Below are positions 1 through 64,000 of a stretch of 64,000 nucleotides of DNA, in pieces. Where the stretch lies: contig NZ_CP008852.1 in NCBI RefSeq assembly GCF_000725345.1, positions 2,447,693 through 2,511,692 of the forward strand, given 5' to 3'. The translations under genes were made by a program, and so were the position numbers. Within the stretch, counting starts at the first letter, position 1. Each line of letters starts with the position of its first letter. This DNA comes from Pelosinus sp. UFO1. GTDB taxonomy: Bacteria; Bacillota; Negativicutes; DSM-13327. The notes beneath the pieces are model-generated. The model saw nothing but the letters and a program-made list of their open reading frames with translations, had not been told where the DNA came from and did no database searches.

Positions 1-147
1 AAAAACAAAATGGTTAAAAGTATCGGCTCTACCAAAGGATTAATCGAAATCACAGGAGAACAATCACACAGTGCAGCCCAAAATATTGCTATAGCTGAAA
101 CCATTGTTCAAATTGCTAGCAAACTGAAAACCACAGTAAATGTATAA
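1..147 (+). CDS. C-terminal end of an unidentified protein, possibly a chemotaxis receptor
   Basis: An open frame enters from the left edge and stops with TAA at 145-147, so only the last 48 residues are visible. The tail is polar and helical, rich in Ala, Ser, Gln, Ile and Glu (SAAQNIAIAETIVQIASKL). Methyl-accepting chemotaxis receptors often end in this kind of helix, but no diagnostic hairpin-tip motif is in view. A long hairpin follows about 110 bases downstream. The family call is a guess; the reading frame is well supported. Confidence 0.45.
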   Translation, partial: KNKMVKSIGSTKGLIEITGEQSHSAAQNIAIAETIVQIASKLKTTVNV

Positions 148-259
148 ATAGTTGTATCCTATCGCTCTGGTCGGCGACTAACCTTGTCAGCACACATTTA
201 GAGTGTAGCAAAGGGTAAGTACTTTTTATGTAAATCGCGAGAATTTTGATCCTAAAGAT

Positions 260-325
260 TTAAGCTAGTATATAAGAGAAGCAGGGAGCAATTTAACTCC
301 CTACTTCTCTTATATACTAGCTTAA
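260..325. terminator. Long perfect hairpin, bidirectional terminator-like
   Basis: The arms TTAAGCTAGTATATAAGAGA (260-279, continuing to 288) and their complement at 297-325 form a stem of about 29 pairs with one mismatch (282/303). The loop is CAATTTAA. It lies between the partial gene at the left edge and the convergent TPR gene, so it could end transcription from both sides. The stem is much longer than a normal intrinsic terminator, so a small palindromic element is an alternative. Confidence 0.6.
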
Positions 326-730
326 TTTATTCAATTACTTCTGACATAGCTTCCTTATACACCATCACTATAATGTTCGCTCTGATATACAAAATTCCGC
401 ACAAGCTAGCTTGCAGCGATGATAGCCGGAATGAAACTACTGTTTTTCCGTTCGATTTTATGTCTAGAACTAACACGGACTCCAAGACTCTTGAGAAAAC
501 TAACTATAATTAGCATCGTCACAAACATTCCTATATAAATGATACGGTTCTCCCTAATTAATCTTAAACGACTGATATAAGCTTTCTAGTCTTATGTGTT
601 GCGGTCAATTTTACCTCCATATTTCCTCCCCCTGCCCTCTCTCATCAGATAGCGATCCCTATTCAAATTGCTCATTTAGATGATTGTGCTGCTGATGCTA
701 TTGCACCAATAAAAAGAGAGGTTCTTTAAT
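326..730. other. Intergenic stretch with one weak small ORF
   Basis: No convincing gene was found. On the minus strand, 528 to 406 could encode 40 residues beginning MFVTMLIIVSFLKSLGVRV, a hydrophobic segment followed by a basic tail. It lacks a clear ribosome site and may be the end of a decayed membrane protein. Nothing else in the stretch could be recognised. Confidence 0.3.
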
Positions 731-1315
731 TTATTTTGTATATTTTATTAATAAACGTTGTTGATTTTTATAAGCCCACTGCGTCGCCGTTTTATCGTTG
801 TTAAGTTCAATACATTTATTATAGTCTGCTAGAGCAAGATCGTATTGTCCTTTAAATTCATAAGCAACTCCTCGATTATTGTAAGCGATCGCATATTGAG
901 GGTTAATTTGAAGAGCTTTATTATAGTCATCTATTGCAAGGTCATATTCACCGATTATGTAATATGCCCAACCACGACGGTTATAAGCTGTTATATTGAA
1001 AAATTCTGTATTGTTTAACTCGATTACTTTGCTATAATCTTTTATAGATAGATCATATTTTTGCTGTTCAAAATAGGTAAACGCTCTCTTCCAGTAAAGG
1101 CCTTGAATAATAATTGGATCGCTCTGTTTTGCAATTGCTTCATTATAGGCTAATATAGCATTATCATAATCTTTATTATCACTATACTCCACACCTTTAA
1201 TAAACCATTGTTCGGCAGTCAGTTCTTGTTTAGCGGCGAATACAGGAAAAGTTAGAAGTAACATTAGTAATATAATAATGCTAGTAACTAATTTGTGTGG
1301 TATTAAATTAAACAT
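731..1315 (-). CDS. Exported TPR-repeat protein
   Basis: The protein has about 194 residues. The start was placed at the ATG at 1313-1315 because GGAGG lies nine bases upstream; a longer frame to 1354 has no such site. The N-terminus (MFNLIPHKLV, then a long Ile/Leu/Met stretch ending PVFAA) is a signal peptide or anchor. The rest consists of about four tetratricopeptide repeats with the usual pattern, for example YDLAIDDYNKALQINPQYA and YNNRGVAYEFKGQYDLALAD. TPRs are protein-binding scaffolds, so the partner and role are unknown. A similar exported TPR protein lies at 46.5 kb. The fold is certain, the function is not. Confidence 0.85.
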   Translation of the reverse strand: MFNLIPHKLVTSIIILLMLLLTFPVFAAKQELTAEQWFIKGVEYSDNKDYDNAILAYNEAIAKQSDPIIIQGLYWKRAFTYFEQQKYDLSIKDYSKVIELNNTEFFNITAYNRRGWAYYIIGEYDLAIDDYNKALQINPQYAIAYNNRGVAYEFKGQYDLALADYNKCIELNNDKTATQWAYKNQQRLLIKYTK

Positions 1316-1417
1316 GCAAAAAAACCTCCATTTAGATATGTAATCATGCTGCATAACTAAGCTATTACATATAGTCCATAAATTAACCTTTAATTACAAA
1401 AAACAAAATATCAAGCG

Positions 1418-1555
1418 AACTCTAATACAGGTAAGTTTCATTATGCTGGCTGTAGGTATGTTAGGATGATGTCGCCAGGTCATAAGGTATTTTATGATAA
1501 TAGAGATGAGGCTATAAATGCGGGGTTTGTGCCTTTTAAGGTTTGTAGGCCGTAA
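1418..1555 (+). pseudogene. Remnant of an Ada-like zinc-binding C-terminal domain
   Basis: One frame reads NSNTGKFHYAGCRYVRMM, then DEAINAGFVPFKVCRP, then TAA at 1553-1555. This matches the small Cys4 domain found in Ada and at the ends of secreted nuclease-like proteins (pattern FHxxxCxxV...DEAIxxGFxPCKVCxP). The third cysteine is replaced by Phe (PFKVC), and no start or upstream body is present. It is therefore a gene tail left after deletion. A second, worse copy lies at 4133-4213, and both are followed by the same terminator-like repeat. Confidence 0.55.
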
Positions 1556-1640
1556 GGTTGATAGTTACTTAAATAAGAAAGACACAGCCTTGCTCCATTA
1601 ATGGATAGGCTGTGTCTTTCTTCTTGTTTTTCGCGCTTAC
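1505..1640. repeat. Dispersed repeat, copy 1 (with GACACAGC hairpin)
   Basis: This holds the shared segment GCGGGGTTTGTG, AAGGTTTGTAGGCCGTAA and the hairpin AAGACACAGC-CCATTAATGG-GCTGTGTCTTTCTT. The same sequence recurs at 4150-4350, and the hairpin part alone recurs at 24316-24362. The hairpin followed by T-rich sequence can act as a terminator. The spread of a gene tail together with its terminator suggests duplication of a decayed locus. Confidence 0.6.
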
Positions 1641-1794
1641 CAGGTCTATCATGAAATCTTCTCGCATTTAATATCTTAAAAAATGATTACAAACATAATC
1701 CTCCATTATGCTATATATTTATAATTTAACTAAAAAAGAATGAAATTGCCAATGTCGTACAATAGGATTGATAGCACACACTATTCGTTATTTC

Positions 1795-1983
1795 TCATTT
1801 TCTTTTCCTCAGGGAAGTAACAGTTTCTCCACCTATTCCCCAATTATCCGTATCTACTTCATCAATCACGACAACGGTAGTCTTCGGATTTTTTCCTAGA
1901 AGTTGAGTTGCTCCCTGAATCAACAGTGCCTTTTGTTCGGGTGTGGCTCCTTCTTTGGTAATCTTTATGTTTACATATGGCAT
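1795..1983 (-). CDS. 4-oxalocrotonate tautomerase family protein
   Basis: The 62-residue protein begins MPYVNIKITKEG, so Pro-2 becomes the N-terminal catalytic proline after Met removal, the hallmark of the family. The length and the middle segment EQKALLIQGATQLLGKNP are typical of 4-oxalocrotonate tautomerase and related small keto-enol tautomerases. The natural substrate cannot be told. Its start codon touches the stop of the upstream transporter gene (shared base 1983), so the two are translationally coupled and probably co-transcribed. The divergent LysR gene at 3258 is the likely regulator. Confidence 0.88.
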   Translation of the reverse strand: MPYVNIKITKEGATPEQKALLIQGATQLLGKNPKTTVVVIDEVDTDNWGIGGETVTSLRKRK

Positions 1984-3095
1984 TATGCATCACCACCCTT
2001 CTTATTTATAGCTGATGTCATCAGCACTAGTAAAGCAAGTATTAACATCACAACAGCAAAAAAGCTAGGAGCTAAGATGTTGAAGTTTTTTTGAAGATAC
2101 GCTGCGACAATAGGTCCTACGATCTGCCCTAAGGCATATACGGTTGTCAATTCTCCGATAGCCTGTAATTGAGCTTTCGGCTTTACTCTGGATGCCAAGG
2201 TAATTGTTAAACTGGTTATCCCCATAAAGGTTCCACCAAATAAAGCACCTCCTACCATAGTACTAACTTGACTCGGAATTATAACTGGCAGAAGAATTCC
2301 CAGAGCCTGCGCCCCATAAGCCAGCCTCAAGCTCACTGTTATACTTGTCTTTTTAGCAATTTGCGCCCAAAGATATGTCGAGGGGGCTGCCGCCAAGCCA
2401 ATTAATATCCAACTTTGGTTTGCAATATGACTGAGTTCAGGCATTGATTTTATCATTTGTATAATGAATGTGGCTGTAATGATATAGCCAATACCCTCAA
2501 GTCCGTAACTGATGAGAAGAACGTACCACTCATAATCCCTTACAAACTTATCTTGGATTCGTATCTGGCCTGACTTCCCAGCTTCAGGGCACGACGCTTT
2601 CGATAGAGTATACCACGCGACAATTCCAAAGATACTTCCTCCCAGTGCTAATCCCTGCCAGGTGGCTGTCCAACCACCTACAATATCAAACATGGGTACA
2701 AATATTCCAGTAAACGCAATGCCAATACCAACTCCACCATAAAGATATCCTGCCCAATCACTTCGTCCTTGCCCCAGAGTAACGCTTGAGGCAACGACAA
2801 ATAAAATTGCGCTAAGAAACCCTGAAACTAACCTTAGTAAAGACCAAAGTAAAATATTTAACGTGAGTGACATAGCTATCAGTAAAACAATACTGGTAAG
2901 TATTCCTCCACCTAACCAGATTCGGATATACTTTCTGATCCACTGTTTTCGTGAGATATAGGCCCCAATCAGATAGCCTAGATAATTTGCAGAAGCCATA
3001 ACTGCGATATCCCATTCGGTTACTCCAATATCCCTTTGCATCAGCGGAATAATTGGCGTAAACCCAAATCTCGAAATCCCCATGGCTAAGCTCAA
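1983..3095 (-). CDS. YbfB/YjiJ-type MFS transporter
   Basis: This is a membrane protein of at least 370 residues with about 11-12 hydrophobic helices. The N-terminal motif MGISRFGFTPIIPLMQRD is diagnostic of the YbfB/YjiJ branch of the major facilitator superfamily. The substrate is unknown. The start is uncertain: the frame stays open upstream through LLVGGICALSLAMGISRF, which is part of the first helix in this family, and the strong GGAGG site lies at 3152-3157. No ATG, GTG or TTG occurs in frame near that site, and 3095 is a TTG inside the helix. Either a rare codon (AUA near 3138) is used or the upstream sequence holds a small indel. It forms an operon with the tautomerase. Confidence 0.8.
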   Translation of the reverse strand: MSLAMGISRFGFTPIIPLMQRDIGVTEWDIAVMASANYLGYLIGAYISRKQWIRKYIRIWLGGGILTSIVLLIAMSLTLNILLWSLLRLVSGFLSAILFVVASSVTLGQGRSDWAGYLYGGVGIGIAFTGIFVPMFDIVGGWTATWQGLALGGSIFGIVAWYTLSKASCPEAGKSGQIRIQDKFVRDYEWYVLLISYGLEGIGYIITATFIIQMIKSMPELSHIANQSWILIGLAAAPSTYLWAQIAKKTSITVSLRLAYGAQALGILLPVIIPSQVSTMVGGALFGGTFMGITSLTITLASRVKPKAQLQAIGELTTVYALGQIVGPIVAAYLQKNFNILAPSFFAVVMLILALLVLMTSAINKKGGDA

Positions 3096-3257
3096 GGCGC
3101 AAATTCCACCTACAAGAGTAGAAATATTACGGTTATTTTTCGATTTCGTCGCCTCCTAGCCAAATAATATGATTATATGTTACTATAGAAAAAACACTAA
3201 CAGAAGCGATTCATTTCTATTGCAGCAATCGGTTTTATCTATAAGGAGCTGACGAAG

Positions 3258-4118
3258 ATGGATTTAGAAGATATAAAAGTTTTCCGCGAAGTAGTATTGC
3301 ATGGTTCCATGACCCAAGCAGCAGAAACTCTAGGATACGCACAATCCAGTGTTACTGCACGCATACGAAAACTAGAAGCTAACTTAAAAGTGAATTTATT
3401 TTATCGTAATGCCAAAGGAGTGCAGCTCACTCCCTCCGGTCAAATTTTCCTAGAGTACGGCTCAAAAATTACACAACTCACGGAAGAATTATACCTCCTC
3501 TTGAGTCCAAGTGAAGTTCCAAACGGATTACTGCGAATTGGCTCTATGGAAACAACAGCCGCAATTCGACTACCTTCGCTGCTCAAAAAATATCATTCCT
3601 TATATGATAAGGTCGAATTATCACTTCAGACTGGGCCTACCGAATACTTAATTAATCAAGTTCTGAATTACGAGCTCGATCTGGCCTTTGTCGCAGCGCC
3701 TGTCAATCATCCAGAAATCACTGAAATCGAAAGCTTTAGAGAAGAGATGGTTCTGGTTGCCGAGAATAAAGAAAATATCCAAGATATTTTGGATATTATA
3801 AGAAATAGAACGATATTAGTTTTCCGCCCTGGCTGCTCTTATCGATCATTGCTTGAGCGATATTTATTGGAAAGCAAATCGATACCTTTGAGGCGTTTTG
3901 AATTTGGATCTCTGGAGGCTATTATTGGCGGTGTGTCAGCTGGTATCGGAATCTCCTTATTGCCTAAGTCTGTTATAGAAGATAAACTTCAATCAGGCGT
4001 TCTAATCGCTTATGAATTGCCATCTCATCTACGAATTTGCACAACAATGATAATACGAAGAAAAGATGTGATACAAACAGCGGCCATGGCTAATTTTATT
4101 GACTTAATAAGTACCTAA
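3258..4118 (+). CDS. LysR-family transcriptional regulator
   Basis: The 286-residue protein has an N-terminal winged helix-turn-helix (residues 1-60: MDLEDIKVFREVVLHGSMTQ, ...SSVTARIRKLE, LTPSGQIF) and a periplasmic-binding-protein-like effector domain (about 90-286). The start is supported by AAGGAG ten bases upstream. It is divergent from the MFS transporter and tautomerase, the classic layout in which a LysR protein controls the neighbouring promoter and responds to a substrate of that pathway. The effector cannot be predicted from sequence. The domain architecture is complete. Confidence 0.93.
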   Translation: MDLEDIKVFREVVLHGSMTQAAETLGYAQSSVTARIRKLEANLKVNLFYRNAKGVQLTPSGQIFLEYGSKITQLTEELYLLLSPSEVPNGLLRIGSMETTAAIRLPSLLKKYHSLYDKVELSLQTGPTEYLINQVLNYELDLAFVAAPVNHPEITEIESFREEMVLVAENKENIQDILDIIRNRTILVFRPGCSYRSLLERYLLESKSIPLRRFEFGSLEAIIGGVSAGIGISLLPKSVIEDKLQSGVLIAYELPSHLRICTTMIIRRKDVIQTAAMANFIDLIST

Positions 4119-4132
4119 CACTAGCCACTCCA

Positions 4133-4213
4133 CAGAGGGTACGGGTGTTTTAAGATAGTCGGGATGAGGCGGTTCACGCGGGGTTTGTGGCTAGTAAGGT
4201 TTGTAGGCCGTAA
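4133..4213 (+). pseudogene. Second remnant of the Ada-like zinc domain tail
   Basis: The frame reads VRVF, a stop, then DSRDEAVHAGFVASKVCRP and TAA at 4211-4213. It is a diverged copy of the remnant at 1418-1555, now with an internal stop and without the first two cysteines. Confidence 0.45.
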
Positions 4214-4350
4214 AATTGATAATTGCTTTTAATAGAAAAGACACAGCTCTGGTCCATTAATGGATAGGCTGTGTCTTTCTTATAGTTTTTCGCCGTTACC
4301 AGTGATAAGGTTCTCCGTATCAAGTGTAACAGCGAATTTAATTAAGTCTA
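4150..4350. repeat. Dispersed repeat, copy 2
   Basis: It contains GAAAAGACACAGC-CCATTAATGG-GCTGTGTCTTTCTT (about 4234-4280) followed by TTTTTCGCCGTTACCAGTGA and the block CGTATCAAG...CAGCGAATTTAA. The first block matches 1505-1640 and 24316-24362. The second block matches 24363-24400 and 27448-27502. The hairpin probably terminates the LysR gene. Confidence 0.6.
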
Positions 4351-4449
4351 TTATAATTGCATTGCTTCTCAGCTCAACGGAACTCATCCCTTCGATTTTC
4401 TAAAACTGCCGCTTTGTAAACAATCGAAAACTAGAGCATTTACTGACTT

Positions 4450-4638
4450 TTAAGCCGTTACTTTCATTGAGAAAATAAAGATAATGCTGATTAGAGCAAT
4501 CATCATACCCGGCGCCGTCCGTTTGGCAATTTCGATTGGACTTACGCCTGCCAGTGTCGCACAGACAATGGCCACACCGGCTACCGGCGACATCGTCCGC
4601 CAAACGCACCGGAAATGGTAGCCAGAGAACCCAAGAAG
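4450..4638 (-). pseudogene. C-terminal remnant of a DcuC-type C4-dicarboxylate transporter
   Basis: One frame reads TMSPVAGVAIVCATLAGVSP, then IEIAKRTAPGMMIALIS, and ends after SMKVTA at 4450. This resembles the last transmembrane part of DcuC/YfcC-type anion carriers. Just upstream the homology shifts frame (LGSLATISGAFGG reads in another frame), and a stop interrupts it before that. Only about 60 codons survive, so the gene is dead. Confidence 0.5.
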
Positions 4639-4658
4639 TACCTATACTAATTGTAACA

Positions 4659-6662
4659 TTAATCTAAGCCTTCTAGATATTTCATTACCCGCTCCCCGAT
4701 TTTCGTCCGATTGGTATTTTTATCTTGATACATGGCATCATCAGCCTGACGTAGAACCTCACTCACTCTAAACCCCTTCCCTAAGCTACAGCCTATGGAA
4801 ATATACAATGGTAGCGAACCCTTATTCCTTCTATATGCTTGGATTTTAGCGGTAATATCTTCACGCAACGTATTCATGTTCTCTTCTGTGGCATCCCATA
4901 CTAGAAGAGCAAATTCGTCACCGCCAATTCGCGTCGAAATAATTTGCCTATCGTTAAACGAGATCGCTTGTGCCGCTGCCTTTAATAGTGCATCGCCAGT
5001 ATGATGTCCTAAGAAATCGTTAATTTGCTTCAACTTATCCACATCACAGATAATAATACCAATATCCCGGTCAGACGTAGCCATCTGATTGATTTGAAGT
5101 TCGAAGTAAGCCCGGTTATACAGACCAGTTCCGGCGTCATGGTAACTCATATATTCTAGTTTACTTTCCCATCTTTTTCGCTCACTAATGTCAATAACAC
5201 TTCCCAAGATAGCTTTCTTGCCATTGATTATACATGTGCTGGTAAGTATATAAACATCGATAATAGTACCATCTTTGTGAACAAAGCGAATCTCGTAACT
5301 ATAATGACCTATATCGCCATCCATTCTCCTTTGAGCTTTATCCAGAACAAATTCTCTATCGTCAGGATGAACATACTCAAGAAAACTACTCAGCTGTTTC
5401 ACTTCTTCCATGGTATAACCAATCATTTCTTCCATCTTTGGGTTTAAATACGTTATCTTTCCGTCCACTAAAAAAGAAACGCCAACAAGGGAATTCTCCA
5501 CGAGGCTTCGGAATTTATCTTCTGCCTCTATGAGTAAATTATTCACTTGGTTCAGTTCATCAATAGTGGCAATTAATTTTTGCGCCATGGAAATAAAAGC
5601 TTTGTTCAAGTACTGTAATTCCTGAGGAGCTTTTGAAAAGGAGCCTTCTTGGTATGATACTACACCATAATCTCCACTTTCTACTTTATTAGCCATTGCT
5701 ACTAGATCGAAAACCGGTCGGTTTATTCTCTGTGTAAAAGCGGTGATCAGATAAACTAAGATAACTAATAAGGCGAGATATACCAAGCCTAATATGCTAA
5801 GATTTTTGTAGAGTGGGGCCAAAATTTCAGCCTCATCTACTTCGGCTATTATGGTCCAATTGGGATTTCCAATTGCGGAGAACGCGCCGAACACACGTTG
5901 TCCGCGGAAATCCGTGTATACTTCCGACCCCGACTTTCCTTGTATTGCCTGTTCAAAACCGTATGTCCCTTTTACGCTAATACGCCCATTCGTATTTGGT
6001 ATTCCACGAGTGGCAACGTCACTCGTCAGTCGCGTTGGTGTAACCATTATACCGTTTCGGTCAACGAGATAGCTTTCTCCTGTTGACCCGAATTGAAACT
6101 GCTCCATAGTTTTGCTAATCGTGGTTAATTTTACCGACCCAGCAACTACTCCTATAACATTGCCACCTCGGTCGAATATAGGAGATGAAAATAAAATTAC
6201 TGGTGTATTCGTGACTCGACTATAAAAAACATCTGTAGTATACGAACTTCCAAGTAAGCCTTGCTTAAAGTACTCCCGGTCTGAAACGTTAGCGCCATCG
6301 TATGTCAAGCCATTTACATCTATAAATGATAACCACCAGAATTCTGAGTTGTTACGTGAAAATGTCTCAATATTTTTCTTTATTACTTCTACATCTCCAT
6401 CTTTCGTTGACTGAAGCTCAGAGAACGTTTTTATCTGCCCAGCATGATTATTGAACCAATCCTCGATCATACTCCGTTGAATCTTGATAGTCTGTTCAAA
6501 GTTTTTTAAGATGTAATTGCGGGTTGTTTCAACTTCGCGTGAAACGAAAATGAAAAAGAACAGTGTAAAAACACTGATAGATGCCAATAAAAGTAGTCTA
6601 GTAAAGCCGGGAATTGTATTATAGGATAACAATCCATTCATCTTTTTGTAAAAGGTGGTCAT
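4659..6662 (-). CDS. Membrane sensor diguanylate cyclase (Cache-HAMP-PAS-GGDEF)
   Basis: The protein has 667 residues. An N-terminal helix (about 20-40) and a second helix (about 288-310) flank an extracytoplasmic double-Cache-like sensor domain. A HAMP-like linker, a PAS domain (about 385-500, FRSLVENSLVGVSF) and a GGDEF domain (about 505-665) follow. The signature RIGGDEFAL is intact, so it should make cyclic di-GMP from GTP. The RxxD inhibitory site normally five residues before GGDEF is absent (NDRQIIST), so product inhibition may be missing. AGGAG precedes the ATG. The ligand is unknown. Small-molecule sensing that controls motility or surface attachment is the family expectation. Confidence 0.92.
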   Translation of the reverse strand: MTTFYKKMNGLLSYNTIPGFTRLLLLASISVFTLFFFIFVSREVETTRNYILKNFEQTIKIQRSMIEDWFNNHAGQIKTFSELQSTKDGDVEVIKKNIETFSRNNSEFWWLSFIDVNGLTYDGANVSDREYFKQGLLGSSYTTDVFYSRVTNTPVILFSSPIFDRGGNVIGVVAGSVKLTTISKTMEQFQFGSTGESYLVDRNGIMVTPTRLTSDVATRGIPNTNGRISVKGTYGFEQAIQGKSGSEVYTDFRGQRVFGAFSAIGNPNWTIIAEVDEAEILAPLYKNLSILGLVYLALLVILVYLITAFTQRINRPVFDLVAMANKVESGDYGVVSYQEGSFSKAPQELQYLNKAFISMAQKLIATIDELNQVNNLLIEAEDKFRSLVENSLVGVSFLVDGKITYLNPKMEEMIGYTMEEVKQLSSFLEYVHPDDREFVLDKAQRRMDGDIGHYSYEIRFVHKDGTIIDVYILTSTCIINGKKAILGSVIDISERKRWESKLEYMSYHDAGTGLYNRAYFELQINQMATSDRDIGIIICDVDKLKQINDFLGHHTGDALLKAAAQAISFNDRQIISTRIGGDEFALLVWDATEENMNTLREDITAKIQAYRRNKGSLPLYISIGCSLGKGFRVSEVLRQADDAMYQDKNTNRTKIGERVMKYLEGLD

Positions 6663-6719
6663 TGAATAATCTCCTATATATTATTTATAATCGATAATAT
6701 TCGACTTTTTGCAAACAAA

Positions 6720-7060
6720 CCCTTTCTCAATTTTATGGTAGACAGCTTTTCCTTTAGCACCTCGCGGTCAGTGGCATACTCACGGAGTTCAGCATAGTCG
6801 TCTATTCCAACAGTGTCGATATGTCCCAAACACAGAAGCTCTTAGATGCTGCCCCCTTTTTACCCCGGACAACTGCAACAACATTTTTTCGTCCTAGGTG
6901 ATCGCCGCTTATCGGCAAAAGCTGCAGTTGCTCAGGATAACGCTGAAAGTAGTCCATTCGCCGGAAAAATTCATAATTTTTCGGCTACATCTACTTCCCC
7001 ATGAGTCCCTACTACACTTCTAATTTTCCCTCCGAGTTCAAGCACACTCTCCAACTCCTA
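6720..7060 (-). pseudogene. Frameshifted remnant of a RocB-type M20 peptidase
   Basis: Three consecutive pieces in different frames match the N-terminal third of RocB-like M20 family peptidases: LGGKIRSVVGTHGEVDVAEK, then YEFFRRMDYFQRYPEQLQLL with GRKNVVAVVRGKK, then LGHIDTVGIDDYAELREYA. The HIDTVG metal site is still readable. At least two frame changes and loss of the remaining two thirds make it non-functional. It lies upstream of the diguanylate cyclase and was probably deleted from its 3' side. Confidence 0.6.
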
Positions 7061-7107
7061 TTTATAATAATTTTGTTCATAATCCTGTCATAAGAAAGGC
7101 TACAAAA

Positions 7108-7137
7108 AACCTCTAGTAGTAAAAACTACTAGAGGTA
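7108..7137. terminator. Hairpin at the left end of the CDI array
   Basis: CCTCTAGTAGT at 7110-7120 pairs perfectly with ACTACTAGAGG at 7125-7135 around an A-rich loop. A-tracts on the left make it a terminator for minus-strand transcripts leaving the CDI array. Confidence 0.65.
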
Positions 7138-7236
7138 TGCTCAGCAATTATATGCATCCTGGGTTATTTACCAAAACCGCCAGCCCGAATTATTAATAGC
7201 TTATTTTATACGTAATATCAGCCTTTCCTTCTACCG

Positions 7237-7408
7237 GTTCAGTAGGTATCTGTGGCAGTCGAGCAAAGGTCAGTATCAATGTGTAATGCTTGTGAATAGT
7301 CGAAAGATTGCGTATAGGTATGTAATGATCGGTATTGGCTGTAGCGTAGATCATTACGGGCTCTTTTAAAGCTAACGGATATTTCCGTTGGCTTTTTATT
7401 TTTTTGAC
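7237..7408 (-). repeat. CDI-array leader repeat, copy A
   Basis: On the minus strand this contains AACGGAAATATCCGTTAGC-like hairpin sequence, GAGCCCGTAATGATCTACGC, CCTATACGCAATCTTTCGAC and GACTGCCACAGATACC. The same block of about 150 bp begins six other cassettes (copies B-G). In this copy an open frame runs MIYATANTDHYIPIRNLST and on to a stop near 7193. It is the last leader of the array, with no cassette behind it. Confidence 0.75.
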
Positions 7409-7430
7409 GACATTGAGGACATGAAAAAGC

Positions 7431-7463
7431 GAGGTCAGCGGATTTTTTACGTCCACTGACCTC
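7431..7463. terminator. Cassette-end hairpin
   Basis: GAGGTCAGCGGA...TCCACTGACCTC forms a stem of about 10-12 pairs around a T-rich loop. It ends the cassette of the immunity-like gene at 7558 and matches the cassette ends at 8222, 10543, 12061, 13180, 14541, 16023, 16438 and 17411. Confidence 0.7.
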
Positions 7464-7557
7464 GATGTCATTTGATCATCTGCGATGTCTTAGACTAGGA
7501 GCGTGTCAACAACCCCGTCCCCCTGTCTTGCATCTCCCTGGCACCTTCCTACATTTT

Positions 7558-7884
7558 CTAATCGTCCGTAGAATAAATCATTATAGGTGCTGTAATATTT
7601 ATTTCATCTCCAGATCTAAGTACAATATTTACTTTTAATAAATCTCCTTCAACCTCTTCTATATCTAATGAAATAACATTAACCCCCGGTCCCCATGGTT
7701 CCCTTCGATTGACTTCTACGTATACCACATTTTCGAATTTCAACAATGCGTTATATCGCCCTTTATCATCCATAATTATAGGCAGTTCAACAGTTCCGCT
7801 ATCATAATCACAAATAATCTTCGCTACGAACGCATCATGGAAATTTATTTTCTGTAGCTTCGATTTTTCACTTACGATTAGCAC
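7558..7884 (-). CDS. Putative CDI immunity protein
   Basis: The protein has 108 residues, starts with ATG, and has a predicted beta-rich pattern (KINFHDAFVAKIICDYDSG, LKFENVVYVEVN, EPWGPGVNVISLD). The INFHDAxV start resembles small beta-sandwich immunity proteins such as the Imm50-like group, but I cannot assign it firmly. It sits between a CdiA homology box (7925-8120) and a cassette-end hairpin, exactly where cdiI genes sit in other cassettes. No toxin coding sequence remains in front of it. Confidence 0.6.
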   Translation of the reverse strand: MLIVSEKSKLQKINFHDAFVAKIICDYDSGTVELPIIMDDKGRYNALLKFENVVYVEVNRREPWGPGVNVISLDIEEVEGDLLKVNIVLRSGDEINITAPIMIYSTDD

Positions 7885-7924
7885 ATTCCATCATCCCCCT
7901 TTTTTATTCTGGGACTCTATCGCC

Positions 7925-8120
7925 TGGATACATATGGTCGTTACCAGAAACCGTCTTTACCAGCATAGTTGCCTGCTTGTTAGGTTACACTGGCATAAGT
8001 AGAATCGGTTTTACCTTGACTTACAGAACCAATTACGCCACCTTTAGGGCCTGTACTAAATCCAAATCCACTATTTTGATTCTTCGCGGTATAGTCATCT
8101 GTATCCTGCTTGCTGGTTAA
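7925..8120 (-). pseudogene. CdiA pre-toxin homology remnant
   Basis: The reverse complement reads, with stops and shifts, the sequence found intact in the ORF at 8724-10397: SKQDTDDYTAKNQ, SGFGFSTGPKGG, SQGKTDSTYASV. It is the part of CdiA immediately before the variable toxin. Other copies lie at about 10316, 11868, 12968, 14329 and 17174. Homology between such boxes is the expected place for recombination of toxin cassettes into a full cdiA gene. Confidence 0.7.
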
Positions 8121-8221
8121 GGGGGTAGTTGTCCTTATTATGGAGGGAATGAGTCGAAGTCATTTTAATTTTAGAGTTACTCAGATGTTTCTAGATTAAT
8201 TGAAATGGAAGAGAAAAAGCT

Positions 8222-8262
8222 AGGTCAGTGGATTTTTTACGTCCGTTGACCTAGCTTTTTCA
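8222..8262. terminator. Cassette-end hairpin
   Basis: AAAAAGCTAGGTCAGTGGA and TCCGTTGACCTAGCTTTTT pair almost perfectly around TTTTTTACG. It ends the toxin/immunity cassette at 8478-10397. The 215 bases between it and the immunity gene hold nothing recognisable. Confidence 0.75.
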
Positions 8263-8477
8263 TTGAATCCTATAACTTTAATACGCAGAACGTCCCCAAA
8301 TATCACTTGTCACTTGCATCTACTTCAATCACTCTTGGGACAAGGAACCTGTCCCCTCAGTTTCACCATCGTCATCGTAATGTTTTCCATCTGGAGCTGT
8401 ATCCGTTGTATTATATATGTGCCGATTACCATAAACTATCATCAGTTCCTTACTCCTAATAGTGTTAATGGCATGAG

Positions 8478-8714
8478 TTATAAAAAATACTTTTTTGCTA
8501 CTTTTATGCACTCCTCTAGTGATTTAGGGAACCTTTCACCAAAGCTGTCAATAAAGACTCTTTTTATAATTTCTCCCAAATCATAAGCATTGTGTAAATT
8601 ACGATTAAAAATTCCTTGTATTCTTTTTATCTCATAAGCATACTCATCAACTATTAGTGGATGTATATCCATAGGATTCCATTCATTTATTATAGTTATC
8701 AGTTTTTCGTCCAT
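8478..8714 (-). CDS. DUF1871-like immunity protein
   Basis: This is a 78-residue acidic helical protein. The segment INEWNPMDIHPLIVDEYAYE matches the DUF1871 pattern (WDPhxh...DEYxxE), and the end GERFPKSLEECIKVAKKYF fits too. DUF1871 proteins are found as immunity proteins next to polymorphic toxins. It begins nine bases after the stop of the toxin ORF at 8724, so it is the cognate immunity gene by position. It should bind and neutralise that toxin in the cytoplasm. Confidence 0.7.
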   Translation of the reverse strand: MDEKLITIINEWNPMDIHPLIVDEYAYEIKRIQGIFNRNLHNAYDLGEIIKRVFIDSFGERFPKSLEECIKVAKKYFL

Positions 8715-8723
8715 TATTTCCTC

Positions 8724-10397
8724 CTACTCACCAAATAAAGCTTTTGATAGAGCTTTATAGGCATCATCATAATATCTTTTAGGAATTACTGTTACAAGGT
8801 ATCCATCTGTCCCAAGAACTGCCGCTCCATCTGGGGTGAAAAACAAATGTTTTCTTCCTCCCGCTTGTTCTAATGCCTTTCCATTTTGAACCCAAGAGTC
8901 AACCATTTCCGATGTAACTCCTCTTTCAGCCATTCTATCAGCTCCATGCTGAGTTTGTAGTGACCAATTTACTTTAGTTCCTGGGTTTTCTACAAGCACA
9001 CCAGCTTTTCCGAAATTATCTCCAATTTGCGCAAGTTTACTCGACCACTTACCTAAACCAGTTCCTCCTATTAAAAAGCCACCTGCTGTAGTCCAATCAG
9101 ATTCAAACTGATGTTTATCTACTGCTTCTTGAGTAACACCATTTACTGCTCTCGCATAAGAAATTGTCGTTGGACTAGATATATGGTCAACCAAATTCGC
9201 CCATGTTGCATTAACATCATAAGCATTAGCTGCAAAAGCTACATTCCAGTCATAAGCAACGTTTGTCTTCAAGAAGTTTTTAAAATCTTGACCAACAGTA
9301 CCGCCTTCCATATCAGTAAAATCATTAAAATGATAAGGAGAGTCAGACCCGTTCGCATTACCCCTACTACTGCTCCAATACTCCTTAATCAAATCTACAA
9401 GTTCTTCTTTTCCTGCACCATCATTTACAGCTTTAGATAGTTTATCTTTAAAGCGGACAATCTCATAATCATATAATGCATTATTCTTCGTACCGCTAGC
9501 TGCAGTTGATCCACCAGTTTGTGCATCTCCTCCAACTACTGCAGCAGCAGCAGCACCTATAATAGCGCTCGCCCATTGATGCATATCAGGATTATCTTTA
9601 AATTTGTCTTTTAGTTCTTTTTGAACCGCCTCATTTAATCCAGCACCAACAGCTCCTGATAAAGCATTTCCGCCACCCATATCAGCCATTACTGCTCCGA
9701 CAAAAGCATGTAGTGCTATCTTTTGAGGACTTCCTTCATCCCAACCATTGGCCTTGCTGATTATATGAATTTGTTCAAATGCTACTTCACCAAATACCTT
9801 AGCTAATTCCTGCTGTTCTTGAACAGTTTTCTTATCAAATATCTTGCCTAAGGCATTTAATGCCCCTTCTGGATCACGGCTAAGTTTCGATAAGTCTTGA
9901 GTTGGATTGCTACGTACTTCAATCGTACCAGGAGAAATAGCTGATTTGGTTGTGCTGTCTGCATCTCCTGATGCTTTTACCCCAATATTAGGAGTTAAAC
10001 CTTTTTCGTTTAATTTAGCGTCTTTTCTAGTATCAAGATTTACCCCTACACTACTTGCGCTGTACTCCGCCTTATTTTGTATATCAGAGTAAGTAAGAGT
10101 ATCTGTGCTAATCTTGTTTTTATCTGGAGTAGCGTCGCTGGAAATGACCGCACCTTTCAGGTCAGTATTCTTACTAACAGTGATATTAAAACCACCGTCA
10201 CCAGCATAGATGCCTGCTTGTTCTGTGACACTTGCGTAGGTAGAGTCAGTTTTGCCTTGGTTTACAGAACCAGTTGTACCGGCTTTAGGTCCTGTACTAA
10301 CTCCAATTCCACTGCTTTGATTCTTCGCTGCGTAGTCACCTGTATCCTGCTTGTTGGCTATATTGGCAGGTATCTGTGGCAGTCGAGTAAAGGTCAA
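8724..10397 (-). CDS. Orphan CdiA C-terminal toxin cassette (DUF4258-like nuclease end)
   Basis: The frame has 557 residues from a TTG in the leader repeat. Residues 1-150 are CdiA haemagglutinin-type sequence (KQDTGDYAAKNQSSGIG, AEYSASSVGVNLDTRKD). Residues 215-300 form the pre-toxin region, Ala/Gly rich, ending TKNNAL, probably the equivalent of the VENN motif. The C-terminal 75 residues (TQHGADRMAERGVTSEMVD, KHLFFTPDGAAVLGTDGY) resemble DUF4258/BECR-fold RNase toxins, with a conserved His and Arg. Full CdiA proteins have thousands of residues and need an export signal, which is missing here, so this is probably a silent reserve cassette. The immunity gene at 8478 follows directly. Confidence 0.75.
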   Translation of the reverse strand: MTFTRLPQIPANIANKQDTGDYAAKNQSSGIGVSTGPKAGTTGSVNQGKTDSTYASVTEQAGIYAGDGGFNITVSKNTDLKGAVISSDATPDKNKISTDTLTYSDIQNKAEYSASSVGVNLDTRKDAKLNEKGLTPNIGVKASGDADSTTKSAISPGTIEVRSNPTQDLSKLSRDPEGALNALGKIFDKKTVQEQQELAKVFGEVAFEQIHIISKANGWDEGSPQKIALHAFVGAVMADMGGGNALSGAVGAGLNEAVQKELKDKFKDNPDMHQWASAIIGAAAAAVVGGDAQTGGSTAASGTKNNALYDYEIVRFKDKLSKAVNDGAGKEELVDLIKEYWSSSRGNANGSDSPYHFNDFTDMEGGTVGQDFKNFLKTNVAYDWNVAFAANAYDVNATWANLVDHISSPTTISYARAVNGVTQEAVDKHQFESDWTTAGGFLIGGTGLGKWSSKLAQIGDNFGKAGVLVENPGTKVNWSLQTQHGADRMAERGVTSEMVDSWVQNGKALEQAGGRKHLFFTPDGAAVLGTDGYLVTVIPKRYYDDAYKALSKALFGE

Positions 10398-10524
10398 TGT
10401 CGTTTGTGTAATGCTTGTGAATAGTCGAAAGATTGCGTATAGGTATGTAATGAACGGTATTGGCTATAGCGTAGATCATTACGGGCTCTTTTAAAAGCAA
10501 CGGATATTCCCGTTAGTTTTTTAT
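10374..10524 (-). repeat. CDI-array leader repeat, copy B
   Basis: This is the same block as copy A, reading on the minus strand AACGGGAATATCCGTTGC, GAGCCCGTAATGATCTACGC, CATACCTATACGCAATCTTT and ACTGCCACAGATACCTG. Here the reading frame of the toxin ORF enters the leader, and its TTG start lies inside the repeat. Confidence 0.75.
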
Positions 10525-10542
10525 TTTATGTGCTAAAAAAAG

Positions 10543-10574
10543 AAGGTCAGCGGATTTTTACGTCCACTGACCTT
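10543..10574. terminator. Cassette-end hairpin
   Basis: AAGGTCAGCGGA...TCCACTGACCTT encloses TTTTTACG. It ends the cassette carrying the immunity gene at 10617. Confidence 0.7.
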
Positions 10575-10616
10575 GTCTTTCTTATTACCCATTATATTTT
10601 TCCGTAAACGTCCGCA

Positions 10617-10919
10617 TTAGATAATTTCTGCAAAATTTTCACATAATTTTTTTAATAATTTGTGGTTTTCTTTCTTTACAGCATATACATAATTCCAAAC
10701 AAAACTATCGGAACTATATACAAGTACAAATTCAAATTCACCATAACTTAACAAACATGCTTTGCCTAACTCATCTTCTGTTTCTTTAACAACTTTTACT
10801 CCTTTAATTTTTGCGAATTTTTCCAATATCAAATTGAAATCTTCTTTTTGCATCAACCCATCAAAGATCAGCTCTACATTTCCATTATCAAGCGATACTT
10901 CTGCGATTTTCAACTTCAT
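10617..10919 (-). CDS. Putative immunity protein (unrecognised family)
   Basis: The protein has 100 residues. It begins MKLKIAEVSLDNGNVELIFD and has an alternating alpha/beta pattern with no membrane segment. AGGAG lies just before the ATG. It follows a toxin-end fragment (10940-11110) by 20 bases and precedes a cassette-end hairpin, so by position it is the immunity partner of that fragment. I do not recognise the family. Confidence 0.6.
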   Translation of the reverse strand: MKLKIAEVSLDNGNVELIFDGLMQKEDFNLILEKFAKIKGVKVVKETEDELGKACLLSYGEFEFVLVYSSDSFVWNYVYAVKKENHKLLKKLCENFAEII

Positions 10920-10939
10920 AGTAATCTCCTTTATTTTAT

Positions 10940-11110
10940 CTACTCTATCCCAAGTGATTTATTTACGCTAGTTCTTGACCGTTGTGCTGCATTTATAATT
11001 TCATGATATAAAGCATCACCTTGAAATCCTTTTTCAGTATACTTTTGAGCAACTTGTTCCCACGTTAAATTAGGGTCAGTTTTGTTTAGAGATGCTGCAA
11101 GTTCTCTATC
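10940..11110 (-). pseudogene. Toxin C-terminal fragment
   Basis: An open frame without a start codon reads RELAASLNKTDPNLTWEQVA, then GFQGDALYHEIINAAQRSRT, and ends NKSLGIE with TAG at 10940-10942. It sits just before an immunity gene, as CdiA toxin ends do. The frame is cut off where the gene at 11111-11752 ends, so the rest of the toxin is lost. The toxin family is not recognised. Confidence 0.5.
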
Positions 11111-11752
11111 TCACGAGAAATATCCATTAACAACTTTCGTTAACTCATCGGAACCATTTTCTATATTTGTCAGGTAATTTATAAAAAGCTCATCTATCTC
11201 TATCTGCTTAAAGACACTTAGATATTTAAACGCAGACAACAAGGAACTACTTTTATTATAACTACTTAATTCTGTTGATGCATAATTAACAACATGATTT
11301 ACAAACCTATCACACTTGTATTTCATTAAAGCATTTAGAATAAAATCGACTTCGTCCTCTTTATTACTACAAAGAATATCTTGGATTTCTTCTTCTGTTA
11401 ACTCTTCTAGATAAAGAACTTCCTTAACGTGATTAAAATTTTTAATTGCTACGATTTCGTCGTTGTAAAAATCTTCCCAGAAAGAATTGTAACAAATTTC
11501 CATTGGCATAATCCAGTAGTTATTCTTAGTCTTTTGATTAAAAATCCAAGTTGAACTTAGTTTATCTGATACAATTTCAAATAAGCTCGCAGGGTAAGGA
11601 ACTATACTATTGTCGTCATTCTGTAAACGAAATTTAATATATTCTCCTGAAACAGATGAATTGTTGCTAAACTCCATTGCGAAAACAATATAACTTTTGT
11701 GTAACGTCAAATTAAGTTCCTTGCCATTTGAATCTATGTACTTAATTTTCAC
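11111..11752 (-). CDS. Putative immunity protein (unrecognised, 213 residues)
   Basis: This is a soluble acidic protein with an N-terminal beta-rich half (MKIKYIDSNGKELNLTLHKS, SGEYIKFRLQND) and a helical C-terminal half resembling a degenerate HEAT-like array (LTEEEIQDILCSNKEDEVDF and onward). The family is not recognised. It follows a CdiA homology box and leader, and no toxin sequence separates them. It runs into the toxin fragment at 10940. Its role as an immunity gene is inferred from position only. Confidence 0.6.
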   Translation of the reverse strand: MKIKYIDSNGKELNLTLHKSYIVFAMEFSNNSSVSGEYIKFRLQNDDNSIVPYPASLFEIVSDKLSSTWIFNQKTKNNYWIMPMEICYNSFWEDFYNDEIVAIKNFNHVKEVLYLEELTEEEIQDILCSNKEDEVDFILNALMKYKCDRFVNHVVNYASTELSSYNKSSSLLSAFKYLSVFKQIEIDELFINYLTNIENGSDELTKVVNGYFS

Positions 11753-11789
11753 CTAATCACCTCACTCCTAATGGTCTAAACGATAGTTT

Positions 11790-11926
11790 ATTGTGTCCGA
11801 TATAGTTTCACTAGCAAAGAACCAGTTACTCCACCATTAGATCCTGTATTAAATCCTAATCCACTGATTTGATTCTTCGTTGCGTAGTCATCTGTATCCT
11901 GCTTGCTTACTATGTTGAAAGAGATC
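11790..11926 (-). pseudogene. CdiA pre-toxin homology remnant
   Basis: This is a short decayed copy of the CdiA homology region, holding the box that encodes SKQDTDDYATKNQ (about 11868-11910) and the FNTGSNGGVTGSL-like stretch. It links leader copy C to the immunity gene at 11111. Confidence 0.6.
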
Positions 11927-12050
11927 TGTGACAGTCAAGCAAAGGTCAGTATCGGTTGTGTAATACTTGTGGATAGTCGAAAGATTGCGTATAGGTATGT
12001 AATGATCGTTATTGGCTGTAGCTAGCTTAGATCATTACGGGCTCTTTTTA
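11926..12050 (-). repeat. CDI-array leader repeat, copy C
   Basis: The block is recognisable by GAGCCCGTAATGATCTAAGC, CATACCTATACGCAATCTTT and GACTGTCACAGATC on the minus strand. It carries a small duplication (GCTAGCT near 12020) not seen in other copies. Confidence 0.7.
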
Positions 12051-12060
12051 AGGCCTAAAA

Positions 12061-12099
12061 CAAAGAGGTCAGCGGATTTTTGTCCGTTGACCTCTTTGT
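12061..12099. terminator. Cassette-end hairpin
   Basis: CAAAGAGGTCAGCGGA and TCCGTTGACCTCTTTG form about 15 pairs around a T-run. It ends the cassette of the gene at 12153. Confidence 0.75.
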
Positions 12100-12152
12100 T
12101 GATTGTTTATTTTTTTATCCCCTACCGTATCATTTTATCTAGTACAAATCTA

Positions 12153-12848
12153 CTAATTGTCCCTCCATTTATTGAGATTTAACTTTAAATTTGAAGCTGT
12201 ATATTCTATAAATTCTCTTATCTTTACTTTAATCATATCTGGTTGAGTCTTGGCTAATATTCGTAATTCTTCAATACTATTGTTTTTTTCTACCATATAA
12301 TCAAAATGTTGCGTACTTGCTTCAAGAAATGATGTTCTGTCCTTAAGAAATGCAAAAAATGTTTGATCGGCTAATTCAAATTCTTCAAAATATAAGTAAC
12401 TATACGCCAAGTATTCTGTTCGAATCGTAGGTGCTATCAAGTAAGGATTTCCAGGAGCCCAACTATTAACGAAGGAAATAATACCTTCGGGATGTCCGAC
12501 CTCTTCAAACCACGGCAATGAATCTGTTCTTAATTGTTCTAGAATTTGTTTAAACTCTTTTTCTAATTCCACTTCATCATCAACTAAACCCCATCCAGCT
12601 CGCCTTTCATTAATATGTCTCAGGCGAGCTCCAAAACCCAGATTAGGTCTCTCAAAAGGAATGTATAACGGTTGAATTACTACATTGCAATAAAAACCCC
12701 CTGGTGGAATTTCAAAGCAAATTATATGCAGTACGTCTTGCTTGACCCTAACTAAAAGGGTTGGCTTTAAAAATATGAACTTATTCTCTTCTGCAAATGA
12801 CTTTAGTTGTCTTTTTATCAGCTTCCGTATTTTTTGTCCATACGTCAC
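12153..12848 (-). CDS. DUF4304-like putative immunity protein
   Basis: The protein has 231 residues. The N-terminal 75 (LIKRQLKSFAEENKFIFLKP, TLLVRVKQDVLHIICFE, GGFYCNVVIQPLYIPF) fit the pattern of DUF4304-type domains, which are common beside polymorphic toxins. The rest is mixed alpha/beta. GAGGAAG precedes the ATG. It lies between a CdiA homology remnant and a cassette-end hairpin, with no toxin remaining. The family link is moderate. Confidence 0.6.
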   Translation of the reverse strand: MTYGQKIRKLIKRQLKSFAEENKFIFLKPTLLVRVKQDVLHIICFEIPPGGFYCNVVIQPLYIPFERPNLGFGARLRHINERRAGWGLVDDEVELEKEFKQILEQLRTDSLPWFEEVGHPEGIISFVNSWAPGNPYLIAPTIRTEYLAYSYLYFEEFELADQTFFAFLKDRTSFLEASTQHFDYMVEKNNSIEELRILAKTQPDMIKVKIREFIEYTASNLKLNLNKWRDN

Positions 12849-12879
12849 AGATTCTTCCTCCTAAAATTACGGTTTGATA

Positions 12880-13016
12880 CCAAATATCGGAGTATTTGGC
12901 CCAGCCGATCCTGTTTTACCCTAACTGAATGAACTAGTTAAGCCACCTTTAGGGCCTGTACTACTGCTTTGATTCTTCGTTGTGTAGTCATCTGTATCCT
13001 GCTTGCTTACTATGTA
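12880..13016 (-). pseudogene. CdiA pre-toxin homology remnant
   Basis: This is a decayed copy with the SKQDTDDYTTKNQ-type box at about 12968-13010. Most of the region between the box and the immunity gene is deleted. Confidence 0.6.
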
Positions 13017-13021
13017 GGCAG

Positions 13022-13165
13022 AGATCTGTGACAGTCGAGAAGGTCAGTATCGGTTATGTATGCTATGGTTGTCGTAGGCATGTAATGAACGGTATTGACT
13101 GTAGCGTAGATCCTTACGGGCTCTTTTAAAAGCTAACGGATATCCCCGTTAGTTTTTTATTTTAT
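13022..13165 (-). repeat. CDI-array leader repeat, copy D
   Basis: It contains the AACGGGGATATCCGTTAGC hairpin and GAGCCCGTAAGGATCTACGC. It is internally shortened in the TATACGCAATCTTTCGAC part compared with the other copies. Confidence 0.7.
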
Positions 13166-13177
13166 GTGCTAAAAAAA

Positions 13178-13213
13178 GAACGGTCAGCGGATTTTTACGT
13201 CCACTGACCTCGT
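13178..13213. terminator. Cassette-end hairpin
   Basis: CGGTCAGCGGA...TCCACTGACC, with A-rich and T-rich flanks, ends the toxin/immunity cassette at 13230-14400. Confidence 0.7.
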
Positions 13214-13229
13214 TTGTTCTCGAATAGCG

Positions 13230-13583
13230 TTATACTTTTGAAATAATAATTTGGTTGCAAGAAACTTCAACACTCATAGGTGGCATTAATATTTTGCAAT
13301 TTAATACTTCAAATTCATCAATAATACAATCTACAACTTCAATATCTTGAATGAAATACGGTATTTGGGGAATAGTCAGTTTCCTAAGCGGTTTTTTTCT
13401 ATCACTAACATCAGTTGTAAAATTGACCTTCGAGCAACCAGAAAACAATAGCTTTATATTATTATCTGCATCTTGAAATATAATTGTCACCTCATCACCA
13501 AAATACTCAGCAGTTATTTGTAATACTCTAGCATCCCAATAATGCAATCTTTCAATTTCCTCTTGTATCTGTCTTGCTTTCAA
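13230..13583 (-). CDS. Cognate immunity protein of the toxin at 13595
   Basis: The 117-residue soluble protein begins MKARQIQEEIERLHYWDARV and is followed by strand-rich sequence (VTIIFQDADNNIKLLFSGC, IPYFIQDIEVVDCIIDEFE). The LHYWDARV start resembles small immunity proteins of the Imm50-like kind, but the family is not certain. It begins 11 bases after the toxin stop, the tightest toxin/immunity pairing in the array after 8478/8724. It should protect the cell from the nuclease-like toxin upstream. Confidence 0.65.
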   Translation of the reverse strand: MKARQIQEEIERLHYWDARVLQITAEYFGDEVTIIFQDADNNIKLLFSGCSKVNFTTDVSDRKKPLRKLTIPQIPYFIQDIEVVDCIIDEFEVLNCKILMPPMSVEVSCNQIIISKV

Positions 13584-13594
13584 AATATTTCACC

Positions 13595-14466
13595 TCAATT
13601 CTGATATGGTATATGGCCATCTGAACTTTTCCTATCGACAATATTTAAATCAGCATCCAATGAATTACCCTTTTCATCGTAGAGATGGACATGATCATAA
13701 TTCGTAACTTTATCTGGAGGATCGATTCTCATACGAACGTTTCCATCAGCATCCCTAACATGCACAAAACCATTATTTTCAGTATACTTCCAGTCATTTG
13801 GTAATTTTTCAAGGATTTCACTTTTGGACATATTAGCAATTTCACTTGCATTAATCTTTCCTGCAAAAATTTTTTCAATTTCTCTGCCTAGTCGTACTGA
13901 TCCACGTTCATTTTTTACATTGCTACGTACTTCAATTGTTCCTTCAGCAATCGCTGATTTTGTTGTACTATCCGCATCTCCAGAAACCTTCACGCTAATG
14001 TTAGGTGTAAGCCCGGCATCTTTTTTCTCGGTGTCTTTTCTAGTGTCCAGGTTCACTCCACTGTTGCTTGCGCTGTACTCCGCCTTATTTTGAATATCAG
14101 AGTACGTAAGAGTACCTGTGCTAATCTTATTTTTATCAGGTGTAGCGTCGCTGGAAATGACCGCACCTTTCAGGTCAGTATTCTTACCAACAGTGATATC
14201 GAAACCGTCTTTGCCAGCATAGATTCCTGATTGTTCTGTGACACTTGCGTAGGTAGAATCTGTTTTCCCTTGGTTTATGGAACCAGTTGTGCCGCCTTTA
14301 GGTCCTGTACTAAATCCAATTCCACTGCTTTGATTCTTCGCGGTATAGTCATCTGTATCCTGCTTGCTGGATATATTAGCAGATCTGAGTCGGTTTCCGC
14401 TTGTAATGCTTGTGGGTTGAAGGATTGCGTTTAGGTATATAATGATCGGTATTGGCCGTAGCGTAG
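13595..14466 (-). CDS. Orphan CdiA C-terminal toxin cassette without a start codon
   Basis: The frame is open from just after a TGA near 14467 to 13595. It reads CdiA sequence (NISSKQDTDDYTAKNQ, GIGFSTGPKGGTTGSI, TYASVTEQSGIYAGKDGF) and then the toxin end. No ATG, GTG or TTG occurs upstream of a GTG at 14056, which lies inside conserved CdiA sequence, so the cassette has no credible start of its own. The toxin end (DWKYTENNGFVHVRDADG, RIDPPDKVTNYDHVHLYDE, DRKSSDGHIPY) resembles a small RNase-type polymorphic toxin with His residues. It would act only after recombination into a complete cdiA. Confidence 0.7.
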
Positions 14467-14512
14467 ATCATTATGGGCTCTTAAAAAGCTAACGGATATC
14501 CCCGTTAGCTTT
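14380..14512 (-). repeat. CDI-array leader repeat, copy E
   Basis: It contains AACGGGGATATCCGTTAGC, GAGCCCATAATGATCTACGC and CCGATCATTATATACC. It is shortened at the 3' end and runs directly into the toxin reading frame. Confidence 0.7.
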
Positions 14513-14540
14513 TATATTTAATATGAGGACATCAAAAAGA

Positions 14541-14574
14541 GAGGTCAGCGGATTTTTACGTCCGGTGACCTCGC
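14541..14574. terminator. Cassette-end hairpin
   Basis: GAGGTCAGCGGA...TCCGGTGACCTC. It separates the alpha/beta hydrolase gene from leader copy E. Confidence 0.7.
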
Positions 14575-14638
14575 TCTTTCTTCTTTTATATAATTTAAGC
14601 CTGATCCTATAATTTTTCTCATATTTAAGCAAAAGCTC

Positions 14639-15631
14639 TTATGACTTTAAATACTTCTTGAACCAGTCAACTGCCGAAGTTGATGCCTTAATAAATGCAT
14701 TTCCACTATAAACACTGAAGTGACTACCTTCAACAACAACCAATTGCTTCGGTTCTCCAGCAAGTGCGAAGCCCCTCTTTTGAACATCGGTCGGACACAC
14801 ATTATCATGATCTGCAACAATCATCAGTAATGGCGTTGGAGATATAATATGAATGTATGTCATTGGAGCATATTCTTTGTTAATGTCTATAGATTCCGCA
14901 GTAACTTTATTTTCCCAATTAGGGGCTGTCTTAGCAGCTTCTGTAAACCACTCATAAGATTCTTTTTGGCTAAGACATGAAGGCTGTCCCTGCGGTGCAA
15001 CTACAGGGATATATTGTACTATACCTGTAGTATACTCATTGCTCCGATTTTTAGCGAACCATTCTCTCATCCCTTCCAGCGCTTCAGGTTTAGCATTTTG
15101 ATAATAAGTTTCCCAAGTGTAGGATGCTGGAACTTGAGCAACTACTGCCTTTACACGCTTATCAAAAGCAGCTAAATGTAACACATGACCACCACTCAAA
15201 GAAGTGCCCCAGAGACCCACGCGCTGAGAATCAACCTCCTTTTGAAGGGATACCCAAGTAATTGCATTACGGTAATCCTGTTGCTGATCATAGTAGAAGA
15301 ATTGCCCTCGGGGTTCTCCTTCACTTGCACCAAAATATCGATAATCGAAAACCAATACAACAAATCCAGCTTCGGCAAATTTCTCTGCAAATTTATCAAG
15401 TCCCATCTCTTTTACAGCGCTCAAGCCATTAGCCATAACAATTGCAGGTCTTTTTTCTCCAGATTTCACATCATTAGGGATATAATACCAGGCTGCACAA
15501 TCTAGTCCCTGGCTTTTGAAAGTTACATCACGCCGTTCGAAGTCATTGCACCAACCTTCACGTGGAAATAATGTGATAAGAGTCAGAACGATTATTCCTA
15601 TTAAGCCTATTCTTGATAAACTTTCTTTCAA
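14639..15631 (-). CDS. Exported alpha/beta hydrolase
   Basis: The protein has about 330 residues from the TTG at 15631, chosen because AAGGAAGG lies eight bases upstream; an ATG at 15655 is possible. The resulting N-terminus (LKESLSRIGLIGIIVLTL, then PREGWC) is a signal peptide, so it acts outside the inner membrane. An alpha/beta hydrolase fold follows, with the nucleophile elbow GLWGTSLSGG, and with acid and His near VADHDNVCP and EGSHFSVY. The substrate is unknown. It sits inside the CDI array, flanked by a cassette-end hairpin and a leader, but it is not a known immunity type and may be cargo. Confidence 0.82.
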   Translation of the reverse strand: MKESLSRIGLIGIIVLTLITLFPREGWCNDFERRDVTFKSQGLDCAAWYYIPNDVKSGEKRPAIVMANGLSAVKEMGLDKFAEKFAEAGFVVLVFDYRYFGASEGEPRGQFFYYDQQQDYRNAITWVSLQKEVDSQRVGLWGTSLSGGHVLHLAAFDKRVKAVVAQVPASYTWETYYQNAKPEALEGMREWFAKNRSNEYTTGIVQYIPVVAPQGQPSCLSQKESYEWFTEAAKTAPNWENKVTAESIDINKEYAPMTYIHIISPTPLLMIVADHDNVCPTDVQKRGFALAGEPKQLVVVEGSHFSVYSGNAFIKASTSAVDWFKKYLKS

Positions 15632-15867
15632 GAGTACACACCTTCCTTTGTCCATTTTTATACCCATTCTCGAAATGTTATATTTTTCCTTCAAAAAATA
15701 TATGCTAAAAAGGTTGAGGATTCGATCTCTCAACCTATTCTTAAAGGCTGTACGGCAGCCCAACTGTTGTCGTGTGGTCAAAAGGGCTGTATAACGGTCG
15801 ATCTAAGACTGTCATGGGTGTTGAAGGTATAGGGCTCGGCCGTTGTCGGGAGATTGCGACCGGTTCG

Positions 15868-16003
15868 GTAGGTATCTGTGGCAGTCGAGCAAAGGTCAGT
15901 ATCGGTTGTGTAATGCTTGTGGGTAGTCGAAAGATTGCGTATAGGTATGTAATGATCGGTATTGGCTGCAGCGTAGATCATTACGGGCTCTTTAAAAGAT
16001 AAA
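15868..16003 (-). repeat. CDI-array leader repeat, copy F
   Basis: It includes GAGCCCGTAATGATCTACGC, CATACCTATACGCAATCTTT and GACTGCCACAGATACCTACC. An open frame MIYAAANTDHYIPIRNLST runs beyond the repeat. The copy is not followed by a CdiA box. About 230 bases with no recognisable gene lie between it and the hydrolase start; a hairpin-like GGTTGAGGATT...CTCAACC occurs at about 15711-15736. Confidence 0.7.
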
Positions 16004-16022
16004 CAACCATAAGACATAAAAA

Positions 16023-16054
16023 GAAGGTCAGCGGATTTTTATGTCCGTTGACCT
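16023..16054. terminator. Cassette-end hairpin
   Basis: AAGGTCAGCGGA...TCCGTTGACCTC, ending the small gene at 16067. Confidence 0.7.
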
Positions 16055-16066
16055 CGCTTTCTATTG

Positions 16067-16276
16067 TTATCTCAATTTTTCTTTTGCATCAATAAGAAGT
16101 TTTACTAACCAATCCACTGGGACTACTAATCTTTTAGTATTTTCATACCAATGAATTTCTAGACCATCAACGCCTTGACGTATAACAGCGACATCCTTAT
16201 CTTCATACAGGATTTCAAGAACTACCTCAAAATCATTGTTGGGATCATTAACAAAATCCGCACTCCACCCCTTCAA
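16067..16276 (-). CDS. Small putative immunity protein
   Basis: The 69-residue soluble protein MKGWSADFVNDPNNDFEVVL... has a beta-rich start and the helical end WLVKLLIDAKEKLR. It begins after AAGGAAGGATG and ends 13 bases before a cassette-end hairpin. The family is not recognised. The position is that of an immunity gene. Just upstream, 16277-16400 holds another open fragment, listed separately. Confidence 0.55.
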   Translation of the reverse strand: MKGWSADFVNDPNNDFEVVLEILYEDKDVAVIRQGVDGLEIHWYENTKRLVVPVDWLVKLLIDAKEKLR

Positions 16277-16289
16277 TTACATCCTTCCT

Positions 16290-16405
16290 TCCATCATTTT
16301 GTAAACTTCCAAGAAACCGACAAAAGCCTTACATCTGCCAACCATATTGCATCCATACCCTCAGGCAGTCTTACACTTAAAATTCCCCTATATATAGGAT
16401 GATCA
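16290..16405 (-). pseudogene. Unidentified ORF remnant
   Basis: A frame without a start reads FDHPIYRGILSVRLPEGMD, then AIWLADVRLLSVSWKFTK, then TGA. It looks like real protein sequence cut at its N-terminus, between a cassette-end hairpin and the small gene at 16067. I cannot place the family. Confidence 0.35.
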
Positions 16406-16437
16406 AATTGTGGTTGCTAGGCGATAATCCGAAAAAG

Positions 16438-16471
16438 AGAGGTCAGCGCTTTTTATATCTACTGACCTCCA
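16438..16471. terminator. Cassette-end hairpin without adjacent leader
   Basis: GAGGTCAGCGC...CTACTGACCTC ends the gene at 16515. Unlike the other hairpins it is not followed by a leader repeat, so one cassette boundary has been lost here. Confidence 0.65.
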
Positions 16472-16514
16472 TGTTTATATTACCTTACGCAAAACAAATA
16501 CATGATTCCCTGAC

Positions 16515-17045
16515 TCATTCTAAAATTTTTGCGCGTACCAATTCCCCTAATTCCTTCGCTGATAAATCCTTACATATAACCCCAGTAAAAGTGTCTGTCT
16601 CATCAAATAATATCGCATTGTATGCGTCTAGTTTTAAGCATCGATAACTATTAGTTTTAGAAACAATTAAATACAAGCTCTTTTCTTGTATATATGCTTC
16701 TAGTTTCCCTTGTTCAAAAATATGGTATTTCTTTTCATCAAAACTACTAGTATCAAATTGTGGATAGCCCTCTTCCTCTTTTCCATATTTTATATTGCTA
16801 TTGTTTTTTTGAACCTTTTCATCCTGGAAGAAGAACTTTATATAACTAATAAATCCATCATCAGGGTTTATTGCGATATCAAAAGGAGGTTTTCTCTTAT
16901 CCTCTAAAAACCAGTGATAAGGAGATAAGCATTTAGGGAGAAATTCCAGTTTTACCAGCAGCAAATTTTCACCCATTGCCTCAAAATTTCTTTGAATTCT
17001 TATATTGTTTAATTTGTTACATATTTTTGAAATTTTCAATCCCAT
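16515..17045 (-). CDS. Putative immunity protein (unrecognised, 176 residues)
   Basis: This is a soluble protein beginning MGLKISKICNKLNNIRIQRN, with mixed strands and helices and the C-terminal segment DLSAKELGELVRAKILE. AGGAGG lies just upstream of the ATG. It follows leader copy G and a decayed CdiA box and precedes a cassette-end hairpin. No toxin remains. The immunity role is inferred from position. Confidence 0.6.
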   Translation of the reverse strand: MGLKISKICNKLNNIRIQRNFEAMGENLLLVKLEFLPKCLSPYHWFLEDKRKPPFDIAINPDDGFISYIKFFFQDEKVQKNNSNIKYGKEEEGYPQFDTSSFDEKKYHIFEQGKLEAYIQEKSLYLIVSKTNSYRCLKLDAYNAILFDETDTFTGVICKDLSAKELGELVRAKILE

Positions 17046-17099
17046 CTTATCCTCCTACTATTCAGGTAGTGTGTGGTAAATCAACACTGTATCAGTGTT

Positions 17100-17222
17100 G
17101 ATTCTTACATATCGCGTTTTTGATTAGTCCAATCACGTATTTATGGACTCATGTTAAGTCTAAAATCCATTGATTAAATTCTTCGTGGTTTAGTCATCAG
17201 TATCCTGCTTGCTGGCTATGTT
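17100..17222 (-). pseudogene. CdiA pre-toxin homology remnant
   Basis: A degenerate copy with the SKQDTDDxTTKN-type box at 17174-17217. A stop codon interrupts the box. Confidence 0.55.
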
Positions 17223-17223
17223 G

Positions 17224-17385
17224 GCAAAGTATCTATAGTAGCCAAGCAAAGGTCAGTATCGGTTGTGTAATGCTTGTGGGTAGTCGAAAGATTGCGTATA
17301 GGTATGTAATGATCGGTATTGGCTGTAGCGTAGATCATTACGGGCTCTTTTAAAAGCTAACGGATATCCCCGTTAGTTTTTCATG
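17224..17385 (-). repeat. CDI-array leader repeat, copy G
   Basis: The full block is present: AACGGGGATATCCGTTAGC, GAGCCCGTAATGATCTACGC, CATACCTATACGCAATCTTT and CCCACAAGCATTACACAACC. It is the most distal leader seen. No copy occurs to its right, although five more immunity-like genes do. Confidence 0.75.
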
Positions 17386-17410
17386 TACTAGCCCATAAGA
17401 CATAAAAAAG

Positions 17411-17513
17411 AAGGTCAGCAGATTTTTACGTGATATGCTCCCCCTTGCGGTAGGCAGTTTAAATAATAAAACTGACTACTACAAGGGGAGTATATCAAAT
17501 CTACTGACCTCGT
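17411..17513. terminator. Cassette-end hairpin interrupted by an inserted palindrome
   Basis: The outer arms AAGGTCAGCAGATTT and AATCTACTGACCT correspond to the usual cassette-end hairpin, but the loop holds about 69 extra bases (17430-17498). The original hairpin would end the gene at 17568. Confidence 0.65.
17430..17498. mobile_element. Palindromic MITE-like insertion, possible IS3-type end pair
   Basis: TGATATGCTCCCCCTTG...GTAGGCAGTTT and AAAACTGACTAC...CAAGGGGAGTATATCA are inverted repeats of nearly 30 bases around a short A/T loop. Ends of the form TGATAT-CCCC-TAGACAG resemble IS3-family terminal repeats, so this may be a deletion derivative with no transposase. No clear target duplication is visible. 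Confidence 0.5.
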
Positions 17514-17567
17514 TGGTTTCTTCAATTTAAATCTTATATTTGTGCTTATTAGTCTCTACCTAGTTTA

Positions 17568-17837
17568 TTAAATCTCAATTTCCCAAGCGATTCTTGCATA
17601 TTCAATACAAATATATGACACCCCTCCCTCAAGGTCAGAAGTATCCATCCGCATAGATTCCCTTTCACCAAGTATTTTACCTGATGCAACAAAAGTGTAA
17701 CTATTATCTTCCCGTTCTCCATCTAATTTAATAATCACTACAGATAAATCTTGCTTTATTTTTTCAAGGTAAGGAATAAAACAATCAATACCTTTAAGAT
17801 CATATTGATTTATGGGAAAACCCAATTTATTTGCCAA
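17568..17837 (-). CDS. Small putative immunity protein (89 residues)
   Basis: This soluble protein begins MANKLGFPINQYDLKGIDCF, followed by strand-like segments (DLSVVIIKLDGER, YTFVASGKILGER, GVSYICIEYARIAWEI). The family is not recognised. It ends before the interrupted cassette-end hairpin and follows the membrane protein gene at 17865. It may be an immunity gene whose toxin was lost. Confidence 0.5.
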   Translation of the reverse strand: MANKLGFPINQYDLKGIDCFIPYLEKIKQDLSVVIIKLDGEREDNSYTFVASGKILGERESMRMDTSDLEGGVSYICIEYARIAWEIEI

Positions 17838-17864
17838 TTGTATATATTGTATTAAGTAAATACG

Positions 17865-18395
17865 CTATTTATGTACTTCTGCTTTTAAATTTTTATGAAT
17901 ATCTCTTACTATGACCATCACTAGGTTATAAATCGTTATTATTCCAAGAAAATTGAAAGTAACTACACCTAGCACGTCACCTTTGGGAAAAAATGAAATT
18001 CTCGTATTTAATTTCCATAGCTTCCATATACTTAAATCCTTCATACCTTGCCATACAAAAGCAGGATTATCTTTATCATAAATTACTGGGAGTTTGCTGT
18101 TTATCTGTTGCGGAACATTAAGTTCAATCTCTTGGATATGACCATCATACACAATGACGTAAACATGACTAGTCTCTATTGTCTTATGCCGAGATAAAAA
18201 ACTATAAGTCCAAATGTTTTGAGGTTTATACTCTAATACCTTTGCAGACGTTTCAACGCCTCGGCTTTTAAACATAATAACGTCTGAAAAACTATAGATA
18301 GTATCCTTCAATAGAGATATAGTAGACCAACCCACTATTAAAATTACAACAATTAGTAATAGGTATTTCTTGCATAATAACATTCTTAAATTCAT
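17865..18395 (-). CDS. DUF3592-like membrane protein
   Basis: The 176-residue protein has a transmembrane helix at residues 12-30, an extracytoplasmic beta-rich domain (ETSAKVLEYKPQNIW, SHVYVIVYDGHIQEIEL, INSKLPVIYDKDNPAFVW) and a second helix at about 140-165. The order helix, VxYDxxNP-type domain, helix is that of DUF3592 proteins, several of which lie near toxin genes. In a row of immunity-like genes it could protect against a membrane- or envelope-acting toxin. That role is inferred. Confidence 0.6.
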   Translation of the reverse strand: MNLRMLLCKKYLLLIVVILIVGWSTISLLKDTIYSFSDVIMFKSRGVETSAKVLEYKPQNIWTYSFLSRHKTIETSHVYVIVYDGHIQEIELNVPQQINSKLPVIYDKDNPAFVWQGMKDLSIWKLWKLNTRISFFPKGDVLGVVTFNFLGIITIYNLVMVIVRDIHKNLKAEVHK

Positions 18396-18469
18396 TCAAT
18401 TGCCCCTTACTATGGATTGTTTTCACACTAATATCTATCGATTATATACATTCAATTGTTTATTGTATT

Positions 18470-18817
18470 TTAATCAAATTTCAAATTTCCTTTTTCCCAT
18501 TCTGATAAGGTCATTTTAGCGTTAAATGCAACCGCCCCTCTACCAGCCGCCACTATCGCTAGAACATTTCTTGCCTGCTCTGGCAATAGCGGAATTAAGC
18601 AAAATGCTGTATTTAATCTGACATTTGCACTTGAATGCTCCAAAAAAGGAATTAGTTTTTCGATTCCATATTTGGGATTTGCTTTCAAATCACGTCTGAT
18701 ATCGTTAATTATTCGATACTGCTTATTTCCTGTTTTAGAGTCTCCTCGCTTTAAAGAATCCTCCTGCTTAAGACATGCCTCTACAAACTCTTCTAGAATT
18801 TGCTCCAACGCTCTCAT
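18470..18817 (-). CDS. DUF2019/HEAT-like immunity protein
   Basis: The 115-residue all-helical protein contains IIDDIRRDL-type and HSSANVRLNTAFCLIPLLPE segments (the actual text near residue 40 is RIINDIRRDLKANPK). The VRxxxAxxLLPLxxxxA pattern is that of HEAT-like DUF2019 domains, common as immunity proteins to polymorphic toxins. The start ATG at 18817 is preceded by GGAGG. No partner toxin is present. Confidence 0.65.
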   Translation of the reverse strand: MRALEQILEEFVEACLKQEDSLKRGDSKTGNKQYRIINDIRRDLKANPKYGIEKLIPFLEHSSANVRLNTAFCLIPLLPEQARNVLAIVAAGRGAVAFNAKMTLSEWEKGNLKFD

Positions 18818-18893
18818 ACAAACTCAGCCTCCTCAATAATTCAAACGTTTAAATACCAACTTACATTATTTAACACCGATGAATCATTTATCC

Positions 18894-19487
18894 TTATTCG
18901 ACTTTGTTTTTCCATATATTGTAGATGTTAATCAACACGTCAGGATTTTTATCGTCACCAAAAGCTACTTTTAGTGAAAGATTATTTAAGATCCTATGTG
19001 GATCAAGTTCATCTTCATATTTTCCAGCCATAAATCCTAATAACACTGGGCGATTATAGTTAATATAGTTTTTAGACCGTGATTTAGCCAGGCCCCAATT
19101 TACATTTTTACAAGTTCTAATAAATACTTCAGCAAGATATATTGCAATATCCATGGCAATTGCCAATGTGCCAATGCTTAATCTTTCAAGATTTCTAGGT
19201 TTCCCACCAGGGAGAATCTTTGCTTCTTTTTCTAATTCTGCTGCCGTTTTAGGTTCAGTAATAACTTGAGGAATAAACCATTCCCACAGTATCCTTAACG
19301 ACTCAACTGAATAATCAAGCTTTTCTTTTTTTCTCCCACCCGTAAATTCAAAAGCATTGCTAAGTAGTTCCAGTCGTTCTGGTATTTGACTTAGATACCA
19401 TTCCAAGTGTTTCTTCGCTTCTGTTTTTGTCATATCATCGTAATGTTTTAAATTTGGTGGGTCTAATAATGAATATATCATAAGCAT
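18894..19487 (-). CDS. Putative immunity protein (unrecognised, 197 residues)
   Basis: A soluble helical protein beginning MLMIYSLLDPPNLKHYDDMT, with LSIGTLAIAMDIAIYLAEVF (about residues 103-122), which may be a buried helix rather than a membrane span. AAGGAGCAATG gives a good start. Its family is not recognised. It is one of five consecutive minus-strand immunity-like genes (17.6-20.6 kb) with no leader or toxin between them. Confidence 0.55.
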   Translation of the reverse strand: MLMIYSLLDPPNLKHYDDMTKTEAKKHLEWYLSQIPERLELLSNAFEFTGGRKKEKLDYSVESLRILWEWFIPQVITEPKTAAELEKEAKILPGGKPRNLERLSIGTLAIAMDIAIYLAEVFIRTCKNVNWGLAKSRSKNYINYNRPVLLGFMAGKYEDELDPHRILNNLSLKVAFGDDKNPDVLINIYNIWKNKVE

Positions 19488-19536
19488 TGCTCCTTATTCA
19501 GGTATTACATAGCCAGATAATTTTTAATGTGACATT

Positions 19537-19935
19537 TTATCTTTTACATATCGCATATAAAGAAACTAAAATCCATATTAAAGCAAAAATAACCACTGCT
19601 GGTAATACTATAAAGCCGAATACATTTTCTTCCATCTCCTGGAGGCATGAGACTGGTACTATGAGCCCAACAATAGATAAGGGAATCATTGTAGTACTTA
19701 TTCTCCCGAAGTTGCCTAAAATATCATTATGAATTCCTGTACCCCTTTTAAGTAAAGCAAATACTGCGAGATATAAATATCCGAAAGCTATTAATGCGAC
19801 TAATCCAAATAATGAAATATGAAAATAATGTCCTCCTATAATAGTTCCTGGTATTTGACTAAATATCATCGCGAGAAATGCAACTGGATTCCCTAAACTT
19901 ACTATTAGACCCCTTATAATATTGAACCAATTCAT
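19537..19935 (-). CDS. Small integral membrane protein, putative immunity
   Basis: The 132-residue protein has about four hydrophobic helices (about 8-30, 38-60, 80-100 and 108-128), starting MNWFNIIRGLIVSLGNP. AGGAGG precedes the ATG. It has no recognised family. Membrane immunity proteins usually guard against pore-forming toxins, which would fit its place among immunity-like genes, but no toxin is present to test this. Confidence 0.55.
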   Translation of the reverse strand: MNWFNIIRGLIVSLGNPVAFLAMIFSQIPGTIIGGHYFHISLFGLVALIAFGYLYLAVFALLKRGTGIHNDILGNFGRISTTMIPLSIVGLIVPVSCLQEMEENVFGFIVLPAVVIFALIWILVSLYAICKR

Positions 19936-20145
19936 GACTAACCTCCTAAGGATCTGGCTCGTTTTTTATTTGAGGTGAATTTAGTTTTATCAGAGATACA
20001 CACAATGTAATAATCTTCCCCTTCAACCGTTTTAAGAAAAGCTAATAGCGTCTATATCTGGTTTTGCTGGTTTTGCTAGCTCTGTTAACTCTCGTCATAT
20101 GCTGACTAACAGCCTAAAACCATGCTATACGGCGGCATGACGATA

Positions 20146-20185
20146 AAATGAGTCAAGGAAACGGCTCCATGGACTCATTGAGTTT
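20146..20185. terminator. Terminator after the Imm70-like gene
   Basis: AAAATGAGTCAAGGAAACGGC and CCATGGACTCATTGAG pair through GAGTC/GACTC and ATGAGTCA/TGGACTCAT, followed on the minus strand by A/T-rich sequence. It ends the gene at 20193. From 19936 to 20192 no gene was found. Confidence 0.5.
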
Positions 20186-20192
20186 TTTGCAA

Positions 20193-20603
20193 TCATTCTA
20201 TTTCAATATTGACCTTTAAATCTTGGGAATCTTTAAAAGTAACGAATATAACGTCAAACAAATCGCGTCCATCACTAGTAACAAAGTAGTTTGATAAGTT
20301 TGTAATGTCACCACTTATGTTGGTTCCCCATGGTGGCTTTTTATTCAAGTTTTCAATGTCCCAGATAACCTCATTAGGGCTAAAATGAGTTAGCTTAGAG
20401 CGTACTTCTTCTAGCTCGGTTACTGCTTTAGCGACATCAGTCACACAAAGTTTTCCATTATACAAATGGTTTAATAGGTAAGGATATTTAGTACCCCACC
20501 CTTCAGGCTCGAGATGGTAGCTTATAGTGGAGAAAAATGAATGCAAAAAATCTCCATGTCCAATTTCATACCTTAAGAAGTCAATTTTAAATCCAACAGA
20601 CAT
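20193..20603 (-). CDS. Imm70-type immunity protein
   Basis: The 136-residue protein carries GDFLHSFFSTISYHLEPEGW, WDIENLNKKPPWGTNIS and ITNLSNYFVTSDGRDLFDV, which match the pattern I know for immunity family Imm70. The length is complete and GGAGAAGG precedes the ATG. Members neutralise polymorphic toxins, but its toxin is not in the window. It is the rightmost gene of the immunity cluster, 260 bases from the recombinase gene, which reads in the opposite direction. Confidence 0.72.
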   Translation of the reverse strand: MSVGFKIDFLRYEIGHGDFLHSFFSTISYHLEPEGWGTKYPYLLNHLYNGKLCVTDVAKAVTELEEVRSKLTHFSPNEVIWDIENLNKKPPWGTNISGDITNLSNYFVTSDGRDLFDVIFVTFKDSQDLKVNIEIE

Positions 20604-20866
20604 TTCCTTCTCCTCTCAAATCACTTAGTATCGTATATTACTAAATTATACCATCAATCACACAATCAGGGTTATCTACATTTCCAATCACTGGAAAAAA
20701 ATGTTTTTTCTACAGAAAATAGCATAGGCTCATATACAGATATAAATATTTAAACTTAAGCGGATTCCGCTTAAGCTTTTAGAATGATATTATATACACA
20801 AGGCGGTACATCCGCTTTTTTCTTTACCTATTTAATCGAACATACGTTTTTACAAGGAGGCCTATC

Positions 20867-22447
20867 ATGCTAAACATTGCAGTGTACTGTCGGGTTTCAT
20901 CAGAAGACCAACAAGAGCGCGGTACTATAGAAAACCAAATCGAATTTGCAACAAAATACTGCGATCTTCATCAACTAAATATAGTTAAGTGGTATAAGGA
21001 TGACGGGATTTCTGGAACTCTCCCCTTTGAATCTCGTCCAGAAGCCTCCATAATGCTTCAAGATGCACAAGAAAAGAAATTCGATACTCTCCTATTCTAT
21101 CGCCTTGACCGCTTTGGCCGAAGTGCTAGGACTATCTTAAATGGTGTTCACACTTTGGAGCAATATGGCATAAAAATCAAGTCAATGACAGAACCCTTTG
21201 ATACAGGCGACCCTTCAGGTAGATTTCTTCTCACTATCCTTGCCGGTGTTGCTGATTTAGAACGTTCCAATATTTTAGACCGTCTTTGGCATGGCACAAA
21301 CCGTGCTGCACGTAATGGCAAATGGCTTGGTGGTATTTGTCCATATGGGTACCGAGTTGATGATGAAGGATTCCTTACTGTTAGTGACACTCCCCTCCCT
21401 GGCTTTGACATGTCAGAGGCTGATGTTGTGCAAATGATTTACAGGCTAACAACTGAGCAGCATATGAGTACCATCAAAATCGCTGATTATCTTAATGCCT
21501 TAGGAATTCCACCTAAATATGCAATAGAGGGTCGTAAGATCGCTAAAGGCAAACGAAAAGAAAATACATCTGGGCATTGGCTTCCAGGTCGTGTCAGAAA
21601 TATGATTGTACAGGAAACTTATAAAGGGATCCATTTTTTCGGTAAACGTTCTAAAAAAGTAAGAGAAGTAATCAAACGCGAAGTACCTGCTATTGTAGAT
21701 GAAGATAGTTGGGATAAGGCTCAACTTGTATTAAAAGACAATCAACTTGAAGCTGTACGCTTTACTAAGTATAGTTACTTACTTAAGTCTCTTGTAAAAT
21801 GCTCACTATGTGGTCTAAACTTCTCTGGGACTGGTTATTCAGGCGTAAATGGACAACGTACTGCCTATTATGTATGTAATGGAAAAACATCCTATAGAGG
21901 CAAGTACATGGGAAAATGCGTAGCCAAAAATGTAGCTGCCAACTGGTTAGATGAAAAGGTTTGGAATGATTGCGTTAATTTCATCAATAATCCTGGACAA
22001 TTATTAACTGACCTATCACCAGATGAACAAGAACTATTGTTAATTACTTCTTCCCTCTCTCAAAAAGATACAGAGAAGCAATCTATCCTCGACCTATATA
22101 GAAAGCAACTTATAACCAGTAAAGATGTGGAAGATCAGCTCTCTAAAATTGCTATTGAGAGATCGGCTCTTGAATACCGGCAGAAAGAATTAAAAAATGC
22201 CCTCCTTACGACTAATGATGAAGATTATCGTAAAAAGGACGCTCTTATGCTCTTAGGTGATTTAAAAGAAAAACTAACAGGTCAAATTACATATGAAACG
22301 AAACGGAATATTATTAAGCAACTCGTACGTGAGGTAGTTGTTTGCACGACACATTCTGATAATAGGGATGCTCCTGAAGTAAAAGTTCACATCAAGTTTG
22401 TTTTTCCCCAGATAGTTCCATGCACGGACAAGGATTCATTGCCGTAA
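20867..22447 (+). CDS. Large serine recombinase
   Basis: The 526-residue protein has a resolvase catalytic domain (residues 1-150, YCRVSSEDQ with the nucleophilic Ser, then [16 protein letters not shown]), a Recombinase domain (about 160-280), a zinc-ribbon ([10 protein letters not shown]... YYVCNGKT... KCVAKN) and a C-terminal coiled coil (about 390-480). This is the architecture of phage and conjugative-element integrases. AAGGAGG lies upstream of the ATG. Its last codons overlap a comM fragment on the other strand, so the attachment site reaches into its 3' end. It probably moved the adjacent CDI/immunity segment or a larger element now deleted. Confidence 0.93.
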
Positions 22448-22667
22448 GAAGCATTAGCTTTGCTGGATAAGAAAAAGAAGCATTAACTCTCGAAATTGTA
22501 ACTTGTCCATCTTCTAAGGGGTGGCGTAATACTTCTAAAACAGCTCTTGGAAATTCAGCTAACTCATCTAAAAATAACACACCATGATGGCTCAATGTAA
22601 CTTCGCCGGGCCGAGGGATACGTCCACCACCTACCATGCTAGCAGCAGAAATAGTGTGATGAGGACT
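22422..22667 (-). pseudogene. comM: Internal fragment of comM (YifB, Mg-chelatase-like ATPase)
   Basis: The translation [67 protein letters not shown] is the AAA+ core of ComM, including the Walker B FLDE. Homology starts abruptly at about 22667 and ends abruptly at CPC (22422), where a glycine should follow. Only about 80 of some 500 residues remain, so it is dead. The 3' break coincides with the end of the serine recombinase, as expected if comM was the integration target. Confidence 0.8.
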
Positions 22668-22746
22668 GTGAAATAAATGTAGGCAAAAACCTTTAATGGT
22701 AAAGACGCACCGGAAATTATCCTTCATCATGAGCTCGTAGCTTAGA

Positions 22747-22785
22747 AAGAAACGGGGGACTCAGAAAACGAGCACCCCCGTTTAA
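22747..22785. terminator. Terminator of the NCS1 permease gene
   Basis: AAACGGGGG at 22749 and CCCCCGTTT at about 22775-22783 form a GC-rich stem around a 16-base loop, with an A-rich flank on the left (T-rich on the minus strand). Confidence 0.55.
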
Positions 22786-22828
22786 GTACATAGTTAATTT
22801 AATCGGTCTCCCTTCTTTTCTGCAACTA

Positions 22829-24274
22829 TCAAGATTCTTCAGGGTAAATCATATCCGCAGGGGCTACATTGAAACGTATTGCCCATGGATAATATATGAG
22901 AGCAGTTGCGATTAATCCAACAATCCAGGAAATATCAGTACCTCCTAGCATCTTAGTAATGGGGCCTGTGTACATGGCTTGAGCTAGAAAGGGGATTTGT
23001 ATCAGTACACCGATAAAATAGGAGATAATGGCAGGTACGTTCCATTTGCCGTAACGTCCATTAGGATCATATAAGGCCGGCACATCAATTTTTTCCTTTG
23101 AGATCCAATAAAAATCAACGAGATTAATAACACTCCACGGTGTGAAAACCATGAGCAGTACCAAGACGAAGTTCTTGAAAAGATTGAGAAAGTCTTTGCT
23201 GGCAAAGATAGCAATAAAGACCGACGCTATAATCATTCCCAGAATGAACAAAGTCCGTTGAGTTGTCGTAGCACTCTTTTTACCATTAAGAGCTGTAGTA
23301 ATTGTCAGCATGGACATGAAAGAACCATAGGCATTAAGCGTATTGACTGTTAATTTGCCGATGACTATGACCATGTAGATCAAGGCGGAAACAATTCCGA
23401 TTCCACCTAGTTCACCTAAATAACCCACCTGATTTTTCAGGAAACTACCGCCGTACCCCGCAAGGCTGGCGGCGCTAATGATGACGCCGAGAGTCATCGC
23501 CCATTGGGTGCCAATGACGCTTCCCATAAAGGTATTCCAGAATGTGACCGACTGAGGAGTGCTGCGTGGCAGATAACGGCTGTAGTCTGCCACGTAAGGA
23601 CCGAAGGTGAGTTGCCAGCCTGCTGAGAGGGAAACGGCCAACAAGAAGGTTGTCAATTCGAAAGGTTTAACTCCAAATAAAGAAGCTACAGGAAATTTGG
23701 TGAATGCCATGACCGTAAGATAGGTGAAGCCGAGGATACCCGTAATGGTAGCGATCCTACCTAGAGCATGGATATATTTGTACCCAAGAATCGACAGCAA
23801 CGCTGTGAGGCTTCCGAAGATTATTATACCTACCGCTGGAGTTTCGACGCCAAGGATGCCGTTTACAGCCTGCCCGGAAAGTACTGTGCCGGTTGAAGCG
23901 AAACCGAGGTACATAATTACAACTAAAACAAGGGGTATAATAGCACCGATAACGCCAAACTGAGCGCGACTGGAGATCATCTGTGGTAAACCCAAGCGCG
24001 GTCCTTGCGCAGAATGAAGGGCCATTACAGCACCTCCCATGATATTACCGATGAGTAGTCCGATGAAAGCCCAAAGAGCGTCAGCTCCAAAGACTACAGC
24101 CAAGGCGCCGTCCACCACAGAAGTAATCTGCATATTTGCGCCGAACCAGAGTGTGAACTGACTAAATGGAGTGCCATGTCTTTCATGATCAGGAATCATG
24201 TCAATAGAACGTATTTCAATCAAACTTTCTTTTGCTTGGTCCACCATTTCCACTCCTTTTTTATAAACTATCAA
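22829..24274 (-). CDS. NCS1-family nucleobase permease (CodB-like)
   Basis: The 481-residue membrane protein has about 12 helices. TPFSQFTLWFGANMQITSVV near residue 37, FGPYVADYSRYLPR (about 226) and VDFYWISKEKID (about 385) are typical of cytosine/purine/allantoin permeases of the nucleobase:cation symporter-1 family. It imports a nucleobase or related ring compound; the exact substrate cannot be read. The frame starts at 24274; an internal ATG nine codons later (MVDQAKES) is better placed after GGAG and is probably the true start. It stands alone with its own terminator. Confidence 0.88.
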   Translation of the reverse strand: MIVYKKGVEMVDQAKESLIEIRSIDMIPDHERHGTPFSQFTLWFGANMQITSVVDGALAVVFGADALWAFIGLLIGNIMGGAVMALHSAQGPRLGLPQMISSRAQFGVIGAIIPLVLVVIMYLGFASTGTVLSGQAVNGILGVETPAVGIIIFGSLTALLSILGYKYIHALGRIATITGILGFTYLTVMAFTKFPVASLFGVKPFELTTFLLAVSLSAGWQLTFGPYVADYSRYLPRSTPQSVTFWNTFMGSVIGTQWAMTLGVIISAASLAGYGGSFLKNQVGYLGELGGIGIVSALIYMVIVIGKLTVNTLNAYGSFMSMLTITTALNGKKSATTTQRTLFILGMIIASVFIAIFASKDFLNLFKNFVLVLLMVFTPWSVINLVDFYWISKEKIDVPALYDPNGRYGKWNVPAIISYFIGVLIQIPFLAQAMYTGPITKMLGGTDISWIVGLIATALIYYPWAIRFNVAPADMIYPEES

Positions 24275-24315
24275 TCATTACAATACAATATGTAAAAAAT
24301 ATGATTACGATAACA

Positions 24316-24420
24316 AAAAAAACACAGCTCTGCTCCATTAATGGATAAGCTGTGTCTTTTTTAGTTTTTCACCGGTTCTGCGTATCAGGTCAAACGGCGA
24401 ATTTTTTTACGATAAATAGC
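24316..24420. repeat. Dispersed repeat, copy 3
   Basis: AAACACAGC-CCATTAATGG-GCTGTGTTTT-type hairpin (24318-24362), then TTTTTCACCGGTTCTGCGTA, TCAGGTCAAACGGCGAATTT. It matches 4234-4350 and the second half matches 27448-27502. It may terminate the leuA-like gene on the minus strand. Confidence 0.6.
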
Positions 24421-24471
24421 TCAATTGAACGAACAAGTCAAGACTGACTATTGCAGTCAGCATTACTATGC

Positions 24472-26460
24472 CTACTTCTTGTTGCGAAACTGAACTGGCG
24501 TCATTCCATATTTTTTCTTAAATAATCGATTGAAATGTTCCACGTTCTGATAACCTACGCTATCAGCAATCTTTTCAACTGTCATACTTCCATTATTCAA
24601 AAGAGTACAAGCCTTTTTCATCCGTACATTTCTAACGATTTCACCAAATGTTCCCCCAGATTTTTCTTTGATATATTTCGATAGATAGGGAACCGACAGA
24701 TGCATCTGTTTTGAAAGCTCCTCTAACGTAACAGTCAAGTAATTCGTTTGGATGTAATTTATGATTTCATTAATTCTTTCATCCCTGCATTTATCTTCCG
24801 CCTGTATTTCGTCTAATTGATTGACAGCTACTACAAGGGCATTAATCGAAGATGTAATAATGTCGTCATCAATCCCAACACCCCAGAATAATTTGTTGTT
24901 GCTGCTAACTCCAACATAGGAAACCGCCTTGGAGGATGAACCCTTTGAAAGTGCATGTTCTTCATAAATGGCTAATTCATAATGGATGTCAAAATATTGT
25001 TTAATGGCATTGCTGACAGCATCCAATCGCCCATTTCCATTTCCTACAATCGTTCTAACCTTTCCGTTATGATTTATGATAACTTGTGCTATAATGCCAT
25101 CTATTTGTTTAAAACGAAATTCTTCTATGTGGAAATATGGAGTATTATTCACATATTTGTTTTCAAATATGTGATATACCCACTGCGGTGATAATTCTTT
25201 ATGTTCCCTATCAGAAACACCTTTAACTGTGTAACCCACATCTTCTTTCATCTTAGCAGGAATGGACAGTCCATAATTTCCTTCCAGTATGTAACCAATA
25301 CCACCTTTCCCTGACTGACTATTAATTCTGATGACATCTGAATCATATTCCCTCCCAACATCCTTAGGGTCAATAGGAAGGTACGGAACTGACCATGTAT
25401 CAGTTTTCTTTTCTGTTCTGTAATTCATCCCCTTAGCAATTGCATCTTGATGGGACCCAGAGAAAGCGGTAAATACTAGTTCGCCTGCATATGGTTGGCG
25501 AACATGCACTTGCATTCGAGTTAAATTTTCATATTTCTGGCATATTTCTGGCATATTGCTAAAGTCAAGTTTAGGATCAACACCATGTGAATACAGGTTC
25601 ATTGCCAATGTAATAATATCAACATTTCCTGTTCTCTCTCCGTTTCCAAATAAGGTTCCTTCAATTCGATCAGCGCCCGCAAGCATTCCCAGTTCGGCAT
25701 CACAAACACCGCAGCCCCTATCATTGTGAGGATGCAAACACAAAATAACAGAATCCCTGTATTTCAAATTCTTACTCATAAACTCCACTTGACTTGCAAA
25801 TACGTGGGGCATTGCATTTTCTACCGTTGTTGGCAGATTAATAATTGCTTTTTTATCAGGAGTGGGTTTCCATACATCAAGTACCGCATTACATATTTCT
25901 AGTGCATAATCCACTTCTGTTCCAGGAAAACTCTCTGGGCTGTACTGAAATGAAAAATTACCAGTTGTCTCTTCTGCCAATTTCTTTAATAATTCTGCTC
26001 CACCAACAGCAATCTGCTTGATTTCTTCCTTACTCTTTCTAAACACCTGCTCCCTCTGAGCAACAGATGTTGAATTATACAAATGAATTACAGCGTGGGG
26101 TGCGCCCTTAACAGCTTCAAATGTTTTTTTTATAATATGTTCCCGGGCTTGTGTTAGTACTTGAATGGTTACATCTTCAGGTATCATGTTTCTCTCTATT
26201 AATGCCCTTAAGAAATTATATTCTGTGTCTGATGCCGCTGGGAAACCCACCTCAATTTCCTTGAACCCAATGTCCACCAGCATCTGAAAAAAATCTATTT
26301 TTTCCTCCAAGCTCATTGGTTCGATAAGTGCTTGATTTCCGTCTCTTAAATCAACGCTGCACCAGATTGGGGGCTTATCGATATGATCTTTCCTAACCCA
26401 GTCATAAGATACTTGGGGTGGCATAAAATATGCCCTTTCATATTTTTCAAAATTCTTCAT
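24472..26460 (-). CDS. leuA: 2-isopropylmalate synthase fused to a C-terminal AraC-type DNA-binding domain
   Basis: The protein has 662 residues. Residues 1-420 are the catalytic part ([56 protein letters not shown]), and about 430-550 form the LeuA regulatory dimer domain, which together match the long-type LeuA of about 550 residues. It condenses acetyl-CoA with 2-oxoisovalerate, the first step of leucine synthesis. Residues 560-662 are a complete AraC/XylS double helix-turn-helix ([50 protein letters not shown]). One uninterrupted frame encodes both. A leucine T-box leader precedes it. The fusion suggests a leucine-responsive enzyme that also binds DNA. Confidence 0.9.
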
Positions 26461-26484
26461 AATATCCTCCTTCTTTCACCGCAT

Positions 26485-26760
26485 GCACATAAAAAAATCT
26501 TCCGTCCTATAATCCATAACAACGAATTATAGAGACGAAAGACAAAGCTCTCGCGGTACCACTCTATTTCATGATCAACATACGCTCATCGGCACTACTA
26601 ATGCCTATCCCGATAACGGAGGACTTCCGTCATGACCTACTATATTTCAGCCAGAAGCTCCAAGGCGAGTTCACCACATTTCTTATACTGTTTCGCATCA
26701 TCCAACAGCTTTCTGCAATCAATTTGTGGATACTATTCCTTTTCATTGCCTTTCATATGG
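26485..26760 (-). promoter_or_regulatory. T-box leader, leucine specifier, upstream of leuA
   Basis: The minus strand holds the T-box sequence GAGTGGTACCGCGAGAGC (26547-26564), a Stem I with AGTATCC, GATGATGCGAAACAG and the specifier region GGTGAACTCGCC, in which CTC (26667-26669) is a leucine codon. An intrinsic terminator follows (CGTCTCTATAATTC...GATTATAGGACG, then a T-run at 26491-26497). Uncharged tRNA-Leu should favour read-through into leuA. Confidence 0.88.
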
Positions 26761-26829
26761 AATAAATTATTAAATTATCCAATAATGTAATTCACTTCTA
26801 ATCCCTAATTGGATAGTACCATATATCTT

Positions 26830-27236
26830 CCACATTGCGTAGTGATAAATTTAATCAGTTTTCTTGATCTTATTTAATTATTTGTGCTAATCATAAAATA
26901 AAGCGAAAGAAGGGCAAGTTTTTTTTAAGAATGTTAAGCTTGGAAGAACGGCTTGACTTATTATAAATATTTCGTTTTTTAATATCTCTCATCTAGTAAT
27001 AAATCAAATTCCAGAATAACTCAATCATGACTCAGACAGAGCGCCGTCTAGAATGGGGTCATAAGTTAGTACTTCTGATACTATTGGGAGCGAAAATGAA
27101 TATAAAACCGTCCAGGCACATCTTTTTCTTAATTTTTCGCCGTGTTGCAGTATAAGATAGGTGTACGCCCTGTTTTCTGGTTAATCTTACATCGTTTTTT
27201 AGGAAGATAATAGGTGCAAACTATTCTTGAGGAGGT
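26830..27236. other. Intergenic region between leuA leader and a small gene
   Basis: No coding sequence was found. The left part should hold the leuA promoter (A/T-rich, TTGAT...TAAT-like elements) and the right part the promoter of the small gene at 27247. Nothing else is recognised. Confidence 0.3.
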
Positions 27237-27246
27237 GATCATATTT

Positions 27247-27393
27247 ATGTATCACACTAAAAGAGCGATGCGTAAGATGATGAATATGGACATGATGCCT
27301 GACATGGACATACCAACCACCGCCAAAGTTGTTGTAGCAGGTGCTATGGTTTGGTTTGGTGCTAAAATGTTAATGAAAGAATTTATGGACTAA
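27247..27393 (+). CDS. Small membrane-associated protein (48 residues)
   Basis: GAGGAGGTGATC lies seven bases before the ATG at 27247. The protein is Met-rich at the start (MRKMMNMDMMPDMDIP) and has a hydrophobic segment VVVAGAMVWFGAKMLM that could span or lie on the membrane. A terminator follows 20 bases after the stop, so it is a complete single gene. The family is not recognised. Confidence 0.65.
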   Translation: MYHTKRAMRKMMNMDMMPDMDIPTTAKVVVAGAMVWFGAKMLMKEFMD

Positions 27394-27408
27394 TCCTACT
27401 CAAAAACC

Positions 27409-27450
27409 CAGAACTCCTGTCTAATTAATAAAATTTGACAGGAGTTCTAT
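27409..27450 (+). terminator. Intrinsic terminator
   Basis: AGAACTCCTGTC and GACAGGAGTTCT pair perfectly (12 bp) around an A/T loop and are followed by ATTTTTTC. It ends the small gene at 27247. Confidence 0.85.
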
Positions 27451-27502
27451 TTTTTCGCCATTACCAATGATATAGTTCTGCGTATCAGGTCAAACGGAGA
27501 AT
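27448..27502. repeat. Dispersed repeat, copy 4 (second half only)
   Basis: TTTTTTCGCCATTACCAATG, ATAGTTCTGCGTATCAGGTC and AAACGGAGAATTTAA match the second part of copies 2 and 3. It directly follows a T-run of a terminator, as in those copies. Confidence 0.55.
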
Positions 27503-27603
27503 TTAATTTTGCTTAAATAGCCTTTTAATGACATGCCGGATTAGGCACTATCACTCGAATAAAAGTAGTGACCAATCACCCACCTCCATCAGAAATCATC
27601 CTT

Positions 27604-27795
27604 CTAAAGTTCAATATCAAGCTCTATTAGCTTCTTTAAATCATCTACACTGTTAATCTCAATGTTGCCTTTTTGAAAATCACTGATCCACTTGACGATG
27701 CCTGCTTGGACAAGCTTACGATACTTGGATTTTGATTCTGTAATTCCTTCAATATGGATTGCTTCGTGTTGCATTAACAGGCTTTTTTTATCCAT
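27604..27795 (-). CDS. Small hypothetical protein (63 residues)
   Basis: A helical, charged protein beginning MDKKSLLMQHEAIHIEGITE and ending SVDDLKKLIELDIEL. No membrane segment is present. The sequence looks real (balanced composition, complete frame), but I do not recognise a family and the ribosome site is weak. It stands alone. Confidence 0.5.
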   Translation of the reverse strand: MDKKSLLMQHEAIHIEGITESKSKYRKLVQAGIVKWISDFQKGNIEINSVDDLKKLIELDIEL

Positions 27796-27846
27796 CGAAC
27801 ATTCGTTCGTTTTTTGTTGTCATCACCCTCGCCATGGTATAAAATG

Positions 27847-27932
27847 GTTAGGAGATAGTAGGCCACAGTGTAGCCTACTATCTCCTGCTGGGAGTGCCCA
27901 GGGCAGGACGGATGTTAGCACATCCGTCCTTT
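27847..27932. terminator. Two tandem hairpins
   Basis: GGAGATAGTAGGC and GCCTACTATCTCC (27850-27882) form a 13-bp stem around CACAGTGTA. AGGACGGATGT and ACATCCGTCCT (about 27904-27930) form a second stem. Such pairs occur at gene ends and as small structured RNAs. No gene on the plus strand ends here. Confidence 0.5.
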
Positions 27933-28028
27933 GTCTATAAATCTTTAATCTCGTCCAAGTCCTTGACTTGACCATTTGGTAAAAAGTCTATATTCTTATG
28001 AATAATTATATGTGTAGGAGTGAATTGT

Positions 28029-28793
28029 ATGGAAAACTATATAAGGGATTTAATAGTTAGTTATATAAATACTTATTCGGAACTGAAACAAACATCGACT
28101 GTTTGGCAAGGCCCTATAATTTCTTTTGCTTCTGCCGACGACAGTCTCTTTAATACGCTAAAAGAAGTAGTAGGCCCAAACCATGCATTGCCAACAGACT
28201 TTTTGAAAAATGCACAATCTGTTATTTCATACTTTATACCGTTTGTTAAAAATACAGTAATAAGCAATATAGAAGGAGTTCAATCTTCTCGTGAATGGGC
28301 TTTAGCTTATATCGAAACCAATAATCTTATCCTAGACCTTAACAATTTTGTTCAAAATAAACTGAATGAACAAGGCTACTGCGCCATTCCAGGAATACAT
28401 AATTTTGATAAAGAAAAACTGATCAGTGACTGGTCACAACGCCATGTTGCCTTTATTGCCGGTCTAGGTAATTTCGGCTTAAATAATATGCTAATTACTG
28501 AAAAGGGGTGCTGTGGACGTATCGGTAGTATTGTAACTGATCTAGAACTTCTCCCCACTCTAAGATCAAATCGAGAAAATTGTTTATATAAATATAATGG
28601 CCGTTGCAAAAAATGTGTTGATCGGTGTGTAACGAGCGCATTAACTGAGACAGCTTTTAAGCGATTCACCTGTCATGAAATGTGTTTAGTTAATGCCGAA
28701 GTTTTCAAGGAATTGGGTCATGCTGATGTTTGTGGAAAGTGCCTAGTAAATCTTCCATGCTCTTTTATCAATCCAACTAGCAAATTGCCATAA
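28029..28793 (+). CDS. QueG-like iron-sulfur protein (epoxyqueuosine reductase-related)
   Basis: The protein has about 254 residues from the ATG at 28029 (TAGGAG lies ten bases upstream). The region ISDWSQRHVAFIAGLGNFGLNN-like (residues 140-165) followed by clustered cysteines (CLYKYNGRCKKCVDRC, then CHEMCLVNAE, CGKCLVNLPC) matches the C-terminal half of QueG-type proteins that carry 4Fe-4S clusters. It is shorter than QueG (about 380) and lacks the clear cobalamin-domain sequence, so it is probably a reductase or dehalogenase-like relative, not QueG itself. It is a single gene. Confidence 0.75.
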   Translation: MENYIRDLIVSYINTYSELKQTSTVWQGPIISFASADDSLFNTLKEVVGPNHALPTDFLKNAQSVISYFIPFVKNTVISNIEGVQSSREWALAYIETNNLILDLNNFVQNKLNEQGYCAIPGIHNFDKEKLISDWSQRHVAFIAGLGNFGLNNMLITEKGCCGRIGSIVTDLELLPTLRSNRENCLYKYNGRCKKCVDRCVTSALTETAFKRFTCHEMCLVNAEVFKELGHADVCGKCLVNLPCSFINPTSKLP

Positions 28794-28845
28794 GAACAAA
28801 TGTAGTATTAGGATAATTTACGGATGTTGGTTTGATTGCGTGTAT

Positions 28846-28932
28846 TTAGGTCAGCATTGTTGTATCTACTAAATCATCAAAGGCACAATATACTGTTATG
28901 CCACGGGCCTCAACGTTAAGTCGCTTGGTCAT
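28846..28932 (-). CDS. Very small protein or truncated gene (28 residues)
   Basis: GAGGTGAAGAA precedes an ATG. The peptide reads MTKRLNVEARGITVYCAFD, then DLVDTTMLT. The ribosome site is good but the length is marginal. It may be the intact start of a formerly longer protein. Confidence 0.35.
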   Translation of the reverse strand: MTKRLNVEARGITVYCAFDDLVDTTMLT

Positions 28933-28956
28933 TTCTTCACCTCGTTTAATGTGAAA

Positions 28957-29082
28957 TCACCCCCGTTTCTTCTTATGTTGTTTTGGTATGGTTCTAAGTT
29001 TACAACGTGCTGAATTAGTATGGTATGTATCCCTCATGCATTCGTTCTCTTGATTGCACGCGCAGTCTGAAAAGCATTTCAT
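28957..29082 (-). CDS. Small Cys-containing protein (DUF1540-like)
   Basis: The 41-residue protein starts MKCFSDCACNQENECMRDTY. The spacing CxxxCxCNxxxxC resembles DUF1540 metal-binding spore proteins. The C-terminus is strongly basic (PKQHKKKRG). AGGAGGTG precedes the ATG by seven bases. The Cys pattern suggests metal binding. Confidence 0.6.
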   Translation of the reverse strand: MKCFSDCACNQENECMRDTYHTNSARCKLRTIPKQHKKKRG

Positions 29083-29153
29083 TTTCGACACCTCCTATGT
29101 TGAGTTTGCATAAAATAGATTAGAGAAACTAAATTATCATTGGAGGGATTCTT

Positions 29154-29237
29154 ATGGAATTCGGTAATAATGGTGCGTGGATTATTTTTATAATTATCAT
29201 CATTATTTTACTTTTTTCTTGCTCTGATAATTTTTGA
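29154..29237 (+). CDS. Tiny YjcZ-like membrane protein
   Basis: The 27-residue protein MEFGNNGAWIIFIIIIII... has one transmembrane helix and ends CSDNF. GGAGGG lies seven bases before the ATG. Composition and layout match the very short YjcZ/SscA-type spore assembly proteins of Firmicutes. A hairpin lies 30 bases downstream. Confidence 0.65.
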   Translation: MEFGNNGAWIIFIIIIIILLFSCSDNF

Positions 29238-29265
29238 TTTCTTCTAAACCAATCCCACATTTTTC

Positions 29266-29341
29266 TCTTGCAACCACGTTCAATCAAAACGTGGTTTATT
29301 TTTTATAAAGAAAGAAGCACCCGCGAGGGTGCTTCTTTAAT
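29266..29341. terminator. Two hairpins after the YjcZ-like gene
   Basis: AACCACGTT/AACGTGGTT with a T-run (29268-29300) and AAAGAAGCACC/GGTGCTTCTTT (29307-29338). Both have the form of intrinsic terminators and could serve genes from either side. Confidence 0.7.
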
Positions 29342-29514
29342 CAATCTCACTTACCTACCTATTACCTTTTATATACACAAAGCCAGCAATATCAATATTT
29401 ATCCAAAGGTGTTCTAAAGGTATTCCAAAGGTAAGTTATTTTAGGCATAATAAAAGCCCCCCGAAGGATGCTTAATGATATATTTTAATTCTTTTAGGCG
29501 TACAATGCTATCAA

Positions 29515-29709
29515 TCAACAGTCACAAGAGTCACAAGAGTCACAACAGTCATGATGCCAATCATGATGACACTTGGGGCACTTATGCCAATCTTTGTGAC
29601 ATTTATGATGGCATTTAGGGCACTCCCACCCATTGCACTCGCATTCACACTCATGCCAATCATGATGACACTTATGGCACTTTTTACAATCACAATCAAA
29701 ATCGTTCAT
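29515..29709 (-). CDS. His/Cys-rich 64-residue protein
   Basis: The start was placed at the ATG at 29709, preceded by AGAGGTGAAGAA. By direct count the protein has 17 Cys and 12 His among 64 residues, in repeated blocks (CHHDWHECECECNGWECPKC, HKCPKCHHDWHHDCC, DSCDSCDC). The spacing suggests several zinc or other metal sites or heavy cross-linking. Firmicute spore coats contain similar proteins. The 3' end of the gene carries a 9-base tandem repeat (GTCACAAGA type). No family was recognised. Confidence 0.7.
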   Translation of the reverse strand: MNDFDCDCKKCHKCHHDWHECECECNGWECPKCHHKCHKDWHKCPKCHHDWHHDCCDSCDSCDC

Positions 29710-29797
29710 TTCTTCACCTCTTTTACAAGTTATTCTATATATAATATGTAAATTAAGTGAAAAAGGCTCCAACTATTTGGTCATAATAAAAACCTCC

Positions 29798-29941
29798 CTA
29801 TTCGGATGGTAATAAGTTGCTATCCATAGCTGACTTATATAACTGGTCACTAGTTAAAGCTGCTTTAAGGATTATAAATGATGCAGGAGATACCTTAAAT
29901 TCACCATTTAGAAGAGTATTCATTTCCTCAGCTAAATCCAC
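29798..29941 (-). CDS. Small protein overlapping the upstream gene
   Basis: A frame from a GTG at 29941 encodes 47 residues (DLAEEMNTLLNGEFKVSPAS, LKAALTSDQLYKSAMDSNLL). It overlaps the end of the gene at 29932-30159 in another frame, which would allow coupled translation. It could instead be the tail of a lost gene. Confidence 0.4.
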   Translation of the reverse strand: MDLAEEMNTLLNGEFKVSPASFIILKAALTSDQLYKSAMDSNLLPSE

Positions 29942-30159
29942 AAAATAAAATGCCGACACTCCTGGCAATCAGGTAGTGCCGGCTTCCGTTCTCCGATCAG
30001 CCAATTATTCTTTTTTCTCCGGCCGAACACTTTGACGTATATCGACTCGGGTGACTTCACCGTCGGATTATAAAATCTACATTCCCAAACTTGAGGGAAT
30101 CTAGCTGGTCTTGTACTATTCTTACCTACCCAATATAACCTCTCTCCTACCATCTTCAT
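29932..30159 (-). CDS. Hypothetical protein (75 residues)
   Basis: The sequence MKMVGERLYWVGKNSTRPAR, then FGRRKKNNWLIGERKPALP and CQECRHF is basic and aromatic-rich, with a CxxC near the end. It looks like a real protein. It may belong to the decayed prophage segment that follows (zinc-ribbon protein, ssb, immA remnants). The ribosome site is weak. Confidence 0.45.
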   Translation of the reverse strand: MKMVGERLYWVGKNSTRPARFPQVWECRFYNPTVKSPESIYVKVFGRRKKNNWLIGERKPALPDCQECRHFILWI

Positions 30160-30226
30160 ATGATGCTTATCCTAGTGTTCTGTGCGGTGACCGCTATGAA
30201 TAGAATGGGTACAGGGGGAGATTATA

Positions 30227-30328
30227 TTGGTTATTGAATTCATCCAAAATTCAATCCTGCTCATGGTTACTCCGGTAGCAACTGTCGTGATTATATGGTT
30301 AATCTGCAAGATATTTCAAGGTCATTAA
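30227..30328 (+). CDS. Single-span small membrane protein (33 residues)
   Basis: From a TTG at 30227 preceded by CAGGGGGAG, the frame encodes one helix (NSILLMVTPVATVVIIWLIC) and ends KIFQGH. The size and layout resemble holin-like small membrane peptides and type I toxins. A hairpin CTCTCCTTAGGAGGGC follows at 30331-30345. Confidence 0.5.
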   Translation: MVIEFIQNSILLMVTPVATVVIIWLICKIFQGH

Positions 30329-30820
30329 GCTCTCCTTAGGAGGGCTATTTTCTTTATCTTTAATAATATATCTATTTCCACAGGTTAATTACAATCCTCA
30401 GTCCCGCCCATACATCATTTTCTCCTATCATATCGTAATTCAGCTCCCGAAACCCCTCACAGAACTCAGCCACTTGCCAAAGGACAATACTGCTCAAAAA
30501 TTAATTGCAGAGTGTCACCAGTGTTTACTGTGTATTGCATTGAAATTAGGATCAAAACTGAAATAAATTGTCTCATCAGGATCTTATCGACTCCTTCCAA
30601 GTATAATTATTGCCATAGGCGGCAATAATAGTGCTGTGTACACATTGTATCTCCCTACAGGTGACTGTAAAAGCAGAGCCTGTAACTCCTTCATGAAACA
30701 AGACCACCAACGGTGCTGGTCTTGTTTTTTTATGCCTAGCCAATCAATTTTGTAGGAATCTTTATCCTTTTAAAATCAATGTTATTTAAAAAGCCTTTCT
30801 ACGATTCGCATGTTCACATT
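30329..30820. other. Intergenic stretch with a strong terminator
   Basis: No intact gene was found. AACAAGACCA-CCAACGG-TGCTGGTCTTGTTTTTTT at about 30698-30733 is a strong plus-strand terminator. A minus-strand frame reading VAEFCEGFRELNYDMIGEN (about 30400-30475) lacks a start and may be a gene remnant. The sequence 30640-30697 could be the transcribed part ended by the terminator, but I recognise no RNA family. Confidence 0.4.
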
Positions 30821-31093
30821 TCATACTTCTACCTCAACCTCCGTCTCATATAGCACCAAAGTACCTTCCTGCACTGGTACCGAAACTGGAAAAACTAACA
30901 TCTCGCCACGCTGATTTTTAATTACACGAAATGGTTTCTGATATTGCAAAGCCATCTTGATAGCCTTCTCCTTCTGGCTACGTAACTCTGGGCTAACTGC
31001 ACCGTTCTTTTCCTTGCGCCGCTGACAATGAGAGCAGACATTCTCCACGTCACTCGTTAACCGACCACAATATACACATGGCCACATAACCAT
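30821..31093 (-). CDS. Zinc-ribbon protein next to the ssb remnant
   Basis: The 90-residue protein (88 from the better ATG, MWPCVYCGRL) has CVYCGRLTSDVENVCSHCQ near its N-terminus, a C-x2-C...C-x2-C zinc ribbon, then the basic helix ELRSQKEKAIKMALQYQ and a strand-rich end. GGGAGGGATG precedes it. It follows the decayed ssb gene on the same strand and was probably in the same phage-type operon. Confidence 0.55.
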   Translation of the reverse strand: MVMWPCVYCGRLTSDVENVCSHCQRRKEKNGAVSPELRSQKEKAIKMALQYQKPFRVIKNQRGEMLVFPVSVPVQEGTLVLYETEVEVEV

Positions 31094-31099
31094 CCCTCC

Positions 31100-31484
31100 C
31101 TAAATTGGAATCTCCTCTTCAGGAAACACCTCAGTACCAAAGGAGCTCATATCATATCCGCTTGTGCTAGGTGCTTGAGTGGTGATCTGCTTATTATCCA
31201 AGAACTCAACGTTCTGAGCTACTACGTCAGCGTCCTACTTTTCTGCCCATCTTTCTCGTAATCGCGAATTTGTAAGCGTCCTTCTACCAAGATACGACGT
31301 CCCTTAGTCAGATTATTACCAAATGTTTCTGCCAGTTTTTCCCAGGAAATAACAGACACAAAGTCAATGTGCTTATTCTCACCAAAGCCAGTATTTATAG
31401 CTACGTTGAATGTGGTTATATTTTTACCTGTCTGCGTATATCTTACTTCATCTTCAACGGCAAACATGTGTTCATGAAGTAGCA
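31100..31484 (-). pseudogene. ssb: Frameshifted single-stranded DNA-binding protein gene
   Basis: The SSB core is clear: EVRYTQTGKNITTFNVAINT, VISWEKLAETFGNNLTKGRR, ILVEGRLQIRDYEKDGQK. After this the frame changes, and DADVVAQNVEFLDNKQIT continues in another frame to the acidic SSB tail EVFPEEEIPI, with a stop at 31100. The N-terminus is also out of frame. At least two frame changes make it non-functional. It is likely a prophage or element copy of ssb. Confidence 0.75.
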
Positions 31485-31509
31485 CCTACCCTACTCCATA
31501 AAGGTTGGG

Positions 31510-31668
31510 GCTCACTATTTCATGATTGAACATACCTTCTTCTCCCCTGGCCACTTTGAGCGCGAGGCTAATGAGTTTGCGTGGCAGCTGTTGTTTGATG
31601 AAGAGGTTTGCAGATCGGATTATGATAATGAAAGAGCAGCCCAAGCTGCTCTTTTTTCTGAGTTATAA
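31510..31668 (+). pseudogene. ImmA/IrrE metallopeptidase remnant
   Basis: The frame AHYFMIEHTFFSPGHFEREA, NEFAWQLLFDEEV is the stretch after the HEXXH site in ImmA-type phage anti-repressor proteases. The first part of HEXXH is lost (the upstream codons read KVGAH) and no start remains. A terminator-like GAGCAGCCCAAGCTGCTC-TTTTTT lies inside its 3' end. Together with ssb it marks a dead prophage. Confidence 0.6.
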
Positions 31669-31753
31669 TATTCCCCCCAGAAATTTAATAGGAATTATTT
31701 TATTGCTCCAGCATAAGATGTTCTATCTTGATTTTTTTGGAGGTAAATAATTA

Positions 31754-31999
31754 ATGGATTTTGTCATTTTAGATGAGGTACTAACAGCCTTATCCTTTAT
31801 TACCCCTTTTATACTCTATGGTGGAATGATTTGCGTTTTATCAATAAATAAAAACTCTGGATTAAACGACCATCAGTTCCATAATCGCATCCTCAGGTTA
31901 AAAGAACTTCTCCGATGCAAATGCTTCCTAGATAGGCTTCACAGTGTTAACCATAAACCAAATAACAACTTGTTTCACCGAATTAATAACCATAGATAA
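31754..31999 (+). CDS. Hypothetical protein with one membrane helix (81 residues)
   Basis: TTGGAGG lies 11 bases before the ATG. The N-terminus MDFVILDEVLTALSFITPFI, LYGGMICVLS is hydrophobic, and the rest is basic (RLKELLRCKCFLDRLHSVNH). No family is recognised. A hairpin AAGGAGGTCAG...CTGCCCTCCTT (about 32053-32089) follows. Confidence 0.5.
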   Translation: MDFVILDEVLTALSFITPFILYGGMICVLSINKNSGLNDHQFHNRILRLKELLRCKCFLDRLHSVNHKPNNNLFHRINNHR

Positions 32000-32138
32000 A
32001 CTCATCCAACATAACCCCTCGCCTTTTGGAGAAAATTTGTGAATATACAAGTAAGGAGGTCAGCTGGTTACATTCACTGCCCTCCTTATTTATAGAATTA
32101 GAAAACCTATCATTTTACACAAATTGCTTGTAAGTGGA

Positions 32139-32681
32139 TTATTCGAAATGCTGTAATCCTTTTAAAATTAGTTGTATTGTATTCACTTGCCTATCCCAAT
32201 TTGATTGAGAGTTATTAATTGTAATGTCAGCTAAATGTTGCATTACGTTTATTTCTTCGTGATAAGTCAAAAGTCTCATGTCATCATTTTCACCTCTTGA
32301 AGAAAGCCGAGTAATACATTCTTCTAATGTTGCAAAAACACCTAAAAACAAAGTATTAGCCGAATATGTACTTTTTAATTTCAAAGCGCCATTACAATCA
32401 ACAACGATTGAACCAATTTCCCCAAATTCTATCAGCCTACGAATTGACTCTAATGACGTAGCATATAGATTTCCTTTATACTCTGTGTATTCTAATAATT
32501 TTCCATCACGATGCATTTGCATTATTTCATCTCTAGTGGCAAAGTGATACTCAACCCCACTTTTCTCCCCCTTTCGTGGTAATCGTGAGGTCCAAGTAAT
32601 AATTGGATTTAATCCTAAAGACCGTTGCAGTGTAGTTTTCCCAACTCCACTAGGGCCAATAAAAGCAACAATATTAATCAT
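32139..32681 (-). CDS. Guanylate kinase-like P-loop protein
   Basis: The 180-residue protein has the Walker A FIGPSGVGKTTLQ at residues 7-19, followed by TWTSRLPRKGEKSGVEYHF, which corresponds to the nucleotide-binding TTRxPRxGExxGxxYxF region of guanylate kinases, and KLLEYTEYKGNLYATS. It is shorter and more diverged than the housekeeping Gmk (about 200), and no second Gmk is visible here, so its substrate may be GMP or another small molecule. It precedes the amidase gene by fewer than 30 bases but is downstream of it. Confidence 0.72.
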   Translation of the reverse strand: MINIVAFIGPSGVGKTTLQRSLGLNPIITWTSRLPRKGEKSGVEYHFATRDEIMQMHRDGKLLEYTEYKGNLYATSLESIRRLIEFGEIGSIVVDCNGALKLKSTYSANTLFLGVFATLEECITRLSSRGENDDMRLLTYHEEINVMQHLADITINNSQSNWDRQVNTIQLILKGLQHFE

Positions 32682-32702
32682 AATAACCTCTGTTTTTATT
32701 AA

Positions 32703-33827
32703 TTACATTAAGGTCTCACTAGTATTTAGTTTAATCCTCTGAATAAACTCTTGCCATGGAAAAAATACTCCTGGGCATGTCGTTCCCTGGGTCACTTCTC
32801 TATGTGGCATGATATTCTCTAATGGAATATGGTATTTTCGCATTAGTTCGAGGGTTAATTTCACTAGAGCATCCATCTGTACAACAGTAGGGGACTTACT
32901 CTCAAAATTACCGACTAATACGATACCGATGCTACGTGGATTAGCTCCCAGAGCATGAGCTCCTATTAAATTTTCCGGACGGCCATTCTCGACAGTACCA
33001 TCAGGCAGAATCACTTTATGATAGGCAATACCTGCCCAACCTTTTTTTAAATGTAACTCGTGGATATCAGATACTGACATATCTTCTATAGCAGTATGGT
33101 GAATTACTATCATATCTGTTTTCTTCCGCGGCAACAAATTTTCAGAAAAGAAAAGCTCCGGTTGAAAATAATTATCCGTTTTTAGCCAATTATCATCTCG
33201 GCTTGATTGTTGTGCATTAAGATTTGACGCTATTCGATTGAACCGACTCTTCTTAAGATAATTTTTGGCATCACCAGGAGCAATCTCTGTAATTTCAAAA
33301 CCGTGGATTTTTGAATGCATATTTATTTTTGCATTGGCTTTTAAGTTATCTATGAAAAAACGAATTAAGTTATATTTGTTATCCGATTTTCGAACAATCA
33401 CCCTTAATTCTGGAAAAGTACTATTCACGAATACAGTGCTATCTGCTGCAATAATGTCGGTGTACAGTTCGCCAAAACAGTTTTGAAAGTCCCTAATCTT
33501 AATGTTACCATCCATTATTTGAGTTTCTTTTACAACTCGATTTTGTGCATTATATTCAATCCAAACCGTTGCATTCATCTCTCCCACTATGGTCATGTAA
33601 CCATAGGCCTTAGCACTACTATTTAACGTAGATTTCCATTCACTTTGTGTCCAGATCCGATTAAACCCATCTTGGACTAAAGAATAATCACCGTACCTTT
33701 GCTCAATTTGGCTTTTGCTATTTCCAATTTCAGCAGAAGCACTGGATGTTAGAGTAAAGGTCAATACACAGGCAAGAAAAAATATCAAGCAGGGCTGCTC
33801 GAATAATCGTATTTGTTTAATAATCAC
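32703..33827 (-). CDS. Exported N-acetylmuramoyl-L-alanine amidase
   Basis: The 374-residue protein has a signal peptide at its N-terminus (FEQPCLIFFLACVLTFTLTS, SASA). A middle region of about 200 residues is of unknown function. The C-terminal amidase_2/PGRP domain (about 232-365) has the zinc ligands in MIVIHHTAIED, MPHREVTQ and TTCPG. It cleaves the bond between muramic acid and the stem peptide in peptidoglycan. The signal peptide places it in the periplasm. It is upstream of the guanylate kinase-like gene, same strand. Confidence 0.88.
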   Translation of the reverse strand: MIIKQIRLFEQPCLIFFLACVLTFTLTSSASAEIGNSKSQIEQRYGDYSLVQDGFNRIWTQSEWKSTLNSSAKAYGYMTIVGEMNATVWIEYNAQNRVVKETQIMDGNIKIRDFQNCFGELYTDIIAADSTVFVNSTFPELRVIVRKSDNKYNLIRFFIDNLKANAKINMHSKIHGFEITEIAPGDAKNYLKKSRFNRIASNLNAQQSSRDDNWLKTDNYFQPELFFSENLLPRKKTDMIVIHHTAIEDMSVSDIHELHLKKGWAGIAYHKVILPDGTVENGRPENLIGAHALGANPRSIGIVLVGNFESKSPTVVQMDALVKLTLELMRKYHIPLENIMPHREVTQGTTCPGVFFPWQEFIQRIKLNTSETLM

Positions 33828-34024
33828 AATATCATCTCCTTAAAAAATTTGTATATTGCAATTTGATTTTTCTAACTTATTGTATGGTTAAACCTATGTT
33901 AGCAGATCCGTATTACTGACTAAAAGATACTTCTCTTCCTTATTAGCCTTAAACACCTTCTTCCCCTGCAAGTAAAATGTACTTTTTTTCTATCTGACTA
34001 TTAGTAAATTATAAATTCAGATAC

Positions 34025-34081
34025 ACAAAAGCAACCAATACGACTCACACTTTCTCCATGAGTGGTATTGGTTGCTTTTTA
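34025..34081. terminator. ileS terminator
   Basis: AAAGCAACCAATAC and GTATTGGTTGCTTT form a 14-bp stem around a loop of about 27 bases that contains ACTCAC/GTGAGT-type pairing (ACTCACAC...ATGAGT). It ends the ileS gene on the minus strand. Confidence 0.75.
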
Positions 34082-34094
34082 AAACTGTTCAATC

Positions 34095-37000
34095 CTATTG
34101 AATTGCAACCGTTAACTTCAATGGTTCACTATTAATTAATACATCTGTATACTCTCTTACTTCATCAAACACAATTTCCACCGCCAGGGTTTCACTCATA
34201 ATATAGTCCTTGTATTGAATCACAACGTCTTGAAGACAGACATTTCCCGTCATATAGATTTTAATCTTATCCATTACTTCAAAAGAACTATCTTTTCTCA
34301 TATTTTGGATTTTGCTAATGATTTCTCTAGCATATCCTTCAACTTTCAGACTTTCAGAGATATGGGTATCAAGAACAACACCAACATCACCTTCTCCAGC
34401 AAAGGCGAAACCTTCGAGTCCATTCATCGTTACCAACAAATTGGTAGAGTTAAACTCTATGAGAGTACCATCAATTTCTACTGTAATGGCCTCGTTATTT
34501 GAAATTTTCAACGCTAACGCCATCTGATCCATCTCCGAAATAGCTTTTCTGATGGCTGGTATAAACTTACCATGAGTTTTCCCTAACACTGGCGAATTGG
34601 GTTTTACGATATAACTTACATAATCAGACATATTAGCGTTCACTTCTACGCATTTTATATTTAGTTCTTCTTTAATAATATCAATATAATAATCAGGTAG
34701 TGTCTTAGTACTTAGTAACATTTTGGAAAGAGGCTGCCTATTTTTAATATTGGCCACATTTCTCGCACTTCTTCCTAGACCACAAATCTTGTAAGTTAGC
34801 TCCATTTCTTTTTCCAGCTGCCTATCGACAAGCTTTTCATCATATTCAGGCCACCTGCACAGATGCACACTCTCCGGTGCTTTTACATCACGACCTACTA
34901 CAAGGTTTTGATAAATCTCTTCTGTTATAAAAGGAACGAAAGGAGCAGCCACGATTACTAGATTTTTCAGCACAGTGTGTAAGGTAAGATACGCATCGAT
35001 CTTATCATCTGTCATCTCCATAACCCAATATCTGGTTCTATTTCTCCTCACATACCAGTTTGACAACTCATCAGTAAATTCTCCGATAAGCTCTGCTGCT
35101 CCAGTTATATCATAAGCATCCAGATCTTCCCCAACCTTATAAATCATGGTATTAAGCTTAGAGATAATCCACTTATCCATGACATGGCTACTTTGTCTCC
35201 CATGATACGTAGTCGGATCAAACTGATCGATCTGTGCATACAACACGTAGAAAGAATATATATTCCATAAAGTATTTAAAAATTTACGTTGGGCTTCAAT
35301 CACCGCATCTTCATAAAACCTGGATGGCAGCCAAGGAGCACTAGCAGTATAAAAATACCATCGTAAGGCATCGGCTCCTTGATTCTCCAGAACCGTAAAA
35401 GGATTTAAGACATTCCCTTTATGCTTTGACATTTTAATACCGTTTTTATCGAGCACATGCCCAAGAACGATACAATTTTCAAAAGGACTCTTATCAAATA
35501 TGGCAGTAGATATAGCGAGAAGGGTGTAAAACCATCCTCTTGTCTGATCAACCGCTTCCGATATAAACTGGGCAGGAAAGTTTTTCTCAAACAACTCCTT
35601 ATTCTCAAAAGGATAATGATATTGAGCAAAGGGCATGGAGCCGGAATCATACCAGCAATCAATTACCTCGCTAACTCTTTGCATTTTTTTTACACACTTA
35701 GGACATTGTAGTGATACCTTATCAATGTAGGGCTTGTGAAGCTCAATATCTCCCGGCACTTGGATTGCCTTTTCCTTTAGTTCGGCAAGGCTTCCGATGC
35801 ATTCCCTATGCCCGCATTCGCATTCCCAAATTGGTAAAGGGGTGCCCCAATAACGTTCCCGACTTAGTCCCCAATCAATCACATTATCCAGGAAATTACC
35901 AAATCGACCTTTCTTAATATTATCAGGATACCAATTGATTTTATCATTATTTTCTAAGAGATTGTCTCGTAAGGAGGACATCTTTACGAACCAAGAATCC
36001 CTCGGATAATATAAAAGAGGTGTGTCACAGCGCCAGCAGAATGGGTACGAATGAAGATATTTCTCTGTTTTATAAAGGATATTTTTTTCCTTCATAACTT
36101 CAATGATTTTTTCATCTGCTTTTTTAACAAACATCCCCTGCCAGGGGATGACCTCTTTCACAAAATTCCCCTGCACATCAACCAAATTTATCAACGGCAG
36201 ATCATATTTCTGCCCTACCCGATTATCATCTTCTCCATAAGCAGGTGCTATGTGAACCACACCTGAACCATCACTAAGAGTTACAAAATCACCATGAACA
36301 ATATAATAGGCTTTTTTCTCAGGAGTGACAAAAGAGAACATTGGTTCGTACTCCTGCTCAAGAAGCTCTTCTCCTTTAAAGGCTCTTACTACCTCATACT
36401 CACCATCAATCCTGCTAAGCAAATCTTGGGCAATGATCAAATGCTCTTCCTGATTGATGATTTCCACATAATCATATTTTCGATTCACTGCAAGAGCTAC
36501 ATTACTTGGCAAGGTCCATGGTGTTGTCGTCCATACTAGAATATAGGTATCTTTACCCTTTAGTTTAAATTTAACGTAAGCAGAGCTATCCTTCACATCT
36601 TTATAGCCTTGGGCAACCTCATGAGATGATAGAGCGGTCCCGCAGCGCGGACAGTAAGGAACAATTTTATGACCTTTATATAACAAGTCTTTATCCCAGA
36701 GCTGTTTCAATGACCACCATACCGATTCAATATATTCATTTTGATAGGTAACATAAGGATTATCCATATCAATCCAGTAAGCTACCCGTTCGGACATATC
36801 CTTCCACTGGGTTGCATAGGTAAATACGCTATCTTTGCACTTTTTTATAAAGTTTTCCACACCATATTTTTCAATTTGCGGTTTTCCAGATATACCAAGA
36901 GCTTTCTCTACCTCAAGTTCAACAGGCAGACCGTGCGTATCCCAACCCGCTTTGCGTAAAACATGATATCCTTTCATAACTTTATAACGAGGGATAAGAT

Positions 37001-37196
37001 CTTTAATCACTCGAGTAACGACATGACCAATATGAGGTGCACCATTGGCTGTAGGAGGGCCGTCGTAAAAGGTAAAATATTCACTACCTTCATTCATTTG
37101 AAAATTTCTTTTTATAATATCTTTCTCTTTCCATTGTTCAAGAACGGATTTTTCCATTGCTACAAAATTATTCTTGGAATCAACTTTTTTATACAT
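34095..37196 (-). CDS. ileS: Isoleucyl-tRNA synthetase, long (IleS2-type) form
   Basis: The 1033-residue protein attaches isoleucine to tRNA-Ile. The HIGH motif is in [16 protein letters not shown] and the KMSKS motif in [14 protein letters not shown]. The editing domain and anticodon-binding region are present. The [12 protein letters not shown] text and the length over 1000 residues fit the eukaryote-like IleS2 form, which in other bacteria tolerates mupirocin, and not the type of about 930 residues. Cys pairs (CPRCG, CWRCD, CECGH) may bind zinc. A T-box leader with an Ile specifier lies upstream. Whether a second ileS exists cannot be seen here. Confidence 0.96.
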
Positions 37197-37219
37197 GTTA
37201 AAAACTCCTTTTACTCGAT

Positions 37220-37490
37220 AGCCTTCACCATTCTATCCCTTCACTAAAAATAAAAAAACTTCATCCTGTCCAGGACGAAGTTTTACATTCGTTATACCAC
37301 CTTTAACAACCATTCAGGTACTAGCATACCTTATCCTTTAACGCAGAAATACGGATTGACTTACTCTAATTTCAGCCATCAGCTCTCAGGTGATTTTCTT
37401 CAGATTATCATCATAGGTTCTCAGCAATCCCTACTCTCTGTGTATGTAAAATCATGAATACTCTTCCCGATCATCGCTTTTTAAATACTT
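37220..37490 (-). promoter_or_regulatory. T-box leader, isoleucine specifier, upstream of ileS
   Basis: The minus strand holds the T-box sequence AAAGGTGGTATAACGAATG (37287-37303), AGAGAGTAGGGATTGCTGAG in Stem I, and the specifier region GAAAATCACCTGAGAGC, where ATC (37392-37394) is an isoleucine codon. A terminator AAACTTCGTCCTGGACAGGA-TGAAGTTTTTTT (37253-37284) sits just before the gene. Uncharged tRNA-Ile should raise expression. Confidence 0.88.
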
Positions 37491-37589
37491 CTATTAATTT
37501 ACCAACAGTATACGCCCTGCTTTTTATATTGTCAATGGATGAACAAAAGATATTCCTTCATATCCTTCTTCTCTTGCTCTGGATATAAC

Positions 37590-37634
37590 CCAAAAGTCCT
37601 GCACTACTTATCCTAAGTAGTACAGGACTTTATA
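37590..37634. terminator. Terminator of the RND adaptor gene
   Basis: AAAGTCCTG(C)ACTACTTA and TAAGTAGT(A)CAGGACTTT pair over about 17 positions, with a 2-3 base loop. It lies eight bases beyond the stop of the gene at 37642. Confidence 0.8.
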
Positions 37635-37641
37635 TGCTGTT

Positions 37642-38775
37642 TTATTCTAGAACAGTAATAGTATCCCCATTTTTAAGCTGATCGATAAGAGTTGTTATTA
37701 CCAGACTACCTTGTGGTATAGCTGATGTAACTTCCAACAAATCTCCAATTACTTCACCGACTGTAACCTGTTGACGAATTGCCTTTCCTTCAATGTCAAA
37801 GAAAATAAAATATTGTCCTTCTGCGTCACGTAGCACGGCTTGGGCCGGAATCGCTATCGTACCGACCTCTTGTCCAGTAGCAATGCGCACGGTAATAGAC
37901 ATTCCCAGTGGTAACATATCCCCTGGCGGCTGGATTAGTTTTATATGCGCCATAAAAGACGCAATCTGTTTATCTTTAACTTCGGGATAAATGCCGGAAA
38001 CTTGCCCCGCCAGTTGCTGTCCCGCTACCTCGATAACTGCTTTTGAACCGAGCTGGATAAAATATAACTCACTTTGTTCCAGCGGCACGACAATCTCTAC
38101 ATCTTGCCCACTGCCAAGCGACATAAGTTCTTGCCCTTCCGTAACCGTACTGCCGGCGGCTACCACGCTTCCAGTAATCGTTCCATCAATTGGTGACTGA
38201 ATCGTAACCGGGCCGTTCACGACAGTAGTAACCGGTCTTTCAGGTACTATCATACCTTCTTGCGAACCCTGCATGCCTGCCTGAGCCGCCTGTAGACGCC
38301 CTTCCGCAGTTTCCAACTGTTTACGGGCAATAGCACCTTGTTCATAGAGTTTTTTATACCGATTGTATTCATTTAATGCCTTTTCATATATATCCTTCGA
38401 AACCGAAGAGACTTCTACTGACGTAGAGTTAGACGCGACCATAACCTTACTATCCCCGCCAGTGATGTCTAGTTTAATTAGCGGCTGACCTGCTTTCACT
38501 ACCTGACCTGCTGTAACGTAGACATCATTAACACGGCCTACCCCTTCAGTGTAAACAGGAACCATCGTCGCATGCACTACCAATCCGGCACGCTCAATGT
38601 GTAGTGGTTTACTAACAGTACTGACTTGAGTAACGGTGACACTCACTGGCGTCCGCTGACTCGTACGTTGTAAAAAAAAAGTCGTTGCGATGGCTAAAAC
38701 AACAATCAGTACTATGATTGCCTTCCTCGACTCACGAAATTGCTGTATAGATATCTGCATATTTGTCATCTCCAT
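37642..38775 (-). CDS. RND-type efflux periplasmic adaptor (membrane fusion protein)
   Basis: The 377-residue protein has an N-terminal anchor helix (AIIVLIVVLAIATTFFLQ, about 18-36), a split lipoyl/barrel-sandwich domain (VYTEGVGRVNDVYVTAGQVV, SPIDGTITGSVVAAGSTV), an alpha-hairpin (about 125-175) and a beta-barrel end (about 230-375). This is the HlyD/AcrA adaptor fold that bridges an inner-membrane pump to an outer-membrane channel. No pump or channel gene is adjacent, which is unusual. The adaptor stands alone with its own terminator. It supports a cell with an outer membrane. Confidence 0.88.
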   Translation of the reverse strand: MEMTNMQISIQQFRESRKAIIVLIVVLAIATTFFLQRTSQRTPVSVTVTQVSTVSKPLHIERAGLVVHATMVPVYTEGVGRVNDVYVTAGQVVKAGQPLIKLDITGGDSKVMVASNSTSVEVSSVSKDIYEKALNEYNRYKKLYEQGAIARKQLETAEGRLQAAQAGMQGSQEGMIVPERPVTTVVNGPVTIQSPIDGTITGSVVAAGSTVTEGQELMSLGSGQDVEIVVPLEQSELYFIQLGSKAVIEVAGQQLAGQVSGIYPEVKDKQIASFMAHIKLIQPPGDMLPLGMSITVRIATGQEVGTIAIPAQAVLRDAEGQYFIFFDIEGKAIRQQVTVGEVIGDLLEVTSAIPQGSLVITTLIDQLKNGDTITVLE

Positions 38776-38961
38776 TATGAAAACTTAGCCGTTACTATGT
38801 TCTCATGTTTCGTAAGTGGCGTCAAGTTGTTATTTTTAGCAGATTTTTTAATTTAGGCAGGCAAAATATCTCGATTTCCGCTATAATGTAAAATGGTAGA
38901 CAAATTATCCTATGAGCTACCTTTTATCTTATAATTCTACGTTTAAGGAGGAACCCCAGTT

Positions 38962-39594
38962 ATGACAGATCCTATAGAAACTCCGACTGCAAAAAAGGCA
39001 ACTGTTATCAAAAAAATGCTAACACTCTCAGCACCATGGCGCATCTTCTTGCTATGTATGCTACTTATATCGATACTCTTCTACCAATTACACTTGCCGC
39101 TTACCTCGCAGGTGGCAACAGCAAATGAAGTTACCGAGTACACAGCTCCCAGCTTGCCAACTCCACCCTCGATTACGCCTAAACCAGCTGCTAACTTAGT
39201 TGCAACACCTTCTATTTGGCCTGTTCGAGGAACCATTACTTCAGGGTTTGGTTGGCGAATCTCGCCATTCGGCGACGGTAATGAGTTACATCCTGGTGTC
39301 GATATTGCCTATACTATGGGCGCACCAGTAGTGGCAACTGCCGACGGCGAAGTCGTAGCGAGTGGTCCGGCTGGTGGCTATGGCAATCTAGTACAAATTG
39401 ACCACGGAAATGGTATCGCAACACTATATGGCCACAACTCCCAGCTAGCTGTTAATGTTGGACAACAAGTCAAGAAAGGACAGGTTATTGCCTATGCTGG
39501 CAGCACTGGCAAAAGCACCGGCCCCCATGTCCATTACGAAGTGCGTATAAACAATACTCCTATAGATCCAATGAAATACCTAGTATCCTATTAA
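38962..39594 (+). CDS. M23-family peptidoglycan endopeptidase
   Basis: The 210-residue protein has one N-terminal membrane helix (IFLLCMLLISILFYQLHL), a Pro/Thr-rich linker, and a C-terminal M23 domain. The zinc ligands and active site appear in ELHPGVDIAY, LYGHNS and GPHVHYEVR. It is expected to cut cross-bridges of peptidoglycan or to act as a LytM-type regulator. GGAGGAAC lies upstream of the ATG. A hairpin CAGCTAC...GTAGCTG follows at 39610-39636. Confidence 0.92.
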   Translation: MTDPIETPTAKKATVIKKMLTLSAPWRIFLLCMLLISILFYQLHLPLTSQVATANEVTEYTAPSLPTPPSITPKPAANLVATPSIWPVRGTITSGFGWRISPFGDGNELHPGVDIAYTMGAPVVATADGEVVASGPAGGYGNLVQIDHGNGIATLYGHNSQLAVNVGQQVKKGQVIAYAGSTGKSTGPHVHYEVRINNTPIDPMKYLVSY

Positions 39595-39737
39595 TAATGT
39601 CAATAAAAACAGCAGCTACATCCCTGAGGCTGTAGCTGGCTTATTTCAGAATGCTATTTTTAAATTATTAAACCTTGCTTGGTATATTTCTTTTTTCACA
39701 TACTACTAATGCAACTAACCCCATAAACCTGCTTGCA

Positions 39738-39779
39738 AAATAAAGAAGCTACGTATATTCGTGGCTTCTTTATTTTGCG
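39738..39779. terminator. Bidirectional terminator
   Basis: AAAATAAAGAAGCTACG and CGTGGCTTCTTTATTTT pair with one G-T position around TATATT. It separates the M23 gene from the small minus-strand gene at 39911. Confidence 0.8.
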
Positions 39780-39910
39780 AATTATTGTACTATCCCACAA
39801 AGGAAACCAGCAAATTGCCATTATCTATTAGTGATAATAGTAAATACCTTACAATCCGCTGGAAATCATTAGAACTAAGGTGGCAAAATTAATGACAACA
39901 CTTTGAGTAA

Positions 39911-40033
39911 TTACAAATTAAATAGTGCAATAATCGAGTTACTTGCAGTGTACAATACTAGTATTCCAACGAAAATGACAATGGGATGATTGCGCCATTC
40001 ATTTTCTTTTTTTATTTCTTTTATATTATCCAC
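39911..40033 (-). CDS. Single-span small membrane protein (40 residues)
   Basis: A GTG at 40033, preceded by GAGGTG, begins a charged N-terminus (MDNIKEIKKENEWRNHPIVI) followed by the helix FVGILVLYTASNSIIALF. It lies 26 bases after the gene at 40060-40233 on the same strand, so the two may be co-transcribed. No family is recognised. Confidence 0.6.
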   Translation of the reverse strand: MDNIKEIKKENEWRNHPIVIFVGILVLYTASNSIIALFNL

Positions 40034-40059
40034 AAAAAAACACCTCTTTGCATCTTTAA

Positions 40060-40233
40060 TCAAGCATTTGATAGTTTTTTAATTCTCTCGCAATTAACTA
40101 ATTCTCTTATTCTAGCATGGATAGTAATTTCAATATCCCTAGTTAACTCTTCTAGAAGTCTCTCTACTTGTTCATCACTAGCCTCAGAAAAATATTTTTT
40201 CACAAGCTGTTTTGTTTCTTCTTGTTTCAACAT
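40060..40233 (-). CDS. Small helical protein (57 residues)
   Basis: The ATG at 40233 follows AAGGAG closely (AAATAAGGAGTATTTGTT). The protein MLKQEETKQLVKKYFSEASD... is charged and fully helical, with no membrane segment. It may form a pair with the small membrane protein at 39911. No family is recognised. Confidence 0.6.
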   Translation of the reverse strand: MLKQEETKQLVKKYFSEASDEQVERLLEELTRDIEITIHARIRELVNCERIKKLSNA

Positions 40234-40358
40234 AACAAATACTCCTTATTTAGTACTAATTATTATTACTTCAATATTAAAATGAAAATTCCTTCTTCCT
40301 AATTAAACAAAAATGCAATAATAAATAGGATGTTTTTTACCACCTTCTGTGATTCTTA

Positions 40359-40406
40359 TTGTTTTCCAATACAAGCTAATAAAGAATAGCTTGTATTGGA
40401 AAACAA
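40359..40406. terminator. 20-bp perfect hairpin
   Basis: TTGTTTTCCAATACAAGCTA pairs perfectly with TAGCTTGTATTGGAAAACAA across ATAAAGAA. It stands between no obvious gene ends, so it may be a small palindromic element rather than a plain terminator. Confidence 0.6.
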
Positions 40407-40820
40407 GATGCACCTACTCCGCTAGGGCACTATCAGTGCTACCAAATACCATCAATTGAAGTAGACCTTTGCTCTCGAAGGTTAGTTTTATCATCAGTAA
40501 AACAATGCCTCACGGATCATGGCCTTGTAGAAGGATATGTTTCTAGTGGCTGTATTAGAAGGTGTAAATCGAGATATTGAAGAGTTATTTTTTAAAAATT
40601 AAGTTGGTACTTCAGTAATAACCATCATTTATTATCGCTTTAAAATAAAATAAGCACCATCTAACTAAAAGTAGACGGTACTTGGCTTACCAATTTGATA
40701 GGGTGTTAAAAGTGGCACTAGGCATAAAAACAGTGATCATATTACTTAATTAAAAATCAAATTTTCTCTAATTGAAATATTGATTTATTTGAGAAAAGTG
40801 CAACCTTGTTAAGGTGGCGA
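40407..40820. other. Intergenic stretch with a possible gene tail
   Basis: A plus-strand frame at about 40538-40602 reads MFLVAVLEGVNRDIEELFF and could be the end of a lost gene. The rest shows nothing recognisable. Confidence 0.25.
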
Positions 40821-41093
40821 TCATTTTACCTTGTAAAATAATATGAAACGTCCATCTTGCGATATAACATCCAAGTTTCTTTTTTCAAGAAAGGTCATTA
40901 TATTATGTACGGTCTTATATATTGGGGTATTAAATTCCTGAACGTTATTAATACTGCTAGAACCAACAGACTCAGACCAATTAGCATTCTCCTGAGTTTT
41001 GGAATTTGAAAAAGCAACGTCTTTGTTACAATCTATTACTATGTTTGAAGCTAGAATCATTGTTAAAATTAGCCATGCTGCTTGTTTTTTCAC
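40821..41093 (-). CDS. Small exported protein (90 residues)
   Basis: The N-terminus MKKQAAWLILTMILASNIVI, DC is a signal peptide; the Cys at residue 22 lacks a clean lipobox, so a lipoprotein is possible but not certain. The mature part is short and polar, ending LDVISQDGRFILFYKVK. No family is recognised. It stands alone. Confidence 0.55.
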   Translation of the reverse strand: MKKQAAWLILTMILASNIVIDCNKDVAFSNSKTQENANWSESVGSSSINNVQEFNTPIYKTVHNIMTFLEKRNLDVISQDGRFILFYKVK

Positions 41094-41355
41094 TGTTTAA
41101 ACCTCATTAATTTTATTTTTAGTATATAACGATTAGTAATAAGCGAAAAGCAGCAAATAATTCCAGTGTACACAAAGCAATATAGCTAATTCTAAAAACA
41201 AGAAAATAGGTTACCCATCTTACAAAGATATTAACCTTATACGCTTTTCACGTCTGATGCTTATAATATGGAATTTAACTTGCTTAACTCAAATTCCAAA
41301 GGTATACTAAAGGTATACTAAAGGAATTTTACCAATAAGAAAAGAGTGTGAGCAT

Positions 41356-41601
41356 ATGGCAAAAGTATTTTTCCCTGAAGCAGCCGCTATGGTACCAGCT
41401 AGTCCACCCCATCCTCCTAATACCCAATATAGAGTTTCTATAGGTCTTGAAACTTGGGGCGGAGAAAACCATAGGGTAGTTAAAGTTCAAATGGTTTATG
41501 ACGGTAAGATAGCAGACCGTAGGCCTCCGTCTTATCCTGTTGGAAACGATGATTATATGCGAGTGACAGAAGTTATAAGAAAAATAATTAATAGAAGCTA
41601 A
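41356..41601 (+). CDS. Hypothetical protein (81 residues)
   Basis: The sequence MAKVFFPEAAAMVPASPPHP, then YRVSIGLETWGGENHRVVKV and GNDDYMRVTEVIRKIINRS, has balanced composition and looks real. No membrane segment is present. It ends at a strong terminator. Just upstream (about 41290-41325) the sequence CCAAAGGTATACTAAAGG... holds short direct repeats. A similar repeat lies at 29401-29430. Confidence 0.6.
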   Translation: MAKVFFPEAAAMVPASPPHPPNTQYRVSIGLETWGGENHRVVKVQMVYDGKIADRRPPSYPVGNDDYMRVTEVIRKIINRS

Positions 41602-41640
41602 AAAAAGGTTGCATAGTAGCAACCTTTTTTTAGCTTCTAT
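41594..41640. terminator. Strong bidirectional terminator
   Basis: AGAAGCTAAAAAAAGGTTGC and GCAACCTTTTTTTAGCTTCT pair over 20 positions around ATAGTA. Confidence 0.85.
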
Positions 41641-41770
41641 CGTCTCGTTTAGAGATAAAAATAACATCCTTTTAGTTTTTGGCATCGCCTCTGCAAAAGG
41701 GATGTAAACCAACCTACAGGAAATGAGGAATCAATGAATAATTAGCCTCCTACTCAATTGTTATTTGTGA

Positions 41771-42949
41771 TTATCTCGCCATGATATAAATTTTTTCTAT
41801 ATCCTCCATATTTAGAATTTGGAAATTGCCGATGGTTCTTGTTTTTTTAAAGCTACACTTGTAAGCCAACTCGTGAATCTGCTCGTCCGTTAATTCAACA
41901 CCCAATTCCCTAATAGAAGTGGGCATACCGATAAATCGATAAAAATTCTCCATGGCTTTGATACCTTCCAGAGCGGTTTTTTCAGGATCTTTGAAATCAT
42001 TGGACACCCCCAACACATTCACCGCAAACTGTACAAAGCGCATTACATCAGTCTTGTATACATACCGTGCCCAACTTCCCCACACCGCCGACAGGCCCGC
42101 ACCGTGAGCTACATCGAACATGCCGCCCAACTCATGTTCCAACTGATGGCACGACCAGTCACCAACAGAACCGCACCCTGTCAATCCATTGTGTGAAAGG
42201 CTTCCAGCCCACATTATTTCTGCACGTGCATCATAACATTGGGGTTTATGCATCAGTATTTTTGCGTTATGGATCACGGTCCTCATCAAACCTTCGCTGA
42301 TACTATCTGTCACTTCCATGCTTCTTTCCGTAGTGAAATAACGCTCCATAGTATGCATTAGAATATCAGTACAGCCACTCTCCGTCTGATACTGTGGTAA
42401 CGTATATGTCAGCTCCGGATTCATAATAGCAAATTTGCATCGTGAATAGTCAGTATTACAGCCTCTCTTCAGCCATCCTTCTTCCTTGGTGATAACAGAG
42501 GAACTACTCATCTCACTACCCGCTGCTGCAATAGTCAGGATGACACCGACTGGCAGGCATCCGGTTGCCTTAGCTTTGCCTTCGTACAAATCCCATACAT
42601 CACAGTCATTTACCATACCGTAGCCGATGGCTTTTGCAGAATCAATAACGCTACCGCCACCTACAGCTAGAATGAAGTCAACGTTCTCTTTTTTGCACAG
42701 ATCTATACCTTCATACACCTTAGAAAGTCTAGGGTTAGGTACCACACCACCCAAAGTAACATATTCGATCTCTGCATTTGTGAGAGAATCAAATACTTTG
42801 TCCAACAAGCCGGACTGCTTCGCACTACTGCCTCCGAAATTAACTAACACCTTTTTACAATTCTGGGCTTGAATAAGGCTTCCAGTCTGTGCTTCCGCAT
42901 CCTTACCGAAAACCACTTTAGTAGGGGTATAATATTCAAAATTTTTCAT
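41771..42949 (-). CDS. Iron-containing alcohol dehydrogenase (butanol dehydrogenase-like)
   Basis: The protein has about 392 residues from the second ATG (MKNFEYYTPTKVVFG), with AGGAG upstream. The NAD(P)-binding GGGSVIDSAKAIGYG is at about 95-110. The metal ligands lie in CTDILMHTMERYF, HQLEHELGGMFDVAHGAGL and the following region. It matches YqhD/BdhA-type enzymes that reduce aldehydes to alcohols in anaerobes, usually with NAD(P)H. It is followed upstream by an ArsC/Spx-like gene 12 bases away, a probable operon. Confidence 0.93.
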   Translation of the reverse strand: MKNFEYYTPTKVVFGKDAEAQTGSLIQAQNCKKVLVNFGGSSAKQSGLLDKVFDSLTNAEIEYVTLGGVVPNPRLSKVYEGIDLCKKENVDFILAVGGGSVIDSAKAIGYGMVNDCDVWDLYEGKAKATGCLPVGVILTIAAAGSEMSSSSVITKEEGWLKRGCNTDYSRCKFAIMNPELTYTLPQYQTESGCTDILMHTMERYFTTERSMEVTDSISEGLMRTVIHNAKILMHKPQCYDARAEIMWAGSLSHNGLTGCGSVGDWSCHQLEHELGGMFDVAHGAGLSAVWGSWARYVYKTDVMRFVQFAVNVLGVSNDFKDPEKTALEGIKAMENFYRFIGMPTSIRELGVELTDEQIHELAYKCSFKKTRTIGNFQILNMEDIEKIYIMAR

Positions 42950-42969
42950 TACTAACACACTCCTATTTC

Positions 42970-43323
42970 CTATTTAATTTGCTTCCATTCATCTTCCTTA
43001 AATCCTACCAATACTCGATTGCCAGCAACTAATATAGGCCGTTTGACCAGCATTCCATTGGTTGCAAGCATGGCGAACATCTCTGTATCGCACATCTTCG
43101 GTAGCTTGTCTTTTAGTTGCATTGATTTGTATAAAAGTCCGCTGGTATTAAAAAATTTTTTAACCGGAAGGTCGCTTTTCTTCTGCCACTCCTCTAATTC
43201 CACCACAGACGGATTTTCATCCTTGATATTCCTCTCCTCATAAGTAACTCCATTATCATTCAGCCATTTCTTTGCCTTTTGACAGGTGGTGCATTTGGGG
43301 TAATAAACAAACTGATATCTCAT
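42970..43323 (-). CDS. ArsC/Spx-family thioredoxin-fold protein
   Basis: The 117-residue protein has PKCTTCQKAKKWL (CxxC at residues 11-14) and ends with the VLVGFKEDEWKQI pattern of the ArsC/Spx/YffB family. Typical ArsC has a conserved set of Arg residues around KRPILVAGNR, present here in part (MLVKRPILV). It could be an arsenate reductase or a Spx-like redox regulator. The context (alcohol dehydrogenase and TIM-barrel gene) does not decide which. Confidence 0.85.
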   Translation of the reverse strand: MRYQFVYYPKCTTCQKAKKWLNDNGVTYEERNIKDENPSVVELEEWQKKSDLPVKKFFNTSGLLYKSMQLKDKLPKMCDTEMFAMLATNGMLVKRPILVAGNRVLVGFKEDEWKQIK

Positions 43324-43348
43324 GTAATTTCCTCACTTGTCTGACATT

Positions 43349-44263
43349 TTATATGCGCATTGCCATGCGCCGAAAAGTATGGCGTCTGCCACGAATCGCA
43401 ATAGAATAGGCTAAAATATTCTCCGGAATAGCAAAACCAGCATATCCAGCATCACCAATATGGTGAATATCAGTTCCAGCCATTTTGCAGTTTAGTGCAA
43501 TGCTTTTAATTGTCTGGGTATCTGCCCCTTCTTGGGAAGTACCGATCGTAGTCATCACCAAAGCTCCATGTTGATGTACATATTCACAAATTCGCTTAAT
43601 AAACTCAACTGTAATTCCTGGTACAGTCCCGGGGGCTGGCACCAGAATAATATCAGCTCCAGCAGTTAAGAATTTTTCTACAGTCTGCTCAGTTATAATA
43701 TTTTCTGCAGCTTCGCTCTTAATCCCAGAAGCATGCATTTTCCCTGCGATAATAACAATATCATTGCCTAACTCACTACGAATTTCGGCAATTGCATGTT
43801 GAATGGTTTGATTATCAACACCTACTTTGGGATTACCTGTAATAGTAATGAGTTGGGCACCTTGCTCATATGCCAGACGAGCATTTTCCCGAGTCGCCCT
43901 GCGCCCTAATGGCAACTCTTCTTTTTCACCCATAAACACGGGATCACTTGCAACCGGCTCAAGATTCACGCCAACGACCCGACCACTCAAGCGTTTTACC
44001 GCTTCAATCACACTTTCACCCTGTAGTGGGGTAATACCAAAAACATCTGGTTTATATACATCATATAGATTTAAAAGCACAATATCAGCACCAAGGCCAG
44101 CCGCCAATTCAGGATTGCTAACATCATAGAGCATTGACATCATCGGACAAACCATTTCACTCAAGATGGTACGACCTTCCGCCGTCCTAATACTTTCTAC
44201 CAAAGCATTACCTTGTAGCTTCAGTAGTTTTTCTGGACGTAAATCTAATATACGTTCACTCAT
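43349..44263 (-). CDS. TIM-barrel protein of unknown function (DUF7916-like)
   Basis: The 304-residue soluble protein has repeated beta-strand/helix units: VCPMMSMLYDVSNPELAAGL, GADIVLLNLYDVYKPDVFG, QLITITGNPKVGV, NDIVIIAGKMHASG, ADIILVPAPGTVPGI. These fit a TIM barrel. Related proteins are often labelled haloacid dehalogenase-like, but no DxD motif of that family is present. A phosphate-binding end (VPAPGTVPG) suggests a phosphorylated substrate. AGGAGG lies just before the ATG. The function is unknown. Confidence 0.75.
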   Translation of the reverse strand: MSERILDLRPEKLLKLQGNALVESIRTAEGRTILSEMVCPMMSMLYDVSNPELAAGLGADIVLLNLYDVYKPDVFGITPLQGESVIEAVKRLSGRVVGVNLEPVASDPVFMGEKEELPLGRRATRENARLAYEQGAQLITITGNPKVGVDNQTIQHAIAEIRSELGNDIVIIAGKMHASGIKSEAAENIITEQTVEKFLTAGADIILVPAPGTVPGITVEFIKRICEYVHQHGALVMTTIGTSQEGADTQTIKSIALNCKMAGTDIHHIGDAGYAGFAIPENILAYSIAIRGRRHTFRRMAMRI

Positions 44264-44319
44264 CCATCTTCCTCCTTATTGTATTCTAATTTTAAAATAG
44301 TCTAACTTTTCCAATGGGA

Positions 44320-44754
44320 TCAGGGAAAGATCAAAGCATTATTTTCATCAAAACTTAAAAAAGGATTCCAAGCAACTTCCCATAAATAACCGTCTGGGTC
44401 AGCAAAATAGCCGCTATAACCTCCCCAAAATACTTTTTGGGCTTTTTTGATAATTTTTGCTCCTGCTTGTTCAGCCTTATAGAGAACTTTATCTACTTCT
44501 TCAATACTTTTAGCATTATGCGCTAAAGTAATACCTGAAAAGCCTGTTCCTTCTGAACTTACATTTGCATCTTCTGCAAGTAGTTGTTTAGGATATAGCG
44601 ATAAGCCAACGCCTCCTAAATCAAAGAAGACGATATTATCCTGACTTGCACTTGAAGACTTCCATCCCAAACCGTCCCGATAAAACCTAGTAGCAGTATC
44701 TAAATCCTTTACGCCTAAAGTAACCAATGTTAATTTATTTCGCACAACAATCAC
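44320..44754 (-). CDS. VOC-superfamily (glyoxalase-like) protein
   Basis: The 144-residue protein starts KLTLVTLGVKDLDTATRFYR, DGLGWK and ends DPDGYLWEVAWNP, the paired beta-alpha-beta-beta-beta pattern of vicinal oxygen chelate proteins. Members are metal-dependent isomerases, dioxygenases or resistance proteins. The substrate is unknown. AAGGTG precedes the ATG. It lies just upstream of the TIM-barrel gene with 56 bases between, possibly co-transcribed. Confidence 0.88.
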   Translation of the reverse strand: MIVVRNKLTLVTLGVKDLDTATRFYRDGLGWKSSSASQDNIVFFDLGGVGLSLYPKQLLAEDANVSSEGTGFSGITLAHNAKSIEEVDKVLYKAEQAGAKIIKKAQKVFWGGYSGYFADPDGYLWEVAWNPFLSFDENNALIFP

Positions 44755-44809
44755 CTTCTTTTAAATATTTTTAAAAATGTAAATGTTGACTATCACTTTA
44801 ATTATCATC

Positions 44810-44853
44810 TTCGAGGTATATTCATCTGTATCCTGCTTACTGAGTATATTATG
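44810..44853 (-). repeat. Stray copy of the CDI homology box
   Basis: TCTTCGAGGTATATTCATCT, GTATCCTGCTTACTGAGTAT closely matches the CdiA box found in the array 27-37 kb to the left (for example 14329-14372). No leader, toxin or immunity gene accompanies it. Confidence 0.55.
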
Positions 44854-44958
44854 TGTAAGTGTCAAAGGACTTTTTCCCTGCCCAAGTTAATATAGCTGCA
44901 TCTTGTTGTTTTTCCTTATGTATATCCATCAACTGTTAGAAGAAGAATATATCAATTA

Positions 44959-45411
44959 ATGCTATTCTTCTTATTCTGGGTCAGTGTTATCCCCTATATT
45001 GTGTGGTGGAAAATCGTCGACCGTAAAAATTTCTTTGAAATTACGACTTACGGATTATTAGTAGCTTTATTTACCGGCCTACTAGATGCAATTGGTGTAG
45101 AATTGGATATCTGGGATTATAAATACGATCTAGTCCCTTTATCGGATGTCCTTATCGTATATGATGTGTCTATATTGCCGATTACGTATATGCTTGTTTA
45201 TCAGTACTTCCGGACATGGAGGTCATTTGCCATCGCTCATGTCATCGTTGCTTTTGTGTTCGCCTTTGTCTTTGAGCCTATTCTTATGTGGTTAGATATT
45301 TACCACCCATCCAAATGGACACATATTTATTCTTTTGTCGGATATTTTCTTGTTGCCATATTTCTCCGATGGCTGATGAATCAATTAATTAAAAAGAGCA
45401 AATCATTCTAA
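44959..45411 (+). CDS. CBO0543-type membrane protein
   Basis: The 150-residue protein has about five hydrophobic helices. IPYIVWWKIVDRKNFFEITT, the region LWDYKYD-like (IWDYKYDLVPLSD) and EPILMWLDIYHPSKW are features of the CBO0543 family of Firmicute membrane proteins of unknown function, found mostly in spore formers. Family members often carry about 30 more N-terminal residues. No in-frame start occurs further upstream, so this copy may be slightly short. AGAAGAAG precedes the ATG. Confidence 0.75.
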   Translation: MLFFLFWVSVIPYIVWWKIVDRKNFFEITTYGLLVALFTGLLDAIGVELDIWDYKYDLVPLSDVLIVYDVSILPITYMLVYQYFRTWRSFAIAHVIVAFVFAFVFEPILMWLDIYHPSKWTHIYSFVGYFLVAIFLRWLMNQLIKKSKSF

Positions 45412-45525
45412 TTTAGAATTCATTTACAATTGAAGAGTAAACATAGACAATGCATTGCCGATCATAGTTCCCAGATTAACTGGACAAACTCTTGTTCAGT
45501 TGCATCCTCTGTACTTGGACATTCT

Positions 45526-45560
45526 ACCCCTCTCATAGTCTTTATGGGAGGGGATTTTTT
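45526..45560 (+). terminator. Intrinsic terminator
   Basis: CCCCTCTCATAG and TATGGGAGGGG pair around TCTT, followed by ATTTTTTTT. Confidence 0.75.
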
Positions 45561-45625
45561 TTGAAATAAATAGAGGTTTCCATTCTTTTTTACCGAATAT
45601 TCTATTAATTGAGAAAGGAAGTGTT

Positions 45626-46243
45626 ATTACGGATACTAAGGAGCTGCAGATATTAAAATCTCTTCATCATAAGATAGAACAAAATGCCTTTGATGAAAAA
45701 GATATTTATTCTTTTTTTACTATAATCAAGAAATTGGCGAAAAAAGATACCCCTACTGTTGAACTTGGTGATTTTATCGTTCAGAGAGAAAGATATAGAG
45801 GATTTATTAATACATATATACTTGATGCAAAGGCAAAGTTAGATAAATCAGCAAAAGATAAAGTAACACTAACTATTGAACCCGTTTACTCGTTTGATGA
45901 AATACTCCAAGATATTAATGAAATTATGGTGTTGCATAAATTATCTACTTTTAAAGATGAAGTTATTTGTGGAATTGTTTTATGCATAATCTCCCTTTTG
46001 CACGATGTGAAACTATCAAATAAAAAAGAACAACTTGGCCAGTTAGTATTTTCTATTCAAAATGATCAAATCATACTCTTAGGTGTAATACGTGGCAAAA
46101 ATAAAATCGATGTGCATTTTCCGATAATCGCAGCTAAAAATATTTTTTGTCAGATAGCGAATCAAACTAATGAACCTATTCTATTTAGTGATGGCGTTAA
46201 AATAAAGAATGTCCATAATAAATTGATTGTTAATTTCAACTAA
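45626..46243 (+). CDS. Hypothetical protein with a probable ATT start
   Basis: A continuous frame runs from 45611 to 46243. The only conventional start is a TTG at 45734, but the 36 codons before it read as good protein (TDTKELQILKSLHHKIEQNA, FDEKDIYSFFTIIKKL). AAAGGAAG lies just upstream of ATT ACG GAT ACT (45626), where ATG would be expected. The full product of 205 residues is soluble, alpha/beta, without a recognised family. Either ATT is used as a start, as known for infC, or an ATG has mutated. Confidence 0.6.
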   Translation: MTDTKELQILKSLHHKIEQNAFDEKDIYSFFTIIKKLAKKDTPTVELGDFIVQRERYRGFINTYILDAKAKLDKSAKDKVTLTIEPVYSFDEILQDINEIMVLHKLSTFKDEVICGIVLCIISLLHDVKLSNKKEQLGQLVFSIQNDQIILLGVIRGKNKIDVHFPIIAAKNIFCQIANQTNEPILFSDGVKIKNVHNKLIVNFN

Positions 46244-46293
46244 ATGAGAGCAAAGGTGCTTCGTGTTTAGTTCTCCAGCTACCACGATTTCGC

Positions 46294-46326
46294 CGCTCCT
46301 ATTGACGCGTATGTCAATAGGAGTTT
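46294..46326 (+). terminator. Intrinsic terminator
   Basis: CTCCTATTGACG and TGTCAATAGGAG pair around CGTA, followed by TTTTTA. Confidence 0.8.
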
Positions 46327-46485
46327 TTATGTTCTAAATTCTTTAGCTAATACCACTTTGTAATGCATCGGCTATAGCTCTTCAGAAACTCTAATGAGTT
46401 AACCTTCGTCTAGATTACCAAATAAATGTAAAAAAATTGACTTTTGAGGTAAATACGGACAAAATAAATAGATAACCTCGCTTCA

Positions 46486-46522
46486 GATAAAAAAGCACTC
46501 TTTCTGAGAGTGCTTTTTTATC
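46486..46522. terminator. Terminator of the TPR gene
   Basis: AAAAAAGCACTCT and AGAGTGCTTTTTT pair over 13 positions around TTCTG. Confidence 0.85.
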
Positions 46523-46537
46523 CAATTGCCTTACCTT

Positions 46538-47155
46538 TTATAAAGTTCCACCTAATCCTCGAATACGATTCTGGGCTGAGTCCACCAAATCTTTATCTTG
46601 AGGCAACGTTGCACTTTGGATAAGCTTACGATATGTATTAATAGCATCCTGATATAATGTTCTGTTTTCATATGCCAAGCCTAAATTGAAATATGCTAAG
46701 GTATAATTAGGATTAATTTCTATTGCCTTACGTAGATCATTAAGCCCCAAATCATATTGTTTTTTTTGGTTATAAAGGTTTCCACGATTATTGTAGGCAA
46801 ATGCATAAGCGGGATCAGATTCTATTGCTTTGCTATAATCTTCAATAGCTAAACCAATATTGTCCATTTTTTCATACAAAAATGCCCGATTAAAATAGGC
46901 AAATGCATACTTAGGATTAATTTCTAATGCCTTATTAAGGTCATTAAGCGCTAAATCATATTGACCTTTTGCCCGGTATGCATTTCCCCGTTTACAGTAA
47001 GCTATGGCATCATTGGGATTATTAGTTATAATGTTCGTACTACTAGTTATCGTTTGGTCAATAGGATTTACAATAGGTTGTGTCTCTGAAGCAAAAACTA
47101 CGGACATGCTACTTAACATAAAAACACATATGATAATTAACAGGCTTTTTTTCAA
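46538..47155 (-). CDS. Exported TPR-repeat protein
   Basis: The 205-residue protein starts with the signal peptide MKKSLLIIICVFMLSSMSVV, FAS. About four to five tetratricopeptide repeats follow (AIAYCKRGNAYRAKGQYDLA, AFAYFNRAFLYEKMDNIGLA, TLAYFNLGLAYENRTLYQDA). GGAGG precedes the ATG. It is a paralogue-like relative of the TPR protein at 731-1315. It is presumably periplasmic or envelope-attached and serves protein contacts. The partner is unknown. Confidence 0.88.
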   Translation of the reverse strand: MKKSLLIIICVFMLSSMSVVFASETQPIVNPIDQTITSSTNIITNNPNDAIAYCKRGNAYRAKGQYDLALNDLNKALEINPKYAFAYFNRAFLYEKMDNIGLAIEDYSKAIESDPAYAFAYNNRGNLYNQKKQYDLGLNDLRKAIEINPNYTLAYFNLGLAYENRTLYQDAINTYRKLIQSATLPQDKDLVDSAQNRIRGLGGTL

Positions 47156-47446
47156 GTTAAAATCCTCCTTTATATTCCACTACATGTAAATTATATTATA
47201 TAACATATTGAAAATACCTCTTTAATTATAAGAAATTCTCTCCCTCTAATTAGCTACCGATACAGAATTATCGCAGTTAATATTTTACATTAATAAATAA
47301 TAAAAAGCACCCCTAAGGATGCTTAATAAAGAGTGTTGAACTTTAACAATTTTATTAACTTCTTATAAATGCTAGTACTCTTTTAAAATTCGATACTTTA
47401 TAATGTTTTCTACTTAGAATATTTTGCACAGATCATATCTTCATAT

Positions 47447-47599
47447 TTAATCACTAACGTACCTATTATATAAATTCTTGGTAGCCAATGTAATAACAAG
47501 AATTGAAACAACTATATTTGGTATACTTATGTACCAAGAAGTTACTAGATTATTTACCCCTATTAAAACTGTATTTAGTAATGTTAGATAAAAAATCAT
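47447..47599 (-). CDS. Small membrane protein (50 residues)
   Basis: GGAGGTGCAGCT lies just before the ATG at 47599. The protein is largely hydrophobic (MIFYLTLLNTVLIGVNNLVT, PNIVVSILVITLATKN), probably two short spans. No family is recognised. Confidence 0.55.
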   Translation of the reverse strand: MIFYLTLLNTVLIGVNNLVTSWYISIPNIVVSILVITLATKNLYNRYVSD

Positions 47600-48274
47600 A
47601 GCTGCACCTCCAACATTATAATATGCACATTAGCTTAATGATAGTCTAATTTTTTAAAGTATTTGAGCTAAACAATTTACTTATGTCTTTTATTTAAAAA
47701 GAGCACAAAAGTCTTGGTATCTAAATATGGGTCCTACGTCTTATTGTAGATTTTCTCTTGCTTTTTATTTTCGCATAAAAGTCAATACACATTGTTAGTA
47801 TTCCCAAGAGGGTCGCAATTGTTGTTAATATATTTTGTATCCTATCATAATCTACTCCCCCATGAACTCACCTCCTAATATATATTTCAGAGATAATCTT
47901 ATAAGGGTTACAACTCTAAATTACCATAACTCGGGATTAAAGTAAATTATTAACTTATCGCAAATACCGACAATCCGGATAGTAAATATGCTACTCACTA
48001 TTACTTATATCACTGGTAGCAGCAAATTATGTATGCTTTACACCAACTTACCTTTTTCGCTCAGCAATTTTCTTTTTTCTTCTGTCGGATTAATTTTTCT
48101 AATCCATTTCAATGTTTCCACTCACTCACACTTTACATTTATAATAGATCACTTTTACTCGCTATATTACATATCATGTAATGAGATTGATAATTAGCTA
48201 ATAATGAGATTCTAAATACACCCACAATTAATCGATAACGTATAATAGATAAAATAATATTGGGAGGGATTCTT
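47600..48274. other. Intergenic stretch with a degenerate small ORF
   Basis: At 47722-47868 on the minus strand, AGGAGGTG and an ATG are followed by an early stop, while a neighbouring frame reads DRIQNILTTIATLLGILTM, CIDFYAKIKSKRKSTIRR. This looks like a small membrane gene (one span and basic tail) inactivated by a one- or two-base change. From 47880 to 48274 nothing was recognised. Confidence 0.35.
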
Positions 48275-48394
48275 GTGGATAAACTTCAAAGAAAAAAGGT
48301 TGTCGCTAATTCTATAAAAATCACTTACGGTGATCGCAAAAACACTTCCAAAACAACAAGTGACCATAAAGTTAAAACAAAGACGAAATTTTAA
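48275..48394 (+). CDS. Very basic small protein (39 residues)
   Basis: GGGAGGG lies seven bases before a GTG. The protein MDKLQRKKVVANSIKITYGD, then RKNTSKTTSDHKVKTKTKF is rich in Lys and Thr with few acidic residues, suggesting nucleic acid or polyanion binding. A hairpin TGGCTGTTC/GAACAGCCA follows at 48413-48436. Confidence 0.6.
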   Translation: MDKLQRKKVVANSIKITYGDRKNTSKTTSDHKVKTKTKF

Positions 48395-48522
48395 AGCCTT
48401 AGTTGATAAAGTTGGCTGTTCTTTTAGAACAGCCACTCATTTTTAACTTAACTATATTTAATACCTTCAAACCTTATTAAAAATTTTCATATTGGTTAAA
48501 CTATCAGCAGGAGGTGATCACT

Positions 48523-48675
48523 TTGAAAAAAGCACTTATTTCCGGAATGTTTTCTAGTGTTTCCGATGCTGAGTTGATTACCCAAATGCTTGATGTTGCT
48601 GATTTGGAAGAAAATAAAGATATATCGGATAAAGATTTAAACCAAACGTTTGAAAATAACAATGATCTACGTTAA
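48523..48675 (+). CDS. Small acidic protein (50 residues)
   Basis: AGGAGGTGATC precedes a TTG. The protein MKKALISGMFSSVSDAELIT, then QMLDVADLEENKDISDKDLN is acidic and helical. A terminator (ACCGTCC...GGGCGGTTTTTTT, 48692-48722) follows. No family is recognised, but the gene is complete. Confidence 0.65.
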   Translation: MKKALISGMFSSVSDAELITQMLDVADLEENKDISDKDLNQTFENNNDLR

Positions 48676-48773
48676 TGAAAATTTTAATTTACCGTCCTCT
48701 AAAATATAGGGCGGTTTTTTTATTAAATAATCTACATCAAAGATATATATAAGGACTTACATCCACAAATTGC

Positions 48774-48812
48774 AAAACTCCTGCCAAATTTTTATTGGCA
48801 GGAGTTTTATTA
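48774..48812. terminator. Terminator of sodA
   Basis: AAAACTCCTGCCAA and TTGGCAGGAGTTTT pair perfectly around ATTTTTA. Confidence 0.88.
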
Positions 48813-48842
48813 CTCTATTAACTCAATTTTGTATTAAACTCA

Positions 48843-49463
48843 TTATGTAATCGCCCCTTCATATCGTCTAGCTACTTCTTTCCAATCAATTATTTGAAAG
48901 AAACCTTCGATATAATCAGCACGCAGGTTTTTGTATTTTAGGTAATAAGCATGCTCCCATACGTCAATTGCGAGGACAGGGCACCATTTACCTTCTATTT
49001 GCATAAGTGGATTATCCTGGTTCGGTGTTGAGCTTACTGCAAGATTTCCTGCAGGATCGGTCGAAAGCCACGCCCATCCTGAGCCAAATCGGGCAAGAGC
49101 TGCAGATTTGATTTTTTCCTTAAAACTAGCGAAACTTCCGAAATCTTTCTCGATTTGTTTTGCCAAAACGCCTGTCGGTTCTCCGCCGCCTTCAGGTGAA
49201 ATAACTGAAAAATAGAGATTGTGATTATAGTACCCGCCCCCATTATTTTGGATGGCAGTTCGAAGTACAGTATCGGAAATAGCCGGCAGGTCTGCCAAGA
49301 TTTCCTCGATTGTCTTATTGGAGAGTTCTAACACCTTCTCCAACGCCATATTTAAATTATTGGTATAAGTCGCGTGATGTTTAGTATAGTGAGTTCTCAT
49401 GGTAAGTTCATCAATATGAGGCTCCAAAGCCTCAAACCCATATTTTAATTCTACCTGTTTCAT
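48843..49463 (-). CDS. sodA: Superoxide dismutase, Fe/Mn type
   Basis: The 206-residue protein is full length for the family. It carries the metal ligands in THYTKHHATYTNNLN (two His near the N-terminus) and DVWEHAYYLKYKN (Asp and His near the C-terminus), and GSGWAWLSTDPAG. It converts superoxide to oxygen and peroxide in the cytoplasm. AGGAGG precedes the ATG. Metal preference (Fe or Mn) cannot be decided by eye. It protects an anaerobe during air exposure. It stands alone. Confidence 0.96.
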   Translation of the reverse strand: MKQVELKYGFEALEPHIDELTMRTHYTKHHATYTNNLNMALEKVLELSNKTIEEILADLPAISDTVLRTAIQNNGGGYYNHNLYFSVISPEGGGEPTGVLAKQIEKDFGSFASFKEKIKSAALARFGSGWAWLSTDPAGNLAVSSTPNQDNPLMQIEGKWCPVLAIDVWEHAYYLKYKNLRADYIEGFFQIIDWKEVARRYEGAIT

Positions 49464-49633
49464 CTTAGAAACCTCCTTTAATTATCTGTTATATTCATAT
49501 CATACTCCTTTATTAAGAAATATTCAACATGTTTTAGTACGATTAATTAATAAATAATAATTATCAAATATTCTTATAGGTACACTTTATATCCACATTT
49601 ACCAATATGCTGCCTTGTGAAAATATCTAGACG

Positions 49634-49685
49634 TAGTAATGACCCCCTAACAGTAGTTTTATCCTACCATAGGAGGTCATTACTT
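49634..49685. terminator. Terminator of the barrel protein gene
   Basis: AGTAATGACC and GGTCATTACT, extended by CCTA/TAGG, form a stem around about 20 bases. It lies about 70 bases beyond the stop at 49753. Confidence 0.65.
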
Positions 49686-49752
49686 TCATTTTCCATTTTC
49701 GAGGTTCACTTTAAGTAAACAATGCTTTTTATAGATATACGTTATATGAAAT

Positions 49753-50313
49753 TTAGAATTTGAAATTAACGCCTCCACCAATCCCTTTGAATGTTGCACC
49801 GTTATTATCATCGTAGTTCTTCCAACTGAGATTCATTTGACTGTTTTTATCCATAGCATAGGTAATACCGATGACTTCATCTCTAAAATGCGAGCCTTTC
49901 TGATAAGTCCCATACACAGCAAAACCAGAAGCAAGGCTTTGTTTAATCGATGCACCGTAGAACAGATTATTGTCACTTGCAGCATTATCCGTCGCCATTC
50001 GTCGTTGGCCAACCATCAAGGCTACATTCGGTAGTAATACCGTGGTTTTAAGACCAAAATCCGTATAGGATGTTTTATCGGTCTGGGCATGGCTTACAAA
50101 AGCTCCGTACCCTAACCCTAAGCCGACGCTACCATAGAATTCGTTAAATCCAGTTTTCCCTTGTTCAATACCACCAGACGTCTTTTTTAGGTCATAATAA
50201 TTATAACCTATTTGAATATCTCCGATTCCTGAGTTCGGATCTGGCACCGCACATATTCCAATTGACGATATTGCTAGAACGAATATCATTGTAAATAATA
50301 CTAACTTTTTCAT
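49753..50313 (-). CDS. Probable outer-membrane beta-barrel protein
   Basis: The start was placed at MKKLVLFTMIFVLAISS (50313), which gives a clean signal peptide ending ICA. The mature part of about 165 residues is a series of amphipathic strands with Gly and aromatic girdle residues (DIQIGYNYYDLKK, FYGSVGLGLGYGAFVSH, SGFAVYGTYQKG) and it ends in Phe (GGGVNFKF), the usual C-terminal signal for outer-membrane insertion. This is direct support for a diderm cell. Ligand and role are unknown. Confidence 0.75.
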   Translation of the reverse strand: MKKLVLFTMIFVLAISSIGICAVPDPNSGIGDIQIGYNYYDLKKTSGGIEQGKTGFNEFYGSVGLGLGYGAFVSHAQTDKTSYTDFGLKTTVLLPNVALMVGQRRMATDNAASDNNLFYGASIKQSLASGFAVYGTYQKGSHFRDEVIGITYAMDKNSQMNLSWKNYDDNNGATFKGIGGGVNFKF

Positions 50314-50778
50314 CTTTGCTCCCCCTACATGTTTTTCTAAGCGAATAATAGCAATTACGAAAATTAACAACTTATTATGTAATTACTCCATTTTAAAATG
50401 GTAAATTCATTTTCACCCTATTTTCAAATTTAATTATAATCTTAATATATGACAAAATAATGACAACAAAAAGCCCCAGTAAACTAACAATTCTCATTCC
50501 CTATGAATAAAAAATATCGGATACTTGTCCTAATCTATAATGCCTTAGGTTTTTATATCGTTGTCTTTGCTCCTATTAATATAATTTCCCTTATTATAGT
50601 GCAAAGCAGATACCCCATAAGATAACTATATGGGGTACTAACTACATTTTCCATTTTTTCTGTATAGAGATGTTGAATATTCTCCAATCCTTATACCTAC
50701 TCCAGTACCAAGTATGGAAGCGGAATTATCAAGGCTGTAGGATAAATATTATACTACGATTGCACACTTGGCGTTAAT
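50314..50778. other. Intergenic stretch
   Basis: No gene was recognised. A hairpin ATACCCCATA...TATGGGGTA lies at about 50609-50638, and the A/T-rich left part should hold the promoter of the barrel protein gene. Confidence 0.35.
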
Positions 50779-50940
50779 TTAACTTTGATCGCCTAATTTA
50801 AGACAAAAACTAAGATGAAAATTTCCAAAACTATGCCCAAAACCACCTAAGGCATGCCCAAAACCTCCGAACCCAGGATCGAAACTAGGATGGAAACTAG
50901 TACCAATAAATGGGCCCCAACCATCACAGTTACGATACAT
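50779..50940 (-). CDS. Gly/Phe/His-rich small protein (53 residues)
   Basis: AGGAGGTG lies upstream of the ATG at 50940. The protein reads MYRNCDGWGPFIGTSFHPSF, then DPGFGGFGHALGGFGHSFGN and has repeated GFGH units. Such composition is common in Firmicute spore coat proteins. It stands alone. Confidence 0.6.
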   Translation of the reverse strand: MYRNCDGWGPFIGTSFHPSFDPGFGGFGHALGGFGHSFGNFHLSFCLKLGDQS

Positions 50941-51196
50941 TATTTTTGCACCTCCTATGTCGCTTACTATATATTATGTAATTTTACAATAAAAGTACCA
51001 ATTAGATACTATGTTCCCTGTCATGCTCAGAGTGATCTCTTCCGTGTCGGCCCGCCCTACTCGTTATCAAATTGCTACTGCAAGGAGGCTACTTTATTTA
51101 TAGCCGTTAAGTTTATGTTACTGCTGAACATTTACATTATATATACTAATATCTGTTTAAAATAAAAAAGCCCCTACCCAAAGATAGACGGCTCAT

Positions 51197-51310
51197 CTAT
51201 TTATTCGATATCCTTATTTTAATTTTTTTACCACAACCAGAGCATTTTCCTTTACCTTTATCGCTAAGGTTAACGGTACATCCACATTGCGTGTGAACCA
51301 ACAAATCCAT
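51197..51310 (-). CDS. Small zinc-ribbon protein (37 residues)
   Basis: AGAGGTG precedes the ATG. The protein has CGC at residues 9-11 and CSGC later (MDLLVHTQCGCTVNLSDKG, KGKCSGCGKKIKIRI), so it can form one zinc ribbon, and it is very basic at the end. It may bind nucleic acid. Confidence 0.6.
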   Translation of the reverse strand: MDLLVHTQCGCTVNLSDKGKGKCSGCGKKIKIRISNK

Positions 51311-51692
51311 CACCTCTTTGTTTGTATTAATCTTTAGCAACATCTGCTATTAGGTTAATTATACTATAAAATAATTAATAAGTTTGTTACTATCTTGTTA
51401 ATTTCACCAATTACTTACTATTGTTTTAATTTTAAGATAAATACTTTTTTGTCATTTTATATTTATTTACACGCCCTCACACTTAACCGCATATAATCCC
51501 TATGAATCGGACATACTCTTTTTAACGACTTCCCATGTCGTTAAACATATCTCTCCCATTCTTATGGCTCTCATTAGGAGGGCTATCTTTTTTTGCCAAC
51601 CTTTCTAATATCTAATCACTCTTACTTATTATTGATCATATTATGTATAAAGGTTACTTATACTTCCATTCATTAGGAGGTGAAACTACTAT
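51311..51692. other. Intergenic stretch
   Basis: No gene was found. The hairpin TTTAACGACTTCCCATGTCG, TTAAA lies at about 51521-51545. CTCTCATTAGGAGGGC with TTTTTTT (51571-51593) resembles the CTCTCCTTAGGAGGGC hairpin after the small gene at 30227, so a decayed relative of that gene may have stood here. The right end carries the promoter and AGGAGGTG site of the CWPR gene. Confidence 0.35.
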
Positions 51693-51944
51693 ATGGACCA
51701 CCGTAAATGGGATGGCCCCGATATTGAAGATTGGGATGATAATTCAGAATTTAGGTCAGAAGATGAGCGGCAGTTAATCGTAGGCGTAGGTTTCGGTTTT
51801 GGTTGTTTTCCTCGTCGCTTTTGTTTCCCTAGACGATTTTGTTGGCCTAGAGAGTTCTGTTGGCCTAGAGAATTTTGTTGGCCTAGACAGTCTTGCTGGC
51901 CAAGACAAGGTTGCTGGCCCGTACAAGGATGCTGGCCGCGCTAG
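51693..51944 (+). CDS. CWPR tandem-repeat protein (83 residues)
   Basis: AGGAGGTG precedes the ATG. The N-terminal half is acidic (MDHRKWDGPDIEDWDDNSEF), followed by the hinge QLIVGVGFGFG. The C-terminal half is a run of 5-residue units: CFPRR F, CFPRR F, CWPRE F, CWPRE F, CWPRQ S, CWPRQ G, CWPVQ G, CWPR. The DNA repeats every 15 bases (TGTTGGCCTAGAGAATTT type). Eight Cys, one per unit, and an acidic/basic split suggest an ordered or cross-linked assembly, perhaps in the spore coat. No family is known to me. Confidence 0.75.
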   Translation: MDHRKWDGPDIEDWDDNSEFRSEDERQLIVGVGFGFGCFPRRFCFPRRFCWPREFCWPREFCWPRQSCWPRQGCWPVQGCWPR

Positions 51945-51959
51945 CATTAATCCTTTATT

Positions 51960-51990
51960 TTTAGAAAAAGCTTTCGAGCTTTTTCTTTTT
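51960..51990 (+). terminator. Intrinsic terminator of the CWPR gene
   Basis: AAAAAGCTTTCGAGCTTTTTCTTTTT forms a short stem AAAAGCT/AGCTTTTT, 20 bases past the stop. Confidence 0.75.
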
Positions 51991-52039
51991 ATGCTCTATA
52001 CAATTATATAAACTAGAAGAACCTGCTATTAGAATACAA

Positions 52040-52070
52040 ATAAGACGGCACCGAAAGGTACCGTCTATAA
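52040..52070. terminator. Terminator of the small gene at 52072
   Basis: AGACGGCACC and GGTACCGTCT pair around GAAA with one mismatch. Confidence 0.7.
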
Positions 52071-52071
52071 C

Positions 52072-52212
52072 TTATTTCTTTGGTAATTTAGGATCAAATT
52101 TGGCTGTAGATGATTCACCTATTTTTGTCTTAGGCCAAGACGCATGTGTTTTCCCCTTTTCTCCATTTTTGGATGCATCATTGAATTTTCTTGGTGGTTT
52201 TGTTGTTTTCAT
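52072..52212 (-). CDS. Small basic Lys/Pro-rich protein (46 residues)
   Basis: GGGGTTG lies upstream of the ATG. The sequence MKTTKPPRKFNDASKNGEKG, then TAKFDPKLPKK is low in hydrophobic residues and probably disordered. Many small acid-soluble or spore proteins look like this. No family is recognised. Confidence 0.5.
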   Translation of the reverse strand: MKTTKPPRKFNDASKNGEKGKTHASWPKTKIGESSTAKFDPKLPKK

Positions 52213-52391
52213 ACTATCAACCCCTTTGGATTATCTTATGAATATGAGGGATTAATTGTGCTATATTTTATAATATGCAATTTATCTATTCGACACAAGA
52301 TCTTTTTTAAGGCGTTATCATACTATAGGTTCCTGTATATTGGCACGTTGTTTTGTGCATACTCCTACTAAAATAAAAAGGAGGTTGAATT

Positions 52392-52583
52392 ATGGAAAAT
52401 ATAAATACTAATTTGAGTGCTAAAATATCTTCTAGCACTCCCCTGAAAGAAGATTCGGACTGTAGTGCTACTATCCAAGGCTATCCTAATACTGATAATA
52501 TAAATGCTTCTTCTAAAAGCTGTGAAAATGCAAGGACTGAAAGTTTCGCAACACCTGATTATGGTGATACTTCAAAAATATAA
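52392..52583 (+). CDS. Small Ser/Thr/Asn-rich protein (63 residues)
   Basis: AAGGAGGTTGAATT precedes the ATG. The protein (MENINTNLSAKISSSTPLKE, then KSCENARTESFATPDYGDT) is polar, acidic and probably unstructured. A terminator AAGGTGGC/GCCACCTT (52594-52614) follows. No family is recognised. Confidence 0.65.
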   Translation: MENINTNLSAKISSSTPLKEDSDCSATIQGYPNTDNINASSKSCENARTESFATPDYGDTSKI

Positions 52584-52686
52584 TTGATATATGAGGTGGC
52601 TTTTGCCACCTTAAATCTTTAGAATATTTCTTATACTAAATTAGCCTTATGACACAAATATGTTAGGATTCCTAAAATTAAAATTA

Positions 52687-52920
52687 TTATTTTTTCGATA
52701 CTGATTGTATCCTTTTAATCGCTGTATTTATCCATCTTATCTTTCTTTTATTTATCAAATCTAACGACTCAAAGGCTTCAGAAAAAAAAAGTAATAGAAA
52801 TACAACAATATTTAAAATAAATGCTGCGATCATGCATAGTAAACAAAGAAAAACGCAAGCCAATACCGCTTCAAAATACGTCAGTCCACTTATTGTTAAT
52901 AATGATTTAAGAAATACCAT
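52687..52920 (-). CDS. Small membrane protein (77 residues)
   Basis: Two hydrophobic helices (VFLKSLLTISGLTYFEAVLA, then LCMIAAFILNIVVFLLLFF) are followed by a basic tail (NKRKIRWINTAIKRIQSVSK). AAGAGG precedes the ATG. No family is recognised. Helices followed by a basic tail suggest a membrane anchor or holin-like role. Confidence 0.55.
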   Translation of the reverse strand: MVFLKSLLTISGLTYFEAVLACVFLCLLCMIAAFILNIVVFLLLFFSEAFESLDLINKRKIRWINTAIKRIQSVSKK

Positions 52921-53103
52921 ATTTACCTCTTATGATTATAAATTAAAAACGATAATCATTAAGTTCCCCTACTACTAATAAAACTATTCCTATAGGCACG
53001 AGACCAAAAGTTATTATAAGCCATTATGAATTTTCTATATCCTGCATAGTAAATAGGGCTTCGTTAAATACTATCTATAATCAAAACTTAGGAGGATGTA
53101 AAC

Positions 53104-53256
53104 GTGGAAGATAACAAAGTTCAACAAGATTCTACTACTATGGAAAACGAGCAAATACAGGCTGAATCTAACACTCTAGATTCACAAAACACAAAGAACA
53201 TTGAAAATAAGAATATTAATAGCATCTTTAATGCAGACATGATTTTCCCTAGCTAA
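53104..53256 (+). CDS. Small Asn/Gln-rich protein (50 residues)
   Basis: AGGAGGATG lies just before a GTG. The protein is rich in Asn, Gln, Glu and Thr (MEDNKVQQDSTTMENEQIQA, then NTKNIENKNINSIFNADMI) and resembles the polar protein at 52392. Its stop overlaps the stop of the convergent patatin gene (53253-53256). Confidence 0.6.
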   Translation: MEDNKVQQDSTTMENEQIQAESNTLDSQNTKNIENKNINSIFNADMIFPS

Positions 53257-54176
53257 CTATGCAACAGTTGCTGTATTTCACTTAATTTTTCATTTGCTGC
53301 TTTCTCACCTTGACCAATATACAACACTGCTTGTTTATTATCTTTACATTTGATCTCAAAAGTATTAGGCCGAATAATGACGTCAGCATATTGTTCCGCT
53401 TTAAGTAACGTAACCTCCCTGCCCATAATTTCGATACATTGTACTAATATTTCCCCAACAGTCTTAATATCATAATTGGATTGACCATCATAACCTAAAT
53501 CAACTCCAATTACTATATCGGCTCCCATATGCCGCAAAATATCAGTAGGCAAGTTATTCTTTACTGCTCCATCCACTAATGTCATACTACGGTATTTCTT
53601 GGGAAAAAATATTCCTGGAATGGAAATACTCGCGCGAACTGCTTCCGTTAAAGATGTATTATGGTAGTACCTAGCATTTAAAATAGCACGACTATCGAAG
53701 ACGGGACTAGTAAAGAATACTGTATCGGCAGTATTTAAATCTACCGCTGTAATTGCAACTGGAATATTAGTATCCTTTACCGTACGATTTTGCCATAGAC
53801 CATAAAAAAACTGTTCTACTTTATCTCCCTTTATAAAGCCAGTAGGTAATACAGACCAAAATCGAAACATGCCATTAAACAACCATTTCATACCATGTTT
53901 AAACAGATCACCTACAGTAACATTTAAGTCGATTAATTCGTTCATCTTTAAATTTTGTACCATTACTTGCATTTGTTGCGGAGTATAGCCACAGGCATAC
54001 ATCGCAGCAATGATAGCACCTGCACTCGTTCCACTTATCATATCAATAGGAATGTTGTGCTCTATTAATACCTTTAATACTCCGATATGTGCCATACCTC
54101 GGATGCCCCCACCACTTAGTGCTACTCCTATCCGTTTTTTTCTATTACTCTTGTAACCAGTACTTTTTAGATCCAT
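53253..54176 (-). CDS. Patatin-like phospholipase
   Basis: The 307-residue protein has the oxyanion motif SGGGIRGMAHIGVL, the nucleophile elbow SGTSAGAIIAAMYACG (GxSxG) and the DGA motif of the Ser-Asp dyad in LVDGAVKNNLP. It is a cytoplasmic or membrane-associated acyl-hydrolase of the RssA/YlbK kind. The lipid substrate is unknown. AGGTG precedes the ATG. A strong terminator lies upstream between it and the oxidoreductase operon (54287-54326), so it has its own promoter. Confidence 0.92.
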   Translation of the reverse strand: MDLKSTGYKSNRKKRIGVALSGGGIRGMAHIGVLKVLIEHNIPIDMISGTSAGAIIAAMYACGYTPQQMQVMVQNLKMNELIDLNVTVGDLFKHGMKWLFNGMFRFWSVLPTGFIKGDKVEQFFYGLWQNRTVKDTNIPVAITAVDLNTADTVFFTSPVFDSRAILNARYYHNTSLTEAVRASISIPGIFFPKKYRSMTLVDGAVKNNLPTDILRHMGADIVIGVDLGYDGQSNYDIKTVGEILVQCIEIMGREVTLLKAEQYADVIIRPNTFEIKCKDNKQAVLYIGQGEKAANEKLSEIQQLLHS

Positions 54177-54286
54177 AACATATCACCTCATATACGCACT
54201 TACTATATGTTATAATCTAAAAGGTCATACTGTGCCACATAATAGCTTTTATCTTGACACCCTAACTACTACATTCTTTGAAATAG

Positions 54287-54327
54287 AAAAAAAGATGTGA
54301 TTAGTTGACTAATCACATCTTTTTTTA
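54287..54327. terminator. Terminator of the oxidoreductase operon
   Basis: AAAAAAAGATGTGATTAGT and ACTAATCACATCTTTTTTT pair perfectly around TG. It overlaps the end of the gene at 54325. Confidence 0.88.
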
Positions 54328-54870
54328 TTTATTCAATGCTGTTATATATTGACTGCCACGTAGGATGGCCTGCTCATTCATCCATAATATTTCTGGTTTT
54401 TTTGCGAAAATCTTCGCAAATGCTTTTATTACCGACTCAGATTGTATAGTACCAATTGCGGTCACTAATGCACCTAGAATTACCATATTAGATACCCTGC
54501 TATTATTAAATTCCAAAGAAATCTCATTCGCAGGAATTTGATAAACCCTAAGATCTGTTCTTGTAGTATTCCATTCTACAAGAGAGCTATTAATAATTAG
54601 AATTCCTCCCGGTTGTATAACTGTTTCAAACTTTTCAATAGAAGGTAGATTCATAGCAACTACTGCTGTTGGCTCTGATACAGTAGGTGCACCTATGGGA
54701 TTTTCCGATATAATAATTGAACAATTAGCGGTTCCGCCACGCATTTCTGGGCCATAGGAAGGTATCCATGATACTTGCTTATTTTCTAACATTCCAGCAT
54801 ATGCCAGTAATTGTCCCATTAACATAATTCCCTGACCACCAAATCCAGAGATTATAATTTCTTCTGTCAT
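54325..54870 (-). CDS. 2-oxoacid:ferredoxin oxidoreductase, gamma subunit
   Basis: The 181-residue protein begins ISGFGGQGIMLMGQLLAYAG, the standard start of the gamma subunit, and carries MRGGTANCSIIIS, YGPEMRGG. It is the last gene of a four-gene operon and overlaps the beta gene by four bases. Alpha, beta, gamma and ferredoxin-like subunits together oxidise a 2-oxoacid to acyl-CoA and CO2 with reduction of ferredoxin. The substrate (2-oxoglutarate or branched-chain 2-oxoacids) cannot be decided with certainty. Confidence 0.92.
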   Translation of the reverse strand: MTEEIIISGFGGQGIMLMGQLLAYAGMLENKQVSWIPSYGPEMRGGTANCSIIISENPIGAPTVSEPTAVVAMNLPSIEKFETVIQPGGILIINSSLVEWNTTRTDLRVYQIPANEISLEFNNSRVSNMVILGALVTAIGTIQSESVIKAFAKIFAKKPEILWMNEQAILRGSQYITALNK

Positions 54871-55640
54871 TTTACCACCTCTTCTGGTGCCTTAAATATA
54901 CCTAAAGGATAATATGGGATCAAATTCTCTTCCAACCAAGTAGCCGCTTCAACAGGACTCTTCCCCCAGTTTGTTGGACAAGTTGATAATATTTCTACCA
55001 TCGTAAAACCTTCACCACGTAGTTGAATTTCAAAGGCCCTCTTGATTGCCTGTTTTGCTTTTGACATATTAGTTGGATTATTTACAGCTACACGAGCAAT
55101 AAATTTAGCCCCATCAATTGTCGAAAGCATTTCAGATATACGAATTGGCATACCAGAGTTTTCTAAATTACGACCATATGGCGAGGTTGTCGTCACTTGA
55201 TTCACCAATGTGGTTGGTGCCATTTGACCACCAGTCATGCCATAAATAGCGTTATTCACAAAAATAGTAGTAATCTTCTCCCCACGCGCTGCAGCATGCA
55301 CAATTTCACCGCAACCAATAGCAGCTAAATCTCCATCTCCTTGATAGGTAAAGACAGTAGCATCACTATGTACACGTTTAATTCCTGTTGCTACAGCTGG
55401 CGCGCGACCATGAGCGGCCTGAAACATATCGATCGTAAAATATTCATAGGCCAATACGGAACAACCAACTGATGCTACACCAATTGCTTTGTCACGCACC
55501 CCAAGTTCATCAATCACTTCAGCTACTAATCTATGTATAATACCATGATGACATCCAGGACAATAATGAGTCGCCATATCTTTTAATGTCTGGGGTCTGG
55601 TAAATAACTTTTGTGACACACTATAGCCCCCCTTTTCCAT
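54867..55640 (-). CDS. 2-oxoacid:ferredoxin oxidoreductase, beta (thiamine diphosphate) subunit
   Basis: The 257-residue protein has HYCPGCHHGIIHRLVAEVID at the N-terminus and the thiamine diphosphate motif GDGDLAAIGCGEIVHAAARG, then NNAIYGMTGGQMAPT. It carries the cofactor that decarboxylates the oxoacid. It overlaps the alpha gene by 20 bases and the gamma gene by four, so translation is coupled. The end of the alpha gene provides its ribosome site. Confidence 0.94.
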   Translation of the reverse strand: MEKGGYSVSQKLFTRPQTLKDMATHYCPGCHHGIIHRLVAEVIDELGVRDKAIGVASVGCSVLAYEYFTIDMFQAAHGRAPAVATGIKRVHSDATVFTYQGDGDLAAIGCGEIVHAAARGEKITTIFVNNAIYGMTGGQMAPTTLVNQVTTTSPYGRNLENSGMPIRISEMLSTIDGAKFIARVAVNNPTNMSKAKQAIKRAFEIQLRGEGFTMVEILSTCPTNWGKSPVEAATWLEENLIPYYPLGIFKAPEEVVK

Positions 55641-56709
55641 ACATAATATTGACTATTTGCTCATATATCTCTTTGGGACTCGGCATCATTCCACCCATCC
55701 TACCGTAAAAATAAACAGGCTTAGCACCGTTTACAGCTAACCTTACATCCTCTACCATTTGACCTGCACTCAGCTCTACTGTCAAAAATGCTTGGGCTCT
55801 AATAGCAAGCTTAGAAATTACCAACTCGGGAAACGGCCATAATGTAATCGGGCGAAGTAACCCTACCTTCATTCCTTTATTCCTTGCCATATCCATTGCA
55901 GAGCGTGCAATACGTGAAGTAATACCATAGGCAATCATTATCAGTTCTGCATCCTCTGTATTGATTGCTTCATAGCGTACTTCTTTACTACGAATCTCCT
56001 TATACTTTTCTTGTAAATGAATATTATGCTTTTCTAAATTTTCTGGCTTTAGGTGTAGAGAATTAATAATGTTTGGATCTTTACGTCCCCTTAACCCAGT
56101 CGCAGCCCAAGGTTTCGACACGATATTTTTTGTCTTTATCATAGTAAGGTCGACAGGTTCCATCATTTGCCCTAATGCCCCATCCCCTAGAAGCATTACA
56201 GGATTACGATATTCATCGGCAAGCTCAAAGGATAGTACGGTAATATCCGCAAGCTCTTGTACTGAATTCGGTGCTAAAACGATATTACGATAATCTCCAT
56301 GTCCGCCACCCTTAGTTGCTTGAAAATAATCACATTGTGACGGTTGAATACTACCAAGCCCTGGTCCACCACGCATTATATTAACAATTACACAAGGTAA
56401 TTCTGCTCCAGCAATATAGGAAATCCCCTCTTGCTTTAAACTTATACCTGGACTCGACGAAGACGTCATGGCTCTAGCACCTGCCCCAGCAGCACCATAC
56501 ACCATATTAATGGCAGCTACTTCGCTTTCCGCTTGAACAAACACGCCTCCAATGTTAGACATTCGTTTTGACATATATTCAGTCAATTCTGTCTGGGGAG
56601 TTATGGGATAGCCAAAGTAATGCCGACAACCGGCAATAATTGCTGCTTCCCCGATAGCTTCATTCCCCTTCATCAAAATCTTTTCTGCCATAGTAAAATC
56701 CCTCCCCAA
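55621..56709 (-). CDS. 2-oxoacid:ferredoxin oxidoreductase, alpha subunit (KorA/VorB-like)
   Basis: The protein has 362 residues (about 357 from the ATG at MAEKILMKGN). KGNEAIGEAAIIAGCRHYFG, YPITPQTELTEYMSKRM, TSSSSPGISLKQEGI and RGGPGLGSIQPSQCDY are typical of KorA and VorB. It binds the oxoacid side of the thiamine site with the beta subunit. The size and the separate small ferredoxin gene resemble the four-subunit VOR/KOR form of anaerobes. Confidence 0.93.
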   Translation of the reverse strand: MGRDFTMAEKILMKGNEAIGEAAIIAGCRHYFGYPITPQTELTEYMSKRMSNIGGVFVQAESEVAAINMVYGAAGAGARAMTSSSSPGISLKQEGISYIAGAELPCVIVNIMRGGPGLGSIQPSQCDYFQATKGGGHGDYRNIVLAPNSVQELADITVLSFELADEYRNPVMLLGDGALGQMMEPVDLTMIKTKNIVSKPWAATGLRGRKDPNIINSLHLKPENLEKHNIHLQEKYKEIRSKEVRYEAINTEDAELIMIAYGITSRIARSAMDMARNKGMKVGLLRPITLWPFPELVISKLAIRAQAFLTVELSAGQMVEDVRLAVNGAKPVYFYGRMGGMMPSPKEIYEQIVNIMYGKGGL

Positions 56710-56715
56710 TCTTTC

Positions 56716-56922
56716 TTACTCTTTATGAATCTCAATAACTATATCGGGACACGCCTTGGCGCAAAGCAAGCAACCAATACATTTTTTTTCATTTACGCAT
56801 GTTGCAGGCAAATACCCTCTACTATTAACATGCGCCCCAGCTCTAAGTATTTTTGTTGGGCATACAACAATGCATAGTCCACAACCTTTGCATCGTTCTT
56901 CTCTAAACACTGGCCTAGGCAT
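56716..56922 (-). CDS. 2-oxoacid:ferredoxin oxidoreductase, ferredoxin-like subunit
   Basis: The 68-residue protein has two 4Fe-4S motifs, CKGCGLCIVVCPTK and CIGCLLCAKACPDI, and carries electrons from the thiamine centre to ferredoxin. It is the first gene of the operon, six bases before the alpha gene. The promoter lies between 56923 and about 57010. Confidence 0.93.
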   Translation of the reverse strand: MPRPVFREERCKGCGLCIVVCPTKILRAGAHVNSRGYLPATCVNEKKCIGCLLCAKACPDIVIEIHKE

Positions 56923-57099
56923 ATTTTTACCCCCATTCTATTAAGTTGACCATCTCTTTATATAATGCGTAAGATAGTCATTCTGCTAGTAATTATATAT
57001 TCTACTATACTACTAGTCTTTTAGGTATTGGATGTTATTAACTACCCACTATTTAAATACAGTATATTGATAAAAAACCCTGCATATTTTGTTGTTTTT

Positions 57100-57160
57100 T
57101 TAAAAATTATAGCAAAAAGACTTGTATCAACTCTGCTAGAGAGCTAATACAAGTCTTAAT
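57100..57160. terminator. Terminator of pduL
   Basis: AAAGACTTGTATCA and TAATACAAGTCTT pair around ACTCTGCTAGAGAGC. It lies about 15 bases beyond the stop at 57173. Confidence 0.8.
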
Positions 57161-57172
57161 TCTTTTCAACTA

Positions 57173-57748
57173 CTATTTAATTATTTCGACGTTACCACCA
57201 TTTTTGCACATAGCCGCATTGGCTTCATCTGTATCAATGTGCATTTCTAAACAGAAACTTTCATGCACTCTAATCAATACATTTTCAAAAACCAGACCAC
57301 GTTCACCATCACAACGTACCTTTACAATATCTTTATCCTTCACACCAAATTTTTCGGCATCAGTAGTATTCATATGAATATGACGCCCTGCAGCTATGAC
57401 CCCTTCTTTGATTTCCACTGTTCCTTTTGGACCAACTACAGTAATGCCAGCAGAGCCTTTTGTATCTCCTGAATCACGGACAGGAATGCTTATTTTAAGT
57501 TTTAATGCATCAGTAAGAGCAATTTCCACCTGTGTTTGGTTACGTACAGGCCCTAAAATCCGAACGTTTTTAAATGAAGATTTCTCAGTAACCAAATCTA
57601 CTGTCTCATTAGCAGCAAATTGCCCTAATTGAGATAAATCTTTCTTAACTGTTAGTTGATAACCTTCACCATATAAAACATCCAAATCCGCTTGTGATAC
57701 GTGTATATGACGTGCTGAAATACCTACTGGAACTTTTGTTTCTAACAT
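57173..57748 (-). CDS. pduL: Phosphate propanoyltransferase PduL
   Basis: The protein has about 191 residues from the ATG at MLETKVPVGISARHIHVSQA. ARHIHV and AAGRHIHMN are the two zinc-binding His motifs of PduL, and RDSGDTKGSAGI is conserved. It interconverts acyl-CoA and acyl-phosphate with inorganic phosphate and can replace Pta in fermentation. No encapsulation peptide for a microcompartment is evident, so it is probably cytoplasmic. It may work downstream of the oxidoreductase operon to yield an acyl-phosphate for ATP. The upstream stretch 57749-57828 holds only A/T-rich sequence. Confidence 0.92.
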   Translation of the reverse strand: MLETKVPVGISARHIHVSQADLDVLYGEGYQLTVKKDLSQLGQFAANETVDLVTEKSSFKNVRILGPVRNQTQVEIALTDALKLKISIPVRDSGDTKGSAGITVVGPKGTVEIKEGVIAAGRHIHMNTTDAEKFGVKDKDIVKVRCDGERGLVFENVLIRVHESFCLEMHIDTDEANAAMCKNGGNVEIIK

Positions 57749-57828
57749 TGCTATAAACACTCCTTCTAAAAAATATATATTTTATAATATAACTAAATAT
57801 ATTATACACATAAAAAATCCATAGACGA

Positions 57829-58176
57829 CTATTCAATAATTTCTGAAAAGTATATTACGGTTACGGTATCACTTAATGTGAAAGTCTTATCATATATACT
57901 ATGTAAAAAAATCATCAAATCGTCAACTGTGGCAATATCAGGATTTTCCCCTTGCAAATCCTCTTTCGTTAATTGGGATATAGGCTTTACTAGTACTCTG
58001 TCAATAACACCAGTATATATTTTCTTTTTCTGGGCAAAACGTTTACCAACTGTTACCCAAATAATATCCCCTTCAGTATATTTATGGGTCTTATCACCAC
58101 GACGAATCGTACAGGTTTTACGCCGGCATACTAGTTGGCTATGATAATTAGATGAATAAAAATTTAAAGCACGCAT
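57829..58176 (-). CDS. ASCH/PUA-like RNA-binding domain protein
   Basis: The 115-residue protein MRALNFYSSNYHSQLVCRRK, with TIRRGDKTHKYTEGDIIWVT and YTGVIDRVLVKPISQLTKED, has the beta-barrel pattern of ASCH domains (GDxxxxxxGDxxxVxxG, then the ... LT.eD end). ASCH proteins bind RNA or nucleotides, and small ones can be amidohydrolases or ribonucleases. AGGGGGAG precedes the ATG. It sits between pduL and mtaD on the same strand. The role is unknown. Confidence 0.72.
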   Translation of the reverse strand: MRALNFYSSNYHSQLVCRRKTCTIRRGDKTHKYTEGDIIWVTVGKRFAQKKKIYTGVIDRVLVKPISQLTKEDLQGENPDIATVDDLMIFLHSIYDKTFTLSDTVTVIYFSEIIE

Positions 58177-58313
58177 TATTCACTCCCCCTTAAACAAATA
58201 ATGTTAATCTATTTAAAAGTATGTAATCCACATAATGCTATTATTCGTTATATTTTCATATAAATCCTTTTGAATTCATCTAAGTTATAAAATAAAACGT
58301 AATGTCAGATTTG

Positions 58314-59594
58314 TTATTTAATAAGGCGTATGCCACGTTTATTTGCTTCATACATCACTTGCTCTTCATCAATAGTAGTCAAAGATCTGTTATCAAGAAG
58401 AATCTGTCCATCAACTATCACCGTATGAACATCTCCAGCTCCTGCAGAATAGGCAAGTAGGGAGCTCCTATCATGACGAGGATACCAATGAGGTGCATGC
58501 ATATTAAATAAGGTAATATCTGCTTTAAAGCCAGGCTCAATTCTACCTGTTACTTTACCAAGTCCTAATGCTTGCGCTCCACTGCTTGTAGCCATCTCTA
58601 CAGCCGTTTTTGCAGGGATGAGTAAAGGATCTAGTGCATGTACTTTATGCAGCATAGCAGCCAATCTCAATTCTTCTAACATATCTAAATTATTGTTACT
58701 TGCAGCACCATCTGTACCTAACCCAATACATAACCCTGCAGAAAGCATAGCAGGTATTGGAGCAATGCCACTAGCCAGCTTCATATTACTTCCTGGATTA
58801 TGAGCAACTCTAACATTCGCTTGCTTCATAAGGGCAATATCATGATCTGATACATGTACACAGTGAGCAGCTAACACACCACATTCAAATAGACCTATGT
58901 CCTTCATTAACTCAATGGGAGATTTCCCATGATTTTTTTTACATTCATCCACTTCTCCAATCGTTTCAGACAAATGAATATGAATTTCAGCCCCCAAGCG
59001 TTGTGCTAAAGAAACTACCCGCTTTAAATATTCCGGTGGGCAAGTATAGGGAGCATGAGGACCAAGCATCACAGTAATACGCCCATCAGCGGCATTATGA
59101 TACTGATGAAAAAAATCCTCGCTTTCTGTTAATGCTTGTTCAGCATTTGGTGCCACCCCTGCCATACCTCTAGCTAATACTGCTCTTATACCGCTCTCAG
59201 CTACAGCTTTGGCTACTTGTGGCATATGAAAATACATATCAGAAAAAGTAGTAGTACCTGATTTAACCATTTCGGCAATTGCAAGCAATGTACCCCAGTA
59301 TACGTCTTCAGCTACTAGATTCCCCTCAGCTGGCCAAATTTTATTTTGTAGCCAATCCATCAGCATCATATCATCAGCGTAACTCCGAAAGAGACTCATA
59401 GCTGCATGGGTATGAGTATTTACAAAACCTGGTACTGCTAATTTATTCGTGCAGTCAATAATTTTATCAGCTTGCCAAGTAGCTGGTATTTCACCTACTT
59501 GAAAAATGATTGACCCATCTATTGCAATATCTGCAGATTTAACTATACCATCTTGCCCTAATATTTCTGCATTTCTTAATAAAATCTTTGCCAT
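58314..59594 (-). CDS. mtaD: 5-methylthioadenosine/S-adenosylhomocysteine deaminase
   Basis: The 426-residue amidohydrolase has the metal site NTHTHAAMSLFRSYADD, with further ligands in EIHIHLSETIGEVDECKKN, AAHCVHVSDHDI and LGTDGAASNNNLDMLEELR. This is the MtaD pattern. It removes the amino group of methylthioadenosine, SAH and probably 5'-deoxyadenosine. It is the last gene of the salvage operon and shares base 59594 with the aldolase gene. Its presence beside ahcY suggests SAH is at least partly routed through S-inosylhomocysteine. Confidence 0.93.
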   Translation of the reverse strand: MAKILLRNAEILGQDGIVKSADIAIDGSIIFQVGEIPATWQADKIIDCTNKLAVPGFVNTHTHAAMSLFRSYADDMMLMDWLQNKIWPAEGNLVAEDVYWGTLLAIAEMVKSGTTTFSDMYFHMPQVAKAVAESGIRAVLARGMAGVAPNAEQALTESEDFFHQYHNAADGRITVMLGPHAPYTCPPEYLKRVVSLAQRLGAEIHIHLSETIGEVDECKKNHGKSPIELMKDIGLFECGVLAAHCVHVSDHDIALMKQANVRVAHNPGSNMKLASGIAPIPAMLSAGLCIGLGTDGAASNNNLDMLEELRLAAMLHKVHALDPLLIPAKTAVEMATSSGAQALGLGKVTGRIEPGFKADITLFNMHAPHWYPRHDRSSLLAYSAGAGDVHTVIVDGQILLDNRSLTTIDEEQVMYEANKRGIRLIK

Positions 59595-60262
59595 TAGACC
59601 GTCCTCCCTTGTTGCCGCTTACTATAATATTCAACATAGAACTTATGCATCACGTCTATATCTCCATTAGTTAAAAGTTGTGCACCACCTATTTGATTCG
59701 CATATATATAAATCTGTGCAGCCTTCTCAACTAACTCGCAAGCTAACATGGCTTCATCAAGTGTCTGTCCACAGCCTACCACCCCATGATTTGCCATCAA
59801 AACTGCATTTTTATTTCCCAGTGTTTTTACAATGTTTTGTGCAAGTAGTTCCGTTCCTGGCAAAGCGTATGCGGCAACATCTACACTCCCCCCAGTCAAT
59901 TGAACTAAATCTTCAATTATTGGGGGTATGCTTTTATGGGCCACGGCACAAGCGCTAGCAAAAACACTATGTGTGTGAACGATAGCCTGTATATCAGTAC
60001 GAGCTTGGTATATTGCCAAATGCAGCGGCAGTTCTGACGAAGGCTTAAATTGTCCTTCTACTATTGTACCTACTGCGTCAACAACGACAATGTCATCAAC
60101 TGTAATTTCGTGATACCTTTTTCCTGAAGGAGTGACAGCTACCCATTTTGTTTCAGGTATCCGTACACTTATATTCCCCCAAGTACCAGCAACAAGTCCC
60201 TTATCTACCAAAGCTTGCCCACCTTGTAACACTTCAGATTTAATCTTAGTAATAGGATGCAC
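59594..60262 (-). CDS. Class II aldolase, likely for methylthioribulose 1-phosphate
   Basis: The 222-residue protein of the aldolase II/adducin family has the zinc ligands in VHTHSVFASACAVAH and MANHGVVGCG, and GTWGNISVRIPETKW. L-fuculose-phosphate aldolase is the nearest named type, but mtnP and mtnA lie just upstream in the same operon. In the DHAP shunt known from other bacteria, such an aldolase splits methylthioribulose 1-phosphate (or 5-deoxyribulose 1-phosphate) into dihydroxyacetone phosphate and an aldehyde. An MtnB dehydratase is a relative in the same family but usually needs mtnC-mtnD partners, which are absent here. The assignment is inferred from context. Confidence 0.82.
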   Translation of the reverse strand: MHPITKIKSEVLQGGQALVDKGLVAGTWGNISVRIPETKWVAVTPSGKRYHEITVDDIVVVDAVGTIVEGQFKPSSELPLHLAIYQARTDIQAIVHTHSVFASACAVAHKSIPPIIEDLVQLTGGSVDVAAYALPGTELLAQNIVKTLGNKNAVLMANHGVVGCGQTLDEAMLACELVEKAAQIYIYANQIGGAQLLTNGDIDVMHKFYVEYYSKRQQGRTV

Positions 60263-60283
60263 TCGCCAACCACTCCTTAGCTC

Positions 60284-61525
60284 TTAGTCCTGGCCTAAAT
60301 AAGCTTTTTGTTCATCCGTTAATGTGTCAATGCGAATGCCTAAGGCTTGTAATTTCAACCTAGCTACCCTTGCATTTACTTCATCTGGAAAATTAAATAC
60401 TTCATTTGGCATTTCCTTATGATGCTCTAAAATATGTAATACTGCAAGAGCTTGCATTGCAAAAGATAAATCCATGATTTCAGTTGGATGTCCGTCACCT
60501 GCAGCCAAGTTAACCAATCGCCCTTCAGCTAAGAGATATATTTTACGTTTGTCAGCCATAACAAATTCTTCAATATTCTTACGCACTGTGCGTTTAGAAA
60601 CCGCTAGGTCTTCCAAGTGCTCCTTATTAATTTCAAGATCAAAATGTCCAGCATTTGCTAAAATAGCTCCCGATTTCATCACAGCAATATGTTCACCACA
60701 AATAACATGCTTACAACCAGTTAGTGTTACAAAAATATCACCAAACTTGGCTGCTTCTTCCATAGACATGACTCTAAATCCATCAAATACTGCTTCAATT
60801 GCTTTTATCGGATCAACTTCTGTGATGATTACATTTGCACCTAGTCCTTTTGCCCTCATGGCCACACCTTTGCCACACCAACCGTAACCTGCTACTACAA
60901 CTGTTTTCCCTGTAACGGTTAAGTTCGTTGTACGCATAATTCCATCCCAGGTTGATTGTCCAGTTCCATATCGGTTATCAAATAAATATTTACAATAAGC
61001 ATCGTTTACAGCTATCATTGGAAACTTCAAACGTCCTTCAGCTGCTAAGGATCGTAAACGAATAACACCTGTTGTCGTTTCTTCCGATCCACCTAGAATA
61101 TTGGGTAATAATTCACTTCGTTCCCCATGCAATAAAGATACTAAGTCACCACCATCATCAACAATAATATCTGGTTTTGTATCTAAAGCTTTATGTAAAA
61201 AAGTCTCGTATTCTCCCTCTGTTGTATTATACCAAGCAAAAACCTTAATACCTTTTTCAACTAACGCTGCTGCTACATCATCTTGAGTAGATAATGGATT
61301 ACTCCCCGTAACAGTAACATTTGCCCCAGCATTTTGTAAAACCAATGCCAAATAAGCAGTCTTTGCTTCTAAATGCATAGTTACAACTATGTTTTTACCA
61401 CGTAAGGGCTTACTTTTTGACAAATCCTCATTTAATACATTTAAAACCGGCATAAATTCCTTAACCCAGTTTATTTTATCATGTCCTTGTGGCGCTAATT
61501 TTATATCTCTAATCATAGATTCCAT
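60284..61525 (-). CDS. ahcY: Adenosylhomocysteinase (short form)
   Basis: The 413-residue enzyme hydrolyses SAH to homocysteine and adenosine. VVAGYGWCGKGVAMRAKGLG is the NAD-binding site; GTGQSTWDGIMRTTNL and ATVTGSNP-like (NVTVTGSNPLSTQDD) are typical. It is about 55 residues shorter than the usual bacterial form and closer to the archaeal/Thermotoga size, a type in which hydrolysis of S-inosylhomocysteine is known for a methanogen. With mtaD in the same operon this is plausible here. It lies 22 bases from the aldolase and 1 base from mtnA. Confidence 0.95.
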   Translation of the reverse strand: MESMIRDIKLAPQGHDKINWVKEFMPVLNVLNEDLSKSKPLRGKNIVVTMHLEAKTAYLALVLQNAGANVTVTGSNPLSTQDDVAAALVEKGIKVFAWYNTTEGEYETFLHKALDTKPDIIVDDGGDLVSLLHGERSELLPNILGGSEETTTGVIRLRSLAAEGRLKFPMIAVNDAYCKYLFDNRYGTGQSTWDGIMRTTNLTVTGKTVVVAGYGWCGKGVAMRAKGLGANVIITEVDPIKAIEAVFDGFRVMSMEEAAKFGDIFVTLTGCKHVICGEHIAVMKSGAILANAGHFDLEINKEHLEDLAVSKRTVRKNIEEFVMADKRKIYLLAEGRLVNLAAGDGHPTEIMDLSFAMQALAVLHILEHHKEMPNEVFNFPDEVNARVARLKLQALGIRIDTLTDEQKAYLGQD

Positions 61526-61526
61526 T

Positions 61527-62576
61527 TTACAGCACTCCTTTTAACTTTTGTTGTATTTTAAGAATTTCCTCATTGTAAGGTTGTTTTAAAACTCCATATT
61601 CAGTTATAATTGCTGAAACTAGTGCATTTGGTGTCACATCAAAGGCTGGATTAAAAACATCCACTCCTTCTGGAGCCGTCGAAATACCAGCAAAATTTGC
61701 TACTTCTGCAGCGCTTCGTTCTTCTATTGGAATATCAAACCCACTCTCCATTGCAAAATCAAAGGTAGATATCGGCGCTGCGACATAAAAAGGTATATTA
61801 TGTTCTTTTGCCAGTACTGCTACACTGTAGGTTCCAATTTTATTAGCTACATCACCATTAAGAGTAATTCTATCCGCCCCTACAATAACAGCTTGCACCA
61901 TATTTTTTTTCATTACCCAGCCTGCCATATTGTCAGTAATTAAAGTAACAGGAATATTTTCTTGCATTAGCTCCCAAGCAGTTAATCGAGATCCTTGAAG
62001 TAAGGGACGCGTCTCATCCGCGTACACCCTATTAATCTTTCCTTCGGAAAAAGCCTGGCGAATTACACCTAAGGCCGTACCAAGGCCAGCAGTTGCTAAT
62101 GATCCAGCATTACAATGGGTAAGTATTGAAACAGGTTCATTAAATAACTGAGCACCATATTGAGAAATTTTATAATTCATTTCACGATCTTCAGTAGCAA
62201 TTGCAATAGCCTCTTGTTCTAACTTTAAAACAAGATCAGTAAGATCGCTTAACTTATCCGATTTATTAACAACTGACAACATTCTCTCTATAGCCCAAAA
62301 TAAGTTTACAGCGGTAGGTCTTGTTTGCCTTAATTCTTCAGCTACTTCCTCAATACCAGCAAAAAAATCCTGACTGTTACAAAGTTCTTTTGCTCCTAGT
62401 ACGAAGCCAAATGCCGCTGCTGCACCAATCGCTGGTGCTCCCCGTACTTCCAATCGCTTAATTGCTTCTGCTACCCTACGATAATTATGACATTCAATAT
62501 ATTCTGCTGAATTAGGCAGCAGGGTCTGATTTAGTAAAAGCAAAGATTTATTCTTCCATTCCATTGTCTGTAACAA
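61527..62576 (-). CDS. mtnA: S-methyl-5-thioribose-1-phosphate isomerase
   Basis: The 349-residue protein has RRVAEAIKRLEVRGAPAIGA, ILTHCNAGSLATAGLGTALG (catalytic Cys) and VIVGADRITLNGDVANKIGT (catalytic Asp), the MtnA signatures. It converts methylthioribose 1-phosphate to methylthioribulose 1-phosphate. The frame starts at 62576 (TTG-type or the ATG at MEWKNKSLL a few codons in). It follows mtnP by 13 bases and precedes ahcY by one. Confidence 0.95.
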   Translation of the reverse strand: MLQTMEWKNKSLLLLNQTLLPNSAEYIECHNYRRVAEAIKRLEVRGAPAIGAAAAFGFVLGAKELCNSQDFFAGIEEVAEELRQTRPTAVNLFWAIERMLSVVNKSDKLSDLTDLVLKLEQEAIAIATEDREMNYKISQYGAQLFNEPVSILTHCNAGSLATAGLGTALGVIRQAFSEGKINRVYADETRPLLQGSRLTAWELMQENIPVTLITDNMAGWVMKKNMVQAVIVGADRITLNGDVANKIGTYSVAVLAKEHNIPFYVAAPISTFDFAMESGFDIPIEERSAAEVANFAGISTAPEGVDVFNPAFDVTPNALVSAIITEYGVLKQPYNEEILKIQQKLKGVL

Positions 62577-62589
62577 ATTACCACATCCT

Positions 62590-63384
62590 TTATAGTTTAA
62601 AGCCGCCGTATTCGGCTAATGCCTGCTGACAACTACAATCTAAGGTAGTATCGATTAAAAGGATTGTATTCATAAGTAACTTCTTAAGCTTTTCTGTATT
62701 TTCATTCATAATTTCAATAACTTCACCGTAAGTTATGGGCTTTGGCGAAATACCTGCCGCATAATTCGTAACCATAGCAATCGTAGAATAACACATTTCG
62801 GCCTCACGAGCCAATATAACTTCCGGTACATTTGTCATACCTACCAAGTGCCCCCCCATTTGAGCATACATGGCAATCTCAGCTGGAGTCTCGAAACGAG
62901 GTCCTTCTGTACAAACATAAGTCCCAGAAGAATGGATAACAATGCCGATCTTTTGCGAGACTGACAACAAGGTTTCCCGCAAAGTTAAACAATAGGGACT
63001 TGTTAAATCAACATGGACAACTCCTTTGTCGCCACCTTCATAAAAAGTACTCTTTCTAGTTTTAGTAAAATCAATAAACTGATCAATTAAAACGAAATCT
63101 CCCAACTTCATTGCAGTGTTTAATGAACCAACTGCAGCTGTAGCCAAAATTTTCTTTACTCCAATTTTTTTCATAGCCCAAATATTTGCTTGGTAATTAA
63201 TTAAGTGAGGTGCAATGGAATGCTTACTACCATGTCGTGGAATAAAAGCAATACTCCTCCCGGCAAAATCTCCAACCTTGTAAGAAACTAAACCATAAGG
63301 AGTTTTGATTTCATCTTGACGTACATTTTCCAAAATAGTAGGATCGTATACTCCTGTTCCACCAATAATTGCGATATTTATCAT
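62590..63384 (-). CDS. mtnP: 5'-methylthioadenosine phosphorylase
   Basis: The 264-residue protein begins MINIAIIGGTGVYDP, with FIPRHGSKHSIAPHLINYQA, EGPRFETPAEIAMYAQMGG and MTNVPEVILAREAEMCYST, the MtnP pattern. It cleaves methylthioadenosine with phosphate to adenine and methylthioribose 1-phosphate. The Thr-Asn-Val after Met in the binding loop fits MTA rather than a general purine nucleoside phosphorylase. AGGTAGGTGAC precedes the ATG. It feeds mtnA in the same operon. Confidence 0.94.
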   Translation of the reverse strand: MINIAIIGGTGVYDPTILENVRQDEIKTPYGLVSYKVGDFAGRSIAFIPRHGSKHSIAPHLINYQANIWAMKKIGVKKILATAAVGSLNTAMKLGDFVLIDQFIDFTKTRKSTFYEGGDKGVVHVDLTSPYCLTLRETLLSVSQKIGIVIHSSGTYVCTEGPRFETPAEIAMYAQMGGHLVGMTNVPEVILAREAEMCYSTIAMVTNYAAGISPKPITYGEVIEIMNENTEKLKKLLMNTILLIDTTLDCSCQQALAEYGGFKL

Positions 63385-63447
63385 TTTTTGTCACCTACCT
63401 ACCTTTTTGTACTGTTAACTAGATATTTTCTATTATAAACTAGTGAA

Positions 63448-64000
63448 CTATTTAATGCCACAAATCGGTAATAAATCAGACATATTCCCCAGTATGTAGT
63501 CTGGTTCTTCAACTAAAATTGTTTCCCAAGCAACTCGCGACCACCGCACAGCAGCCGTTTTCACATTAGCTTGTCTAGCACTTATCAAATCAAAAGAGCT
63601 ATCACCTACCATCAAGCATTCCTCTGGTTCAACTTGCAATTTGGATAGCGCTGCGAGGACAGGTTCTGGATGAGGTTTATGATTCTGACACTGATCTGCA
63701 CCAATAATAACTGAGAAATAATGATCGAGATTAAACAATTTTAAGCCGCGTAAGGCTGTACTTTCTGTCTTCGATGTAACAATAGCCATAACAATCCCCG
63801 CCTCATATAACGATTGTAGTGCCTCTACTACTCCATTAAAAGTGGTAATCATTTGATCATGATTCTTTAAACTATATTCCCTATAAGTCTTAATCAATTC
63901 TTCCACTTGATCCGGACCTAAATATTCCATTGCAGTGCGTAGTGTTTTACCAAAAAACTCATAAATCTCACTATCAGCAAGTTCCCTATTATAATGTTTT
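63448..64000 (-). CDS. HAD-family phosphatase (PpaX/Gph-like), N-terminus outside the window
   Basis: The frame enters from the right edge and ends at 63448, with about 184 residues visible. IVTSKTESTALRGLKLFNLD is motif II (Thr-Ser) with the following cap return, HKPHPEPVLAAL contains the Lys of motif III, and MVGDSSFDLISARQANVKTA is motif IV. The DxDGT motif I lies beyond the edge. Phosphoglycolate- or pyrophosphate-type phosphatases have this form. Its place upstream of mtnP on the same strand suggests it is the head, or near the head, of the salvage operon. Confidence 0.88.
   Translation of the reverse strand, partial: KHYNRELADSEIYEFFGKTLRTAMEYLGPDQVEELIKTYREYSLKNHDQMITTFNGVVEALQSLYEAGIVMAIVTSKTESTALRGLKLFNLDHYFSVIIGADQCQNHKPHPEPVLAALSKLQVEPEECLMVGDSSFDLISARQANVKTAAVRWSRVAWETILVEEPDYILGNMSDLLPICGIK

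Follow-up and report, generated by a model that had tools for sequence, protein, structure and literature searches.

The 64,000 nucleotides of Pelosinus sp. UFO1 that were analysed (the window) contained a gene in which a complete 2-isopropylmalate synthase (IPMS; LeuA) was continued in frame by an AraC-type DNA-binding domain. From sequence comparison, its product is best read (probability about 0.73) as a bifunctional trigger enzyme that would bind its own promoter in a manner coupled to leucine occupancy or substrate state, probably as an activator at low leucine. A candidate operator, new here and absent from the preliminary description of this locus, accompanied the fusion across genomes. 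The fusion setup is common to many gut bacteria and to some distant relatives.

The fusion gene, its conservation and its distribution

The gene occupied 24472..26460 on the minus strand (no strand had been given before) and formed a single open reading frame of 662 codons, with an ATG start and without an internal stop. Five Pfam domains, each exceeding its curated cut-off, were recognised in the 662-aa product. The catalytic HMGL-like domain (residues 32-306; 25543..26367, minus; 5.5e-68) was followed by IPMS_D2 (residues 327-393; 25282..25482, minus; 3.6e-34) and by LeuA_dimer, the allosteric regulatory domain (residues 424-549; 24814..25191, minus; 1.6e-24 and predicted structure). The AraC-type double helix-turn-helix (residues 561-660; 24481..24780, minus), supported by Pfam, helix conservation and predicted structure, included HTH_18 (residues 582-660; 3.1e-20) and HTH_AraC (residues 624-660; 6.1e-13). 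HMGL-like, IPMS_D2 and LeuA_dimer are together the domains of a type 2 LeuA, and the NCBIfam model of that type (PRK03739) covered residues 5-548 with 807 bits (cut-off 455); leuA_yeast, an equivalog model, scored 668, under its cut-off of 697. The preliminary description had a complete LeuA with its leucine-binding regulatory domain running uninterrupted into an AraC double helix-turn-helix, and proposed a domain search for HMGL-like, LeuA_dimer and HTH_18; the single frame and the three domains, all above cut-off, bore this out.

The expected metal and catalytic motifs were present in the protein, with the roles that we take LeuA motifs to have, and R39, D40, H243, H245 and H337 were invariant in the 53 fused proteins of alignment A1. 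HTH_18 was found in 53/53 members of this alignment, which had been picked as fused. An AlphaFold2 model from a 53-row alignment of fused proteins (mean pLDDT 84, pTM 0.61) showed strands and helices alternating as in LeuA and, at residues 561-660, seven helices resembling an AraC domain, the domains being named by eye. The catalytic, linker and leucine-binding domains of Mycobacterium tuberculosis alpha-IPMS (PDB 1SR9, 3FIG) aligned with the fusion (residues 26-519, 521-548), but that enzyme showed no DNA-binding domain in the alignment. Among the matches listed at E 1e-5, no solved sequence (0/25) covered both parts of the fusion in its best stretch.

Mean majority-residue frequency among fused proteins was 0.86 in the catalytic domain, 0.72 in the regulatory domain, 0.41 in the linker and 0.75 in HTH_18, and was 0.84 and 0.88 in helices 590-601 and 640-651, which we take, by the AraC fold, to be the recognition helices. 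Pooled dN/dS was 0.029 in the catalytic domain, 0.056 in the regulatory domain, 0.076 in the linker and 0.027 in the helix-turn-helix (15 pairs, several with common members and many saturated at synonymous sites). By these estimates, selection on the DNA-binding domain is as strong as on the catalytic domain (dN/dS about 0.03). A decayed domain, or the degenerate DNA-contact helices that had been named as possible counter-evidence, was ruled out by helix conservation on a par with the catalytic domain and by the low dN/dS.

A frameshift or stop at the junction, also named as possible counter-evidence, was absent in the gene itself. In the relatives search, the full-length fusion lay in one frame in 7/120 genomes, own genome included; the match was limited to residues 1-351 in G005, and at E 1e-60 no match was obtained in G002 and G004, both from the genus of the window and with a completeness rating of 100%. 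On genome contigs, the junction was in frame in all 80 loci kept (best 80 of 368 relatives; L098 matched from residue 31 onward only), which came from Pelosinus, Sporomusa and many Lachnospiraceae. The identical frame in many genomes ruled out an assembly artefact or junction frameshift. Among the 299 Lachnospiraceae genomes sampled, at least 68 carried the fusion (a lower bound, among the matches listed; LeuA2 match in 270/299), and a sample of 391 genomes from the class contained it in 13 (LeuA2 match in 134/391). LeuA2 was unfused, without a DNA-binding domain, in many relatives.

Two Lachnospiraceae loci (L175, L179) had a frameshift at the junction; directly after leuA, the next frame carried an intact helix-turn-helix. 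The L179 frameshift sat at an A8 run, and a sequencing error, a real split or a programmed frameshift are each possible for both. As unfused counter-examples, L175 (G188) and L179 (G205) were rejected because of the next-frame helix-turn-helix together with an operator or diverged operator, and L176 (G290) because the gene reached the contig end; all three were counted as fused in later tallies. At L169, the downstream sequence contained a stretch with weak resemblance to AraC (30% identity).

A FastTree tree of 153 LeuA parts needed 5 changes between fused and unfused, 3 of them forced by starred branches, so that the fusions would essentially be one family with few losses or regains. Four Pelosinus/Sporomusa rows nested among Lachnospiraceae with moderate support, which suggests that the fusion was transferred into Negativicutes together with its operator.

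A candidate operator at the fused leuA promoter

Reading of the regions upstream of fused genes, in loci with and without T-boxes, brought out a shared block of 28 bp (ATCAA-N6-TGATTAAA-N4-HCACT) just upstream of the extended -10 of the fused gene. In the window, the candidate operator ATCAAGAAAACTGATTAAATTTATCACT (26841..26868, minus) was the whole genome's sole zero-mismatch match to this pattern. The extended -10 element TATGGTACTAT (26813..26823, minus) began 17 bp past the operator, with the hexamer TACTAT at 26813-26818, 22 bp past the operator, and a -35 was not recognisable. Across fused loci, TATGnTAnnAT stood at a fixed distance downstream of the operator (columns 46-56) and the -35 consensus was absent. 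A standard promoter scan of 24200-27000, which requires both hexamers, returned 10 promoter-like sites (10.7 in shuffles), the proposed promoter not being among them.

Up to 3 mismatches to the operator pattern were found in 96/110 fused and 0/40 unfused upstream regions of 900 nt. In the fused set (duplicates and regions below 150 nt removed, otherwise not dereplicated), 64 regions had 0 mismatches, 16 had 1, 9 had 2, 7 had 3, 10 had 4, 2 had 5 and 2 had 6; the 40 unfused regions had 6-8. The minimum in 3000 block shuffles was 3 mismatches, reached by 8, and on the opposite strand fused regions had at least 3 (5/110 at 3) and unfused regions at least 5. A weight matrix placed 95/106 dereplicated fused loci, and 0/47 unfused ones, above the 99.9th percentile of 459 shuffles; it had been trained on 59 fused loci, all of them within the 95, and 36 of the 47 held-out fused loci passed. 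One fused row (L076) was removed from this set for its short upstream, and the 11/106 fused loci without an operator above threshold had diverged sites, a short upstream (L098) or nothing similar.

Identity between the window's upstream region and 91 distant fused loci was 76% in the operator and 65% in the -10, compared with 28-34% in three flanking stretches (27% expected from composition alone). Upstream, the conserved operator columns ran on into TTAAAA, which yields the direct repeat TTAAAWWNATCA at a step of 22-23 bp. Inverted ATCA/TGAT boxes were also held by the operator, and repeat correlations (0.65 direct, 0.73 inverted) were compatible with either arrangement.

The operator was absent in 9/9 unfused rows that lay inside the fused half of the tree. 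Starred, well-supported branches provided only 3 independent contrasts, in which the operator was as expected in 2.8/3 on average (p = 0.25). Operators were of the TTTATCACT type at 53 loci and of the TTTAATCAT type at 17; another 22 were unclassified, and 11 scored under the threshold. The first predicted recognition helix starts at residue 590, which was K in 48/53 TTTATCACT-type loci and E, T or A in 14/17 TTTAATCAT-type loci; residue 610 was K or R in 52/53 of the former and T, Q, A or I in 17/17 of the latter. The window's own protein had V590 and R610, and a locus of another clade (L144) combined the TTTAATCAT operator type with T610 and with K590 kept. Because the association lay mostly in one clade, and because positions 550, 582 and 575, outside the recognition helices, differed between operator types about as strongly, it is on its own a weak indication of direct reading.

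Across the 299 Lachnospiraceae genomes, the pattern with one further base relaxed gave 44 matches at up to 1 mismatch, 28 of them directly upstream of fused leuA (including 24/24 zero-mismatch ones); the 16 one-mismatch matches off leuA equalled the 16 of a reversed control pattern. A leuA operator match at up to 1 mismatch was present in 28/71 fusion genomes and missing in 43/71 (the 68 plus G290, G188 and G205, with split and contig-end copies included). Besides its own promoter, the window's genome had 4 two-mismatch matches, compared with 10 control matches. A wider regulon was rejected, since matches off leuA were no commoner than those of the reversed pattern, both in the 299 genomes and in the own genome.

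Nine of the 16 off-leuA sites were inspected by eye, and only that of G343 preceded a leucine gene. Upstream of leuC-leuD in this genome, the operator and TGCTATAAT stood exactly at the columns of the leuA promoter (L231; operator 941-968, leuC-leuD 1234-2994); the operator at its fused leuA was diverged (L219). The leuC upstream region exceeded the shuffle maximum in 1/30 fusion genomes (G343), and in 0/30 loci from 29 non-fusion genomes, a 30th having no match. The enzyme had been proposed to act on promoters directly: the strong co-occurrence of operator and domain makes such action probable at its own promoter, and the leuCD site points the same way in G343.

T-box leader, second half-site and leucine-pathway genes

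A leucine T-box leader with specifier CUC preceded the fused gene at 26528..26755 (minus; Rfam RF00230, 123 bits against 93), and CTC (leucine) came next after GAA in its specifier loop. CTC and CTG are both leucine codons; one or the other was found by regular expression in 36 of 41 distinct fused T-box leaders (8 alongside other triplets), and none in 5. By pattern, a T-box was present in 25/103 dereplicated fused loci and in 20/47 unfused ones, and in 40 fused loci Rfam and the pattern returned the identical 7 T-boxes before leuA. Mutual exclusion of T-box and fusion was rejected on these counts, phylogenetic pairs being without a clear trend. T-boxes act on RNA after initiation, and the window locus shares leucine T-box control of leuA through its CUC leader, but most fused loci showed no T-box. 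Two layers of leucine control, as first suggested for this gene, fit the present locus but are not the rule for the fusion, of which a T-box is no constant partner. T-boxes before leuA have been described (PMC2494555). A second T-box of the window lay before an ileS-like gene (34095-37196) at 37268-37483, minus, with specifier ATC by eye and none by regular expression. The terminator scan of 24200-27000 gave 1 terminator-like site (1.5 in shuffles), with no T-box terminator among them, and Rfam on 24200-24500 gave only a chance-level match.

Downstream of the operator, a second half-site ([AG]CAA-N4..7-TTGA[TC]), similar to the first half of the operator, was found in 30/71 operator-bearing, T-box-less fused loci; measured from where the first site begins, it lay at 72-78 bp in 29 of them and at 65 bp in L199. 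With the transcription start taken as 7 bases after the -10, it would lie at about +10 to +27. Among T-box loci, the pattern occurred in 1/24, directly after the operator. A spacing of about 75 bp approximates seven helical turns and would fit looping or a block of transcription.

The own genome has two IPMS types, since an unfused LeuA1 of 522 aa was present beside the fusion, directly after an ilvC-like gene (L002 871-3441, minus; C1:4509855-4511420 of the own genome). At E 1e-70, LeuA1 was found in 5/30 fusion genomes searched, every one Negativicutes, and was missing from 23/23 Lachnospiraceae fusion genomes and from the Pelosinus relatives G001 and G007 (the latter of 85% completeness). 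A second LeuA2 match was seen in 2/23 Lachnospiraceae fusion genomes (G141, G235; E 1e-100, top candidates per genome scored). The fusion was the only IPMS detected in 21/23 Lachnospiraceae genomes checked, and the fused enzyme must therefore work there if leucine is made; this count uses the E 1e-70 search, a threshold of E 1e-20 missing LeuA1 (4.4e-20 for the own LeuA1). Within the flanking sequence retrieved for 80 fusion loci, at most 6 kb on each side, no relatives of leuC or ilvC were found, in a search repeated at E 1e-10 with the fusion as positive control recovered in 80/80, and the flanks thus gave no operon evidence for the fusion.

Proposed mechanism, alternatives and related systems

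The LeuA part would act as a dimeric, catalytically active 2-isopropylmalate synthase, with leucine bound by its C-terminal domain. The AraC domain very probably binds the candidate operator, within a site of about 38 bp upstream of its own extended -10 that would correspond to a class II activator by the position rule for that class. Leucine occupancy of the enzyme, or its substrate state, would be relayed to the DNA-binding domain, leucine in LeuA_dimer altering the grip of the attached AraC domains on the tandem boxes, and one protein would tune the committed step at two levels, activity and transcription. The operator position and the missing -35 favour activation at low leucine; activation is somewhat favoured over pure repression, and the own promoter would most likely be activated when leucine is low. 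In a T-box-less lineage, the second half-site about 75 bp downstream would probably add repression, and in other lineages, the window included, the leucine T-box would add attenuation control. It is reasonably probable that the allosteric domain for leucine also serves the fused transcription factor as its effector domain, in a cassette that moved between Bacillota classes and took in leuCD in at least one genome. Leucine is likely to be the signal, in view of the intact LeuA_dimer and of mycobacterial members of the family, which leucine inhibits by an allosteric conformational change via this regulatory domain (PMC11057210).

Promoter-proximal motifs are, as is generally known, often read in trans, and the operator could be the site of another regulator encoded elsewhere, the AraC domain having a different DNA target or none. 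Such a regulator is improbable, given that the motif goes with the fusion and is absent at unfused leuA of related genomes, and that fusion and operator were both kept in Pelosinus/Sporomusa, which belong to another class and whose protein nests among Lachnospiraceae. The operator variant, moreover, tracks helix-turn-helix residues, mostly along one clade, and the two copies with a frameshifted junction retain an intact next-frame helix-turn-helix with the operator or a diverged one. The view of the DNA-binding domain as a passive remnant, or as contributing only to protein stability or oligomerisation, is hardly credible in the face of its dN/dS, its conserved predicted recognition helices and the conserved operator, even if many relatives have a LeuA2 without such a domain.

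Simple end-product control, with the fusion as a self-repressor and leucine as co-repressor, is a rather unlikely but more serious alternative. The conserved main site is placed as for a class II activator, ahead of a -10 that lacks a recognisable -35, 41/71 T-box-less loci have no second site, and the sole match in a T-box locus adjoins the operator; self-repression would on the other hand account for the 30/71 loci with a second half-site, where bound protein would block transcription, and PutA represses the put genes (PMC8249747).

As a trigger enzyme bound to its own promoter, the fusion would combine features of several known systems. It shares the C-terminal double helix-turn-helix with AraC and YesN-type regulators, and its candidate operator, like AraC-family sites, adjoins the -35 position and has a direct-repeat register of 22-23 bp. 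Effector domains of the AraC family are usually cupin or receiver domains; that of the fusion would be a complete biosynthetic enzyme. Escherichia coli PutA is catabolic (proline), represses without proline and has a ribbon-helix-helix as its DNA-binding domain, whereas the fusion is biosynthetic, of a feedback-inhibited family and with an AraC-type domain. To our knowledge, trigger enzymes are few. PutA, a single-target trigger regulator of putA/putP, resembles the fusion in being a metabolic enzyme that carries a DNA-binding domain of its own, in controlling its own gene (predicted for the fusion) and in having few targets (PMC8249747). The five E. coli trigger enzymes named in the same paper (BirA, NadR, PepA, PutA, PyrH; PMC8249747) differ from LeuA. 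No description of a LeuA-AraC fusion was recognised by title or start of abstract among the matches listed, subscription journals being mostly outside their scope, and a literature search for AraC half-sites gave nothing; by term search, "AraC" was absent from the main text of a gut amino-acid pathway reconstruction (PMC9026213).

If the trigger-enzyme reading is correct, many Lachnospiraceae have an enzyme of a feedback-inhibited family whose allosteric site is coupled directly to a DNA-binding domain, and the idea can be tested by way of the predicted 28-bp operator. Lineages with and without T-boxes, and with one or two sites, would form a natural series for the replacement between protein- and RNA-based control. 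A switch made of one protein, responsive to leucine and with a known operator, would in addition be useful as a sensor part.

Elsewhere in the window, 29515-29772 (minus) encoded a peptide of 85 residues with an extremely high content of Cys and His (no Pfam match at 0.001). Fragments like the C-terminal parts of large haemagglutinin-type secreted proteins, with small open reading frames of unknown kind between them, lay at 8724-14056 (minus), with a weak DUF637 match, below cut-off, at 8724-10397. A large serine recombinase (Resolvase, Recombinase, Zn_ribbon_recom; 20867-22447, plus) adjoined an open reading frame (22392-22730, minus) that presumably resembles a piece of a comM/yifB-type gene, and the two together possibly mark an integration site.
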